Assembly: GCA_039545355.1 (NCBI GenBank)
Contig: BCJJ01000010.1
Span: forward strand, 1,104,889-1,168,888
Direction of reading: 5' to 3'
Length of the DNA stretch: 64,000 nt
From: Trichosporon coremiiforme
Lineage: Eukaryota > Basidiomycota > Tremellomycetes > Trichosporonales > Trichosporonaceae
Made by a program: the position numbers and the translations under genes. Below the pieces are notes generated by a model. The model was not told the DNA's origin, ran no database searches, and saw only the letters and a program-made list of their open reading frames with translations. Shown in pieces: positions 1 to 64,000 of the stretch (the first letter of the stretch is position 1; each line of letters begins with the position of its first letter).

Positions 1-2
1 GT

Positions 3-494
3 CTGGGCAAGGAAGACGATGGGAATGTGGTCATGCTGTGGGAACGCATGGGCGGCCGAAGCGTTGCCGAACAAGGATCCGTGCAAGAAGCGGAGGAAGA
101 GGCGCGAAAGCCCGGGGGAGAAGAGGCCATCAAAACAGTCGCTGATCTGTTGAACGGCGTGTATATTGTGGCCGCAGCTGAAGCCCTTGCATTTGCCAGA
201 CGTAAAGGCATGGACCTGAACGACGTGTACAAAGTAGTGGGCACATCAGCGGCTACGTCCAAACCGCTTGTCCGGTTCAAAGACGAGCTGTCCTGGCCAG
301 ATAAGCATTTGCCGATCCTTGATCAACCGACTGTGGCCACGACTCTGGCGAGCTTGAACGCTGTCCTCGGTGAGGGCAAGCGCGTGAACACGCCGCTATT
401 CCTTACCCAAGCCGCGCAACAGGTCTTCACGGTTGCCGCCAACAAGGGTTGGGAGCACGAGGGGGCCAGCATAATCGGCAGGCTTTGGCATTAG
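3..494 (+). CDS. C-terminal part of a 6PGDH/3-hydroxyisobutyrate dehydrogenase-like oxidoreductase (partial)
   Basis: The reading frame is open from the first bases of the window, so the 5' end lies outside. The readable part runs to a TAG at 492-494. From about base 120 it resembles the all-helical second domain of beta-hydroxyacid dehydrogenases (NAD-binding domain 11): an EAIKTVADLLNGVY helix, then AAAEALAFARRKGMDL, the usual dimer/substrate-pocket helices. The first 35 residues (acidic, EAEEEARKPGG) do not look like the family and may be a linker or a mis-read junction. The Rossmann domain with its GxGxxG is not in the window, so the substrate cannot be named; L-threonate, 3-hydroxyisobutyrate or a related acid is possible. 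It converges on the epimerase gene with 135 bp between stop codons. Confidence 0.6.
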   Translation: MGKEDDGNVVMLWERMGGRSVAEQGSVQEAEEEARKPGGEEAIKTVADLLNGVYIVAAAEALAFARRKGMDLNDVYKVVGTSAATSKPLVRFKDELSWPDKHLPILDQPTVATTLASLNAVLGEGKRVNTPLFLTQAAQQVFTVAANKGWEHEGASIIGRLWH

Positions 495-629
495 AACTGG
501 CTAGTTTTTTTTCGTACATCAATGAATACCCATGTTAGGCGGAGTTTCTTTGTTACGGCATCGCTGCATCACTGTTTCTCGTCATTCTCACATACAAACA
601 AAGCCTCAGAGTCTGGAGCGACCACAGAG

Positions 630-1565
630 TCAGCCAAGCGTAAGAACCTGCTGCCCGATGAACTGCTCTCCCGGCTTGATCGACTTCCACTCAGAAACAA
701 AGCCAGGCTCGATGCAGACGAAGTGGTCCCAGCCGCCGCTCTCCATGTCCGCCATCTTGCTGCCTGTCGCCTGACCGGGGTTCCAGATGGTCGTGTCCTG
801 GAAACCCCTGAAACGAACCTTTACGGAACCGCCGTCCGAGTTGATGTCGTCGACACGGATCTCCTGGGAAGGAACCTTCTGGTAAACGCGGTCGAGCTCA
901 CGGTCGACGAGCAGAGGACCGAGGGGTGTCTTCTCCTCCTTGCCACCCAAGGTCTTGTCCTTGTAAACGGTCCCGGCTTCGACACCGGTAATCTCAATCT
1001 TGGAAGCGTCCTCGACGCGGAGGTATGTATGCAGAAGCGCCTGGAACTTGAAGTCTTCACTGCCGTTGTTGAGCACGTGCAAGTCGGAGACCAGCTGGTG
1101 GGCGGCCAGGGTGACGACGTAGCGGAGACCGACGGGGTGGGGGAAGCTCTCGGGCGGAGGAGGCGCGACCAGGCGAACGGAGACGCCGTCGTTGTTGTCC
1201 AGTACGACCTTGTCAACCTTCCAAGTCTGGTTCCTTGCGAAGCCGTGCTGCTTCAAGGCGGCATACTCGGGAGGCGAGGAAGGAGGTGGTCCGAACACGG
1301 GAAAGACAATGGGGATACCACCTCGGATGGCAGCAGAGCCATCGAGATGAGCCTTCTTCGACAGGAAAATGTGCTCTTGACCATTCACCTTCCACGAAGT
1401 CACTGTAGCGCCATAGTAACTACTGTCAGTCGATACTCTCCCTCGCCAACTGCGATCTCACTAGATCTCAGCCGATGCACCCTATCGTCAGTCGCCTGCC
1501 TCCAGCCGTGCGCTCACACTGGGGTGCTTGAGAACAATGCTCTTCTCGTTCTGTTCGACGGGCAT
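630..1565 (-). CDS. Glucose-6-phosphate 1-epimerase (aldose-1-epimerase fold)
   Basis: Interconverts alpha and beta anomers of glucose-6-phosphate in the cytosol, as the yeast YMR099C product does. Three exons: 1565-1518, a 20-nt microexon 1481-1462, and 1422-630, with introns of 36 and 39 nt that both carry a CTGAC branch box. The joined exons total 861 nt (286 residues). The microexon supplies the bridge between the N-terminal KHPS and the YGATVTSW strand typical of the family; without it the frame is broken. Other family marks are the RGGIPIVFPVFG phosphate-binding segment, HGFAR, LLHTYLRV with the catalytic-region His, and CIEPG near the end. The neighbour GND1 also uses glucose-6-phosphate-derived substrate, though the two genes are divergent and separated by about 1 kb. 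Function is firm by family; the splice model is inferred but consistent. Confidence 0.9.
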
Positions 1566-2562
1566 GATGAATGAAGATGTCGTGGACAGTTCAAGACCAG
1601 CTGACTCAGAGAAGGTGGAAGACTGAATATATAGAAGCAACGACGTCATCACAACATTGCCACTGCGACCGTGGTAAACCTGGCATGCTGGGCCGAGGGC
1701 CGTTCCACGTATACCGATAGTTCGGTCACATTCGGGATGCGAACCAACAGCTCGGCTAAGACTGACAGCACCTATACCTGGCTGCACGTTATTGAGGCGC
1801 GGCTACTCGAAATACCCCATGCACCCGATCGCTCAAGCACAAGGCGCAGCAGACTGTTCTCTGCCCAGTATACCGCCAGTGAAAGCCGTCACTTGCCGTT
1901 CAACTAGGCAGACAGCGAGACCAAGATAAACCAGATAATATGTCGGATGGCCGGCCCGACATGATGGTTAGCCCGAGGCGGACCCTTTGGACCGCACTGC
2001 ACGTTGTTGCGTGCTGCATGCTGCCCGCTCAACCCGTTCCCCTTTCCCACACCACATGACATGCTGGGGACCGTCAACAAAAGCACCTTGGATGAATATA
2101 GAGGCAGTGTAGAACTGAACTCTTCTGTGCAGGACACGCTGTGCGGAGCGTTCTGATCACGGTTCCCAGGCATTAGAGTCGAGAAAATGGACGGTTACAT
2201 ACCGAGTACCTGGGAGCATTCCGTCAGCCAGCGGCTACGGCTGCCGAACCAGCCAGTTGGCTGGGATGGCTGGCTGCGTCAGCAACGTCATGAAGCGGAC
2301 CTGAATTCCGCTCTCATGACCAAGGGTTGCCATCGGCAGTCATCCAGACCCTGATGGAATGACTAGACGACACCACACTGGGGGACTCGGCCCCGGGTGC
2401 GCGGGGCGGGGTGCACAATCTGCCCCCGTACAAGTCTCATGGTCGCACCCCCATCTCTCGACCAATGCCGCAACTCAACTGCTCCCCCATCTTATAACTT
2501 CTCCTTCCTCCACTGCTCTCTAGCATCCTCCCCCTCACCCTTTCTAATCCAACCTAACCAAA
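1566..2562. promoter_or_regulatory. Divergent upstream region between the epimerase and GND1
   Basis: No supported gene. The last 120 bases before GND1 look like the promoter and leader of a strongly expressed fungal gene: a CCAAT near 2460, a TATAA-like string in CTTATAACTT near 2494, and a long pyrimidine-rich stretch (CTCC, CCCCTCACCC) running to the ATG. The rest is unremarkable. Confidence 0.5.
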
Positions 2563-4172
2563 ATGTCTGAAGCTGTGTGAGTATGCTAGCTTGAAAGCCG
2601 TCGCGAGCAAGTGTTGCTAACCAGGCAGCGCTGACATCGGTCTCATTGGCCTCGCGGTCATGGGCCAGAACCTCATCCTGAACATGAACGACAAGGGATT
2701 TACTGTTGCTTGCTACAACCGGTATGTCTAGGGGGCACTCTGCTCCGGTCGGCGCTGACGTTCAGTACCGTCTCCAAGGTCGACCACTTCCTCGAGCACG
2801 AGGCCAAGGGTGAGTTTCCGGTGTACTCGGCTATTTGCTAACAGCAGGCACCGACATCATTGGATGCCACTCGATTGAGGAGCTCTGCAAGACCCTCAAG
2901 CGCCCTCGCCGTGTGATGCTCCTCGTTAAGGCCGGTGCCGCTGTTGACAGTTTCATCGACCAGCTCCTTCCCTACCTCGAGAAGGGTGACATCATCATTG
3001 ACGGTGGTAACTCCCACTACCCTGACTCGATCCGTCGCTGCAAGGAGCTCGAGGCCAAGGGCATCAACTTCGTCGGTATGGGTGTCTCCGGTGGTGAGGA
3101 GGGTGCGCGCAACGGTCCCTCGCTCATGCCCGGTGGTTCCGAGGCGGCTTGGCCCCACATCAAGGACATCATGCAGAAGACCGCCGCCCAGGTCGACGGC
3201 GAGCCCTGCTGCGACTGGGTCGGTGGCACCGGCTCTGGACACTACGTCAAGATGGTCCACAACGGTATCGAGTACGGAGACATGCAGCTCATTGCTGAGG
3301 CCTACGACATCCTTAAGCGCGGTCTCGGTCTCGACGAGGACGAGATTGCCGACATCTTCGCCAAGTGGGAGGAGGGTGTCCTCAAGTCTTTCTTGATCGA
3401 GATTACCCGCGACATTCTCCGCTTCAAGGACACTGACGGAAAGCCCATTGTCCCCAAGATCCTCGACAAGGCTGGCCAGAAGGGTACCGGAAAGTGGACC
3501 GCCATTGACGCCCTTGACCGCGGTATCCCCGTCACCCTCATCGGCGAGGCCGTCTTCGCCCGTTGTCTCTCTGCTCTCAAGGACGAGCGCGTTCGCGCCT
3601 CCGAGATTATCTCTGGCCCCAAGCCTGAGCCTTTCCAGGGTGACAAGCAGCAGTTCATTGCCGACCTTGAGCAGGCCCTCTACGCCTCGAAGATCATTTC
3701 CTACACCCAGGGCTTCATGCTCATGCGTCAGGCCGCCAAGGACAACGACTGGGACCTCAACAACGCTGGTATCGCCGCCATGTGGCGTGGTGGCTGCATT
3801 ATCAAGTCTGTCTTCCTCAAGGACATCACTGCCGCGTACCGCCAGAACCCCAACCTCGAGTCGCTCATCTTTGCTCCCTTCTTCGCCAAGGCTCTCGAGC
3901 AGGCTCAGGCCGGATGGCGTCGTGTCAACGCCCAGGCTTCCCTCTGGGGTATCCCCATCCCCGCCCACGGCACTGCTCTTTCGTTCTTCGACGGATACCG
4001 CACCGCCGTTCTCCCCGCCAACCTCATCCAGGCCCAGCGTGACTACTTCGGTGCTCACACCTTCCGCGTCATGCCTGGTCAGGAGAACGACCACCTCGAG
4101 GACGGCAAGGACATCCACCTCAAGTGGACCGCCAACTCTGGCGACGTCTCGTCCTCTACCTACAACGCTTAA
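2563..4172 (+). CDS. GND1: 6-phosphogluconate dehydrogenase, decarboxylating
   Basis: Oxidises 6-phosphogluconate to ribulose-5-phosphate and CO2, making NADPH in the oxidative pentose phosphate pathway. Four exons (2563-2576, 2629-2721, 2766-2809, 2848-4172) sum to 1476 nt, 491 residues, the usual length. The N-terminal Rossmann motif [17 protein letters not shown] is split over the first introns. The substrate-binding [18 protein letters not shown] and the [11 protein letters not shown] segment of the all-alpha domain are present, as is FFDGYRT near the C-terminus. Three short introns crowd the first 300 bases and none interrupts the rest, a common fungal 5' bias. Third positions are almost all C or G, so a 426-codon antisense frame stays open; that frame is an artefact. 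High codon bias and the CT-rich leader fit strong expression. Confidence 0.97.
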
Positions 4173-4522
4173 GCGTGTTTATATTGTATAGGTGCGACTG
4201 TAGTTTAAAAAATGATATCAAATGAATCTGAAGTTCAGATAGGTTTATTCGGGTTGCGGCGTGGCCTGTGTAGCGAGTGACAGACGCGGCTGCGTATGAC
4301 AATTTCTGCACAATCAAATACTGGCGTTTCAGTGATGCGAGAACGGTCGTCCAGTGAACAGGTACGACGTACCGCGTTGTTGTGATAGCCGAAGCCATCA
4401 GGAAGGTGCCGGTTGATCATTTCAGGGTGGTCTGCACATGGGGGGCGACCGTGGGAAAGCGTACCAAGAAAGTCAGGATTTCCGTGAATGCGAGCTCCAA
4501 CCTAGCAACTTCAACAACAACC
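4173..4522. other. Intergenic stretch between GND1 and the RPA34-like gene
   Basis: Holds the GND1 3' flank (AT-rich, ATTGTATAGG, then ATGATATCAAATGAAT) and the leader of the next gene. An in-frame reading frame extends upstream of the chosen ATG from 4382, but the ATG at 4523 with ACAACCATGGCT context starts a more family-like protein. Confidence 0.4.
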
Positions 4523-5358
4523 ATGGCTGCAACCTCGAAGAAGTCCAAAGTCAGGCCCCCCTCGCCTGCCCCGAGCTCATCCTCTGATTCCTCCTCCGGA
4601 TCCCAGTCTTCCGTTGACTCGGACGACATTGATGCCGCTCCCGTTGCGACGACCACGAAGAAGCCGCGCAAGTCCAAGCCCGGAGAGAGGCTCTACTATG
4701 AGCCGCCGCCGGGGATGGAGCAGGTCCGCATCAACGTGAACTACAACAGCGCATTTGAGTGGGACACCTTGAACTCGAAGGAGGGACTTGAGGTGTGGGC
4801 CATCCGCTTGCCTGTCGACGTGAGTGCACTTGACCAACCAATTGCTAATGAGCTCAGTTGAAACCGTCGCATCTTGCGGGTCTGTCCACGAGTGTGAAGC
4901 GCGACAACATTTCAGGAAGCCTAGCGCACAAGTCGACAACGTATGAGCTCACCGAGTCGGACGACATCTCGGACTTGAACAGCCTCAACCTCGTCGTCCC
5001 AAAGAAGGCGAGTGGACACCTGTTCCGCGCTCCGTTACCGATCAAGCGCCACCTAATCCTCCAGCCTCCAAAGGAGGACAGCCTCGTCTCTAGCTCAAAG
5101 AAGAAGCTGGACAGCGAGAACAGGAGTACGGGCCCCATTCCCAACAAGACGCGCAAGATGCCCTCGAACATGAAGTTCAGGAATCCGGTGAATGGGTTCG
5201 ACACCCCCGGGCCCGCAACGCGCCCGCTGGCTGCGGTCAACGAGAAGGAGGCGGTCAAGACCAAGGAGGAAAAGACGCCTAAGAAGGAGGCCAAGGAGAA
5301 GAAGAAGAAGAGGAAATCCGAGGCGGGAGAGTCACCGGCGAAGAAGAAGAAGAAGTAG
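4523..5358 (+). CDS. RPA34: RNA polymerase I subunit RPA34-like (PAF49/CD3EAP family)
   Basis: Predicted subunit of the RPA49-RPA34.5 heterodimer that aids initiation and elongation by RNA polymerase I in the nucleolus. Two exons, 4523-4819 and 4858-5358, give 265 residues. Residues 1-55 are Ser/Pro-rich and disordered. A core follows with EVWAIRLPVDLKPSHLAGLS, the strand-helix pattern by which the family docks on RPA49, and a KMPSNMKFRNPVNGFDTPG segment. The tail is a lysine-rich block ending in KKKKK, typical of RPA34 orthologues and a likely nucleolar signal. The family is weakly conserved, so the call rests on the WxIRxP core, length, and the Lys-rich tail. An alternative is another nucleolar Lys-tailed protein. 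Confidence 0.6.
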
Positions 5359-5427
5359 CGTCTTCTGTCTCCTCACCACTTCATCATAGATTATGCATTT
5401 GGGTACATGATACAACTTGGTTTTACA

Positions 5428-7229
5428 CTATTGCAAAGCCAGGGGGTCTTGACCTCTAAACAACCAATGCACTTTGCGCGACAAGCTGGGCCCCACTCGT
5501 CTAGACGATGCGGCTCCATTCTTCGAGTTGCGAATCTCACAATCCATCAGTAAGTTCTCGGCCGATTTTAGGTCTGCTTCTCGCTCATAGGCCTCCATCA
5601 GTTTTCGGAAGGAGGGATATCGGGTCGTAATACCGCTCGCAGCTGAAGCAGTCAGGCCGTTGATCTCTTGCAGCATAAGCTCGAAGGCGGGGGTTGCCTC
5701 AACTGCTTTGCGAGGATGGTCGGGAGCTGAGAACGGCAAGTGCGATTTCTCCAACAGCTTGTACTGAATGTCAGCGTCTTACCCGGGCAGGAGACTTACG
5801 GGCTTTGCAGCGATGTCTCCCGCGAGGTTGAAGATCCAGTCTTCAATATCCTCTGTTCTCTCGACTGGACGTCAGCGGCAACTCACTGACATGGGTGATT
5901 TCACCTTGAACAACAAGAAGGCACTGCGATAGCTGCGCCTTCAGCAACTCGGTTTCCACTTCATCCTTTTCCACACGCGTCCTGAAGCCAGCGCTGGCCT
6001 CTCTTGAGCTTGCCCGGCCCGTTGCAAGACCCGCCCTCGCCGAGTCTCGGAAGGCCTTGTTTGCAATGGAGCGCGTTTTGGAGTGATACTTTTCGAGTCC
6101 CCGAACGAGAAGCAGCAGCTGTTCATCTGGTGCGAGGAACAGCGTGAGCCGAACATCCGTGATCCATCCAACCAGCTCCCCGTTGCCGCGCACGATGCGG
6201 TCCACAACTTCGTCCGCAGAGGCGACCAGAATCGTTGTTGTCTCCCACTCTATTTTTGGATTATCGAGGGGAACGAAGCGTTTGGCTGATGCGTCCCACT
6301 CGGCCGAAACGTGTCGCAAAAAGCGGATTGTGCCTCCAACGACGGTTTCAGACTCGGGGACCGTTACGAGCTTTGACAACGAGTCTTCCACGCGCTTGCG
6401 TATCTCCGGCATCGCCCCCGCTATAGGGGAGGAGGGGTGCATCAGGTCCTGTGCCATGTGAATCTCAACTTCGCGCAGAGCTTCGCTTTTCGTTTTGCGT
6501 AGCTGAGGTCAGCGAGATATGGTGACACCGACTTACCCTGTTCACTTCTTTGAGTTTCTTTTGGTAGGACCGCTCAGCTTCCCTGGCAGCCTGGAGTCAG
6601 CAGAGTTTGCCCAAGCACGTGTCTCACTTTTGCTTCATCACGGGCGCTCTGTCGATCCTGCTTTTCCTGCAACTTCTGTCGCTCTCGCTCCTCCCTTGCC
6701 GCTTCTCTTTCCTTGGCCATTGCCTGGGCTGCCACGCCGTCCTCGGTACCGGCTGCGACTGTCTTTCGCCGCTTTCTACGGGGATCGGGGACCTCGGGGG
6801 GAGCAGTAGGCGGAGGCTGGTTGTCCCAGTCGAACTCCTCCAGGAAACTCAGTATAGAGCGCGAATTCGAAACTTTCAGAGATCTTCGTGACGTCGCCCT
6901 AGTCGTAGCCCTCGAGATAGTACGCTGCTCAGTGCGCAACATTGAAGCAACCGTTTCGCCGTTCAATGGACTGTGGCGTTTTGGCACTGATGAGGACGCA
7001 AGAACAGATTCGAGATCGTCGTCGTCGGAATCGGTATCGGTATCGACCAGAGTGTAGACCTCCGTGCTTCTTGATGCGCGGACGAACACTGGGGACGTGG
7101 ACACACGCGCCGTTTTCGGGCGAGATCCCACGATCGCTATGTCGCTGTCCGAGTCACCATCAGACAGAACGACAATATCTGCGGTAGTCAGCATCGGAAA
7201 GAGAAGGAGGCGTCACCTGGACTGGACAT
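5428..7229 (-). CDS. EME1: Crossover junction endonuclease subunit EME1 (Mms4-like)
   Basis: Non-catalytic partner of MUS81 in the nuclease that cleaves 3' flaps, stalled forks and Holliday junctions. Six exons (7229-7217, 7178-6628, 6590-6537, 6502-5905, 5864-5800, 5763-5428) total 1617 nt, 538 residues; all five introns are 34-40 nt. Residues 1-150 are disordered and acidic, with a DIVVLSDGDSDSDI string resembling a SUMO-interacting motif. A basic coiled coil spans about 170-225. The ERCC4-like domain follows (TDVRLTLFLAPDEQLLLLVRGL; VVQVERTEDIEDW across the exon 4/5 join), lacking the ERKxxxD active site, as expected of EME1. Tandem HhH helices end the protein (TTRYPSFRKLMEAY, AENLLMDCEI). 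The 13-nt first exon is preferred over the in-frame ATG at 7194 because the latter lies inside a canonical acceptor. Confidence 0.85.
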
Positions 7230-7425
7230 TGGTGCATGGCAGAGAAACAACAACAAAACCCAGCGGTGGAGCTGACTGGACCGATCAAGGCACGGCAACA
7301 CGTGCTTGGCTCCACCACGATCAATACGTGCAACACGACATTCTGCCATCGCAAAATAATTCTGTACAACTACATACGCGTACGAAAACCTTCGTATGAG
7401 TAGACCGTTGGTCGGGGTATTATAA

Positions 7426-8277
7426 TTACATGACAATGCAGCAAGAGTTTTGCTGGAAAAGGTCAGCGATGTACCAATCTTAGAACACTCACCTTCTTGG
7501 CAGTCTTGTAAAACATCTTCGACTGAGCAGAGAGCGTGTTAGAGCGTTCAACAAGGTTGTCAAGGTTCTCGCCTCGCTCCAGAACAGACTCAATGGTCTT
7601 GTGCTTGAATGTCAGCGAGGGAATAAACGTGCAGCACTCACGAGGACGACCTTGGTCTCGTCAAGTTCCTGCTGAACCTTCATGATAGTGTCAGCCTGCT
7701 TGGGGTCCTGGTACTTCGCCAGGTAGGTCGACAGCGTTCCCTCGAGCTTGCCCTTCTGAGCAGGCGGCAGGCCGCCGGCAGCGTTTTGCGAAGGGTTGCC
7801 TCCGAAGGCTGAGGCGGCTGCAGACGCGGCCGAGGGCGCAGCGTCGGGGTTGGGAAGCTGAGAGAGCAGGGAAGCATTCTCGTCCAGCAGCTTGTTCAGC
7901 AGGGAGAATGCGGGACGGAACGGGTACTCCATGTCGGTGATCATGACGGCTGCGGTCAGGAGGACAATGTGGATGCCATCGACTCACCGGCCATGCCAGG
8001 GCCGTTAGCCGTGCGGCCCGGGACGCGCATAATGTGAGCCTTGTAGCCGTTCTCCTCGACCGATGACGGCTGGTTGGGGGGCGTCCTTTCGGCGACAGTC
8101 TGACGTTAATGACCGATCTGTTGGAGACCATACCTGAGCGAAGAAGGACATGAACTGCGCGATGCTGCCACGCTGGAACATCGAGAAGCTGCTGAGATCC
8201 TGGGCGGAACCCAGAACAGCTGCCTTGGCGGGGTTCCCGGAGGACACGGAGAGAAGAGTGAGCTGGTAGACCTTCAT
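7426..8277 (-). CDS. YKT6: Prenylated R-SNARE Ykt6
   Basis: Membrane-fusion SNARE of Golgi, vacuole, endosome and autophagosome traffic. Five exons (8277-8134, 8099-7988, 7949-7642, 7603-7493, 7452-7426) give 233 residues. An N-terminal longin domain begins [10 protein letters not shown], with [26 protein letters not shown]. The SNARE coil includes [19 protein letters not shown] with the zero-layer Arg and ends [10 protein letters not shown]. The last exon is only nine codons and supplies the double cysteine of the CCIVM tail; the usual CCxx box is farnesylated on the second and palmitoylated on the first Cys. Here there is one residue more after the cysteines than the canonical CAAX spacing from the first Cys, so C-C-I-V-M reads as Cys-CIVM, a normal CAAX. 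An Ala/Gly-rich loop of about 35 residues is inserted between longin and SNARE. It shares a promoter with SYP1. Confidence 0.93.
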
Positions 8278-8623
8278 CGTAGAGCGCTTCGGGTGCGAGA
8301 GATAGAGATGTGCGATGAGCCGATTATTGCTGTCGATGGTAGTGCTGTCAAGCAGTCTTGCCGCCGCGGAGGCAAACCGGCTTCCATAGTGCTGGCATCG
8401 AGCGACAAGATCATTCAATCATTCAGGTGACGCATGAGCACGTGGCGTCTATCGGGTGGCCCAGCTACAGTGGTAATGTTGGTTGACGTCGTCTCTCCAC
8501 CACACATCTCAACCATCGACCCCATTCATTCTTTACACATCCATCCATCTCGCCTTGTAATTTTCAATCCGTGGCCGAGCACCAAACACCAGCTGAACTA
8601 GTGGAACACTGGACATCGCCGAA
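8278..8623. promoter_or_regulatory. Bidirectional promoter between YKT6 and SYP1
   Basis: 346 bp separate two divergent trafficking genes. A CACGTG hexamer lies near 8437 and the SYP1 side is C/T/A-rich (CCATTCATTCTTTACACATCCATCC). No TATA box is clear. Confidence 0.4.
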
Positions 8624-11542
8624 ATGTCAGAGGGACTGCCGGACGATGCCTGGGCCAGTGCGTTCCAAACGGCCGCTGCAAAGCCCCTCCTTACAGCCTT
8701 ACAACGTAGGCTTCATGCCTCAACCAACCATGTGAACTCTCTGGCCGAACTGCTTCACGAGCGCTCCGTAATTGAGCAGGAATACTCTGCGAAGCTGCAG
8801 AAGCTTGCGCGTGCGGCGGACGCCGGCCAGCTCGGCGGTAAGGGCGGTATCGAATGGGAGCGCAACAGTGGAGAAGCCCAACTCTGGAACACGGTCGTTT
8901 CCGACCTGACAGAAGTAAGTTTACTGAAAAGATTGGACACTGACTTTGAAGACCGCGGCGTCGCACTCTACCTATGCGAACATTCTCAAGTCTGACTTTG
9001 AGCAGCCCGTACGCGACCTCCCAAACAAAATGACTGCCTGGCGCCGAATCGGCGACCAGGAGTCATCTCTGGAACGTGCTCTGAAAGATTACGAGAAAGT
9101 CTCTATTAAGCTTGACAAGGCATCGTCCAAGTCAAAGTCCAGCAAGGCGGAGCAGCTCCAGCACGAGCTGAGCCAGCTGACGTCCCAATTGAACCAATTG
9201 ACACCCGCGACCTACAGTACCTTCCAGAGGCTCGACGAGGAGAGGCTGCGCGCCCTCAAGGAGGTTGTCGTGCGCTGGGCCACACTCCGGGGAGACATGG
9301 CCACCAAGTCGGGTGAACGTGCAGAGACGGCCGTCGCTTCCGTCTTGGGTTGGGAGCCGACTGATGAAGTCATCTCGGTCGGCAACCGCCTTTCCAGAGC
9401 ACACAACGGCTCAGAGGTTCGCGTCTCACCTTCGACACCCTCTGGAGGTGCTGCAGGCACCGGAAACCTCTCCGTGGAGAGCATTCGTAGGTCACTGTTA
9501 GCCACCGTCTGCTGACAAAACCAGCCAACCGACGTGCCCCTGTGCAGTCTCCACCTGCTCCCGATTTCGGGCCGCGTTCCGGCAGCCAATCCAACGGCTC
9601 TGGTCAGACACCCACTCAGAGCGGCTTCAGCGGCCTCAAGTCTATGCTCGCCCGCAAGGCCACGGTGCGGAATCGCAGTGGCAGCGAGGCGACTTCCGTT
9701 TACAGCGGCCGCCGTGCGCAGCAGAGTGAGCCGGCCTTTGCGGCACTCGGCGAGGACGCTGTCCGCCCAACGTCGAGGCAACAGGCCCAGCGCGAGTTCT
9801 CCGACCAGAGCACGCCTATCAAGCCGCAGCCTCCGCTCGTTGACGCGGAGGGCTTCTCCATCGCCCCTGCTGATCGCCACCGCAACCCATGGGATGAGCC
9901 GACCGAGGACTCGCCGTCCCGAGCGTCGTCATCGAATCACCACGGCATGGGTGCTCCGGCGGCTGCCGCGGCGGCGACGGCGGGTGTTGCTTTACCCTCG
10001 GCCATCTTCGCATTGCAGAGGACCGAATCGCCGACTCCTGTGCACAATGACCGCGCAAGCACCGTCGACTCCATTTCCAGTGACCAGAACCACCCCCGTT
10101 TGAACTTGGCTCTGTCGTCGACACCCATCGAAGAGACCGAAGAACAACGCCAGGTTGCCCTTGCCAAGATGCAGCAGACACTGCAGATGCCTCCGCCAGC
10201 TCCGAACCGCCGCTCGACAATCAACCGTGGCCGACGCGATGCTCGTAACACGATGCAGGCGTCCGCGGCTGAACATCCAATCCCGCAAGCGCACATGGCA
10301 GCGTTAGCCCGCATGGGAGAGGAGGAGCAACTCGCAGAGTCACAGGGCACAGTGACCTCCAAATCCCAGCCAGCGCGCCGGCTGTCCTCGTCGAGCATGG
10401 CCTCGGCCTCATCGCGCAACCCCTTCGATTCCCCGGGCCTCCAGTCTGTGAACCGGCAGCAGGCGGAACAGCAGGCCACTGCCGTGCCGTCGCAGAACGG
10501 CCAGCGGACTCTATCACCCAACCAGGGCACATCTAGCGCCGCTGTTCCTGCCGACGCCGGAGCCGCCGCGGGCTTGGGAGCGGGAGCGCTTGCCGTCGGC
10601 CACCAGACGGGCAGCGCATCTGAGTCTGCCGCGGCACTGGCTTCTCCGACGTCTGCCAACGGGCCCCGACCAACTAGCGCTGCTCCGCCCAGCGCCGGCG
10701 CCCAACCCGGCGCCACAGCCGTTCAACCTGGTGTGTCTCAGTCGCAAGCCATGATCCAAGACGGTCTCAACGCCACGATCATTGAGACGGTCAACACGAT
10801 CATGCACCAGTACGCAGCCCAGCAAACTGTCATTACTGGTGAAATTCATCTGACGTTATTGGCACCGCCGCCCCCCGGGACATCAACGTCCATCAGGCTC
10901 ACCGAGTTTGACGCTCTGGAGTCTGTTTCGCCCAACCCTGCTTTCTTAGCCCAGGTCCCTGATAGTCCCGGCGAATACTACTTGAACACGGACCTCCTGG
11001 CCCAGACCACATCGAGCCCGGAAGCTGGAACGCACGGGCCTGTACTCTTCACGTATCATGTTCTTGTTCCGGAGGGCCAAGAGAACGCAATGTCTCCTGT
11101 GGGTCTGAACCCGGCATTCCAAGCCAAGGAGGGCGAAACGCGTATGATCTTCCATTACCGCGCCAATGCGCCGATTCAGAACCTTGGCCTGTCGGCCATC
11201 TTCCCCGCCAACCCGAGCATCAGCACAACCCAGTCGAAGCCTGTCTCGGCGACTTGGGGGCCCTCCGCAGAGAACCCGGACCTCACTGTCGCATCCTGGG
11301 CCGCCCCTGTTCCTCAGGTCGGGTCGGAGGGCAAAATCATTGCCCGCTTCTTTACGGCGCCCGGGCAGAAACTGGTCCCTAGTGGCGTCGACGCTCGTTT
11401 CGTTGTCCCCAACCACCTCGCTTCCGGTCTTGGCATTGAGACGACCTCTGCTGACGGCGAGGAGAAGGTCTTGTCGTTCAACAATGTCAACCGCACGACT
11501 ATTTCTGGCCGATATGTCGGCGACGTTACTCTGAACCCGTAG
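8624..11542 (+). CDS. SYP1: Muniscin endocytic adaptor (Syp1/FCHo)
   Basis: Early-arriving adaptor of clathrin-mediated endocytosis at the plasma membrane. Exons 8624-8914, 8952-9486 and 9525-11542 give 947 residues. An F-BAR coil occupies about residues 10-265 (LTALQRRLHASTNHVNSLAELLHERSVIEQEY is its start region, followed by LERALKDYEKVSIKLDKASSK). Residues 280-690 are a low-complexity linker rich in Ser, Ala, Gln and Pro, including poly-Ala runs. The C-terminal mu-homology domain begins with ATIIETVNTIMHQYAAQ and VITGEIHLTLLAP, and ends FNNVNRTTISGRYVGDVTLNP. Order and length match Syp1. It is convergent with the ABC transporter, only 72 bp between stops, so the 3' UTRs probably overlap. 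Confidence 0.85.
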
Positions 11543-11614
11543 TTTTATTGGAAAACAATATTTACATAGCTAATTATGCAAGGGAATTCCTCAACAGAAA
11601 GACTAAAAGAATAC

Positions 11615-14356
11615 CTACTGAGGTGCCTCTCCGCGAAGCTCACGGTTCACCTCCTCCAGACGCTTCTCCCACTCTCCGACGTCGTTGCCAAGCATGCGCT
11701 CAAGACGCTCGATCTCCTTGTCGAGCTCGAGTTTCTCCTCGTGAGTACCCGAGGACAGCGTAGTGAGCTGCCATCCTTGCGAAGCCAAGGGGGTCGAAGG
11801 AGTGCCGAGGGCGCTCTGCAGGTTCGCCGTGGAAAGGGAAGGGTGCAGCGTCGGCTCGCCCAGACGCAGGTGGCGGTTGTGATACTTGAGGAGAGAGGGG
11901 CGGTGGCTTTTCATCAGTTTCGCCCTCACGCAACGCTCGGCTACTCACGAAATAGTGATGAGGGTGATACCGAGCGACTTGGCGTGCTCGTACATGAGAC
12001 CCTCAACGTCCGTAGACACGGCCGAGGTGCACTCGTCGAGGACACCGTACTGCGGACGGTGGTAGAACAGACGGGCCATGCCCATGCGCTGCTTCTCGCC
12101 TCCCCTGTAACACTGTCAGTGCGCAGTTCGAACAACCGTGCGGCGGTACTTACGACAGGACGTCCTTCCACTCCTTTCTCGTGTCCCAGCCGCCCTCGCG
12201 GCCCGGCAGGTAGGCGAGGTGCACGTGCTTGAGAATGTCCATGAGCTCGCTGTCTGTTCGTCCGCGCGCCTTCATCTCGGCATACGTGTGCGGGTAGATG
12301 ACCTGGTCGCGCAGGCTGCCGATAGACAGGTAGGGCTTCTGCGGCAGGAAGAAGATGCCACCCTCACCTTGGACCGGACGCTCGAGCAGGCCGACCCAAG
12401 CGGGCCACAGCTGGGCAATGACGCGAGCGATCGCCGTCTTGCCTACACCGTTGGGACCGGTGATGAGAGTGTGCTCGCCCTTCTCGACGCGCAGGTCGAG
12501 GCTGCGGATGAGCTCTTCTCCGCCACGCTCCGCGCCGGCAGCACCACCCGCAGGCGCAACGATGGGAACACCGCGAAGAAGGACGTGGTTCTTTCCGAGA
12601 ATCACGCGGCCAGAGACGTTGGACAGGTCGTAGAAACGCTAACGTCAGTGCTACGATTGGCGAAAAGGACTCACCTCGTTAGGCGGCAGCGACTCAGGTC
12701 GCGGATTCTCAGGGTAGCAGTTCTCGTCAAAGGCGTGCAGCGACGCCAGCAGCGAGTACACGCGGCTCGTGTACCCGGAAAGCTGAGCAAGCTCCTTGCC
12801 AGAATACATGAGGCGGCCGCCGGCGTCGCCGAGCGACAGCAACAAGCGACGGTTGGAAACGTAGCTCTCGGTACGGCTCGCCACCTCGTTGTGGAGCTCC
12901 GCCGCAGACGTCTCGCCTTGAATCGCTTGCGTGGCGACGGGGTAGAAAACGGGGATCGACATGAGCCCGTACCCAACGGCGGACCAGAAGTATTTGATGA
13001 CGAAGTCCTCGGTCATGCCGTACGGAATGCGAGACTGCCGTTAGCCACTGGCTAGTTGTATGCACTCACCTTGAAGATTGAGTGCACATGATTCGTAAGC
13101 TTGTTGTAAGCCTTCCAAAGGATGGACAGCTCGCGCTTGCCGCCATCGTAGAAGGCGATCTCCTCGCTGTCGCGTCCGATACGGCCCAGGCCAGTGCGGT
13201 ACTCTCCTTCCAGCCGTGCCTGCGTCGCGGCCATGCGGCCAAAGGCAGGCGTCGCCTTCTTCAGAACCCAGGCAGTGAAGTAGTACTGGGCGAACAGACC
13301 GCATGTGCCGACGGGGCCGAGAGAGGCCGCGAGCTGCGACGTGAAGATGACCATGTCCAGGAACGGCTTGCCCATGTTGCCGTACAGGGCCGCGAGCGTT
13401 TCGCAGAAACGGGACAGGTCGGTCGTGATCAACTGATCGGCGCCTCCCGCCTGCGTCTCCGAGGAGTCATCCTTGCAGCCGGGGGCGATGGCTCCCCATC
13501 CTTGGCCGAATTTGTAATAGTTCAAATTGTTGTTTCTACGGGTTAGACATGGGATAACGCCGGTAAGCTTACAGATAAAGATCGTGAATGTAGCGGGTCA
13601 GATTAGTGCGGAAAGCCAAAGCCAGTTTGTGCTCGAGGAAGCGGATCATCGAGTTTGTGTACGTGCTCGGCACGGCCAAAACGAACCACCATCCCAGACC
13701 GCGGAGGAAACCCTTGCCGTTTGCGGAGACGAGATCGCGGACGATCCGGCCGTCCAGGCGCGCCACAAGCACACTGAGGTACGTCCTTGCGACGAGGAAA
13801 AATGTGTGCAGAACGAGCAGGACAGCCTCCTTGCCAGTTTTACTGGTCGTCAGCGCAGCCCACTCGGGTCAGTTCACCTCGGGAATGCGATGCGGAGTAC
13901 GGCAGTAAGCATCTGCCAGAAACGCTTGTTGACACCGAGCTTTTCGCCCGCCTTCAGGGGCGGAAAGAGCTTGCGGTGCTCGGCGTAAAGGGAGGCAGGG
14001 GTCGGAGTCACGCGAACCTTGGAGATGACGCCGCGGTGGGGGACGAGCAGCGTGCGCGAGCCGGACGGGTCGGGGATGTACAGATCGACCATTTTCTTCT
14101 CGAGAGCAGGAGTGTTTCTGACGTCAGTTCGCGTTGCGCTTGCTGGAGCTCACAGGGGAGTTTCGCGTTCGCGTCGTCGGCGCTCCTCACGGTGCTGCTT
14201 GCGCGTCTCGCGCCACTCCTTGAGGGACAGAGCATCGCTGAGGTCCGTCAGCGCTGGGATCGGAGCAGACCGCGTCAGAGCCAGCGCTACAACGATCAGG
14301 ATGGCAGCCCGTCGCCGCTCTGCCTGTGGAAACGACAGTGACGGTAGGCTAGTCAT
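11615..14356 (-). CDS. Peroxisomal ABC half-transporter, ABCD/ALD family (Pxa1/Pxa2-like)
   Basis: Imports long-chain fatty acids or their CoA esters into peroxisomes as a dimer. At least eight exons; about 790 residues. An N-terminal hydrophobic segment ([16 protein letters not shown]) is followed by the transmembrane domain with [46 protein letters not shown] and the EAA-like [13 protein letters not shown]. The nucleotide domain carries GPNGVGKTA (Walker A), FLPQKPYL (Q-loop), [19 protein letters not shown] (signature, created by an exon join), [10 protein letters not shown] (Walker B) and [11 protein letters not shown] (H-loop, also across a join). Walker A has V and T where most ABCD proteins have C/S and S. 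A C-terminal coiled coil ends the chain. Whether it is the Pxa1 or Pxa2 orthologue is not decided. Confidence 0.88.
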
Positions 14357-14594
14357 GTCTAAACGGTGGCCGTCTTGGCCGAACGAGTGTTAGGTTGTGC
14401 GATGATTAACGGTGGTGACCGACATGATGCAGGTCATCGCCGGTTAATGCGTGGTGGGAGCCGATGCCTGCGGAGCTAAACCCATGCGGGGGCCCATGGA
14501 CGGATTGATCCCGGCATCCTTATCCCACGCCATCCGTCGTGTCATGTTTTCCGCGTGGATTCAGTGCAACTCCATCTACGCGTTCTGACGAAAC
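14357..14594. promoter_or_regulatory. Bidirectional promoter between the ABCD transporter and the CBS gene
   Basis: 238 bp between divergent starts. No TATA box seen; a GATGATTAACGG and a GCATGATGCAGG-like string are present but not diagnostic. Confidence 0.3.
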
Positions 14595-15243
14595 ATGGAC
14601 CGCGAAACGACTCCGACTCCTGCATCTGCGCGTAGTGAGCGCTATAGGGGAGCTGTGGTTGAGGTGCGTTGTTTTCATGCGCATACATCTTAACGGCACA
14701 GGATCTTCAGCTGCCTCCGGCGTTTTGCGTCGACTACAAGGCGCCTCTGTCAATAGCGCTCGAGAAGGCGTACGAGCGCGAGTTTGATCAGCTCCCGTGA
14801 GTCGCACCGCTGGCACAGCTGACATTAGTGTCCTCAACGACAACAGGCGGCCGATCGGCTACCTTGCGGTGCCCGTTCTGAAGCAAAAGTTTGAGAGGAA
14901 GGAGGTCAGCCCGTCCGACCCGATCGGTGAGCTGTCGCCTCGTTTGTTTTCGCTGACCCCAGCCTCCTACATGACTCATTTCCCTGTGTCCTCAAAGGCG
15001 CATCCCTACACCGTCATCACCCCCGACACGCCCTTGGAGAATCTCGAGGACTTTTTCAACCAGAAAGGAACAGACTTTGCTCTTGGTCAGTAGGCTCTCG
15101 AGGATTCTGTACTGACGTTTAGTGACGGACGCCGAGCGACGATGGGTTCTTGCGGTTGCAACCAGGGCTGATCTCGAGGTGAGCAGAGTCGTGCAGCCAG
15201 AGCTGACTTGCAGACCTTTGTGAAGCGCCGCAGTGGTGCCTAA
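14595..15243 (+). CDS. Small CBS-domain protein
   Basis: Six exons (14595-14663, 14702-14796, 14829-14926, 14963-15085, 15123-15178, 15214-15243) sum to 471 nt, 156 residues. The five introns are 38, 32, 36, 37 and 35 nt, among the shortest in the window. The protein is one CBS pair: DLQLPPAFCVD, then AYEREFDQLPVLNDNRRPIGYLAV for the first motif, and HPYTVITPDTPLENLEDFF, TDAERRWVLAVATRADLETFV for the second. CBS pairs bind adenosyl ligands such as AMP, ATP or SAM and regulate partners, but no partner domain is fused here. Similar stand-alone CBS proteins are widespread in fungi with no settled role that I know of. The last exon is only nine codons plus stop. Confidence 0.75.
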
Positions 15244-17321
15244 TCTGTTGTAGTATTTCATGGGCATATGGAATCATGTCACGAGACGCCCAAACGTTGC
15301 AAGAACACGCCGCAGTCTCCGTCCGCCGCGGTTACGATCCAGCAATCTCTCACAAGTCTGGGCCGCCTCCAGGCTAAAGTGGAACCAAGGTCACGAGCGT
15401 TGTAACCTAAGGTATAGCTGGATCTGCGCGCTGTCTTGGACGCCACCGTTCGCATGGAATGACGTAGCATGAAGCGGCATATTCCCTCTACACCTACGGT
15501 CATCAGCGTGCAGGATCTGATCTGTTGTGAGATGAGTAATGCTTGGAGAAATTAGAAAGCAACTGGTCCGGCGATTTCTGGAAGCTCACTTCTGTCCCAT
15601 GTGCACGTGACCGTGAACCCCGGCGCCGACGTGCAGCGACGGCTGTTGGAGCGTCATTGACCTTCCGTCGTATCGTCCGTAATCTTGACATCAAGTCCGC
15701 CCTGTTCGGGGATGCGGCGGTCGGCGCCAGCTGGGTGCTGAATTGATGGCGGTTGGCCGGGCTTAAACCGCGTGCACTCGCCGTATTTGCCGTTAAGAGT
15801 TCTGGCTCGGCCGTCCGAATGCCTCCGTGGCTCCATGGCTCCATTGATACTCGGGCTTCAATGGTATTCGGGGTTCAATTGGGTCTAATCTCGCCCACGC
15901 TCTGCTTGATGTCGGGCCGTTTGTCAACTCGGGCCGGCATGCCCCGGCAGTGAGATCTGACACGTGCGGACAGAATTCGGAGAGTGCACTAACCTGAACC
16001 ACTCGCACACTCATAGACCGAGCTGATCTTGGCCGCTGATCTGGGCACCTGTCATGTTCGGGCATGTTCGGGATGGTTAGCTGCGATCCAAGGCGGCTTC
16101 ATGTATAGACGGGTTCGCGCACAAGTACCAGTGTTAGTGCTACATAGTGCGGCTGGTAGCGCGTTATTTCGTGGTACGCGGGGGATCGCATGGAGGACGG
16201 AGCTCCATGACGCCAGCACTGCAACGCTGAGCATGCAGTGGAAACGGCAGGAGACGGCAGGCGCAAGTATTCCAGCAATCCTATGCCTCTATGTGCGAAG
16301 ATGATCTACATGGGATCCCCTTAACGCCGCACGCGCAGCAACAAGAAGGCGGCACCACAATGTCACCGATGAATGACGGCGATCTCTGTGGCAGTCACCG
16401 AAGGCACACGGGCGCGCTCCGGAAGCCTGTGCCAGCATGCCGACTGGACGGCGGACGGGTGCCCCGACGCAGCGCAGTACAGCGCACAGCTCCAGGGCTC
16501 GCCTGGGCTGGTGCTCCATTATCCTGGAACAGAATGGACGTACAGCCGTACAGCACATTAAGCGATGGCTCCTTGCGCACGATTGGTCTAGTAGCTGGGT
16601 GCGTCAGGGCGTGGCGCCAGAGAGATCTTGGCCCTGGTTCTGGAGGTTCTGGAGGTTCTGGAGCCTGCAGCCACGGAGTATCGGAGATGAACAGACCTCT
16701 GCTTGTCCGGCGCAACTGTTCGGAAATGCACTGGGCTCCTGGCCCCTGGCTATCGAGCTAGTGATCCCTAACCCCTGGATCATGTGGCTCAGTGACCAAT
16801 TCGCCGCCACGAATTTGACCTAGTCGGGCATAGAGGAACAGAGGCACCCAACGAGTATGTGCTGACTCCACCGCTGGACCCTTCTTTCAGGGTTCCAGTT
16901 ACTTAGCATGGGCCGTCGGGCCTCTCGCCGTGCACGCCCGGGCGTCGGGCTCCCTGCCAGGCCCTGCAGGTCCTGCCCCTCTGCCGCCTGCTCCTGTCGG
17001 CCACCAACTACGCCTCCAGGACTCACCGTCCACCACCAATCATCCATAGGTCATTCTTAAAGATGTCCGGTACTGGTCGTCTCCTCATCTTCCAACACCC
17101 GTCTCCTTAAACAACTGTCATCCTCTCTTAACCATTTACGCTCATCTGCGACTCATCTGAACTCTCACCAGTCTCGCATCTCCTAAGAGCTCGGCTCTGC
17201 GCACTACAAAGATCGACAAGTGACTGTTCCGACTTCCTCACGTCAGTCACGCAACTATTAGACACGACCTCAACGCACCCCTTTCCCCGCCCGCAACTTG
17301 CAGCACACAACTCTCCCAAAC
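15244..17321. other. Long gene-poor stretch
   Basis: About 2.1 kb without a supportable gene. Open frames of up to 156 codons exist but overlap each other on both strands and show no family signal or splice logic. Small local repeats are visible: three copies of GGTTCTGGA near 16637-16665 and a partial repeat of CATGTTCGGG near 16050-16075. The last 250 bases are CT-rich and probably hold the FYVE gene promoter and leader (ACACGACCTCAACGCACCCCTTTCC). Confidence 0.4.
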
Positions 17322-18532
17322 ATGCCTTCCGGTCACGCCGGCGCCTCTCTTCTCCACCTGAACCGTCCCACCCAGCTCAGCATCTCAGCCGCTCCTCCCC
17401 GTCTCGAAGTGGTTGTCAACGATGATGAGTCGGTTACCGACGGGCCTTCCCAGGTTGCTTGTGAGTACGGCGAGACTTCCCCGGGAGTCCCATTGCAGAC
17501 TTCACGCAAGTGCTAACTTTCAGCTTCCCCTACCTCCTCAATCCACTCATCCACGGCGTTCATTCCCCCTCGGTCTGAGCCCACCAGCAAGATTGACTTG
17601 AACGCTGCGCAGCTGGAGCGCCCTGCCCCCCTCCGCCGGTCGTCCGGCGAGAGCGGCATCTCAACGACGAGCACCAACTCTGACAGCATCGAGTGCTGTG
17701 TGGACCTCCTCCGCTCAGTGCAACCGTCTTTGCCGGTCGCGAAGCCCAGATCCGAGTGGCAGGTGAGTTTTAGACTTTGGGCAGGCAGAACGGAGAAGTG
17801 GAGCTGACCCTGTAGCTTGATGAGGAGTCTGCTCTCTGCAACCACCCGTTCTGCTCCACCATGTTCGGCAGCACCACCTTATCGCTCGGTCCTCGGCGTC
17901 ATCACTGCCGACGCTGCGGCCTCATTTTCTGCAATGCCCACTCTTCCCGTCGCCTTCCCCTCAATGCCGTCAACTCGAAAGGTGCCCTCGCTGTGCAGAA
18001 CCTTCGAGTTTGCGACGGCTGCTATGCCGAAGACGATGCTGAGCGAAGGGCCAGCGACGCGACGAGCCCTAGCCTGACGAGCTCTGTCACCTCCGCTCCT
18101 GATGCCGAGCTCGTCTCGCCTCGTCCTTCGTTCCACCGGTCACAGTCGCAGCCCGCCATTTCCGAGCTGCAGACCCCGCTGGCGCCGATCGAGGACTGGA
18201 TGGACCGCTCGGGCATTCTCTCCCTGTACCCACTAGCCGTTCAGGCTTCTCACTCTCGTCGATCTCCGACGACCGCGCGTGCCGCGGCGCCCCTGTTTGC
18301 GCCTTCGCTCAAAGAGCGTCGGTACGTTCAGGAGAAGGAGCTCGAGCGCCTGTTCCTGCGACAGAAGCGGAACGCCCGCCCGTTCTGGGCGCACTCGACC
18401 AACGCCAGCGACGCCGAGTCTGACGCTGAGGGAGGCGGGTCATTGGCCTCCTCCTGGAGCAAGGACGAGGTGCAATCGACGGGGACGCGCACGCCCCTTC
18501 AAGAGCGTGCTCTCGACTGGTCAACCTTTTAG
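17322..18532 (+). CDS. FYVE zinc-finger protein
   Basis: Exons 17322-17460, 17524-17762 and 17816-18532 give 364 residues. The FYVE domain lies at about 125-195 and has all three signatures: WQLD (WxxD, made across the exon 2/3 join), RRHHCRRCG, and RVCDGC. The first zinc pair is spaced C-x4-C (CNHPFC) rather than the common CxxC. FYVE domains bind phosphatidylinositol 3-phosphate on endosomes and vacuoles. The rest is Ser/Pro-rich and disordered, with a short basic helix region (KERRYVQEKELERLFLRQKR) near residue 310. There is no PH, RhoGEF, RING or VHS domain, so a partner pathway cannot be named. Similar small FYVE proteins exist in other basidiomycetes, but I do not recognise an orthologue with a known role. 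Confidence 0.85.
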
Positions 18533-19029
18533 GCGACCACTCTTTAACAATCTAATAGAATTGCATTTGGACGTTTAGACTAGACATGTTGTGATATTGT
18601 ATATGTTATCAATTATCGATCTCAAAGATCTGTCGCACGTTGCTGCAGTTTGATATCCAGAAGCAGTAGTTCGTGAGCTTGGTACCGCGTGCTGCTGACA
18701 GCGGACAGCGGATACTGGACCGCCGTCGTAGTGTGATAGTAGTGATGGGACTGCGGAGACCGCGCCGCTGCTAGTCGCCGGGCTGAATCAAAGCCCACTT
18801 TTGGCCTCCAAGATTTCGAGTGTGCGTGCCTGGAACCCTCGTTCCTGAACTAGACCGCACAAACTCAATCAAGCCGACCTCTGAGCCAGCGCGTGCCCCG
18901 GTTGAGCCAGGTTGACTCAACTGATGTCATGTGTCCATTGAAATACCAGGACATCTGCAGTCACGCTCGCTTGATGTCCAAGCCATCCGCCACTTAATCA
19001 AGATTCATCAAGTTCATCGAGATCAGAAG
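18533..19029. other. Intergenic stretch upstream of the Artemis-like nuclease
   Basis: No gene supported. The left part is AT-rich 3' flank (ATTGTATATGTTATCAATTATCG). The right part contains the palindrome listed separately. Confidence 0.4.
18911..18921. promoter_or_regulatory. Palindromic AP-1/Gcn4-like site
   Basis: GTTGACTCAAC is a perfect 11-base palindrome around the TGACTCA core used by fungal bZIP factors. It sits about 110 bp before the nuclease ATG. Seen in sequence; the regulatory role is inference. Confidence 0.3.
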
Positions 19030-21175
19030 ATGTCTGGAATCTATCGTAAATCAGGCAGACAACGTAGGTGGCTGACATTGAGGTGGTCACTTGCTCGAGT
19101 TTCCCCTGATCCGGGTGGACTGCTTCACAACCTCTAAACCCGAAGATGTCTGGCTTCTTCCCCGACCGCTCGTCCCCGAAGTCACCGTCCCCGCGCCTCA
19201 GGCGCGGCTTTTCCTGCTCACTCATGTACACACTGATCACCTCCACGGCCTCGACAATAACTTCACGGGCAAGGTTGTTTGTCACCCCGATACGAAGCGC
19301 ATGCTGCTTCGACAGGAGTACGAGAAAGATCGGCGCAGCCTGCACGAGGGGAAGACGGAGCTCGTAAGGAGGAAGTACACCGGTCTTGTCGAGAGGCGCC
19401 AGACGAACAGCATCGTACGTGTTTCCTCCATACTTCCGCGCGCCTCATTACAAGTTTCTGGCTGACATTCTCAGGAGACCCTTCCCTATGGTGTTCCGAA
19501 AGAGTTCGATCTGGGGTTTTACAACGGCGAACGCTGCGTGGTGAACATCACCATTCTTGATGCGAATCACTGCCCTGGATCGTCGATGTGAGCTCGCTTC
19601 AATTCAGTCATTGACTTCTCATTGACAGCCCTAGGTTCCTTATCACTGCCAAGGATAAGGCCGTTCTGCACACTGGCGACGTGCGGGCGGACAAAGTGTT
19701 CATGCAGCAGCTCATGCGTGAACCTGTGTTGCAGGAGTTTTTGGTGCCTGCGTACAGCCCGTTCCCCGACCCGAGTCCGGCGCGGCGTCTGCACCGTATT
19801 TACATCGATACGAGCCAATCGTGAGTGCTCGCCTGTCATATCTCGCTGATCATGAAAGGCCGGATACTCAGGATATGCCCCAGAAGGTAATGGATACTCT
19901 GGTACTCCGCCACTGACAGAGCAGGAGGACTCCTTGGATGAGATGATCTACTGTATGGCGCAATATCCCCCCGAGACGGTGTTCTTCCTGGAGACATGGT
20001 GCTGGGGGTGGGAGGGGGTCATCATTGCTGTCGCGAAAGCCTTCCGCACCAAGGTGAGCAGCATCTAGCAGCTCCTTCTGACCCCAGGTACACATCGATC
20101 GGTACAAGCGCGATGTGTACCAGGTCATGTCGACAAAGATGATGGAGCCCTTTGTCACGAGTGACGAAAACGTGCGCTTCCACGCCTGCGAGCAGCGCTT
20201 CCGCTGCGACCATTGCAAGGGCCAGTGAGTTCTCCGGCGGGTACGGCACTGACGGCAGGCACGTTGTTCATGTCAAGATGGGCGAATGGAACCTTGCGGG
20301 CTCGGACATTCTCGCCGCCGCGTTTCGGTCTACACTCGCGGAAGCGAGCGCGGGGGAGATCGAGTGGCCGACCGAGATCGTGAGTCACCTCCTCAATCCG
20401 GCGCTAACTGCAGGTTGTGCCTTTCGCGAGGCACTCCTCGCTGCCCGAGCTTCGCAACTTTGCGGCACGCTTCCAGCCACGCTCACTCTCGCTCAACACG
20501 ATGCTGAAGAACCGCCAGCTGTATTCTCTCCATGAGGCATTCATGGGTGCTGTTCCCGAGGATGCAGTGCTGGCTATTCAGTCCGAGACGCGCGCGTGGT
20601 TCGCCGCGTCTCCCAAGCATGGCCCCAACTGGCTGATGGCTGCAGATATGTCACCGGACATGCTCGACGCTGCAGATCCCTCTCCACCTCCGTTCCTGGG
20701 CCTGAACCTCAACACCGGAACGAGCCTCAAACTCGACGAAACGAGCCCGAATCCCGACATCGAAAACCCAGCGAGCACGTTGACCGCGCTGTTCGGCGGT
20801 GCCCTCTTTACGAATCCGGCACGTTTCTTCGCTGCCTCATCCGTCCGACTGCGCTCTGCCTCTTCGTCTTACCGATCTGCCTCATCCGGAACGGGCGTCG
20901 CCTTGCCGGTGGGGCTTGCATCAACTCGAGGCCGTACTGTGAAACAGGAGGGAGAGGCGAAAGTAGCAACTATGCCGAAAGAGGAGCTCAAGCCCGAAGA
21001 GGAGATTAAGGTTGAGCTCGAAGCGACCGCCCCGAAAACGGCAGTTGCCCCGAAGGGGATGCTCTTGCCGCCTAAGGGAACGTGTAAGAGACGCCGCTCC
21101 GAGCGCACGGCGAGCAAGTACGCCGTCGACGCGGGGAGTCTGAGCAAGCTGATCAAGCGTGAGCCCATGGAGTGA
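19030..21175 (+). CDS. Artemis/Pso2-like DNA nuclease (metallo-beta-lactamase, beta-CASP)
   Basis: Nine exons, starting with a 16-nt exon 19030-19045 joined to 19083; total 1824 nt, 607 residues. The catalytic domain has THVHTDHLHGL (HxHxDH motif 1), LDANHCPGS (motif 2), VLHTGDVRAD (motif 3), and RIYIDTS followed by the beta-CASP region with HVVHVKMGEWN. This is the SNM1 family, which trims interstrand cross-links (Pso2) or opens hairpin ends (Artemis). The absence of a long N-terminal region and zinc finger, and the TSDENVRFHAC segment, look more like Artemis. The C-terminal 200 residues are disordered and Lys/Glu-rich with three psi-K-x-E SUMO-type sites (VKQE, IKVE, IKRE). Exon 5 is only 28 nt. 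The exon 6 acceptor was chosen to keep frame and is the weakest join. Confidence 0.82.
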
Positions 21176-21438
21176 GCTGGACTTGGCCACACTGTAACTG
21201 TCGACCACCTGTAAAGATTTCGTCTCAACCGCCTGTGTATCGTTTCTGTGTAGAACCAAGTCAAGTCATTTTAGACATTAAGCCATTGTAGTATCGAGCT
21301 CTTGTAGTTTGGAGCCCTCCTCTGTTGTGCACAGTTCCATTGTCAATACCTGAATGCATGTAAACACTACTGTGAACAACCTCGTGGAATGAATGTCATG
21401 CCTCTCCTCCCTCCTCGCTAACACTCTCGTGAAGCACT

Positions 21439-24116
21439 CTAGTCCATCTCATTAATGACGAGCATGCCTTCCCTGTCGTCCTCTGCCGCAGCGCTCGCGA
21501 GGAGCAACTGCCTCAAGTTGGCAGCGCGCGCCTCAATCTCGTCGAGCATCTGAACGAGCTGTGCAACTTCCTCCTTCGGCGTCGTCGCGGCTCTGCGAGC
21601 CAGGATCTGCCTCACGGCCTCAGTGACGGCGTCGTCGCTGGGTCCGAAGCGCTGCAGGCGTTTCACCTTGTGCTGGCTCGCGGGCCGGTTCCAGTACGTG
21701 TACACGTTACTGAGCAGCAACAATCCAATGACGCCCACCATGAGCGACGTCTTCGAGAATCGGCTCTCGTCAATCATGTCGGTGACGAGCTTGGCTCCGG
21801 TGCCGATACCTGACGCGATCATGCTGAATCCGCTCGTGATCGAGTCGAGGCAGCCCTGCAGGAGCCAGTACTCGTCCTCGGGCTTCTTGCCGCGGCGGAC
21901 CGCCGCCTCGGCATACGCCTGCGCCTTGGTCGGGCCAGAGGCCTCGGCCTCCGAGGGCGCGGCTTCAGAGACTTCAGAATCCTGCTCGGCGCCGGCCACG
22001 GCGAACTCGGACTGGTGCTCCTTCATGTACGCGCGCATTTCGCGCGCAAGGTCTTCGTGGTACTGCTTCTGGCCGTCGACAGCGGACTTTTCAACGATGC
22101 CTGGGTGTCAGCCAGCTCTCCAGCTCATCGCAGACAGAGCGGCCACGCTCACTGCGCTCACGCGCTCGAACTCGCACTCACCCTTGACCCACGACTTGCC
22201 CGTCCACTCGACCTCGGTCGTAACCAGCACACGGGTGCTGCTCGCGCTCGCCCACGTGAAGCACGTTTTCGTCTTGACGCTGAACACACCGCCAGAGGGG
22301 ACGTCGGGCGTGCGCGTCGTCGTGACCATGGTGATGTAGCTGTCAAAGTCGCAGTGCTCATGCACGTCGACGATGTGGCATTTGGTCTGTTTCGGTCCGA
22401 TGCTGCCGTACAGCGGCTTGATGTACGATGTCGTGCGCATGAGCTTCTTGTCGTCACCGGGGTGCCATTCCGACGACTCGATGTCTGCCAGTGTCAGTTT
22501 CTTCGTGGTACAGATAACTCACCTCGCAGCTTCTGCGACTCGGACATGAAGGTCCGGTACCACCCGCTGTTGAACATGAGGTTGTACACCTTCTCTGGCG
22601 TTGAGGGGAAGGTCGTGTCGAGCGCGACCTCGGCGTAGTGATTTCCGGCCTTGGAGCATTCGCACTGCGTCGACTTGTGCGGGAGACCCTTGGCCATGGC
22701 CACACTGTCGTCGACAGCAGAGTCGTCCGGGGAAGCCGCGTCGTCTGCGCCGTTCGGCGCCGTCGAGCTCGTCATCTCCATGTCCGGGTGCGCGATGCGC
22801 CAGATGTTCATGAGCACGTCGAACGTCGAGTCGCGCGAGATTAGAGACGCAAACGTGTACCGCTCCTTCGAGGTGTAGACGCCAATCGCGTTCGGGATCA
22901 CAAGCGCAGTCATCTTCTTCTCGATCTCTTGCACGTCGGCGAACGGAATGACGACCTGGGGTCAGCGGCGAAAGACATCGCATCAACACTTACATCGGTG
23001 ACCCAGCCGAACAGATTGGAGTGGAAGCAGATATGGTTCTCGGACACGTAGAGGCGGCCATGGACGAGAATGTCCTTTGCGAGCGCGCAGCCATAGTCTG
23101 TTGTCAGTCATGAATGACGGCGGTAGGTATGTCTTACCTTCGATGAGGTAGTCACCCTCGTCGACCGTAGGGAAGAGGGAATGGAACTCTGCATTGCGAC
23201 GATTGCTGGCGACGGCAAAGCCAGTGACGGGAAGGTTGTCGAGCGCCTCGTCGTCGGTGAGGACGTCGCTCTCGTCTTCTGATCCGTACCCCTCGTCGCT
23301 CTCGTAGTCCTGGCGAACCAAATACGGCGAGCGGCCAGCGGACGAGACAGCGCGGTTGGCGGGTGATGACGCCTTGAGAACCTGCTCGTCGCTCGTGATC
23401 TGGAGACCAGACTTGGCCAGCGCCGCCGCGATACCGTTAGTACTCGCGGAGGCGGGGAGGACGGGGGGCGTGCGGCTCATGTTGGACGCTCCAGTGCCGG
23501 CGGTGGACGTGGTGGATGCACGGCGTCGCCGCCGCCGCTTCTTGCCCTCTCCATGCCCGTGGGGAGACTGCAGGCGCTCAGCCACGCGCTGCACGATCGA
23601 GTCGCGGTGCGTGTGTCGCCCTGCGCGCTGCTGCTGCGCGGCCACTTGCGCGGCCGCCCCAAGCCCTACGGGCGCGGTACCACCAGCAGCACCCGGTGCG
23701 CCTTCCGGTGGAGGCGATGCTGGCGCGACATGGGCGTGTGTGTCGTCGACGGCCGCCATTGTCTCACTGGCCGCTGGCGTGGTGGCCTGCTTCTCTTGCT
23801 TCTTGTCCGTGTCCGTGTTCGGGTCTGTGGGCGTGGGCGGAACCGCGATGGGCGGGGGGCTGGCGATCGTGCCGCTGTCTCTCTGAGAGCGCGAGCGCGA
23901 AACGATGCGCAAGGGCGATAACCGGGAATTGGCTTTGGGAGTGGCCGACAGGCGTGAAGAGCTCTTGTCGACGCTGAGGGCGGAGGGAGTGGATAGGGAG
24001 CCGAGGTTGTCTGATGAGTCGGCGACGGATATGGAAGGAGCGGCCAATGTCGAGGGCGATGTGTCTTCCGAGTCTGAGACTGGTGGTAGGCGGGAGGAGC
24101 GTCGAAAGACCGACAT
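21439..24116 (-). CDS. LAM/Ltc family sterol transporter (GRAM + VASt + TM)
   Basis: Moves ergosterol between ER and plasma membrane at contact sites, as yeast Lam/Ysp2 and animal Aster proteins do. Exons 24116-23138, 23097-22994, 22955-22523, 22484-22182 and 22100-21439 total 826 residues. Residues 1-290 are disordered, with KKRRRRRR near 205. The GRAM domain (about 312-395) has [41 protein letters not shown] and VVIPFADV. The VASt domain follows ([43 protein letters not shown]). One transmembrane helix ([20 protein letters not shown]) anchors the protein, with a short coiled-coil tail. The first in-frame ATG is 24116; a GTG at 24137 is discounted. Only one VASt is seen, whereas Ysp2 has two. 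Confidence 0.88.
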
Positions 24117-24964
24117 TTGTGCCGTGGTGCTGGGCACGCTGCGCTACGCTACGTGTGCGTGTGCTGCAGAGCAGAGCCTGGCTGAAGACACAGGGTCGGG
24201 ACGTCCGTCGGTGGGTCGGTGCCGATGACGCCAGTGCGCGTGGCCGGTGGCCTGATGGAGCCGAGTCCAGAGCGCAAGGAATGAATGGAGGGAGGGTCGA
24301 CTTGTCAGGCTGATGCCGGGGCCGGGGGGTTGACTTTTGGAAGGATTGGATTGATTACCAGGAACGACGGAACAGCATTCAGCCAGCCCGCTTCCACAGA
24401 GCTTGCTTGAGTGATGGGTGAGTAGATGCAACCGCCGCCCGCCGTGCCCGTCGCGTCGATTCATCGTGTCACGTACGTCCCGTCAGTGGAAACAAACAAA
24501 GCCACCGCTTCTGTCCATCATACGGCACATTCCGGCCGGCCCCCGTACATGTCTTGTTTCCAGGCGACCAGGTCCTCCGATCACGGCTCGCCTCGCCCGC
24601 GTCATAGCGTCCAGAAGAAGGAAAAAAAAAAAAAAGTCTAGGTGCATTGCGTACAAAAATGTCCGGGGCATTGTGACTCCCACCTTCAACGGGAGAGACC
24701 TCCCTATTGCGCGAGCCAAAGTAGCTCCCGGTTGCTCTCAGAGCGCCACTGCGAATCAACGCTCCACGAGTGTCAACACTGCTGGTAGAGAACCCCAGCA
24801 GAGGTTCGTGGACGGGCTCCGTGTATAGAAAATTGGGAGAAACCTTGAGGCTCGCTTGGTCCAGTTTTGTACCGTGTCTGACCAGACTTTGTCACGTGAC
24901 ATGCATATGTTGCGTGTTATTTTGTCCTCCCATCTAATTTGTTATGGTCTACGTTCTACGCGAT
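24117..24964. other. Intergenic stretch between the LAM gene and phosphoglycerate mutase
   Basis: Both neighbours are on the minus strand, so this is LAM promoter plus the mutase 3' flank. It has a 14-base A run near 24621 and the palindrome TCACGTGA near 24893. No coding signal. Confidence 0.4.
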
Positions 24965-26794
24965 CTACTCCTTCGTAGCGAGCGAGTGGCCGGTCATCTC
25001 TGCGCCACGTCAGCATTCAGGCGCATACTATGTCACTCACCCTTGGGCTGGGGGAGACCCATGATCGAGAGGATCGTGGGGGCGACGTCGGCGAGCGAGC
25101 CGTGCGTGTCCTTGACCTCGATCGTGCCCTTGTCGCCAGTGACAATGAAGGGAACGGGGTCTGTGGTCAGCATAGCTACCAGTTGTAAACTTACTAGTGG
25201 TGTGGGCGGTGTGGGGCTGGCCAGTCTTCAGGTCGATCATCTGCTCGGCGTTTCCGTGGTCGGCAGTGATGCAGAGAACGTAGCCCTTCTCCTCGCACGC
25301 GTCGTAGATGGTCTTGACGGCGGCGTCGGTGGCAGTGATGGCCTTGACGGCGGCCTCGTAGACGCCAGTGTGGCCGACCATGTCGGGGGGAGCAAAGTTG
25401 CACATGACAAAGTCAAACTTGTCCTCCTTGATGAGCTCGGCAACCTTGTCGGCGACACCCTGGGCGGACATCTCGGGCTGCTTGTCGTAGGTCGCGACCT
25501 TGGGCGAGGGGATCATGAAGCGCTCCTCACCGGCGTACTGCTTCTCGACACCACCGTTGAAGAAGAAGGTGACGTGCGCGTACTTCTCGGTCTCGGCAAC
25601 GTGCGCCTGCGAGACGCCCTCCTTGGCGAGCCACTCGGCAAGGACGTTGTCCATCGAGACGGGAGGGAAAGCGACGGGGAGGGTCCACTCGGGGTTGTAG
25701 CGCGACATCGTGGTGATGTCAAGTCCGTTGGGGATGTCGACCTCGATAGGGAGGTCGTCGGGGAACGCGAACAGCGAGGTGATCTCACGCATGCGGTCGG
25801 AGCGGTAGTTGAAGGTGAAGATCGTGTCGTTGTCCTTGATGCGGGTCGAGTCGTCGCCAAAGATCAAAGGCTTGATGAACTCGTCGGTCTCGTCCTTGGC
25901 GTAGCATTCCTCAATGGCCTTGACGGGGTCGTCGGCCTTGGTGCCCTCGCCCTTGACGAGCGCGTCGACGGCAATCTTGACACGGTCCCAGCGCTTGTCG
26001 CGGTCCATGGCGTAGTAGCGACCGACAAAGGTGACAATCTCGCCGCAGCCAATCTCCTTGATGGCATCCTGGAGCTGCTTGACGTACTTGGTAGCCGACT
26101 TGGGCGCAGTGTCACGGCCGTCACCAAAAGCGTGGATGTAGACGTGGGGGACACCCTGCTCCTTGGCCGCACGGATGAGCGCGATCAGGTGGTTGATGTG
26201 CGAGTGGACACCACCGTCGGACAGCAGGCCCATAAGGTGGAGGCGGCCGTTGGTGTCCTTGGCGTGCTTCAGGCAGTCGACGATGGCGGGCTGGTTCTTG
26301 AAGTCATCATTCTTGATCGCTGGGTTGTCAGCTTCATCCTGTCCGCACAGACTTACACTGGTCAATGCGGACAATGTCCTGCCAGACGATACGACCAGCT
26401 CCGATGTTGAGGTGTCTGTGGTCAGCTTGGCCCCTGATGCCGGCTGCACTCACCCGACCTCCGAGTTGCCCATAAGGCCCTCCTTCAAGCCAACAGCGAG
26501 ACCGGAAGCGTCAAGCTTGGCGAAGTTGTGCTTGTCGCGGATGTGATCCATGTTGGTCGTAGTGCCGTGGTAGATGGCGTTGCCCTTCTCCTCGTCGGAA
26601 AGTCCCCAGCCGTCGTGGACGCTGCTCGTTAGACCTCACGCGTGCAATGCGCGGCGCAACTCACATCAGGCAGACCTTCTCTGGTTGGAATTAGCTCATG
26701 GTCTGGGGGGCGATGACGGAGTGCACTCACTCTTGACGGTGGTCTTCTGCTTCTTCGAGTCATGCTCGGGGCTTCCAGCGGTGCGGGCAGACAT
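24965..26794 (-). CDS. 2,3-bisphosphoglycerate-independent phosphoglycerate mutase
   Basis: Interconverts 3- and 2-phosphoglycerate in glycolysis, using metal ions and a phosphoserine intermediate. The start at 26794 (MSARTAGSPEHD) is followed by a 16-nt microexon 26680-26665 that joins to complete KVCLIVHDGWGLSDE, holding the first metal-binding Asp. The catalytic serine is in MGNSEVGH at a junction near 26460. Other marks are GLLSDGGVHSH, HAFGDGRDTAP, FNYRSDRMREIT, HVTFFFNGGVE, FAPPDMVGHTG and TADHGNAEQM. A final short exon replaces the readthrough end and gives PQPKEMTGHSLATKE, the expected C-terminus, with TAG at 24967-24965. S. cerevisiae instead uses the cofactor-dependent type. A 488-codon antisense frame here is a codon-bias shadow. 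Confidence 0.95.
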
Positions 26795-27229
26795 TTTGGC
26801 AGTGGGGTTTTCTTCTGAACCGATTAAAGACACAGAGAAGGTTGGAGATAAAAGCGGACGACATAAACGTCACAGGATGCTATCGGCCCGGAGGGGGGGC
26901 CGAGCGGCGAGCGGGGTTAGTGTGGAATTTATTTGGTCCCCTCTTTAAGACTTGTCCGAGCCCCGTCCCTCTGCGGACTTGCGGTCCGATGACCGGGCAA
27001 CCGACCTCGACTGCTAAACCCTCATCTCAGCGTTCCGCGCATTCGCGGAAGCGGAGGAAGGAGGGTGGGTTGCGGGGAAAGGTGGGTGGGGACGAGTGGA
27101 GTGATGACGGGCGACGATTGCATCGGTCGTCGCTGCAAAGGCAGTGCTCGATGCAAGGACCTGTGCGACGCATGAGCTTGCGGCGGCACGATCTATGACG
27201 ACGCGACTCACACCGGACAATCGCTCCGA

Positions 27230-27410
27230 CGGTCGATTAGTTTGATTCCGTCGAGTCAATATTGCGAGATCAGCATCGACCCTGTCGGCGGATCGAATTA
27301 GCACCAGTGGTGGCACATGGCAGTCGACACTTGCGCCGTCGTGTCACTTTGCTGACCCACGAGATAGTGCCCTGCGCCGTTCAGCTACTACCCCATGAGC
27401 TTAGCTTGTG
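27230..27410. repeat. Diverged direct repeat, copy A
   Basis: Shares ordered blocks with copy B about 313 bp downstream: CAGCATCGACC-CTGTCG, CACTTTGCTG (27345 against 27658), ATAGT-CC-TGCGCCGTTCA and ACCCCAYGAG. Blocks keep order and near-constant offset, so this is an old tandem duplication or two relics of one element. Confidence 0.55.
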
Positions 27411-27545
27411 GGGAAGGTGTGAGCCGGTGCGACGGGCGACGACTGCAGCGACGTCTCGTCGACGCTCTGGCTGTGGCGGCGATCGTATGATTGATACGAC
27501 GACCGTAACAAAGTAGAAACTTACGCCATCAGTGCACACGATGCT

Positions 27546-27725
27546 TGCCGATTGATCATCGACGCAATACTGTAAGGCCAGCATCGACCTGTCGACGAAT
27601 GCAACACCCACAAGCGAGTATCGACGACGATGACTCTGCGTCGACACAGCCGTCAGCCACTTTGCTGTTCCGCGGAATAGTACCTGCGCCGTTCACAGTA
27701 CCACCCCACGAGAGCCCAGCGGCGT
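27546..27725. repeat. Diverged direct repeat, copy B
   Basis: Partner of copy A. It ends in ACCACCCCACGAG and leads straight into the hairpin-repeat cluster, suggesting both belong to one decayed element. Confidence 0.55.
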
Positions 27726-27920
27726 GGCTGAACGGACCTCGGGCCAGTTTCCAGCGACCCGCACGGTAACACTCGGGGACACACATTTTCCAGCAGGACA
27801 TACTGCGGCGTGAGATCCCGTCGTGTCCAGCGATGGCGGCGTGGCACTAGAGGCACCGTCGAGACATCCCAATCGCCAGTGGTGAATCCGCGGAGGGTTT
27901 CCCCGAGGGCTCGTCCGAGT

Positions 27921-28050
27921 CAGTTTCCAGCGGTAGTCCGCGGCGTGACCCAGAAGACGATGTGCCTATGTGCCTGTGCGTTTCCAGCGGTCGAGTCCGC
28001 GGCGGCACGAGGTGCGCGTCTGCGCCAGTTTCCAGCGGGAATCCGCGACG
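27921..28050. repeat. Cluster of short hairpin repeats
   Basis: Three units of TTTCCAGCGG-N(4-6)-CCGCG occur at about 27924, 27981 and 28030. In each, GCGG and CCGC can pair across a 4-6 base loop (27930-27941, 27987-28000, 28035-28046). Weaker relatives lie near 27750, 27786 and 28151. Confidence 0.55.
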
Positions 28051-28407
28051 TGGCGACAGACTGGACGGCAGGAGAGTTCGACGACTGGTGGTAATCCATG
28101 ACGCGGTCTCCTGCTCACCCCAAGCACTCCGACGAGACCCGCCGGCGCCGTTTCCGGTGGGTCTGCGGTGCACCGGGCGTGTCGTAACGAGTGGCGAGGA
28201 AGGCAGGGTGAGAAAGTCGAAGTGGCGAAAAGTCAAAGTGGTGAGAAAGGCGTTAGGAGTGGCGTGAAAGCGAAAATCGCGGATACTGTACGTGTCGATG
28301 TAGAATGAGTCGACAGGAAAAAGGAGTAACCATGAAAAGATAACAACAAACACGACGAAACAGATCGACGAGGTGAGGTAACCCGGAGCCTAAACACCGG
28401 GCGTGGC

Positions 28408-29359
28408 ATGCCACTGAAAACGTCGCGTTCGCTTTCCTCGTCCTCAACAACCGCCGCCATGCTGACTCGCGAACAGCTCGAGCGCCTGAACAAGCTTTTC
28501 AGCGGCCTCACGACGATCAACATTGTCGGGTTCGAGGCCGAGAGCACTGATAGCGACACGGGCGACAAGCACCGCGCCCCTTCGTCGGACGGCGTCGATT
28601 CGCTCGCAGAAGATCTTCACTTCATCGACACGGGCGTCAAACGGCCTGCAAGCCGTTCATCGAGTCTATCAAACGGGAAGCGCGCTCGCACAGACGCAGA
28701 CGCCTTGACGTTCCTCGATTCACGCAAACGCACGGCCTTGCCTCCCCGCACACCGACGAACCCGCCTCAAAGACGCACCGCCCCGACGAGACCTCCTCCC
28801 CCCCGAGCAGACGTCCCGCGCGAGACTCGTTCGACGACGGACCAGAACCGACGTCGGAACAGGCCGCGATCAACGACCTGATCGTTCAAGGCGACGCCCC
28901 GTGTTTGTCACGGGTGAAGCGGGAACTGGAAAGTCGACGCTGATCCGTTACACCACTCGCCGCTTCCGCGCCCAAGGCCTCAAAGTTGTCATCACGCCGT
29001 ACACGGGAATGGCGGCGTCGATCGTCGACAGGGGCACGCTCTGCAACTGGGGCGGCTCGGGTATCGGCATCAGTGGCTGGGTGACACTGTCGCCAGACCG
29101 GGCGCAGCAACGTGTACGCGAAACCGACGTCCTCATAATCGACGAGATCTCGCTTGTGTCGGCGGCTTATTTCGACGGACTCGCCAAGTTTGCGCGTATC
29201 CACCGCAAGAGCACGCAGACTGCGCCTGCGCATCATGTGTTCGGCGGGATCCGCCAGCCATGGCCGGTCGTTCAAGAATCTGACAGTGCACGCACGCGGA
29301 GCCTGGGAGACAGGCCAGGATGGGGAATTGTTTGTGCCTCCCCTTTAGTAACAATGTAA
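28408..29359 (+). pseudogene. Truncated, frameshifted PIF1-like helicase
   Basis: The N-terminal frame opens at 28408 (MLTREQLERLNKLF, then Ser-rich disorder). A second frame carries SEQAAINDLIVQGDAP, and a third starts with VFVTGEAGTGKSTLIRY (Walker A) at about 28900, then TPYTGMAASIV and VLIIDEISLV (Walker B) before HHVFGG near 29250. Between DAP and VFVTG one C appears to be missing, so the helicase motifs are out of frame with the upstream part. After HHVFGG the expected GDFxQLPP motif and helicase domain 2 are gone and unrelated sequence follows. No intron with the local branch box repairs either break. Fungal PIF1-like genes include eukaryotic PIF1 paralogues and Helitron helicases; the fragment is too short to decide. 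A single-base sequencing error could explain the frameshift but not the truncation. Confidence 0.7.
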
Positions 29360-29841
29360 CAATGCGGTGTGGTCTCCGTCGTCTCCGTATCACGCGTGAA
29401 GCCCCTAACAGGCCGCCCTGGGACGACGCCCTGAGGATGCAAACAGGCCTCCGCGGCTGGTATACGCTGGTGGGACTGGCTGGACCTGGACCCGTATGGT
29501 GGGTCGGGGTCGGGTCTGAGCTTTCGTGGTCGGGCTCGCATCGCTTCACAAGTGGTACAGGGAAAACGACCCTAGCTAACGATCACCCTCCCTTGCACTT
29601 CTCGTTCGCCCGTCACGTCCATCTTTGCATCCTCCCATCCCACACCGGGTCTCCTCTCTCTTTCGCGCGCCTCGTTGCTCGCTCGTTTGTCTTCACGGCC
29701 GCCGTTATCATACACAATATCTGGCAGTGCTGTGCATAGCCCATACCCCCCGACCGCCTCCGTGAGACGCTCAGCAACGACCGTTCCCACTCCCGACACC
29801 CACGTTCCTCGCCCTCCTCTCCGTCGTCCGCCCTCCTCAAC
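29360..29841. other. Intergenic stretch upstream of CHS7
   Basis: The first 200 bp may be more helicase-relic sequence. The last 250 bp are C/T-rich (CTCCTCTCTCTTTCGCG, CCTCGCCCTCCTCTCCGTC) and are the likely CHS7 promoter and leader. Confidence 0.4.
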
Positions 29842-31110
29842 ATGTCCACCACCGCCTCGTCTTCGGCCACGACGGCCGCAGCCTTCAAGTTCGGTTCATT
29901 TGACTGGGTCTGTGAAAGAGCTCAACTTACTGTATGCCCCCTGCTTGGCAGTTCGACCGGTATCGCCCCTACCTGCTACGCCCGAAATGTCCAGCTCGGA
30001 ACCCAGATCGTCTTCCAGCCTGGTACGTCGTCAACGTCAACGTTCGTCCCGTGCTGACATCCCGCAGCCACATGTATAGTGCACATTGCGGCTCTGGCGA
30101 TGACTCTGATCATGCTCTTCCACGTCCGATCCAAGTACACGGCCGTCGGCCGAAAGGAGATCGTTCTGTTCTTCTATATCTACATGTTTGTCGAGCTCCT
30201 CGCCGCATTCCTTGACTCTTCCGTCATCCCGACCTCGAACGTTGTATACCCCTGGTTCACGGCTATTTACGCGGGCGCTATCGGCGCTCTTTATTGGTGC
30301 CTGCTCGTCAACGGTTTCGTTGGCTTCCAGCTCTACGAGGACGGAACTCCCATGAGCCTCTGGGTAGGTCTGGTACCGCTGAAAGTCTGCTGACGCCAAA
30401 AGTTCTTGCGCCTCTCCTGTCTTCTCGTCGGTGGCATCTGCTTCATCGTCGCCGCCGGCACCTTCCAGGGCTGGGGAACCCTCAACTACCAGAACACGAT
30501 GGGCCTCTTCATCACCTACCTCGTGTACCCCCTCATCGCGGTTGCAATCTACATTGTGTCCCAGTTCATCCTGGTCATCCGCACCCTTGACGACCGATGG
30601 GTCATCGGTGACCTCTTGTTCGGCATCGGCTTCTACGTTGTCGGCTGCATTCTGCTGCTCGCCTTCAGCACCACCATCTGCGACGCCATCTCCCACTACC
30701 TGGACGGTGTCTTCTTCTTCACTCTTTGCATGCTGTTCACCGTCATGATGGTTTACAAGTACTGGGACTGTGAGTCGGGTATCTTGGGGGCTTGGCTAAC
30801 TCTCAGCGATCACGAAGGAGGACCTCGAGTTCTCGGTCGGCTCCAAGGTTGCGGTCTGGGAGGTCAAGGACCCTCTCCTCTCCGGCGTGAGTACAGAGAC
30901 TATGCGCCACTACTGCCACTCCCATGCATCCCGTACTGACTTCAGCCCAACACCGACTATATCGAGGACGACTCCCAGTCGGCGTACCGCGGCGCTGGCG
31001 GATCGCTTGTCGGTGGCTACGGTGGCAACGCCTACTACCAGGGCGGCTACTCCAAGTCCTCCTCCTCTTACGACCAGTTTAACGGCCAGGAGTACAACTC
31101 ACATTACTAG
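29842..31110 (+). CDS. CHS7: Chitin synthase export chaperone Chs7
   Basis: ER membrane chaperone needed for folding and export of a chitin synthase (Chs3 in yeast). Exons 29842-30022, 30068-30363, 30403-30769, 30807-30896 and 30946-31110. The N-terminus has [18 protein letters not shown] and the luminal [13 protein letters not shown]. Seven hydrophobic helices follow, with [14 protein letters not shown], the [14 protein letters not shown] loop, [13 protein letters not shown], and [12 protein letters not shown], all hallmarks of Chs7. The cytosolic tail has [15 protein letters not shown], joined across intron 3, then a Gly/Tyr/Ser-rich end ([21 protein letters not shown]). Length, about 365 residues, is typical. 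The next gene, DNMT5, starts 180 bp downstream on the same strand; no functional link is implied. Confidence 0.96.
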
Positions 31111-31290
31111 GCTCTTTGTAACGGACAATGCATTCTGTACATTCACGCGTACCTCGGAGCTGTGCAGTGGCAACTGGAGCTGACAGCAAGTCTGATTGAT
31201 GGCTGATCGACGGAACCAAATTTCGGACGCGTCCAGTTCATGACGGACGCGACGCGTGAGTGACTTTCCTAAACACTTCGTGATCCAGCC

Positions 31291-34200
31291 ATGACGGTGC
31301 AGCGGCGAGCACGGAAACCGGCAAGCTACGTCGACGTCGACTTGACGGCCGAGTCGGATGAGAAGATCATGCCTCTCACGACGAGCAAGCTGCAAAACAA
31401 GCGCAAGAGGGTGAGTTACACTTGATACAGACTTCGCTGACTGACAGAAGGTGGAGTCGCCGACGCCAAGCGAGGATAGCGATGTGCCCGACTTGGAAGA
31501 CGAAGAGTACGAGGTCGACCACATCGTCAAGTCTCGTCTCAAACAGTACGGAAAGAAGGTGGTCTTGGAGTACTTTATCCACTGGAAGAACTATCCCGAG
31601 GAGGAGCGTACATGGACATTAGCGGACCAGTTTGACGACGACGACCCGCCGGTCGTCGCGTTCTACAAGCAGAACCCGCGAGCGCCCCGAAGAGGACAGA
31701 GCACGCCTTTCTCTCTCCTCATGGGCAACAATGTCAAACCTGCGACGCCCAAGAAGGCTCCGGCGAAGAGCACCAAATCGACTTCGAAAGCTGCGAAACC
31801 CACCAAGGCGCCGGCGTCAGGCAAGGAAAACCGTGCGGCCAAGAAGCCCCGTGTGGCTGAAAGCGACGAGGACGAGGAGTTTGTCCCTCCGGAGGACGAC
31901 GATGTCGAGGACGATGACGACGACGATGACGACGACAATGTCGCCTCCGAGTCTGACGACCCCGCGGACGACTTTGATGAGGAGGATGAAGACTCAGAAG
32001 CTGCAAAGCCGACCAAGCTTGCGAAGAAGACGAACGGAAGCTGGGGTGTTGCGAACAAGGGTCCGAAGAAGGCGGCCGTCAAACTGTGAGTACACGTCCC
32101 GTGCCAGGCTGACTTCAGCGGCTCGTTCAAACCCAAGATCAAGCCCCTCAGCATCAAGGAGTCGACCGGAGCTGCGCATAGTGCGAACGAAGCCCTTCCG
32201 CCGATTCACGATATCCCCGCGATGTTTGACCACATGGTGTCCCGTGTGCCGACCATTGTCGACGTTGTCAAACGGCTTAACGGACGCAAGCTTCGTGTCG
32301 CCACCATGTGCTCGGGTACAGAGTCGCCCCTTCTCGCCCTCAACATGATCGCCAACTCGATGGAGGAGCAGTACGACGTCAAGCTCAACGTGGAGCACGT
32401 ATTCTCCTGCGAGATTGAGCCTTTCAAGCAGGCGTACATCGAGCGCAACTTCCGACCGCCGATCCTCTTCCGTGACGTGACCGAGCTGGGGCGCAAGAAG
32501 GCGCACACCGCCTACGGTTCCCTCGTTGACGTCCCGGGAAACGTCGATCTCCTGATTGCGGGAACGTCATGTGTGGACTACTCCGGACTGAACAACGTCA
32601 AGCAGGACATTGATGCCAATGGTGAATCGGGACGGACCTTCCGCGGCATGCTGCAGTGGGTCAACAAGCACCGGCCACCGGTCGTTATTCTGGAGAATGT
32701 CTGCAGTGCCCCGTGGGACAAAGTCGTTCAATATTTCGGCGAGATCAACTATGACGCGAACTACGTTCGCCTGGACACCAAAGAGTTCTACATTCCGCAC
32801 ACTCGAACCCGCGTCTATCTCTACGCGACGCCGATGGAGGGCAAGAAAGCGGAGCACCTGCCAGAGAAGTGGATGGAAACTGTGAAGGCACTCCGACGAC
32901 CTTGGTCGTCATCATTCGAGGCGTTCCTGTTGCCGGCGGACCACCCTGACATTCACCGTGCTCGACTCGACCTCGCGGCAGCCAAATATTACAACGACGG
33001 CTCGCAACGGAAACCGACCGATTGGGGACGGTGCGAGTCTCGTCATGCTCGAGCGCGCCAGGAGGAGGAGCTCGGCAACCTGCGTCCGCTCACGGCATGG
33101 AAGGAGGCAGGCGTCTGCAAAGGGCTTGACTGGACCTGGAACGATTGGTTGCAGGCGCAGACAGAGCGCGTTGTCGATCTTCTTGAAATCTCCACTCTGC
33201 GCATGGCAAAGGAGGGTATCGATTCTGGGTTCAAGGCATGCATCTGGAACGTCTCTCAGAATGTAGACAGACAGACCGGCTCATCTCGAACGGCCCTGGC
33301 GCAGTGTCTGACGCCCAACATGATCCCATGGGTCACAAACCGCGGTGGACCCGTTATCGGCCGCGAGGCGCTGTCTCTGCAGGGTATCCCGGTCCGTGAA
33401 CTCCTCCTTACGAGCGAGAGCGAGGACCAGCTTGCCGATCTCGCAGGCAATGCAATGACCTCGACCGTCGTTGGAGCCTCGATCATAGCCGCCCTCCAGC
33501 TGACCGTCGGCAAGCTCGAGGAGGGCGAGGACGCAATGAAGGCGGCCGCTGAGCAGAAAGCAGAGGAGGCTCAAAACAAGCCCGCTACCATCGTGGGAAG
33601 CGGATCCCTCACACCCCAACGACTGGATCTCGCCAAGGTCGACTCTGCCTCGCTTCAGAAGGTTCTTCGCGCAGCCCAGAAGAGTTCGCGTCACTGCGAG
33701 TGCGAAGGACAGTCTGGGACAGCGTCTGCGCCGATCGACGAGTGCACGCTCTGCGGCTACCGCTCCTGCACCTCTTGCGGAGGTCGTCCCGAGCATGCCT
33801 ACCAGCAGTGCCGCACGAAGCGCCTTGAGCCAACTCAGTTCGAGCGTCTGTTCAAGTCTCTTCTTCCCATGCGTGTCAAGGTCGCTGGGCTCACCAGTGC
33901 CTCTCTGGACGTTGTGCGCCGCAAGGCGGGCCAGGAGGGCAAGGGCACTATTCCAGAGGCTACGTGGAGCATGTGGCGTGACGCTGTCGTCGAGGGCGTC
34001 AACGACGTCGAGCTGCGATTCCGTCTCCTAAAGCGCCAGAGCACATGGACCGCCGTGTACGAAGGACAGACTGCGATTCTCGAACTGTGGCTGAAGTCAA
34101 CTCCGGAATGGCGCCTCACGATCAAGACTCCGCCTGAGGAGCCTGTGAACAGCCCGTTGCGCAAGCTCCTCCTTCGCCCGGTCGCCCGCCTCCGACTCGA

Positions 34201-37200
34201 CCCCGAGAGCGACAACCTCCTCAGCGGTGACTGGGAGGTCTGCGTCCCGTCTCAGCAAGAGTTCCGTATCGAGGTCACCGGGTGCGGCGACAAAGTCCCG
34301 ACTTGGCAGGCGTCGCTCGGTCTCCAGGGTAAGTTTGTCGGCAACGAGCGCTGGTCCAAGGTCAACATCCAGGTCCCGCCTGAGGCGGAGCGCGCCCTCG
34401 ACAGAGATGTGTCGGGCGTCTACACTTTGCTGCCCAGGTGCGGACAGAACCAGGCTTCGCTTCACAAACAGGAGGGAAACAGCGAGGAGCCGCTGTTCTT
34501 CTACCTGAACGCGGACCGCGTCGGCAACTCCGCCGACGACCAATACATCTTCTCCACTTCGATCGAGCGCGTCGACTATGGGATGGAGCGCGACATTGTC
34601 GCCTCGCTCGACAAGAGGTGGCGTGAGACCACGCGGGTGTCTGAGACTCCCAAGCTCCACGTCAACGGTGGTTGGGTCGTGGCCACCGAGGCCAAGCTGG
34701 TTGCAGTCAAGGGCGCTAACATCGCCGTTGACGATGTCACTGCCCACGCGGACGAGGCGACGTTCGCTATCCCGAGCTCGTCAGAAGTCATCTCCACGGC
34801 GACCTCTGACTGCGACCAGAGTGTGGCGATTCTCTCGGTCACCGTTCCGCTCGACGCCAAGCACGCTGAGAACATGTGGACGAAGGGAACCTGGGGTCAG
34901 GTCGACCTCGACAGGATGGGCAACACGACGTTCGCGAATCTCGCCTGGATCACGGAGCGTCTGCCGCCTCTCGACAGCTTCTCCTCCTGGAGTGTTCTGA
35001 ATAACTCCAAGTCGACGTGTCTCAAGTGCGCACCACGGCCACCCACTATCCACTGGATCAAGCAGTCCGGCAAGTTTGACACGGCTGGCCGCAAGACGAC
35101 AAAAACAATGAGCACAGTTATTGCCTTTGAGGATCGCAAGGAGGCAGGTGTCTATGAATACGTGAGTTCAATATGCCCTCAGCCTGCTGACCTTTATAGC
35201 GCCTGAAGCACAGGCCGCAGCCGTTCTCCGTGCAGCTTCGCCTCGACGATGGTACCGGTTCATTCCGCATCGGTCTCAATCCCTCGTCTTTGGCCCATCG
35301 TGCGATGGCCCGACTGCCACACGCGGGGCGCGATGACGTGACGCTCTCGTGGCGCCTTGTCACGTCCATTGTGGCGGAGGAGCCCCAGCCGCCCCGCGTT
35401 TTTCTGCTACCGAGCAACAAGCGCGACCCTCAGCGTCCCCAGCCGGAAGGCTTCCTGCTGCCACTCCGCAAGGAGCAGCTGAGGTCACTGTGGTGGATGC
35501 TCCAGCAGGAGAGGGCCCCGGGCAAGACGCACACGTTCGTCGAAGAGGAGATTTCCGAGGCCGCTCTTCCCGCGCTCGGCTGGCGCGCGGAGGGCAAGGC
35601 CGAGCGCCCCGTCATGGTTCGTGGCGGAGTTATCGCCGACCAGGTCGGTTATGGTAAAACGATCATTTCGCTCGCCCTCATCGCCGAGACCCGTAACGAG
35701 ATTGACGGTGACACGCCTGAGCCGCCCGGACTGATCGATGTCCGAGCCACTCTGATCATCGTTCCCGGCCATCTCAGCAAGCAGTGGCCGAGCGAGATTG
35801 AGCGCTTCACCGGCAATATGTTCCGCACGGTCGTGATTCAGACTATGAAGGACCTCGCGAGCGTCAGCATCGCCGACATCTCTAAGGCGGACATTGTCAT
35901 CATGGCGTCGGAGGTATTCGACTCGGACGTTTACTGGGAGCGGTTCGAGTACCTCGGAGCGCAGCCCGAGGGCTGGCTGAACGACAAGCAGGGTGGCCGC
36001 TTCTTCGGGGAACGGCTCGACACGGCTCTTGAGACTTTGCACCAGGAGACGGAGGCGCTCAAGGACGGTGCCGACAACGCCGTGGCTCTCATGAAGGGCC
36101 TCCATGAAAAGTCCAAGACGGATGCCCAAAACAAGCGCAACGAGCTGCGTGCGTCCAACTTTGGCAAGCGCCTCAAAGGCGCCGCGTACCGTGACAAATA
36201 TGACACTACCCAACCGCAGAAGAAGGAGAAGAAGTCTGCCTCCGGTAGCCGCTGGGAGGTCGACGACGATGAAGAGGAGGAGGATGGCTCCGAGGACATG
36301 GCCATTCCTGCGCCGACATTCCGCGACGCCAAGGGCACTGAATCCTATAGCAGCGCCAACGTCCGCAAGAACCACAAGCTCCTCTCTTGCCCGCTGCTGC
36401 ACATGTTCCGGTGAGTTAAACGCCTCCCCACGTCGTACTAACCCCAGGTTCCGCCGTGTAATCGCCGACGAGTTCACGTATCTTGAGAAGCGCCCTCTTG
36501 CTGCCGTGCTCCGCCTCTCGTCCTGCTACAAGTGGATGCTGTCCGGCACGCCTCCCGTCGACGACTTTGCTTCTATCCGCACGATCGCCACGTTCATGGG
36601 TATTCACCTCGGCGTCGAGGATGACGCCGAAGGCAGTGCCCAGGCCAAGAAAGCCAGGGCGAAGGAGCAGACCGCAGCTGAGCGTTTCCATGCGTTCCGC
36701 GAAACGCACTCTGAGGCCTGGCACCGTCGCCGTGATGACCTCGCACAAGAGTTCCTCAACACCTTTGTCCGACAAAACATTGCCGAGATCGACGACATTC
36801 CGACGACGGAGCACATTCACTCCATTCGTCTTCCCGCCTCTGAGGGCGCGGTCTATCTGGAGCTCGAGCACCATCTTCAGGCACTCGAGATGCAGGCGTA
36901 GGTTTCTCTTCAGCGTTTCGAGGGCACTGACACACCAGGCGCAAGGAGACAAAGTTCAAGAACGTCACCGTCGGCGACCGCAACGCTCGTCTGGAGGAGG
37001 CTCTCGCCGACTCCAAGACCGCCGAGGAGGCTCTTCTCAAGCGATGCTGCCACTTCACCCTTGACCTCATGAACCGCAAGTTTGACGCCAAAACGGCACA
37101 GGAGGCGTGTGAGCACATTGCCTCTGTCCGCCGCGCCCAGCTCCTGGCATGCGAGGAGGACCTGCGGCGCACGATAAACAATGCTGTCGCATTAAACGCC

Positions 37201-38328
37201 TACGTCAAGAAGAAGAGCGGTTTCTCCTCGGACGAGCGCCAGCCGTTCAAGGAATGGGCAAAGCTGTCCTTCGACGTCTCCAAGCACGACGGCGACGTTG
37301 AGGCGGCTGAGCGCCTCATCGCCTTGCTCGAGAGCTGCGGCTTTGAGAAGGGCGCGATCCCCTTTGCACCCCTGGACGGCAAGATTTCCAAGGTCTCCGG
37401 CAATCCAGAGGATGTCAAGTGGGAGCTGCGTGAGCAAACCCATCTCCTCCGTCGTCTTGCCAAAGAGCTCGTCGGCCGTGTCCGCTCGCTGCGATTCTTT
37501 GAAGTCGTTCGTAACCTGCAACTTCGCGGCGACGAGGCGACTGCCGTCCTCGAGGGCAGTGAGTGCGGCCACACGCGCTCCGACGACAAGATGGCAATTC
37601 TCAGTTGCTGCGGCCACGTCGCTTGTCTCGAGTGCACGACGGAAGCTGTCAACCATCAGAAGTGTGTCAAGCCTGACTCGTGCCATGCCCCCGTGCGCCA
37701 CACCAACGTCGTCAAGGTCTCCACGCTCGGCGTCGAGGGCGAGCTGTCCTCCGGCCGATATGGCGCCAAACTGCAGCGCCTCGTCGATCTCATCCGCTCG
37801 ATCCCCAAGAAGGAGCGCATCCTCGTGTTCCTGCAGTGGGACGATCTCATGGCCAAGGTGTCTGAGGCTCTTGACGCGGGCGGCATCGGGCACGTCACGC
37901 TGGCTGGCGGTGTCAAGGCGAAGGCAAACACGCTCGATGCGTTCCAGAAGGGTAACAGCGCCCGCGTCCTCGTGCTCAAGATGAACGACGCCTCAGCAGC
38001 CGGTTCGAACCTGACGATGGCCAACCACGCCATCTTCATCGGCCCGCTGCTCACGCCGACGCTGCTCAACTACCGCTCCACGGAGACGCAGGCGATTGGC
38101 CGTGTCCGTCGCTTCGGACAGGAGAAGAAGGTCCACATCCACCGCCTCCTCGTCCAGGACACGATCGACTACACCATTTTCAATGCGCGCACGAAGGAGC
38201 TGTCCGAGAAGGCAGACTACGTCGCGCTGCCCCGCGGCGAGTATGTCCCGGGGGCAGGGCGCAAGCCGCGCGTCACCGAGGACGTGATCGAGGTCGAGGA
38301 TGAGGACGAGGACGAGGACGATCTGTAG
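31291..38328 (+). CDS. DNMT5: DNMT5-type maintenance cytosine methyltransferase with SNF2 ATPase
   Basis: Exons 31291-31410, 31448-32085, 32119-35161, 35200-36410, 36448-36897 and 36939-38328 sum to 6852 nt, 2283 residues; introns are 33-41 nt. Domains in order: chromodomain about 60-115 (EYEVDHIV, YFIHWKNYPEEERTW; cage aromatics Y61, W86, Y89); a poly-Asp linker about 178-226; methyltransferase about 300-715 with VATMCSGTESP (SAM site), catalytic Cys near 404 in GTSCVDYSGLNN, and ILENV near 445; a Cys-rich motif about 775-815 (HCECEG, CTLCGYRSCTSCGG); SNF2 ATPase lobe 1 from about 1400 (DQVGYGKTI Walker A, IADEFTY motif II near 1676); a RING about 2028-2075 (CGHTR, CCGHVACLEC); and lobe 2 with IGRVRRFGQ near 2206. 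In Cryptococcus neoformans this enzyme alone maintains CpG methylation and uses ATP. Motifs for catalysis and ATP binding all appear intact here. Confidence 0.95.
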
Positions 38329-38498
38329 CGGGAGTCAGTCCTAGATTAGGGTTGCAAGCCCCGTAGATACTACCGTAGAAATAGAGAAGCTGTATCGTAG
38401 TTAGTATTACATAAGTAATAAACCAATTTGGCCCATGTAATTTTCTTTGTGTTGCTACCGTGAGCGCTGCATTAATCACATATATCTAAGTATACCGC

Positions 38499-38927
38499 TT
38501 AGTTGCTGCCCTTCTGAGCCTTGTCGGTCTTGAGCGTGGCGACCATCTGGTCGAGCGTGTCCTTGGCAACGTTCTCGTGGTCCTTCTCGGTCGGCATACG
38601 CGTGATGTTCGGCAGGTCGCCGTAGCCCACAACGGGCTTCTGCTGGGGCGTCTCGGACTCGGGGTACTCGGCGGCGTCGGCGGAGAGCTCTGAGATGGTC
38701 AGCCGTTGCTTCTCAGATCGTCGTGATGTTGAGGCAGTCGGGGCGCTCTCCGTCCTTCTGGCATTCGGCATTGCCAATCCCTCTCGGAGCCAGCACCCCC
38801 ACCGCCCCTCGTTCCCGGCGTACTCACCGTCAAGCTGCTGTGAGGTGAGGTGCTTGTGGTGATGCGGCGGCTGCTGGCCCTGGGCGCCGGTGTTGGTGTT
38901 GGTGTTAGTGTTGGAGTTGGCGGACAT
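38499..38927 (-). CDS. Small orphan protein with Asn-Thr repeat
   Basis: Exons 38927-38828 and 38689-38499, with a 138-nt intron, give 96 residues. The N-terminus is low-complexity (SNTNTNTNT, then GQQPPHHHKH). The rest is polar and helical: LSADAAEYPESETPQQ, then GYGDLPNITRMPTEKDHENVAKD, DQMVATLKTDKAQ. No signal peptide, TM helix or known fold is visible. I do not recognise the family. A strong TATA box sits about 50 bp upstream, which in fungi often marks inducible genes. It converges on DNMT5 with 170 bp between stops. The intron is long for this window; its donor GTGAGT and acceptor CTGACCATCTCAG are both canonical. Confidence 0.6.
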   Translation of the reverse strand: MSANSNTNTNTNTGAQGQQPPHHHKHLTSQQLDGEYAGNEGRWGCWLREGLAMPNARRTESAPTASTSRRSEKQRLTISELSADAAEYPESETPQQKPVVGYGDLPNITRMPTEKDHENVAKDTLDQMVATLKTDKAQKGSN

Positions 38928-39952
38928 GATTCAGTGCTGGCAATGACGTGCGGGACGGGGTAAGCAACCCCCGAGTGCTTATATACTGCGTGCACCCGAG
39001 GTTGTGATCTCTTGACGTTCTACGTATTCCACTACCGAGGACACCGACGGGAGGAGCTAGCGAGCAGCACCCAGCCCTCCCAGCGCATCAGGATGCAAGC
39101 AAGCGAAGGGAGAGCTCAAGGGAGCTTCAAGGGGAGGGCCAGCACGCGGAGCAAAAGGCTAGACGGAGCAAGGCACGCTACACCCTACGGCAGTGACGTC
39201 AATCCCATTTCGGTGGTTGGTCGACCCCAGGCCCCAGGCCAGAATATTACGCGTCGACCGAGACAGATCACCGAGGTCAGCTTCGTATCCCTCCTTCCTG
39301 TGCCTGCTGACTCTCCTGAGCGACCGCACGCACACGTCGCACCGTTCAGGACAGATACTCCGATACGAGCTCCGAGCCAACCACGCACGACGTGCACAGG
39401 TGATCGACGCGCGACATATAAAACAGCGCAGCCCGGCGGTTCCAGCCCGCGGCTTCGCTAGTCATGGTCGAATCGAGCCTGCTATCGCCGACGCACTGAT
39501 GAGCATGTTCCTCGCCATCGCGGACCCCGGCGCGACCTACTGACAGTCCGTCAACACCCGGACCGTTGTCTGACCCAGCGGGGACTATTGAATTGCGGAC
39601 ATTGCGCAAATCCGAAACCGGACTGTCTGCTCCGCGCGACTTTTGGCGTGTCACGCACGTGCTGGTCTTGTTTGGTTCCCTGTCGATTGTCGACTTGGTG
39701 CATCCCATCAAGCAATACAAAGAGAAAGGCTGTGTTAGGCGTGGCAGTGTTGAGCTCAGCACTGCTGCATCGATAATTGCACCGCTTGATGATCCGAGCA
39801 TCGCCAAGAAGTGATCTGCAATGGCCCCGGGTACGAATTCACCTATCACGCTCGCGCACTCCAGACAGCCCAAAGTACATCGTTCTCCCTTCTCGTCAAC
39901 TAACATCTAACACATCCCCAATACCGTTTCCATCCGCTCATCAACACGCGAC
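38928..39952. other. Intergenic stretch
   Basis: Divergent region between two orphans. AAGGGGAGGG near 39129 holds an AGGGG stress-element-like core. No supported gene; open frames of about 150 codons lack any family signal. Confidence 0.35.
38978..38987 (-). promoter_or_regulatory. TATA box of the small orphan gene
   Basis: AGTATATAAG on the minus strand, about 51 bp before the ATG at 38927. One of the few consensus TATA boxes in the window. Confidence 0.6.
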
Positions 39953-40435
39953 ATGTCTGGATGGGCCGAGTTCTACCGCAACAAGACGCGAGCGTACGGT
40001 GCGCATGCGGCGCAGCCATCAGACTGGAAATGCAATCCTGCGCCCCCGCCGTCTCTCCGCGCCGACCTGGGATATCAAGCGACATACTCCGAGGAGCAGT
40101 ACGCGGTGCTCGCGCACGGCTTCGTACCGACGGACATGGATGACCGGTGGTTCATCGTCCTGGACGACGGATGGCTCAACCTCTACCGCTCCTGGACCGG
40201 AGTCCACGTCTATGGCCTCCACCTTGCCCGCAATCCCCGAGGAGGGTGGACCGTCGACGAGTCCTGGGTCACGCGCAATCCGGAGGAGTACAACCCGGCT
40301 TCCCACAAGGACGACGGACTGAAGTACGAATGTGACACGGTCACGTCGATTCTGAAGAGCTTCTGCTTCAATCAGCACGAGGAATGGCTCAAGCTCAAGG
40401 CCGAGGACGAGCAGAAGGAGAAGCAGAGAATGTAG
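39953..40435 (+). CDS. Intronless 160-residue protein of unknown function, bacterial-like motif
   Basis: Single exon, ATG in ACATGTCTGG context. The N-terminal 50 residues are polar. A compact core follows: GFVPTDMDDRWFIVLDDGW, then LNLYRSWTGVHVYGLHL and WVTRNPEEYN, and the end is a charged helix (EEWLKLKAEDEQKEKQR). From memory, small uncharacterised bacterial proteins share the DxWFI-(x)n-W-LxxxRSWTGxxIY pattern; I cannot verify this here. It lacks introns in a region where nearly every gene has several, and sits next to a Gag relic. These points are compatible with gene transfer, but composition is not clearly different from its neighbours. No function is proposed. Confidence 0.65.
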   Translation: MSGWAEFYRNKTRAYGAHAAQPSDWKCNPAPPPSLRADLGYQATYSEEQYAVLAHGFVPTDMDDRWFIVLDDGWLNLYRSWTGVHVYGLHLARNPRGGWTVDESWVTRNPEEYNPASHKDDGLKYECDTVTSILKSFCFNQHEEWLKLKAEDEQKEKQRM

Positions 40436-41051
40436 TGAGGCCAGGTGCCGGAGTGCCGGGAAAGCAGTGTTGAAAGCGAGCACGCGAGGAGGTGCAGAAG
40501 GTCGTGATGGTTGTATAGTCGCGGTGGGCGGTTGGCCGATCGGCGGAGTCGGCTACTTGGTCCGCTTGTAACGTCCTTCTCATGTTTCATGTGTCTCTTC
40601 CTCTGGAACGGCGGGTTCTGCGGATTCTGCGGATTCGCCGCTAGTCCGCTGCGCTGGGCGGGCACTATGCGTACCACCCGCGCACGCATAGCATGTGCAT
40701 GGGGGCGTATACGTGCACCGGCAAAAGTACGACTACGACGCAGCACATACGCACACCTGCGTGACTGAGCCAGAGCGACTGAACCATGGGCGAGCCTTAT
40801 GGCTGGAAGGGCGCAGTGTCAACCGGTGGGCCGGCCAGACAAGCGGGGCGGCAACGCGGCAGCGTTTCGCGTCTCATCGCAAGGTTCATCGGTATAAGTA
40901 CATGCATGTAAACAAAGTGAGAAGTGCACAATCGCATCATTCTGAAGGTTGCGTGCGACCATCAAGTACAGACTGCAACGATCGACCGACGGACCACGCC
41001 GACATAACAGCGACTAGCGGTAGAACGAACCACGAGCGGGAGACTGTGACC
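40436..41051. other. Intergenic stretch upstream of the solo Gag
   Basis: Contains short GCGGATTCT and ATACG-type duplications near 40617-40640. The Gag frame is open back to 40695, but the upstream residues lack Gag character. No LTR ends (TG...CA pairs with a primer-binding site) were recognised. Confidence 0.35.
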
Positions 41052-41738
41052 ATGCTCCCACCGTCTGTTGTGACGACGTCGCCGCCGCCGCCCCCGGTGC
41101 CTACGCCCCTCTCGCCGACGAGTCGCTCGCCTCGCTTCCCGATCCTGCCATACGCGCCGACGCCAGTGCCCGCGCCGCCGTTGCTCGAGCTCTTCGAGGG
41201 CGACGACGGGTACCCCGTGGCCGAATTCGTCAACATGGCAGAGTACATGATGTCGGCGCACGCAGAGTACTACACGACCGCAGCCCGGCGCATAGCCTAC
41301 GTTTCGAACAACTTTTCCGGTCGCGCGCGTTTGTGGTTCACGTACATTCTCGGCAAGAACCCGCGGCCACACTGCCTTCGCTCCTGGGAGGAGTTCCGCA
41401 TCGCGCTCTTGCAGTACTTTGGCGACGTGGACCCGGTCCCGCACACTGTGCTCCTCAAGTTGACGCAGGAAGACAACGACACGGTGTGGTATGCGAAGGA
41501 GTTTCGCGAGAAGGCGGCCGTGTGTCGCGTCGACGTCAACCACGAGTACTACCGACGCTGGTTCGTCCTCGGTCTCCAGCCCGCGGTTCGCGATCGCACC
41601 CTCCGCGCGTTCTACCACCTCGGCACGTTCCAGGACGTCGTGCGCCACGCCCGCGAGATTGAGGTCGCCCTACTCGGAGTGCAACACAACTCGCACAGCT
41701 CTCACGCCTCGTACACTTCCCACGCTTCCACTCATTAG
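41052..41738 (+). CDS. Solo retrotransposon Gag-like protein (Ty3/Gypsy type)
   Basis: Single intact exon, 228 residues. After a Pro-rich head (SPPPPPVPTPLSP) comes LLELFEGDDGYPVAEFVNMAEYMMS, then the Retrotrans_gag core: ARLWFTYIL, SWEEFRIALLQYFGD, KLTQEDNDTVWYAKEFRE, and YRRWFVLGLQPAVRDRTLRAF. The tail is Ser/His-rich (SHASYTSHAS) where a CCHC zinc knuckle would normally be. No protease, reverse transcriptase or integrase frame follows; the GH18 gene begins 56 bp away on the other strand. An uninterrupted gag without pol or LTRs suggests either a captured host gene or a young relic. A longer in-frame start at 40904 (MHVNKV) is possible but less Gag-like. Confidence 0.75.
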   Translation: MLPPSVVTTSPPPPPVPTPLSPTSRSPRFPILPYAPTPVPAPPLLELFEGDDGYPVAEFVNMAEYMMSAHAEYYTTAARRIAYVSNNFSGRARLWFTYILGKNPRPHCLRSWEEFRIALLQYFGDVDPVPHTVLLKLTQEDNDTVWYAKEFREKAAVCRVDVNHEYYRRWFVLGLQPAVRDRTLRAFYHLGTFQDVVRHAREIEVALLGVQHNSHSSHASYTSHASTH

Positions 41739-41793
41739 ATTCTTCTGACATACACTCCACTATAGATTACTCTGCAATCACGTTGTACTACTC

Positions 41794-42732
41794 TTACTCC
41801 TTGCCCTGGACCTTGAAGATGGCGTGGGCGACCTCGTACGTCGGCGCGGAGATGGAATCGTCGCCGTCCGCCTTCCAGTCGCGGTCGGCTGCATAGCCGA
41901 ACACGCCGCCCTTCTTGCCTCCCTCAGGTTCCCACTCGGCGTAAGCAACGGCACGCGAGGTGTTGAGCGGGCGCTCGGTGTCGTGCCACCCGTTCGTGCC
42001 CTGCTCCTCATAGAAGGAGAATCCGGGGACGAAGCGGCATGAGTCGATGTGGGGGGCATAGCCCTCCCAGGTGGACTGGAGGCGGCCCACGTCGCGCCCG
42101 TAGGCTTGAAGGAAGACGAAGGAGACCACGTCGGCGATCTCGGGGAAGAAGCGGTCCGCGTCCTGGTTCGTGTCGTAGATGAGCAGCGTGCCCTCCCTGC
42201 CCTTCGGGCCCAGGTACTTGCTCAGTGCGTGGAAGATGTTGGAGAAGTGCTCGGCCTCCTCGCCCTCGATGCGCTCCTCGATGTCAAAGTCGAGCCCGTC
42301 GAGACCCCACGGCGTCACGAACTTGGCGATCAGGTCTTGGGCAATCTTGTCATAGTTCCCGTCCGCCGGAGCGTGGATCGCGCGGAGACCCTCCGTGCCG
42401 ATCGAGCGCGCGAGGAGAGTGCCCTGCACGTGCAGCTTGGGAACGTACTCGTCCCTGAGCACCGAGTAGTACGGCGTGTCCTCCGCCCCCTCGGCCTCGA
42501 ACACGAGCGCAACGTCGGTACCCTTCGGCAGAGAGTCCATACGCCCCTGCTTGCCCTGGAAGCCCGTCGCGGCATCGTTCCACGTCCGCCAGTACGCGCC
42601 GTAGATTTCGGTCCCACACGAGGACTGGGGACCGACGGAGCTCGAGCTGCCAGAGCCCTCGGCGCGGGGGGTCGGAGCACCCAAAGAGGGAGCAGCCAGC
42701 AGACCGAGCACGGGCAGGAGATAAACGAGCAT
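41794..42732 (-). CDS. Secreted GH18 endo-beta-N-acetylglucosaminidase
   Basis: Single exon, 312 residues. A signal peptide (MLVYLLPVLGLLAAPSLGAP) is followed by a Ser-rich spacer and a GH18 barrel. The catalytic motif is GLDGLDFDIEE (DxxDxDxE, the Glu being the acid). Upstream strands read YGAYWRTWND and DVALVFEAEG; downstream LLIYDTNQDAD, VSFVFLQAYGRD and GVFGYAADRDW. The layout and small size resemble Endo H/Endo T type ENGases, which cut the chitobiose core of N-glycans, more than true chitinases. It has no chitin-binding module or GPI signal. A TATA box lies about 60 bp upstream. Being intronless is unusual here. A start further upstream in the same frame is rejected because it would bury the signal peptide. 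Confidence 0.85.
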   Translation of the reverse strand: MLVYLLPVLGLLAAPSLGAPTPRAEGSGSSSSVGPQSSCGTEIYGAYWRTWNDAATGFQGKQGRMDSLPKGTDVALVFEAEGAEDTPYYSVLRDEYVPKLHVQGTLLARSIGTEGLRAIHAPADGNYDKIAQDLIAKFVTPWGLDGLDFDIEERIEGEEAEHFSNIFHALSKYLGPKGREGTLLIYDTNQDADRFFPEIADVVSFVFLQAYGRDVGRLQSTWEGYAPHIDSCRFVPGFSFYEEQGTNGWHDTERPLNTSRAVAYAEWEPEGGKKGGVFGYAADRDWKADGDDSISAPTYEVAHAIFKVQGKE

Positions 42733-44202
42733 GTCGAAGCGTTTGTTAAGTTCTTCAAGTCCGTGATCTCGATCTGTCGTTAACGTTAGCGTCTTATATA
42801 CGCATCTAGATCTCAGCCTGCCATCAGCTGCGAATGGCTTGACGCCCGCGACCGCATGCTCTCCGCTAGAATTCTGTTGCACTGACCCCAAACAATACCT
42901 CGATCGGGGTCGACGCCGAGCCCGTTGTTTGTCGACCCTCGCCTTTCTCGGCATGAGCCGCATGGAGCAGAAAAGTCAACAAGCACAAGTTGCGTCGTAC
43001 GAAAGTCCCGAGTGGGTGTGCCGACATCGCATCGGCGCGCATGCCGTAGCTTCCCGCACCGGACACTCGGATGCCGAAAGCTTAAAGTTCAGTTAGCCGT
43101 AATCGGTGCTCCTTCAGATTGGCACGCAGGTTCGGTGTTGCTCGATCATGGCATGTCAGTCGATGTCAACTCGGAAGGAGGCCAGGACGATTGAGGGGCC
43201 CTGGGCCCACTCCGAACCCGAGCGCACGCAGTCAGGCGATGCAGGCGGGAGGCGGAGAAGAACGAGGGTGTTCGCTCTGAGCCCGCCGAGGTTGCCGATT
43301 CTTTTCGGTTAGCAGCCCGAGAAGGCGGGGGGGAGCACATGGTGCACATCTGACAGGTGTGAGAGAACTGGCTGCCCCAGAGAACAAACAGATCGATAGA
43401 AGAAAATGGGCATGCGCCATTGTTTTATTGGGTTGACATGATTCGAAGGAATCAAGACGGTCGATAAGATTGCGCTGGGTTAAGGTCCATGACAGTGGTC
43501 CGTGCCTTGCACCGGTGCACTGGGACATGGGCCGAATGGGCCTGACAGCTGCCATGCGCCAAGGCTCAACGCTCGTCTGAAACCGCGCAGATCATAGCGT
43601 CATACCCACGAGGCTGCCAAACATGCATGCACGCAGAGGTCTACGCACGTGACTCCGAGTCGGAGAGGGATGAGGATGATCAGCATGGCGGTGCCGGAGT
43701 GGCCGTGCAAGATGCGGTGTGGAGGTGAGGCTGACGGTGCGGCATACCGAGCGGAGCAGAATGACACCGAGTTCCAGCCGAGCCAGCCGACGCTACCCGA
43801 CGATGCCGAGGCACTGCATTCCTCGAGTCATGTTCATGACTCTCACACTCATACACACAGCAAGCGGTGCATCGTGGCTGGGCTGGTGGTGGTCGACTTT
43901 AGAGGTGGATTCGGAGCCGGACGTTCTTGGCGGACTGCTGCGCGGCATGTTACCGGCTTCCTCGGATCTGGCGCTACATCACTCCGCTGCAGGGCCTGAG
44001 TACTCCGAGTCGAGACCACATGCACCGAACATTTAATAAGGACGAGCCAGCGGAGAACCTGAACGACACCTCAGCGCACTTGACCGCTTCCGAAGCCACC
44101 ACTGCCTCCCTCTGTCTCCGACGACCACCGTATTCCACATATTCCACAACTACATCGTCTCCGACCTCGATCGCATATATACCAACAGCAACGCGGAGCA
44201 AC
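42733..44202. other. Intergenic stretch between GH18 and the Pro/Ser-rich orphan
   Basis: About 1.5 kb between divergent genes. No supported gene. The GH18 side has the TATA box; the right end has a TCGCATATATACC TATA-like string about 30 bp before the next ATG. Open frames of 100-116 codons overlap on several phases and are discounted. Confidence 0.4.
42793..42800 (-). promoter_or_regulatory. TATA box of the GH18 gene
   Basis: TATATAAG on the minus strand, about 60 bp before the ATG at 42732. Confidence 0.6.
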
Positions 44203-44772
44203 ATGACTTCCAACGCTTCCGACACCAAGTCCCCACTCGAGCGCGGCGTCCGTGACCTGTTTAAACCCCCACTCGAACGCGAGTATCGCAACCTCATTTC
44301 CCAAGACAACATGACTCGTACCCTCAGCTCTCCCTCAGCTCCTCACGCAGCGTACGGCACCTCCTCTCCGCCCGCGCCTCACGCCCCGCATGCACCCTAC
44401 GGCGCCTCCTCGTCTCCGAGCTCCTCCCACACCACCCACACCACCGAGGTCGAATCCCTCGTCGGCCCCGCCCCGCCTCCGTACCGCGAGGACGGCAGCC
44501 TCGCCTTCCCCGAAAAGTCGTCCCTGGCTTCCCCGACTGCCTCTACTACCTCCCCGGTCGGACAGGAAGCGGAGGAGAGCGAAGTCATGAGGACGGACAA
44601 TCCCTGTGCCGCCATCGGACACGACCTCACACTGAGCAAGTGCCAGCGCCGCGCTAGGGTTGCGACCTTCATCATGTGTCCTGAGGTCTCGGCTTGGCTG
44701 ATGCTGAAGAAGAGGCCCTGCAAGCGGTGTGGCGAGAAGGTCAGGCCCAAGGACACCATCTTCCACCAATAA
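44203..44772 (+). CDS. Pro/Ser-rich orphan protein with C-terminal cysteines
   Basis: Single exon, 189 residues, ATG in AACATGACT context. The first 120 residues are low-complexity: two LER-type repeats (SPLERGVRDLFKPPLEREYRNL), then Ala-Pro-His-Tyr-Gly repeats (APHAAYG, APHAPHAPYG) and PPPYRED. The last 60 residues are more ordered: NPCAAIGHDLTLSKCQRR, then FIMCPEVSAWLMLKK and CKRCGEKVRPKD. Four to five cysteines could bind zinc, but the spacing matches no finger I know. A PPPY motif could bind WW domains (inference). Its stop codon lies in an ATA/AAT repeat, followed at once by more in-frame TAA codons. Confidence 0.55.
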   Translation: MTSNASDTKSPLERGVRDLFKPPLEREYRNLISQDNMTRTLSSPSAPHAAYGTSSPPAPHAPHAPYGASSSPSSSHTTHTTEVESLVGPAPPPYREDGSLAFPEKSSLASPTASTTSPVGQEAEESEVMRTDNPCAAIGHDLTLSKCQRRARVATFIMCPEVSAWLMLKKRPCKRCGEKVRPKDTIFHQ

Positions 44773-44800
44773 TAATAACAATAATAATAATAATAATAAT
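44769..44800. repeat. AAT microsatellite at the stop codon
   Basis: About ten AAT units with one ACA interruption, beginning at the last codons of the orphan gene, so TAA stops repeat in frame. Confidence 0.85.
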
Positions 44801-44989
44801 CCCACCGCGTTCCGCCCAGAGCACGACCAAACTTACTGTAGACCCCAAGCACACCACTGTATATTAGCCACAGACCCTAAGAACGCAGACATGTAAATCA
44901 GAAGAGCTAGAGTTGTAGCCGAGATATAACGGAAACCTATGCCATGCATTGCGTGTAGTGTACAACTTGATCTGATGTGCCCTAATGTT

Positions 44990-47900
44990 TCATGATGTCG
45001 CTGTGTCTACTGGATGCCACCATTCGGCACTCGCGTGTGCCGAGTTCTCCCCCTTCACATCGTGCGGGTTCACGTCCATGTCGAGGAAGCTCTGCGTTCC
45101 GAAGAGCGTTCGTGCGGCCGCGAGGATCTGTCGTTAGCTCGATTCTCAATGCACAGCTCACCTCATCAATACAGTTGATCGCCTCGGTCAGCGCCTCGTT
45201 CTCTGCCATGGCGTACAGCACGCCCAGCTCGGCATGATACGCCTGCTGCTGACCGCCCGCCGAGTCCTCCATGTCGTCCGTACTGTCGCGCATGCGCCTG
45301 TGCTTCTCCCTCGCGCGCATCTGGCGCACCTCCCGCGCGTAGTCGTCTGTCGTCTCCATCACTTCGCTGAGCGGGTTGCGAGGGCTGGGGAAGACTTGAG
45401 GTAAAGGTGAGCGCGAGCGGAACGCTTGGCCGCACGCCCAGAGGTTGACCAAGATCGCGCTGACGAGCTCACGCCGGATGGGGAGCACGTCGAGCACGGC
45501 CGCCTTGCGCGGCAACGAGAAACGGAGCGTGCGGACCTCGCCGAATGTCTCTATCAGACGCTCAAGCAGGTCAACGATCTCGCCGTACAACCGTGTCGGA
45601 CGAGGGAGAAGACTGATCTCGCGCTGCTGAACGCTCTGCAGCGTCCGACAGCGCGCTATGTTTGCCCGAGCGCGGCGCTCGAGCACGCGGTACTGCTTGC
45701 TGTTCGCATTGTACACGGGCGTCGGGCGCAGGAGGTCGCGACTCATGCGCAGGTAGTAGTCCGTGATGTTCGTCATCGTGTCGCCGACCGCCGAGAAGTA
45801 CTGCACGCGCGCGTGAATGGGCCACAACCACGAGCCGATCAGGATCGCGGCCGCAATGCCGATCACAATGTCCACGAAGCGCATCCACGACAGCTCAAAG
45901 ATGTCCTGTCCCTCGTCGAGGTTCAGATACTCCATGAACAGCAGCGGCGCGAGCGTGATCGCGTACACGATCATCATGGGCGCGAAGTGCGTGAAGCACA
46001 CGCCGTAGCTGATCGGGACCGCGAAGAAGGTGCCCAGCGTCACGAGGCCGTACGCGTTCTTGTGCGCTATGAGCACACAAACATAGCCTGTGACACAGCC
46101 CAGGAATGTCCCACACATTCGGTAGAAGCCAATGCGCAACGTCGCGCCGGTCGTCACCTCGATCACGTACATGAAGCTGACGACCATCCACGGCCCACGC
46201 GAGCGGTCGTACCACATCCTTCCGGCCTGGCCAGGGGGCATTAGCCCGGGGATGGAGAGGAGGCAGATGCCGACCGTCTGCTTCACGGCGAAATGGACGT
46301 GGCGCGAGTGCTTCATACCGTAGAAGAGCTTGCTGAGCCAGACGCGCGCCATGACAACAGCGTGGCGGTCCCATATCAGGCGCCACGCGTTCGCAATTCG
46401 CTGGCCCAGAGACCCCTCCCGCGCGTGCAAGTGCAGCTCGCGCTTCTCGTGCAGCAGCTTGTGGACGTAGTCGAGGTCCTCCTCGCGCGGCGCGTCCTGC
46501 GCGTCATCCTGCGGCGGAACCGACACGCGCTCAATCGACGGCATCGCCGCATGCGGCGCGACTGGAGACCACGGCCACGGTATCGGGGGAAAGTACCAGC
46601 GCTTCTTGCCCGAGCTCTGTTCCAGCTCCTCTGCCTTGTTCAGTAGCTCGCGCGTGTCCTTCGCCAGGTCGAGGAGCGCAATCATGTAAAACGCGATCCG
46701 GAAGCGGTCCTCGTCGTCCAGCCAGTCCGTCTCAATGAGCTCGTCTTCGAACGTGATCGCCCGTGCCGAGAGGTGCGAGTCCGACGTGGTACGCGCCAGG
46801 CCGTCTGCACCGTAGATCGTGTCCACGATGCCACCTAGTCGCTTCTGCAGGTCTAGGAGTGCCCTATCCAGCTGGGACTTAAGCCCTGGAACGTGCACGG
46901 CGTCCTTCGGCGCCTGGTCGCCCTGCCAGTCGCACGCGATCGCAACCAAATTGCCAGTGCCGTAGAGAGCGGCGGTAATCGTGTCCGTCAGCGACAGGCA
47001 GGCCTGCTTCAGACGGAAGCGAGCGTTGTCTCGACCGGGCGAGTCGGGTCGGATGACTTCGGTGCGTATGGATCCGCGAATCGATCCGTCAACTGAACGC
47101 TGCCCGCCTCGGATCTCGGTAAGGCGGTTTAGCTCCAGAGACAGCTGACTGGGCGACGCCACGATCACTGCGCCCTCGCCAGCACTCGCCAAGCTGTGCC
47201 TGCTCAAGCTTCGGCGAGGAGTTCTGCCCATCGGCGAATGGTTTGCGCTACGGTGGAACAGTGGGGAGGCGTACGTTCGCTCCAGAGCCGCGCGGATTCG
47301 GTCGCCAGGAACATGTCCGGTTGGGCCCAGCAACGGGTTTCGCTGTAGTCGCGCCAGAAGGCGGATAACCGGTGTGAGCGCCTTGGGGTGGTGTCGGGCG
47401 TGGACGATGTCGAGCGAGTAGTCCTTGTGCGTTTGCTGAATATCCCTGATCTGGGAGCGAAGCTGCTTGGCGAGTTCCTGCTGCTTGACCCTTGCCGATG
47501 GATCTACCAGACCGGGGACGCCCCGGACGCCTGCTTCCTCGTCTCTGGGAGAAGATGGCGAAGAGCCGTCCGTGCCGATCTCCGAATGGAGAATCGTGTC
47601 CAGCGATGTTGGCAATAATTGGCACGTCGTGTCTACCGCTTTCATGAAGTGTGAGGCGAGAGCGGGGAAGCTGGAATGCTCGGCGAAAATGATGCCACAC
47701 GCGGTCGCAATTCCATAAGCAAAGAGGAATGTGAAGAACTGATCCGTGAACATGTACGACTGGTACTGCGATGATCAGCAAGCTTGTTACGACGAAAGTC
47801 TTACATGCACAATGCCTTGGTTCGTTGTCAGAAGGAAGATCGGGAAGAACATTGCTGCGCGAGATGCCACGTTGAGCCGGGGCACTCGCGAACGCAGGAA

Positions 47901-48517
47901 GCCGACTGAGGTCAGTCACCGATTCGGCAGAACATACTCACAGAATAGAGACAGTGTGGCTAGACCGACGCCTAAGATCGCACGGGGCGTCGCCGTGTCC
48001 GCACCATATGTCCGCCCGCAATATGCGGCAATGGCCAAGGTCGCCTGAGCCCAGGAAAGGCCCGCCAACGCCCCGACTAAGCTTACAGCTGCATGTTAGA
48101 TTGGACCTCTCCCAGGAAGCGCAGCTCACTGTTCAGCTCAACAATCTGGCTCACCCGTCCTTTCGGGAAGAAGAACAGCGCTAGGCTCGAAGTGATATGA
48201 AACGCGTACCTGTACCTGTTAGTCACGGCGGTGCTTCACGTGCCACCCTCGCCACAGCCGTAGCAGAGTGCACAGGCGTTCTTGCCACTGTGCCCGTGGA
48301 GCACTCACAGTCCGCATAGCTTGTTGATCGGATGAATGACGGTGAACAGGAAGGTCAAAAACGCCGCTATAACTGGGGTGACCAGGACTCGCGCCTTGAC
48401 AGCCCAGGGAGGAAGCCTCGCCGCCAGTGAAAGTCTCCATGGCTTTTTGACCCCAGTCGGCGATGGGTTGGACGATGCCTCGCGAGACTTCCCCCGGTTG
48501 GCCGACCCTGTGGCCAT
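44990..48517 (-). CDS. FUSC/BRE4-like multi-pass membrane protein
   Basis: About 1090 residues in six exons. N-terminal exons carry TM helices (VLVTPVIAAFLTFLF, YAFHITSSLALFFF, GALAGLSWAQATLAIAA), each joined through introns of roughly 40-70 nt. The main exon (about 47765-45163) starts YQSYMFTDQFFTFLFAYG and holds a cytosolic stretch (to about 560) and a second helix bundle (MVVSFMYVIEVTTGATLRI, FLGCVTGYVCVLIA, FVDIVIGIAAAILIGSWLW). The tail LVNLWACGQAFRSRSPLPQVFPSPR is typical of fungal brefeldin-sensitivity proteins. A 35-nt intron near 45160 replaces the long readthrough C-terminus with ARTLFGTQSFLDMD and ends at 44990. FUSC relatives export organic acids or aromatic compounds; the substrate here is unknown. 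Confidence 0.75.
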
Positions 48518-48828
48518 GGTGAGCTGAGCTGGCGATACCGAATGAGGTTTCGAGGTGATCGTGGTGCGTTAATGTACGAAGTTGAGATGGAGCAAGTCGA
48601 CTCGCTCCATGCTGAAGGAGGTCGGTAATCTCCGGACAGGCCGTTCGGAAGGCCCGGTGAGCCGTGATACTATTGATAAGTATAAGACGGTCACGGTCAG
48701 CCTCAGTCAATATTTTGGTCCCGCCCCGCCGGCAAAGGCACATGACGAGAAAGAAGTCTGATAGAGATCCAGCCAACTGCTGATAGCGTTCGACCTCCGA
48801 CCTCATCATCGCACTCGCACCAGCCGCC
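48518..48828. promoter_or_regulatory. Bidirectional promoter, FUSC gene and MTHFR
   Basis: 311 bp between divergent starts. No TATA box; CGGTCACGGTCAGCCTCAGTC near 48690 is the only notable string. Confidence 0.35.
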
Positions 48829-50700
48829 ATGACGCATCTCACGGCTCTCATCGAGTCGCAGAAGGGCCCCGTCCACACCTACGAGTTCTTCCCCCCTCGG
48901 ACCGAGCAGGGTTTCACCAACCTTCTCGACCGTATCCGCCGCTTGACCCTCCCGCCGCTCCGACCCCCAGTCGCCGTGTCCGTGACATGGGGCGCCGGCG
49001 GCAGCACCTCGGACCGCTCCCTGGAACTGGCTGACGCCATCACCAAGATGGGTGTCGAGGTCATCCTCCACCTGACCTGCACGAACATGCCTAAGGAGAA
49101 GGTGGATACCGCCCTTGCTGTAAGTTACTCCAGCAAGATGCATAACTGACGACAGCGCGCCAAGGAGCTCGGCATCACGAACATCCTGGCACTCCGCGGT
49201 GACGCTCCTCGTAGTGACGAGTACGCGACCGACGCCGATGCCAACATGGACGAGTTCCAGCACGCCGACGACCTCGTCCGCTACATCCGCAAGCAGTACG
49301 GCGACTACTTCTGTATCGGCGTGGCAGGCTACCCCACTCCCCACCCCGACTCTCTCGACGCCGACGACGACCTCAAGTGGCTGAAGGAGAAGTGCGACGC
49401 CGGAGCCGACTACATCATCACGCAGCTGTTCTACGACGTGCCGGCGTTTGCCGACTGGGTGCAGCGTTGCCGTCAGGCTGGCATCGCGCAACCCATCGTC
49501 CCGGGTATCATGCCGATCCAGAGCTACTCGTCGTTCCGCCGCCTGATCAACCTCACGAAGTGCTCCGTGCCCGACTACATCATGCAGGAGCTCGAGCCGA
49601 TCAAGACGAACGACGCTGCTGTGAAGCAGTACGGCACCTCGCTCGCGACCGAGATGGTCAAGAAACTGATGACGTCGAAGCTTGTTCCAGGCGTGCACTT
49701 CTGCACCCTGAACCTGGAGAAGTCGGTGCGGACGATTCTGGAGAACCTGCAATGGAACTCGAAGAAGGTGCACGACTCGATCCACTCGTCGCCCGTGAGC
49801 CGGCACAACCAGCTGATCAGCGAGGAGGCGCTTGAGATGGACGACGGCGAGGAGCGCGTGCCGCTCGCCGTGTCGGCGGCCGACGTTGCTCAGTGGGTTA
49901 AGAACACGCGCGAGCACACTGCCGTCGGCGGCGAGCCGAGCTGGGACGAGTTCCCGAACGGACGTTTCACAGACGTGCGCTCACCCGCCTACGGTGAGAT
50001 TGACGGGTGGGGCAATGGACTCAAGATCACGCCCGCGCAGGCGCTCAAGGAGTGGGGCACACCGGCCACGTTCGAAGACCTCTCGGACATGTTCACGCGG
50101 TATCTGCGCAGCGACCCGGGTACGCCGACAACGCCGTTCTGCGACATGCCACTGTCGCCCGAGTCGCAGACGATCCTTGACTCGCTCATCGCTCTCAACG
50201 CCCCGAACAAGCGGTACTGGACCGTCGGTTCGCAACCGGCCGTTGATGCCGCGCGCTCCGAGGATCCGGTACACGGCTGGGGCCCGCCGGGCGGGTACGT
50301 CTTCCAAAAGGCTTACGTCGAGTTCTTCGTACCAAAGTCCGAGGTCGAGCGGCTCGAGAAGAAGCTCGCGGGCGAGAAGCCCGCCCTGTTCAGCATGTAC
50401 GCCGCCAACCGGCAGGGCGACACGGCCGGCAACACGGACAAGGAGAGCGTCAACGCTGTGACGTGGGCTGCGTTCCCGGGGCAGGAGATCGTGCAGTCGA
50501 CCATCATCGAGGAGCTTTCCTTCCTCGCATGGAAGGAGGAGGCGTTCGAGATCTGGGACGAGTGGGCGCACCTGTACCCGCGCAACTCGCCTGCGCGCAA
50601 GCTCATCGATAATGTCAGCGACGAGTGGTGGCTCGTCTGCCTGATCCACCACAACTACAAGGACACGGAGGGGCTGTGGCGCTTCCTCCTTGAGAACTAA
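48829..50700 (+). CDS. Methylenetetrahydrofolate reductase
   Basis: Reduces 5,10-methylenetetrahydrofolate to 5-methyltetrahydrofolate for methionine synthesis. Two exons, 48829-49119 and 49156-50700, with a 36-nt intron; 611 residues. The FAD barrel (1-300) has HTYEFFPPRTEQG with the catalytic Glu, VSVTWGAGGST, HLTCTNMPKEKV, LRGDAPR and ITQLFYD. After a linker, the C-terminal regulatory domain (from about 330) binds SAM in animal enzymes; it has FNAVTW-like NAVTWAAFPGQEIVQSTI and LWRFLLEN at the end. Yeasts have two paralogues (Met12, Met13); this copy is not assigned to either. Supplies methyl groups that feed SAM-dependent enzymes such as DNMT5, but that is a general pathway link only. Confidence 0.97.
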
Positions 50701-50802
50701 ACTAGACCATACACCGCTTGTAACATTATGCACATCACGTCGAAACATTGAGCCCATGCTATAATGCTGCATCTATAGTAGTCGTAGTAGTACAAAACAG
50801 TT

Positions 50803-51360
50803 TTACTCGTCGTCGCTGTCCTCCCTCGTCGCGTCATCGTTCTCGCGCTGCGCCGCCGAAATGCCGGCCAGCAGATCCGGCCCGTCGTCGCCCTTGCGCT
50901 GCGCCTGCAGCCGCTGGCGGAAGATGGTCGCAACCGCCTCATTCGTCCGGCGCTCGAGCTTGCCCATCCGTCGGCTCATGTCCCGCTTCAGGTCGGCGTT
51001 CACGCGCTGCGGCTGGATGTTGAACAGGTCCTGATGGGTTAGCGAAAGAAACATGAACCCACTTACCAATTCCTCAGCCCGACGCGCCTCGTCCTCGGCA
51101 ACAATCTCCTCCGCGAGCCCCTCGACGGCCTTCTCAACAGTGTCCTCGCCGCTCTCTCCGGGCTCGCGCAGGCGAAGCGTCCGTGTCTCGGGGTCGTAAT
51201 TGCGAAGCTTGATCGTGAAATGCGTATTTCTGTCTGTCAGTTGGTGAGAGGCCGTCGCAACTTACCCCGTCTCGCCCTTGTCGTGTGCCTCCTTCCGCTT
51301 CCGCAGCTCGATAAGCCGCTCGCGACGCACCGCGTTCGTGGCAGCGAGCGTCGTGTCCAT
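50803..51360 (-). CDS. CWF18: Splicing factor Cwf18/CCDC12
   Basis: Component of the activated spliceosome (NTC-related). Three exons give about 161 residues: [21 protein letters not shown], then [18 protein letters not shown] and [15 protein letters not shown], then [20 protein letters not shown] and [18 protein letters not shown]. This is the family layout: an N-terminal helix, LRNYxP, and the DLKRD...KLxxRT helix. The acidic end DSDDE is common. It shares a 176-bp promoter with DPH1. Confidence 0.88.
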
Positions 51361-51536
51361 GGTGGATGGATGGAAGGAAGCCTGCTGCTGTCAATATCAG
51401 GCTTCATTTGTGTTGCAGTTCAGGAACGGCGACCGTGGGAGAGTCAGTCGCCACCCCCGGCTTGAATCAGCAAAAGTTGGATTCGTCCGGCAATCGGTCA
51501 TCTACCACCCACCCACGTCCACACACTTGCGCGACC
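51361..51536. promoter_or_regulatory. Bidirectional promoter, CWF18 and DPH1
   Basis: 176 bp between divergent starts; CACCCACCCACG near 51508. No TATA box. Confidence 0.35.
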
Positions 51537-53188
51537 ATGTCGACCGTCCCGGAGCAATCTCCAGCGCCCGCTGCGCCGACAGAGGGGGTCGAGAAGCCGA
51601 AACCCCGCCGCCGGTTCGTGGGCAAGACTCCCGGCTCGGCGGCGCGCACGGCCCCGCGCCGTGTTGCAAACCAGGTGCCGGACGAAATCCTCAACGACCC
51701 CGCGCTGAAGGAGGCGATGGCGGCGCTCCCGGCCAACTACAACTTTGAGATTCCCAAGACGATTCACCACGTCCGACGTGAAGGCGTCAAGACCGTCGCG
51801 CTCCAGATGCCCGAGGGACTGATGATGTACGGATGCGCTATCGCTGATATCGTCGAGAGGTGAGCTACCGCGTTGCTTCGGTGTAAACTCGGAGCTGACG
51901 GACAGGTTCACGGGAGCGCAGCCTCTGCTCCTTGCAGACGTGACGTACGGCGCGTGTTGTATTGATGACTTCACCGCGCGCGAGATGGGAGCGGAGATGA
52001 TCGTACACTACGGTCACTCGTGCCTCAGTGAGTACAGCTCACAGGCAGCCACAACGTAGCTGACGCCCAGTTCCCGTGAACCAGACGAGCATCAAGACGT
52101 TGTACATCTTCGTCGAAATTGCGATCGACTCGCCGCACCTTGCGCTTTCCGTGCGACGGAACTTCCCCAGCGACCGGGAGGCGTTCCGGCGTTCCGTGCT
52201 CGGTGCCGGTCCCGCCGAGCCGGGAGCCAAGGTCGACATCGCGCTCGAGGCGGAGGAGGAGAAGAAGCTCTCGGAGGGCACTGCCGCCGAGGGCGAGACA
52301 CCAACTCGCCTAGCTTTGGTCGGCACGATCCAATTCGTCGCGGCCGTGCAGGCGCTTAGGGATGATCTGGAGCAGGCCATGCCCCCGCTGGATGAGCAGG
52401 CGGACGCGGAGGGTGCCGACGACGCGCTCGCGAAGGTGCGGAAGGGAGAGATAGGTGTCTGGCGGGGGAAGTACGACGTGACGATTCCGCAAGTCCGCCC
52501 CTTGTCTCCGGGAGAGATTCTGGGCTGCACGGCGCCGCGGCTGCCCCCCGACGTCGACGCGCTCATCTACGTCGGCGACGGGCGCTTTCACCTCGAGTCG
52601 ATTATGATCGCGAACCCCTCCGTCCCCGCGTTCAGGTTCGACCCGTACTCGAAGAAGTTCACGCGCGAGGTGTACGAGCACAAGGAGATGCGCGCCATTC
52701 GCGGGGATGCGGTGCGTAACGCGCGCCGAAACCTCGTCGAGCGCGGAGCCGACTCTTGGGCCATCCTTCTCGGCACGCTCGGACGACAGGGGTCACTCAG
52801 CGTTCTCAAGACCGTGCAGGGATCCCTGCCGCCGGGGACTGATGCGCTGCCTCCGCTCCTGATCCTGCTGTCCGAGCTCAGCCCCGCGAAGCTGGCGCTG
52901 TTCTCGAAGGACGAGATTTCGACCTTCGTGCAGACCTCGTGTCCGCGTCTCAGCATCGATTGGGGATACGCCTTCTCCCGCCCCTTGCTGAGCAGCTACG
53001 AGGCCAGCGTTGCTGCTGGCAGGATACAGGGCTGGGAAGGGACAGAGGTTGACGGCAAGAAGGGTGCAGGCGATTACCCGATGGACTTCTACGCCGACGG
53101 CTCTCTCGGCCCGTGGACGCCGCGACACCGACCCCCGCGCCCGCCGCGCGAACCCCGCCCGCCCCGCATGACCAAGGTCGCTACATAG
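51537..53188 (+). CDS. DPH1: Diphthamide synthase subunit Dph1
   Basis: With Dph2 forms the radical-SAM-like enzyme that transfers the 3-amino-3-carboxypropyl group to His of elongation factor 2. Exons 51537-51859, 51906-52027 and 52071-53188 give 520 residues. The three iron-sulfur cysteine regions are present: [19 protein letters not shown] (joined over intron 2) and [11 protein letters not shown]. Also [22 protein letters not shown] and [11 protein letters not shown] 60-residue Glu/Ala-rich insert lies about 190-250. The first 70 residues are Pro/Lys-rich. The extreme C-terminus is a Pro/Arg tract ([15 protein letters not shown]). Diphthamide is the residue ADP-ribosylated by diphtheria toxin, which is why the pathway is well known. 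Confidence 0.94.
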
Positions 53189-53231
53189 AGTATGAGTATA
53201 CATGTATCTTATCTAGCCGTACAACATGAGT

Positions 53232-54640
53232 CTAGGCGAACTCCTCGTCCTCCTCGGGCGAGACCATGTCGTTGAGGCAGTGCACGAACGGTGCCATGAC
53301 CTGCACAGTCTCCTTGAGCCGGTCGACGAAGTGCGGGTCGGTTACTTCCTCGTCTGAGAACCTGGTTGTCAGCTGAGCGGGAGCTTCCCAGCTTACCTTC
53401 TGACGGCCGTCAAGCTGCGCAAGCGGAGGAGGTCAATGTCCTTGTGCGTCTTGTCGATGCCCTTTGGTGCGGTTTTCAACTCGTCATTCTGGCCATACAC
53501 ATTCTGTCTCTTGCCCTTCGGGTGGGGTTTCGCTGGACCGAACATGGCCACAAACTCGGGGCGCTCGATCGCATTGCGCAGCTGCTGGGGGTTGGACAGG
53601 ATGCGCCGCCGGATATTGGCCAGCACCTCTCTCTGGGGCTGCCACACGCCGCACGCCATCACCGTGTGTCCCCCGGGCTCGATGTAGAGGTGGTAGCCTG
53701 CCCAGATACCTTTGCGCCCAGAGCGCGAGTACGACAGGCCAAAGTGCGACTTATACGGCGACTTGTCGCTCGAAAACCGCACATCACGATAGATTCGATA
53801 CTGATGTCAGCTATGAGATGATGAAGGAGATAGCTCACGCAGATATCCTTAGACGGCAGCACGGGCAGCTCGTCGTCCGCCTCGTTGAACTTGATCTGCA
53901 TCACTTGCACGAAATCGTGCCACTCCTTCTCGGCCTGCCGGAACGTCGGCTCGTGTGACTTGAACCACTCCCGCGTGTTGTACTTCGGATACTGGAGGTG
54001 CGTCAAGAAATCGAGCGTGTTGTGCGAAATCTGCCCGGGTGGCACTGCAAGTCAGCTCACGGTCCAGGGCGCACAGCTTTCGTCACCCACCTTGTCCAGT
54101 CTTCGGCGCCGGGTAGACCTTGATACGGGCAACAATCTTTTGTCCCGGCTCGAGCTCAATGTCGTCCTCGTCGTCATCCTCCTCCTCTTCAGCAGCCTTC
54201 TTCCGCCTCTTCGCGGCAGGGGCCTTTGCACCTGCACCGCGTTTCCGTCCAGCTTTCGGCGTCGCGTCGAGATCTTCGCTCGCAACCGACTCGATGTCAT
54301 CCTCGGCCTCCTGTTCGGATGCACTAGGCTCAAAAGCGTCGCTCTCTCCGTCGGCCTCCTCCGATGCCTCGGACGCATTGTCCTCCTCGTCGTCCTCGTC
54401 TGAGGAGGATTCTGATTCACTGTCCTCGTCAGACGTCAGCCCTGTGGGCTCGTGCGCGTCGCCATTGTCCGCGCGCGGTGTTGCTCGACGCCCCTTGGCC
54501 CCCTTGGTTCCCCCCTTGGTGGCGTTCGAGGTGGTACGTGCGTTCCGCTTGGGTGTCTGGGCCGCGGCCGCGCCGCCCCTGCCCGCCTCGCTCTCGTTCT
54601 GCTTGGGAGGCCCCCGCCTCAGCGAATTGCGATACGGCAT
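53232..54640 (-). CDS. DUF2461 (TIGR02453) family protein
   Basis: Four exons, about 430 residues, TAG at 53234-53232. The first 185 residues are disordered and very acidic (DEDSESESSSDEDDEEDN, EEEEDDDEDDIELEPGQ) with a KRRKK stretch, suggesting a nuclear or nucleolar protein. The DUF2461 domain follows: FLTHLQYPKYNTREWFKSH, then YRIYRDVRFSSDKSPYKSHFG, a join-dependent motif that is the family hallmark, then AGYHLYIEPGGHTVMACGVWQP and LRNAIERPEF. A family of this name occurs in bacteria and fungi without an agreed function. The long acidic head is a fungal addition. Confidence 0.85.
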
Positions 54641-55113
54641 ACTCCCAACTCGAGGACGTGCGTATCGTGCTTGTTTGCGGTCTAGTGAGCCAGCGAGAGT
54701 CGGCGAGCGTTGGGGTGGGGGTCGCGGTTTGGGCGAGGCAAGGTCGAGTTTGGGCAGAATCTGGTCGCCGTCTATTTTAGTCTATCCTTGCTTCTTGCTG
54801 TTGTCCTTTCCCACTTTCAACTTTCTTTCGCTACCCAAATATACCAAGAGGTCGTCCGGCCAGCCGTACTTGCGCTTGCGATCGTGAGCGGAGAGTGGAG
54901 TAAGTGTTGTGGTGAACACAGGAACTATCGGGCGCGACGCGCCGATTCATGACTTCATCTGCGGTGCCTTGCTTCCTTCACCCTGGACAACTCTCCCACG
55001 GCCACCCCCGCTAGACAAACCGCAGCGGCGGCGTCAGGTGCGTCATGGACCACTGGATTCGGGCTCCGCGACATCGCATCCACCTCGACAACAACCATCC
55101 GAGCACGCTCACC
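54641..55113. promoter_or_regulatory. Bidirectional promoter, DUF2461 gene and GTR1
   Basis: 473 bp; T/C-rich centre (TTGCTGTTGTCCTTTCCCACTTTC near 54795). No gene or TATA box. Confidence 0.35.
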
Positions 55114-56513
55114 ATGTCCTCGGTGCAACGACGAAAGGTGAGCTGAGGTTCCAGATTTCGAGGCTAACAGGCAGGTGCTGCTGATGGGCAAGTCAGGTGC
55201 GTCATCAGTTGTCTACGCCGTTTCGACAACTAACCAACAGGGTCTGGCAAGACCTCGATGCGCTCGGTCATATTGTGAGTCGCCGCAAAGCATCAGAAAT
55301 TTCGCTGACGGACAAGCTCAAACTACACCGCAAAGGATACGCGGCGGTTGGGCGCCACAATCGATGTCGAGCAGTCTGCTGTGCGGCTTCTCGGTTCGCT
55401 GGTCCTGGTACGTTTACCGTCCACCATTCCAGCTCAAGATCTTCTTGTCTCGAGCTGACATTCAGAACCTGTGGGACTGCGGAGGTCAAGATGCCTTCTT
55501 GGACAACTATCTGTCCGCTCAGCGTGACACGATCTTCTCGAACGTCGCAGTGCTCATCTACGTGTTCGACATGACATCGACCGAGTGGGAAAAGGACGTG
55601 CACTACTTCGAGGACAACCTCTCGGCTCTGCGCGAGAACTCACCCGACGCCGGTGTCTGGGTCCTGATGAACAAGATGGACCTGGTCGACAGCGAGGACC
55701 CGAAGCGGACCAAGTACCAGGAGCGCCGGGACCAGGTGCTGGCGCTGAACGAGAAGCTCAGCAAGGACGTTGACGGCGCGGGCGGGTGTCGCTGCTTCCC
55801 GACAAGCATCTGGGACGAGTCGCTGTACAAGGTGAGCTGTCCCCGGCTTTCTTTAGCTGACAATCTAGGCCTGGTCGAACGTGATCCACACGCAGATCCC
55901 GAACATCAAGCTGATCAGCGCGCACCTGACGTACCTCCGCGACATGCTCGGTGCGGCCGAGATTGCCGCGTTTGAGAGCGAAACGTTCCTGATCATGGCC
56001 AAGAGTGGTTCCCCGCTTGACTCGCACTCGAGCGAGGCCGACGCCGTCGAGAAAGCCAAGGGCGTGCCCGGGCTCGACCCGGAGCGTTTCGAGAAGATCT
56101 CCGAGATCGTCAAGAACTTCCGCAAGACGTGCCAGAAAACGGGAGAGCAGTTCTACGGCTTCGATGCACAGTTTGACGGGGTCACCGTCGTCCTCGAGCC
56201 CCTGACGCGTAACACGTTCGCCATGGTTGTCGGCGTCGACCCGACTGTTGGTGAGTAACCCTCATCCCTTCGGGGAGTTCCTCGGCTGTGAGTTGGAGAG
56301 CCGAGCTGACAAACAGAAGCCGGATTCGTAAAGTACAACATGAACCAGGCAAGTCTGCACCTCGCCGAGGTCGGGACGCAGACGATGATGACGCGGAAAT
56401 GCGGTGTGTGCGAGCAGAACGTCAAGCTGGAGCACAACCTCACGTACAAGCCGACCAACTCCAGCGGGCGGGCTTGGGACGACGTCGGCATCGATGTGCC
56501 CGCTGCAGCCTAG
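55114..56513 (+). CDS. GTR1: Rag family GTPase Gtr1
   Basis: Vacuolar GTPase that, with Gtr2 and Ego proteins, tells TORC1 about amino acids. Seven exons (55114-55137, 55175-55196, 55241-55274, 55317-55407, 55466-55831, 55869-56250, 56317-56513) sum to 1116 nt, 371 residues. The G1 loop LLMGKSGSGKTSM is spread over three exons of 24, 22 and 34 nt; G2 and G3 are RRLGATIDVE and LWDCGGQD; G4 is LMNKMDLVD. The C-terminal roadblock-like domain has HTQIPNIKLISAHL-type start and YGFDAQFDGVTVVLEPLTRNTFAMVV. The last 60 residues (MTRKCGVCEQNV to DVGIDVPAAA) extend beyond the yeast protein and carry a CxxC. The assembled frame is consistent throughout. Confidence 0.92.
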
Positions 56514-56729
56514 TCAGTTAGATACCATATAGATAGGAACAGCAAGTGGTTGGGATCTTATGTACATGTTGTAAGTACAGATGGATACAAGTCTAATCAG
56601 GCTGGGGATGCGTCGTCAGCGCCGAGCCAGAAGCGCGATCGCGCGCGAGGGATTAGCAGGGGTAGACAAGGTGACAAGATTCTAGATCGTTATATGGTGA
56701 ATGTGGGCGGTACTGGGTGGACATGCGGA

Positions 56730-58682
56730 TCACTTGAACTCTGCGAACATGCTTTCAAAGTCGGGGTCATTGACGTCGGGAATGATCTCGCCAAAGTTGA
56801 AGTCGTCAAAGTTGAGGTTCATGTCATCGCCGAGACCATTGCCCAAGTCGAAGTCGCCGAGGCCGTTGTTCGCGTCGTCGATTTTCTGCTCAGGCTCGGG
56901 TACCGGTACGGGAACAGGTTCGGGAGCAGAGGCCGGAGCAGTCTCTGCTGCAGCTGCAGTGACGGGGACAGGGACTAGCTGAGGAGGCGCGGTTTCGACC
57001 GGGAGCTGAGTCGGAGGCGCACTCTCGGCTGGCGGCTGCACGGGCTGCACGGGCTGAGCTGGCGTAGCAGGCTTCTGGGGCGAAGCCGACTGCGGTGGTC
57101 GAGGTGTGGACTGTTGCTGCTGCTGCGGCGGCGGCGGCTGTTGCTGCTGAGGCTGGAGCTGCTGCTGCTGAGGCTGGGGCTGCTGCTGCTGAGGCTGGGG
57201 CTGGGAGTGCTGCTCATTCTGGTTCTGGCTCTGGTCGCCTGTCGTCGCTGGCTGCTCCGTAGCAGCGGGCTGCGGCTGTTCCTCCTTCTTTTTCTCGGTC
57301 GCCGGCGCAGGCACAGAACCTTCCGGAGCGTTGTTGGGTGCGCCCATCGCATTGCTGATGGTCAGGTCATCTGGGAACAGATCGTCGAATGCAGTCAAAT
57401 CGATGCTGGTCAGGTCGACGTCGCCGTTCTCACCAAAGGTGAAGTCGAAGTCGCCTGTCGGCTGCGAGGGCTGCGACTGCGAGATTGCCTGCGAATTCTG
57501 CGCGCCATCCGTCGTAGTGCCCTGAAGCGTGTTGAGGAGGTTGGACGTGTTCGGCGTCATCGCAGTCTGGTCGGGCTGGTTGTCGGTGTTCTGCGGGACG
57601 TCCGGGACCTGCATCTGCTGCGGCATGTTCATGTCGTTTCCGTCATTGGCATTACCGTTCTGCGCACCGCCGATGAAGGCACTCAGCTCGTCCATGTTCA
57701 TGCCGTCCAAATTCAAGCTGCCGTCAAGCAGCCCTTCCGGGAAGCCACCTGGCGCGTTCGCCGGCGGCACCGGCTGGTTGGACAGCAGACTGGCAGCGCC
57801 GAGCTGGATCGGCGACGCGGCAGCAGCGGCCTTCGGCGTGTTGCCCTGCATGTGCGCTGGGATGCTCGGGCTTGGTGTCGGTAACGTCATGGGTGCGAGG
57901 GGCAACGGCGGGGGTCTAGCCTTCATGAACTTCTCCGGGGCGGCTGCGTACTCCACATTCTGCGCGATAAACCATTCCACCTGTCGTCGCACAGCGTCGT
58001 AGTTCCGCCATGCCGTTTCTAGCCGAAGTTCGAGCTTCCGTGGCGTCTTCGACTTGTATCCGATCGCCCGGCTGTCGGCCTGATATTGCAGAATCATTGT
58101 AGCGGCTATCAGGGCATCCTGGAAGTCAGCACAATGTCCGTGCAACCGACATAGTCCTCGCTCGGCCTCATCGCCAGCCATCTGATCATACGACCCTGTC
58201 CGTCTGCCGAAGAAGACTGCACTCGCACTGCAATGCGGACGATTCGAGCGGAAGTCGATAGCTTGCGATGCGATTCACGCTGTCGGAGAACTCACCTTGT
58301 ACTGCTGCTGCATCACCTCCACCTTGTCAACAATCCATGAGGGACCCGGAGCGAGCTTGGGCTTCTTAGGATCTCGCTGCTTATCGGCGGGGCCGGCGGC
58401 ACGCTTCAGCGCACTGGGGCTGGAGCCTTGGGGGCTGGGCCCGGCTAGGCTGGCCGGAGACGGGCGGGTCGGGGTCGAGAGGTTGCGCTGAGCGACGGCA
58501 GCGGCGCCGGAGGATGCGACGGGGCTGGGGGCGGCTCGCGGGCTGGGAGCTGGGCGGGGGCTGGGGCCGTTGATGGGCCGGGGACTAGGTCCGCCGAGTG
58601 GGGAAGGACCTGTTCGCGGACTCGGGCCGGGGCGAGGGCTCGGGCCACCCAGCGGCGAGGGGCCAGCGAGGGGACGCGACAT
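56730..58682 (-). CDS. Gln/Pro-rich putative transcriptional coactivator
   Basis: Exons 58682-58296 and 58118-56730 (177-nt intron) give 591 residues. Residues 1-90 are tandem GPSPxx repeats (GPSPLGGPSPRPGPSPR). A short folded part follows (WIVDKVEVMQQQYK, then DALIAATMILQYQADSRAI and KLELRLETAWRNYDAVRRQVEW, about 115-205), mostly helical. The rest is low-complexity: Asn/Gln, long Q tracts (PQPQQQQ), Pro/Ala. Acidic-aromatic patches resembling activation domains occur at DFDFTFGENGDVDL, LTAFDDLFPDDL and in the C-terminal 50 residues (LNFDDFNFGEIIPD, DFESMFAEFK). A Mediator tail subunit or similar coactivator is conceivable, but I cannot identify the helical core. No DNA-binding domain is visible. 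Confidence 0.6.
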
Positions 58683-60083
58683 GGGGTCGGGGGAGTGTGG
58701 AGGACGCAATGGAGGTGTGTGGTGTGTGGGAATGGTGTGTTGACAAAGGAAGATGCTGGGTGTTGAGTGAAAGATGGCGGCGAGCAGGGAGCCAAGGGCG
58801 ACTAGGAGTGCTAGGGCGAGCCGCCCGGCACGAGCTTGGCTTGAGGCGGCATGGTGCAATGCGTGCAGTGTAGGGCCAGGGTGACTGACGGGGCCGCCGA
58901 TGCTTCCCTGTCCAGCCCCAAGCCTAATCCGCTGGAGCTGCCTCGGCCCATTCCATTGTTTAACAGACTTCACTGCTGGCAACACTCCAGATCTCACTAC
59001 TCTCCTTGCATCCGTTCCTATTGCACGTCCTATTCTTCCACAGCTTCTACACACGATGCACCACATCCCGCAACTCGTCAATCACTCGAGACCCCTCTCT
59101 TTCTTGTGGCCTTCTGAAGCCCATCTGGCTGACATGAGCGCGGGCTCATTTCTGGTCCACTCACCCGGGAAAGCATCCGAGCTGTCCCTCCCCGCCTTTC
59201 GCTTCCCGGAATAGCGTACAGGGAATGCCGACAACTGCCATCGCGGACTGGCCGACAACAGTCCTTTACACATTGAATCAGCCAGACTGTTCTGGCGTCG
59301 ACAGCAGGGACTGCGCTTTTCAGCCGCCTCGCGCTGGCGCAGGCGTCCCGGTCCTGATTATGCCTGACGGGCTTCGCGGTGACGGCGACGTCGGAGATCG
59401 GATCGAGCGACCTGAGGCCCCGTACCTGAATCTAGACCACCTGCCAATCATCAGCCTGAACTGATGAGTCGTCGGCTGACAAAGTGAGGCGGAGTATCGG
59501 CGTCCGGGCAACAATTCCGGTCAAGTGGCCAAGTCGAAACGCATGGCCGTCTTCTTCAGTGTGAGTGCAGATGTAAACAGAAGATGATCGACCCACGGAC
59601 ATGTTTGCGGCGCTATCAGAGTGCCCCCAGTCATGACACTCGGGTTTGGCCAACCTTGCGCCAGGCAATACCCTGCACTAGACGAGGATGCGGGGGTCAC
59701 CCCCTGCGAGCTGATGGCAGGCGCAACGCCGATGATGACCTCAACCAACAAATCGAGTACACACCTCTGACCCGCCGCACCATCATGAACAGGCAGGACA
59801 CACAGAGCCGCGTCATGCGGTGTATGCAGTACATGACACGCATCGAGTACGGTTGCTGTGTGCACTGCGCACCACACATCACGGAGCCATGTCAGGAAGA
59901 TTCTGAGATCCAGTTGATCTGCTCACACTCGTCATGGCGCTCGTCGTTCGATGTCCAGTGTAGACGAGCTCAACGGTCTCACAGACATAAAAGCAGCAGC
60001 TCAGCGGGCCGAACAGTCTCGCTCTCATGATCACCTACGCCCTCATTCTCATCGTCAAGCGCCTCGCCAAGTCCATCAAGATC
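58683..60083. other. Intergenic stretch
   Basis: About 1.4 kb between divergent genes, with no coding signal. A CACACCATTCCC/CACACACC-type string lies near 58712. Open frames up to 148 codons lack family or splice support. The last 80 bp before 60084 are TC-rich with an upstream in-frame ATG at 60027. Confidence 0.4.
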
Positions 60084-60889
60084 ATGGGTCTCTTCGACTT
60101 CATCTACTCCAGCGGCGGTCAGCTTGAGGCCGTCCAGGAGCCCATCGGCGTCCACCCTCAGATGTGCAAGAATCAGTTGACCACTCTGGTCCTGAAGGAG
60201 TCGCTCTTCTCCATCAGTGGTGTAAGCTAAGAGGATGCCAACAGCAGCCGTAGCTAACGCTCAGGACGACTTCTCGATCACCGACGCGACCACGCAGCAG
60301 CCTGTCCTCAAGTGCTCCGGCAGCATGCTGTCCCTGCATGACCGCAAGAGTAAGCTCATAGCCGGTGGCAGTGAGCTGACTTCAGAGCTGTATGATACCA
60401 ACGGCAATCTGCTCTTCAACATCTCGAGCGACAAGAACTACAACCCTCGCAAGTCGATGGTCGGCAATCTCGACAACGGCAAGGAGGGCTTCGAGGTGCA
60501 CGTGCGCCGCGGGAGTACGTTGGCAGCCGCGATCGAACTAACGCTCAGTGGGCACCAAGCTCGCGGCGACGTTCATCAGCATCGGCGGCGAGCGCAAGAC
60601 TCTGCACCTGGACGGTGACATGTGGGGCCGCACTGCCAAGCTCAAGCTCGACGATGGCACCTCGCTGGGTCACATCGCGCGCGAGCTCATCAACGTCACC
60701 GACTTTGCTGCGGACAAGCAGACTGTGAGTGTTTGCGGCTTCCCCCTTCCACGCCTGATACCCCGCCAGTACTGCCTCACCGTCGCGCCCAACGTCGACA
60801 TCAGCCTGATGGCCGCGATCTGCATCTGCTTCGACGAGATCAAGAACGACGCCGACGACGAGGAGAAGAAGAAGGACGAGGACGACTAG
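60084..60889 (+). CDS. LURP-one-related (Tubby C-terminal-like) protein
   Basis: Exons 60084-60221, 60265-60349, 60386-60514, 60549-60724 and 60770-60889 total 648 nt, 215 residues; introns are 34-45 nt. The LOR fold is a 12-strand barrel with a central helix: TLVLKESLFSISGDDFSI, LKCSGSMLSLHDRKKLYD, GNLLFNISSDK, FEVHVRRGMGTKLAATF, TLHLDGDMWGRTAKLKLDD, and YCLTVAPNVDISLMAAICICFDEI as the buried helix. In plants the family is linked to defence; in fungi its job is unknown, and phosphoinositide binding by analogy with Tubby is only a guess. The acidic tail is EEKKKDEDD. An upstream in-frame ATG at 60027 would add a hydrophobic 19-residue head; 60084 is preferred because the protein then starts MGLFDFIYSSG and has good context. 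Confidence 0.8.
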
Positions 60890-61698
60890 GACCGCCGAAG
60901 CAAGACCGAGCCCGCGTGGGGGGTGCTTGTGCCTAGCGGAGCTACATAGTCCGGTCGCTTCGGCCCCAAGGCACGGCCGGAGGCCGGAGAAGTGATGTGG
61001 CATGGCGGTGTCGGAAATCGGAATATTACTACGTAGTCGAGAGTCCACTGTGAATGCATGCAAAATGCGAGGCGCATGCAGGGCGCAGAGTGAATGGGAA
61101 CGTAGCACGCAATACGCGCCCTGCTGCTCCCTACCCCACACCCCGCGTCGCGCATGGCCGACGAGCGGTTGAGCCGGCTCCACACTGCCAAGCACAAACA
61201 CAGGCAGGGCCTACAGACATGCAGGGCGCGTGTTCTCGACCGACGAGTGGTTGCAGATCTGCTCCCGAAGCTTACCTTGGTGGGTGGGCTGCAGCGCTGC
61301 AGTGGGCGCGCGGCATTCAATACTCCGATCTCTTATCAATCGGGGTGCCGTGGTGCCTCTCGCTTGTGGATGCGCAGGCGCAGTCCTTCTGCCTCCGGCC
61401 GTCGAGCATTACGAGACGGTGGACCCGCGGCCTAGGGCCCCGGCATACGCGGGTGGGGCAGGGGCGCAGCTTGGGCAGGGTAAAGCATCATCGCAGGACG
61501 CGCAGGTGGCGCTCTCGTGTGTCCGGGACAGAGGTCGGTCGACTGTTCTCCAGCGTCGCTCTCGTCCGCTCGTAAATCTCATATAATTTCGCACCTGCAC
61601 GCACTGAACGCGCTCCTATTTCTACCATTGCTGCAGTTCGTGTTTGGCCATCTCTCACGAGACCACGACCACCGCTCAGCCCCCTCGCACCGCTCGAG
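60890..61698. other. Intergenic stretch upstream of microprotein A
   Basis: About 0.8 kb with no supported gene. GGCCGGAGGCCGG near 60974 is a short inverted repeat. The region just before 61699 is C-rich (CAGCCCCCTCGCACCGCTCGAG). Confidence 0.35.
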
Positions 61699-61956
61699 AT
61701 GCCCGACGTCGCCAGCCTCGACCGCCTGGACAACCTCCGTAAGTTTCCCCCACCTCTCGTGTGACTGGTCTGACGAGCAGAGCCCCCTCTCTCGCCGCCC
61801 GAGAACGAGCTCGTGAACGGCTACGGCGGCTGGGCTGAGTTCTGCGCCGTGTACGGGTTCAAGTTGACGAAGGCGACTGACATCGAGGAGGCGCACGCGG
61901 TTGTGAAGCAGATGGTGCAGGCTGACCTGTGGTATGGTCAGATCTCGCGCCGTTGA
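61699..61956 (+). CDS. Tandem microprotein A, 71 residues
   Basis: Exons 61699-61738 and 61781-61956, 42-nt intron with CTGAC branch box; 216 nt in total. The intron splits a Gln codon (C|AG). The protein reads QPPLSPPENELV, then YGGWAEFCAVYGFKL, then a helix DIEEAHAVVKQMVQADLW. No signal peptide, TM helix or metal site. It is clearly related to microprotein B 480 bp downstream: same Gln-codon intron, same QPPL-x-P-x-E, YG-x-W-xx-FC-xxx-G-x-K and EEA-xxx-V-xx-M-xxx-D pattern, 21 identities in about 50 positions. Conservation of frame, intron phase and motif is the evidence that both are real genes. I do not recognise the family. Confidence 0.72.
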
Positions 61957-62438
61957 TCACCACCCCACCTGTCACCCCGCACCACCCCCGTATACCAAAT
62001 AAGTCGTTAGCCCACTGGGGAGAGTGGCGTATCTCGGCCTCTCCCCCTGCCAAAATCGAGCTGTCATGCCTATAGCAACAGCTCGCTATAGAAGTTGTAT
62101 TGCGTCCTGTTCACAAGATCGACGCTAGCAGAACCCCCCGCTGGATCTCCGGCAACGGGTATCTGCGTATGCATGCATCATTAGTCGCACAGCAAAGTCC
62201 GCTCTTCTGCTTTCGTCGCTCAGGATACACAGAATGCGAGGATAAACCAAGTGCCCTGACGCCAGGTCACGTGTGAAACCCTGGGCGCGCTCCGCCATGT
62301 CTGGCCCAGCGTAGATTGTCTGGACACGTCGTGCATTCCGTTGTCATCGTCCGGTTCCCATCAGTACCTACGTGGCTTGGCTTCCCTCATCAGCTCATCG
62401 TCGTTCTCGAGCTCGCCATCGCAGCCTCACATCCAGCA
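61957..62438. other. Spacer between the two microprotein genes
   Basis: Nothing coding seen. A TATAGCAACAGCTCGCTATAG inverted repeat lies near 62070-62091. The right part is the presumed promoter of gene B. Confidence 0.4.
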
Positions 62439-62665
62439 ATGCCCGCCACCAACGCCCTCCGTGAGAGCTGATCGGGCTCCATCGTGGTGCCCGAAGCTAA
62501 CACCCAGAGCCGCCCCTCGAGCCCGAGGAGCGCGCCATTGTCAAGAGCTACGGTGACTGGACCAGCTTTTGCCTCGCGTTCGGTCTCAAGCCCTACAACC
62601 CCGACGAGAACGAGGAGGCTCTCCGGATCGTCCGCGCCATGGCTCGCGAGGATGCAGAGCGCTAA
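62439..62665 (+). CDS. Tandem microprotein B, 59 residues
   Basis: Exons 62439-62460 and 62508-62665, 47-nt intron with CTAAC branch box; 180 nt in total. It begins MPATNALQPPLEPEERAIV, then KSYGDWTSFCLAFGLKPYN, then DENEEALRIVRAMARED. The first exon is seven codons plus one base. Compared with copy A it lacks the longer N-terminal head and the LWYGQISRR-type tail. Same strand and same intron position imply tandem duplication followed by divergence. The short leader CCAGCA before ATGCCC is unremarkable. Function unknown; a helical peptide that binds a partner is a guess. Confidence 0.72.
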
Positions 62666-63159
62666 GTAGGGCCCGGCAGGACGCAGTGACTGACCTCAGG
62701 ATAACGGTCACCAATCTCGGTGTCTTCCTCCCTACCCTGCACCGCTGAACAATGGCCGCCAGGCCTCACAGAGACCCCACAACGCTCTTCCTAGAATCCT
62801 CAGTTGCCCGTTCAGCACCCAAGTTGTATTATAGCTGTATGCAGTCACTGAGCTCTGTATGCGCGCTGCCCTGCACGCTACCTCTTCGCTACCCGCACTT
62901 AGCATCGGTTACTAACGTCAATTTCAGGGTTTTGCACGTGCCGACAGCGTGCTAAAAGTGCCACAGTCCAGCCGCCCGGCGTTTTGAGCGTGGCCAAACT
63001 CGGAGGCCACGTGTCAAGACGAAGGAAGTTTTGGGAAACGCCGAAACGCCGAAAAACTGGCGGCAGGCAGTTTCGATGCTGGCTGGCCAGTCCGGCTAGG
63101 AGTTTGAAGGCTTCACGTTCGTTGATCCCTCCTCACCCTTCAACTCTTCGACATCAAAA
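62666..63159. promoter_or_regulatory. Intergenic stretch and RPL7 promoter
   Basis: 494 bp. CACGTG hexamers lie near 62936 and 63008; CTTCAACTCTTCGACATCAAAA leads into the RPL7 ATG. No gene seen. Confidence 0.4.
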
Positions 63160-64000
63160 ATGGCGGCTTCCAAGTACGTACGACGACGACCGGCGACACC
63201 GCGAGCAGCCCACTGACATGCACAGCGTCCCCTCGAACGAGGTTCGTATCGATCACCGCGGGTCCGAAGTTGGAGAGCTGGAACGGTCGTTCTGAACTCA
63301 AATTTGCGGAAGAGGTTGTGGAACTTTGAACCGACGGAAGGACGAGCTGGACGAAGGATTCTGGATTGCGCAGGACGACGGCGAGGCTATGCGCGTTCGA
63401 GGAAGGCTGGAATGGAAGCGGCAGACGAGAATTGGAAGGACAGAGTGCATCGCACGAGTACGGAAGGAATGTTCAAAGTTTCAAGCACCACAACCTCTCA
63501 GACGACTGCCTGCTCTTCGACTCGACGACCTGTGTTTCGATCTCCCTGAATCAGTTGCTAACACCCCTACAGCAGATCCTTGCCCCGGAGACGCTCCTCA
63601 AGAAGCGCCGCACCAACGAGGCCACTCGTGAGGCCAAGCTCCAGGCCGCCGCCGAGGCCCGCAAGTCGCAGAAGGCCAAGCGCAAGGTCATCTTCAAGCG
63701 TGCCGACGAGTACGTTAAGGAGTACGCCGCCAAGGAGCGTGAGGAGATTCGCCTGAAGCGCGAGGCCCGCAAGTCTGGCGACTTCTACGTTGCCGCCCAG
63801 CCCAAGGTCTACTTCGTCATCCGTCTTAAGGGTATCTCCAAGCTTGCCCCTAAGCCCAAGAAGATCCTCCAGCTTCTCCGTCTCCTCCAGATCAACAACG
63901 GTGTCTTCATCCGCGTCACCAAGGCTACCGAGCAGATGCTCCGCCTCGTTGAGCCCTACATCGCCTACGGTGAGCCCAACCTCAAGGCCATCCGCGAGCT
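63160..64000 (+). CDS. RPL7: 60S ribosomal protein L7 (uL30), 5' part
   Basis: Structural protein of the large ribosomal subunit. Exon 1 (63160-63173) encodes MAAS plus two bases, exon 2 (63226-63241) only 16 nt giving VPSNE, exon 3 runs from 63573 beyond the window. Joined, it reads [26 protein letters not shown], then [18 protein letters not shown] and [37 protein letters not shown]. Codon use is strongly C/G-ending, like GND1. Intron 2 is 331 nt, far longer than others in the window, and its donor is the unusual GTTCGT. The gene is cut by the right edge of the window. Confidence 0.95.
63242..63572 (+). other. Unusually long second intron of RPL7
   Basis: 331 nt in a genome of 32-60 nt introns, with branch box GCTAAC before CCCCTACAG. 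Yeast RPL7 genes host box C/D snoRNAs in introns. I looked for RTGATGA and CTGA boxes and found no convincing C box, so a host role is possible but not supported. A 60-codon A/G-rich open frame across it is not a gene. Confidence 0.55.

What the first reader, a model, noticed from the sequence alone, without database searches (positions are those of the whole stretch)
31291..38328. Complete DNMT5: chromodomain, methyltransferase, RING-split SNF2 ATPase in one 2283-residue chain
All domains of the ATP-dependent maintenance methyltransferase are present and in frame over six exons, with methyltransferase Cys near 404, ILENV, Walker A GYGKT, and the DEFTY motif. The chromodomain cage positions Y61, W86 and Y89 are kept. 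DNMT5 is patchy in fungi and is known chiefly from Cryptococcus, where it persists as the only cytosine methyltransferase. A chromodomain implies coupling to H3K9 methylation. An intact copy suggests this genome is methylated.
Basis: partly seen in the sequence, partly recalled or inferred. Interest (0 to 1): 0.85.

Follow-up and report, generated by a model that had tools for sequence, protein, structure and literature searches.

The report
Duplicate DNMT5 genes in hybrid yeast
The gene is an intact DNMT5, an enzyme that probably copies DNA methylation marks, in what looks like a hybrid Trichosporon yeast that carries two intact copies of it plus a second type of methylating enzyme; it is an ordinary member of a known family in an unusual genome.

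Summary
Best solved relative: 7r76, 3028 bits. Probably an ATP-driven CpG maintenance methyltransferase.

Three points change the interpretation. (1) The 42 Mb genome holds a second intact DNMT5 on contig C9 in a largely collinear block, 93.0% identical: a homeolog pair, fitting an allodiploid Trichosporon, perhaps T. coremiiforme (inference). (2) DNMT5 is not alone: a second, DNMT1-superclade methyltransferase gene is also present twice, open in both copies. Whether it is DnmtX, the de novo enzyme Cryptococcus lost, stayed unresolved. (3) SRA, Pre-SET/SET and chromoshadow genes each occur on two contigs.

Whether the genome is methylated is untested; 308 sampled 1-kb blocks show no general CpG depletion. 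DNMT5 is widespread in fungi.

The parts
31291..31410 (+). DNMT5 exon 1 (residues 1-40)
   Evidence: gene model
31448..32085 (+). DNMT5 exon 2 (residues 41-253, last codon split)
   Evidence: gene model
31508..31669 (+). chromodomain, residues 61-114; cage Y61, W86, Y89
   Evidence: PF00385 32.6 bits over cut-off 25.1; W86 in 21 of 21, Y89 in 20 of 20 and Y61 in 18 of 25 rows without a gap there, of 120 homologs
32119..35161 (+). DNMT5 exon 3 (to residue 1267)
   Evidence: gene model
32387..32878 (+). C5-methyltransferase domain as matched by Pfam, residues 343-506; catalytic Cys404 codon at 32570-32572; ENV 445-447
   Evidence: PF00145 49.1 bits; C404, E445, N446 and V447 each in 120 of 120 homologs
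35200..36410 (+). DNMT5 exon 4 (residues 1268-1671, last codon split)
   Evidence: gene model
35476..35904 (+). SNF2 N-lobe as matched by Pfam, residues 1360-1502; Walker A GYGKT 1417-1421 at 35647-35661
   Evidence: PF00176 54 bits; K1420 in 119 of 119 rows without a gap
36448..36897 (+). DNMT5 exon 5; DEFTY 1678-1682 at 36467-36481
   Evidence: gene model; D1678 and E1679 in 117 of 117 rows without a gap
36939..38328 (+). DNMT5 exon 6 with stop codon
   Evidence: gene model
37564..37683 (+). RING-like Cys/His stretch, residues 2030-2069, between the two ATPase lobes
   Evidence: conserved Cys/His columns; no Pfam RING match
37768..38118 (+). Helicase_C lobe, residues 2098-2214, with QAIGRVRRFGQ (R2209, R2212)
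   Evidence: PF00271 28.5 bits; R2209 in 117 of 117 and R2212 in 117 of 118 rows without a gap

Best explanation
The gene is an intact Tremellomycete DNMT5. It most likely works as the C. neoformans enzyme does: the chromodomain docks on H3K9-methylated nucleosomes, hemimethylated CpG activates the SNF2 ATPase, ATP reorganises the enzyme, and Cys404 attacks the target cytosine, so that CpG methylation is copied after replication. The anatomy, conservation, second copy and presence of candidate partner genes are shown here; each mechanistic step is inferred from the solved relative and the literature. The host is most likely an allodiploid Trichosporon hybrid, perhaps T. coremiiforme, that kept both parental DNMT5 copies.
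For: All domains and named residues present in one frame. 7r76_A matches with 3028 bits over residues 117-2262, with a separate chromodomain match at 58-126. Of 322 columns invariant in 118 homologs, each copy departs at one, the same one; of 834 invariant in the 18 homologs P0002-P0019, C10 departs at 27 and C9 at 28, 26 of them shared. Second copy intact, dN 0.038 and dS 0.62 by NG86, 0.035 and 0.84 by YN00; with T. asahii-type protein as outgroup, 66 changes are private to C10 and 63 to C9, so neither copy has sped up. C9 stretches are largely collinear with window 19339-46835. Partner genes: SRA on C10 and C9, Pre-SET beside SET on C4 and C2, chromoshadow on C8 and C22. Hybrid: a 7% protein divergence of the parents with T. 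asahii as nearest relative is reported for T. coremiiforme (PMC6642101); here the DNMT5 pair differs by 7.0% and T. asahii is the nearest named relative.
Against: No activity or methylation data. dN/dS between the copies mostly reflects time before the merger and does not show that both are used now. 308 sampled 1-kb blocks have median CpG observed/expected 1.03, so no general footprint of 5mC decay is seen; heterochromatin was hardly sampled. The species name is weak: it leans on one gene pair, no T. inkin protein was among the listed homologs so T. ovoides (17%) is not excluded, the second methyltransferase pair differs by 21%, and open frames of flanking loci range from about 40 to 98% identity, non-coding frames included. 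The block is not fully collinear: window 26919-29382 has no counterpart and C9 has an insertion.
Confidence: 0.92

Rival explanations
1. It is a Rad8/Rad5-type DNA repair SNF2 protein, as public records name its orthologs, and not a DNA methyltransferase.
For: T. asahii, some Kwoniella and the PDB records carry the name DNA repair protein Rad8; the second solved match is a RAD5 protein.
Against: RAD5 reaches only 38 bits against 3028 for 7r76; a C5-methyltransferase domain with Cys404 and ENV as in 120 of 120 homologs. A review that compared both sets holds that the methylase-bearing 'Rad8' is likely DNMT5 (passage, PMC7862722).
Confidence: 0.03
2. Both copies are intact relics: the machinery is encoded but 5mC is absent or vestigial in this yeast.
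For: No general CpG depletion in the sample; no RVT_1 or rve match in the 42 Mb assembly, so few classical targets; a near-identical DNA transposon family is present in at least 40 copies on many contigs.
Against: Strong constraint on both copies and presence of SRA, Pre-SET/SET and second methyltransferase genes on two contigs each. A young hybrid has had little time to decay, so intactness is weak evidence either way.
Confidence: 0.12
3. The C9 copy comes from a segmental duplication, not from a second parent species.
For: Two copies at 84-87% nucleotide identity in largely collinear order would also follow an old segmental duplication.
Against: Four other gene kinds looked at (second methyltransferase, SRA, Pre-SET with its SET, chromoshadow) also lie on two contigs each, and C1 and C3 are collinear around theirs; published Trichosporon hybrids fit. 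The other 18 SET matches were not checked for pairing.
Confidence: 0.04

Closest known systems
Cryptococcus neoformans Dnmt5 (7r76, 7r77, 7r78, 7t02; species and name are recalled and agree with review passages, the PDB label reads DNA repair protein Rad8)
   Same: Aligned over residues 117-2262 plus the chromodomain; cage aromatics, catalytic Cys, Walker A and DEFTY kept in the alignments shown.
   Different: Here two copies exist, and a second DNMT1-superclade methyltransferase accompanies them; Cryptococcus species are reported to have Dnmt5 only, with C. depauperatus lacking both (PMC11185503 passages).
Trichosporon asahii DNMT5 (P0001; P0020 is an unnamed near-identical record)
   Same: P0001 is 91.4% identical to both copies over about 2025 aligned residues.
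   Different: The public model P0001 lacks most of residues about 660-935 and the DEFTY stretch 1655-1685 and carries a Chs7 piece instead; the window gene is complete.
Kwoniella DnmtX (for the second methyltransferase, not for the window gene)
   Same: DNMT1-superclade methyltransferase beside DNMT5 in a Tremellomycete (passages of PMC11185503, and PMC7862722).
   Different: No BAH match in Pfam and no protein named Kwoniella among the listed homologs; orthology not shown.

Membership tests
DNMT5 | C5-methyltransferase domain with catalytic Cys and ENV | tested here: met
   PF00145 49.1 bits; C404, E445, N446, V447 as in 120 of 120 homologs
DNMT5 | SNF2 ATPase fused C-terminally, with Walker A, DE box and conserved arginines of the second lobe | tested here: met
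   PF00176 and PF00271 above cut-off; motif columns
DNMT5 | RING-type zinc stretch between the ATPase lobes | tested here: met
   seven Cys/His positions 2030-2069 kept in 106-117 of 120 homologs; met by pattern only, no Pfam RING model matched
DNMT5, Tremellomycete form | N-terminal chromodomain with aromatic cage | tested here: met
   PF00385 32.6 bits; Y61, W86, Y89
DNMT5 | closest solved structure is a DNMT5 | tested here: met
   7r76_A, 3028 bits; next distinct sequence 38 bits; that 7r76 is Dnmt5 is recalled
DNMT5 | ATP-dependent activity specific for hemimethylated CpG | not testable with these tools
   needs purified protein
DNMT5, Tremellomycete form | chromodomain binds H3K9-methylated tails | not testable with these tools
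   needs binding assay; Pre-SET/SET genes present
DnmtX (second methyltransferase on C1 and C3) | belongs to the DNMT1 superclade | tested here: met
   the 28 best-ranked of 47 solved matches are DNMT1-type chains (two of them DIM-2), best 8.6e-26; bacterial C5 methylases and DNMT2 follow; no tree was built
DnmtX (second methyltransferase on C1 and C3) | BAH domain before the methyltransferase domain | tested here: inconclusive
   no BAH in Pfam at E up to 1; model of P0121 weak, mean pLDDT 53.5; alignments with DNMT1, MET1 and DIM-2 chains that reach its N terminus have rmsd of 13 or more
DnmtX (second methyltransferase on C1 and C3) | ortholog of the Kwoniella gene | tested here: inconclusive
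   only T. asahii P0121 and unnamed P0122, P0236, P0237 are close; the other listed hits are 20-41% identical; candidate lists were capped at about 8000
DnmtX (second methyltransferase on C1 and C3) | de novo methylation activity | not testable with these tools
   needs an assay or expression in a host without 5mC

The most novel reading that the evidence does not exclude
The Trichosporon lineage kept both a maintenance enzyme (DNMT5) and a separate, faster-evolving DNMT1-superclade enzyme that is the DnmtX ortholog or a Trichosporon-specific de novo enzyme, and a natural hybrid now carries two intact sets of the whole pathway. Two parental methylation systems would then meet in one nucleus, in a genome where one DNA transposon family has lately spread over both subgenomes.
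Probability: 0.35. Interest if true: 0.55.

Novelty: new member of a known kind. Interest (0 to 1): 0.34.

Why it matters
The DNMT5 itself adds a well-formed member to a known family and shows up a faulty public model from its nearest named relative. The setting is of more use: if the hybrid is methylated, its two DNMT5 copies and the second methyltransferase pair allow tests of how methylation inherited from two parents is kept, and whether the loss of a de novo enzyme in Cryptococcus is an exception among Tremellomycetes. Neither needs a new mechanism.

Tried and rejected
Rad8/Rad5 repair protein: rejected on the methyltransferase domain and scores. DNMT5 as sole cytosine methyltransferase: rejected by the genome-wide PF00145 search, whose five matches fall in four genes. 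Filing the second methyltransferase as DnmtX: not done, because BAH and orthology stayed open; no Kwoniella name was in the listed rows. Testing methylation by CpG decay in retrotransposons: no RVT_1 and no rve match in the assembly. The strongest CpG dip in the sample turned out to be a DNA transposon; all 40 scored copies, the query among them, are 100% identical after rounding, so its CpG content predates its spread and says nothing about present methylation. A Trichosporon DNA methylation paper was sought (Trichosporon, DNA methylation, methyltransferase, 5mC, Trichosporonales, at least 3 of 5; Trichosporon coremiiforme, subgenome, gene loss, hybrid, DNA methyltransferase, at least 3 of 5); none on that subject was in the rows listed, 20 of 4,452 and 10 of 1,171, so this is no proof that none exists. 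A search for Trichosporon transposon papers (20 of 515 listed) gave nothing on Trichosporon in the rows listed. YN00 failed for the second pair; only NG86 is quoted. Of 20 SET matches only the two next to Pre-SET were followed. Full gene models were not built for the SET and chromoshadow genes.

Full report
What is there. The window gene runs from ATG 31291 to TAG 38328 on the + strand in six exons and encodes 2283 residues without a stop. The five introns are 33 to 41 bases long and GT..AG. Pfam finds a chromodomain, a DNA methylase domain, an SNF2 domain and a Helicase_C domain above their cut-offs. Seven Cys and His positions at 2030-2069 lie between the two ATPase lobes and are kept in 106 to 117 of 120 homologs; Pfam gave no RING hit there. 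The only strong solved relative is 7r76_A with 3028 bits; the next distinct sequence, a RAD5 protein, has 38 bits. The PDB label of 7r76 is DNA repair protein Rad8; that it is the C. neoformans Dnmt5 is recalled and agrees with review passages on the cryo-EM work (PMC13297926).

Is it intact? In an alignment of both genome copies with the 120 listed homologs (of 843 found), the catalytic Cys and ENV are the same in 120 of 120, the Walker A lysine in 119 of 119 rows without a gap, and the DE box in 117 of 117. Of 322 columns invariant in 118 homologs (P0001 and P0020 left out; columns filled in at least 90% of rows), each of the two copies departs at one, and it is the same one. Of 834 columns invariant in P0002 to P0019, the window copy departs at 27 and the other at 28, 26 of them shared.

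A second copy. A DNA search of the genome with 3041 bases of the gene found the window and one other place, contig C9, at 87%. The C9 gene has introns at the same five places and encodes 2279 residues. The proteins agree at 2116 of 2275 aligned residues, 93.0%; NG86 gives dN 0.038 and dS 0.62, YN00 dN 0.035 and dS 0.84. Stretches of C9 on both sides are largely collinear with window 19339-46835; window 26919-29382 has no counterpart there, and C9 carries an insertion. With T. asahii-type sequence as outgroup, 66 changes are private to the window copy and 63 to the C9 copy (25 ambiguous, 2206 sites), so neither has become fast. Most of this divergence is presumably older than the merger, so the ratio does not prove that both copies are in use.

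Which organism. The best named homolog is from Trichosporon asahii, 91.4% identical to both copies. The assembly has 42.0 Mb in 134 contigs. Sriswasdi and colleagues report two hybrid Trichosporon species: T. coremiiforme, with 7% protein divergence between its parents and T. asahii as closest relative of both subgenomes, and T. ovoides, with 17% and T. inkin (PMC6642101; abstract, introduction and first results section read). The DNMT5 pair here differs by 7.0%, the second methyltransferase pair by 21%. In a small local sample of open frames, coding or not, pair identity runs from about 40 to 98%, with several long frames at 87 to 98%. No T. inkin protein was in the list, so T. ovoides is not excluded. 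T. coremiiforme is a guess; an allodiploid Trichosporon is the firmer claim.

Rest of the pathway. The PF00145 search returned five matches that belong to four genes: two DNMT5 and a pair on C1 and C3. The pair are C5-methyltransferases of 606 and 605 residues in five exons, both open in my models, 79.0% identical (477 of 604), dN 0.149 and dS 0.95, so by NG86 the protein changes about four times faster than DNMT5. In both, intron 2 splits the codon of the catalytic Cys. The best solved matches are DNMT1 and MET1 chains. No further PF00145 gene, DNMT2 included, appeared in that search. An SRA gene lies on C10 and on C9; Pfam confirms the SRA domain in the C9 protein as I joined it. A Pre-SET match lies next to a SET match on both C4 and C2, and a partial chromoshadow match on both C8 and C22. 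A review passage says that a reduced UHRF1 homolog assists DNMT5 in C. neoformans; that Clr4 and an HP1 protein also take part is recalled.

Is the second enzyme DnmtX? Kwoniella species have DNMT5 and DnmtX, Cryptococcus species only DNMT5 (C. depauperatus neither), and Bullera alba has lost DnmtX (PMC11185503 passages). DnmtX is described as a BAH plus methyltransferase protein and a de novo enzyme of the DNMT1 superclade (PMC7862722 passages), and as an orphan (PMC10538959 passages). Here Pfam found no BAH at E up to 1. Two protein searches listed T. asahii P0121 and the unnamed P0122, P0236 and P0237 as close; all other listed hits are 20 to 41% identical, the higher values over short stretches. 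Both searches scored only about 8000 candidates, so a distant Kwoniella protein could have been missed. A model of P0121 is poor (mean pLDDT 53.5, seven sequences); its catalytic part matches HaeIII, HhaI, DNMT1, DIM-2 and DNMT2 chains. Orthology stays open.

Is the genome methylated? Not tested. In 308 one-kilobase blocks (the window, five loci around the genes, and the first 10 kb of 20 small contigs) median CpG observed/expected is 1.03 and the 5% point 0.86. That speaks against pervasive methylation-driven decay in the sampled DNA, which is presumably mostly genic, and says nothing about heterochromatin. The lowest block lies in the insertion on C9 that is absent from the window.

Comparison with what is known. 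DNMT5 is neither rare nor chiefly cryptococcal: 843 proteins passed E 0.001, and the 120 listed include many Agaricomycetes, rusts, some chytrids and Ascomycota. The chromodomain is listed for 21 of those 120, of which 19 are Tremellomycetes or an unnamed T. asahii-like record (counted by eye). So this gene is a new member of a known kind. What is less ordinary is the doubled pathway in a hybrid and the second methyltransferase beside it. The interest score reflects that the enzyme itself is expected in this class of fungi.

Noticed in passing
L012:5375-7135 (C9:1201374-1203134); empty site near window 44946-44985: A 1761-base Tc1/mariner-type DNA transposon (inverted ends, TA target, HTH_Tnp_Tc3_2 and DDE_3 matches) sits in the C9 block and not in the window. 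A genome search gave 133 candidates, of which 40 were scored; all 40, the query copy included, match at 100% (rounded) over 1753-1759 of 1759 bases, on contigs that include both C9 and C10, so the family spread very recently and over both subgenomes.
   Followed up: partly
window 26919-29382: About 2.4 kb without a counterpart in the C9 block. The frame 28709-29356 (+) in it matches PIF1-like helicase (PF05970, 50.6 bits), incomplete; possibly a mobile-element or gene remnant.
   Followed up: partly
C1:61157-62119 (L009) and C3:1290137-1291079 (L010): Second cytosine methyltransferase pair, fast-evolving, close relatives only in T. asahii and unnamed records among the listed hits; catalytic Cys codon split by an intron in both copies.
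   Followed up: partly
L013 (C10:742926) and L014 (C9:793902): The SRA protein pair carries a long run of AT-hook-like motifs after the SRA domain, 12 in the C10 frame and 11 in the C9 frame; Pfam named only SRA in the C9 protein.
   Followed up: partly
P0001 (T. asahii CBS 8904): The public DNMT5 model of T. asahii contains a Chs7 piece at 657-752 and lacks the matching methyltransferase part and the DEFTY stretch; a frame with the Chs7 domain lies just upstream of DNMT5 in the window (30394-30939), so the model looks misjoined.
   Followed up: yes
whole genome G000: No RVT_1 and no rve match in 42 Mb: recognisable LTR retrotransposons are missing from the assembly or from the genome.
   Followed up: no
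listing; P0034: The chromodomain is listed in 21 of 120 DNMT5 homologs, 19 of them Tremellomycete-type; in P0034 (Gaertneriomyces) a chromodomain-like stretch lies inside the SNF2 part and not at the N terminus.
   Followed up: no
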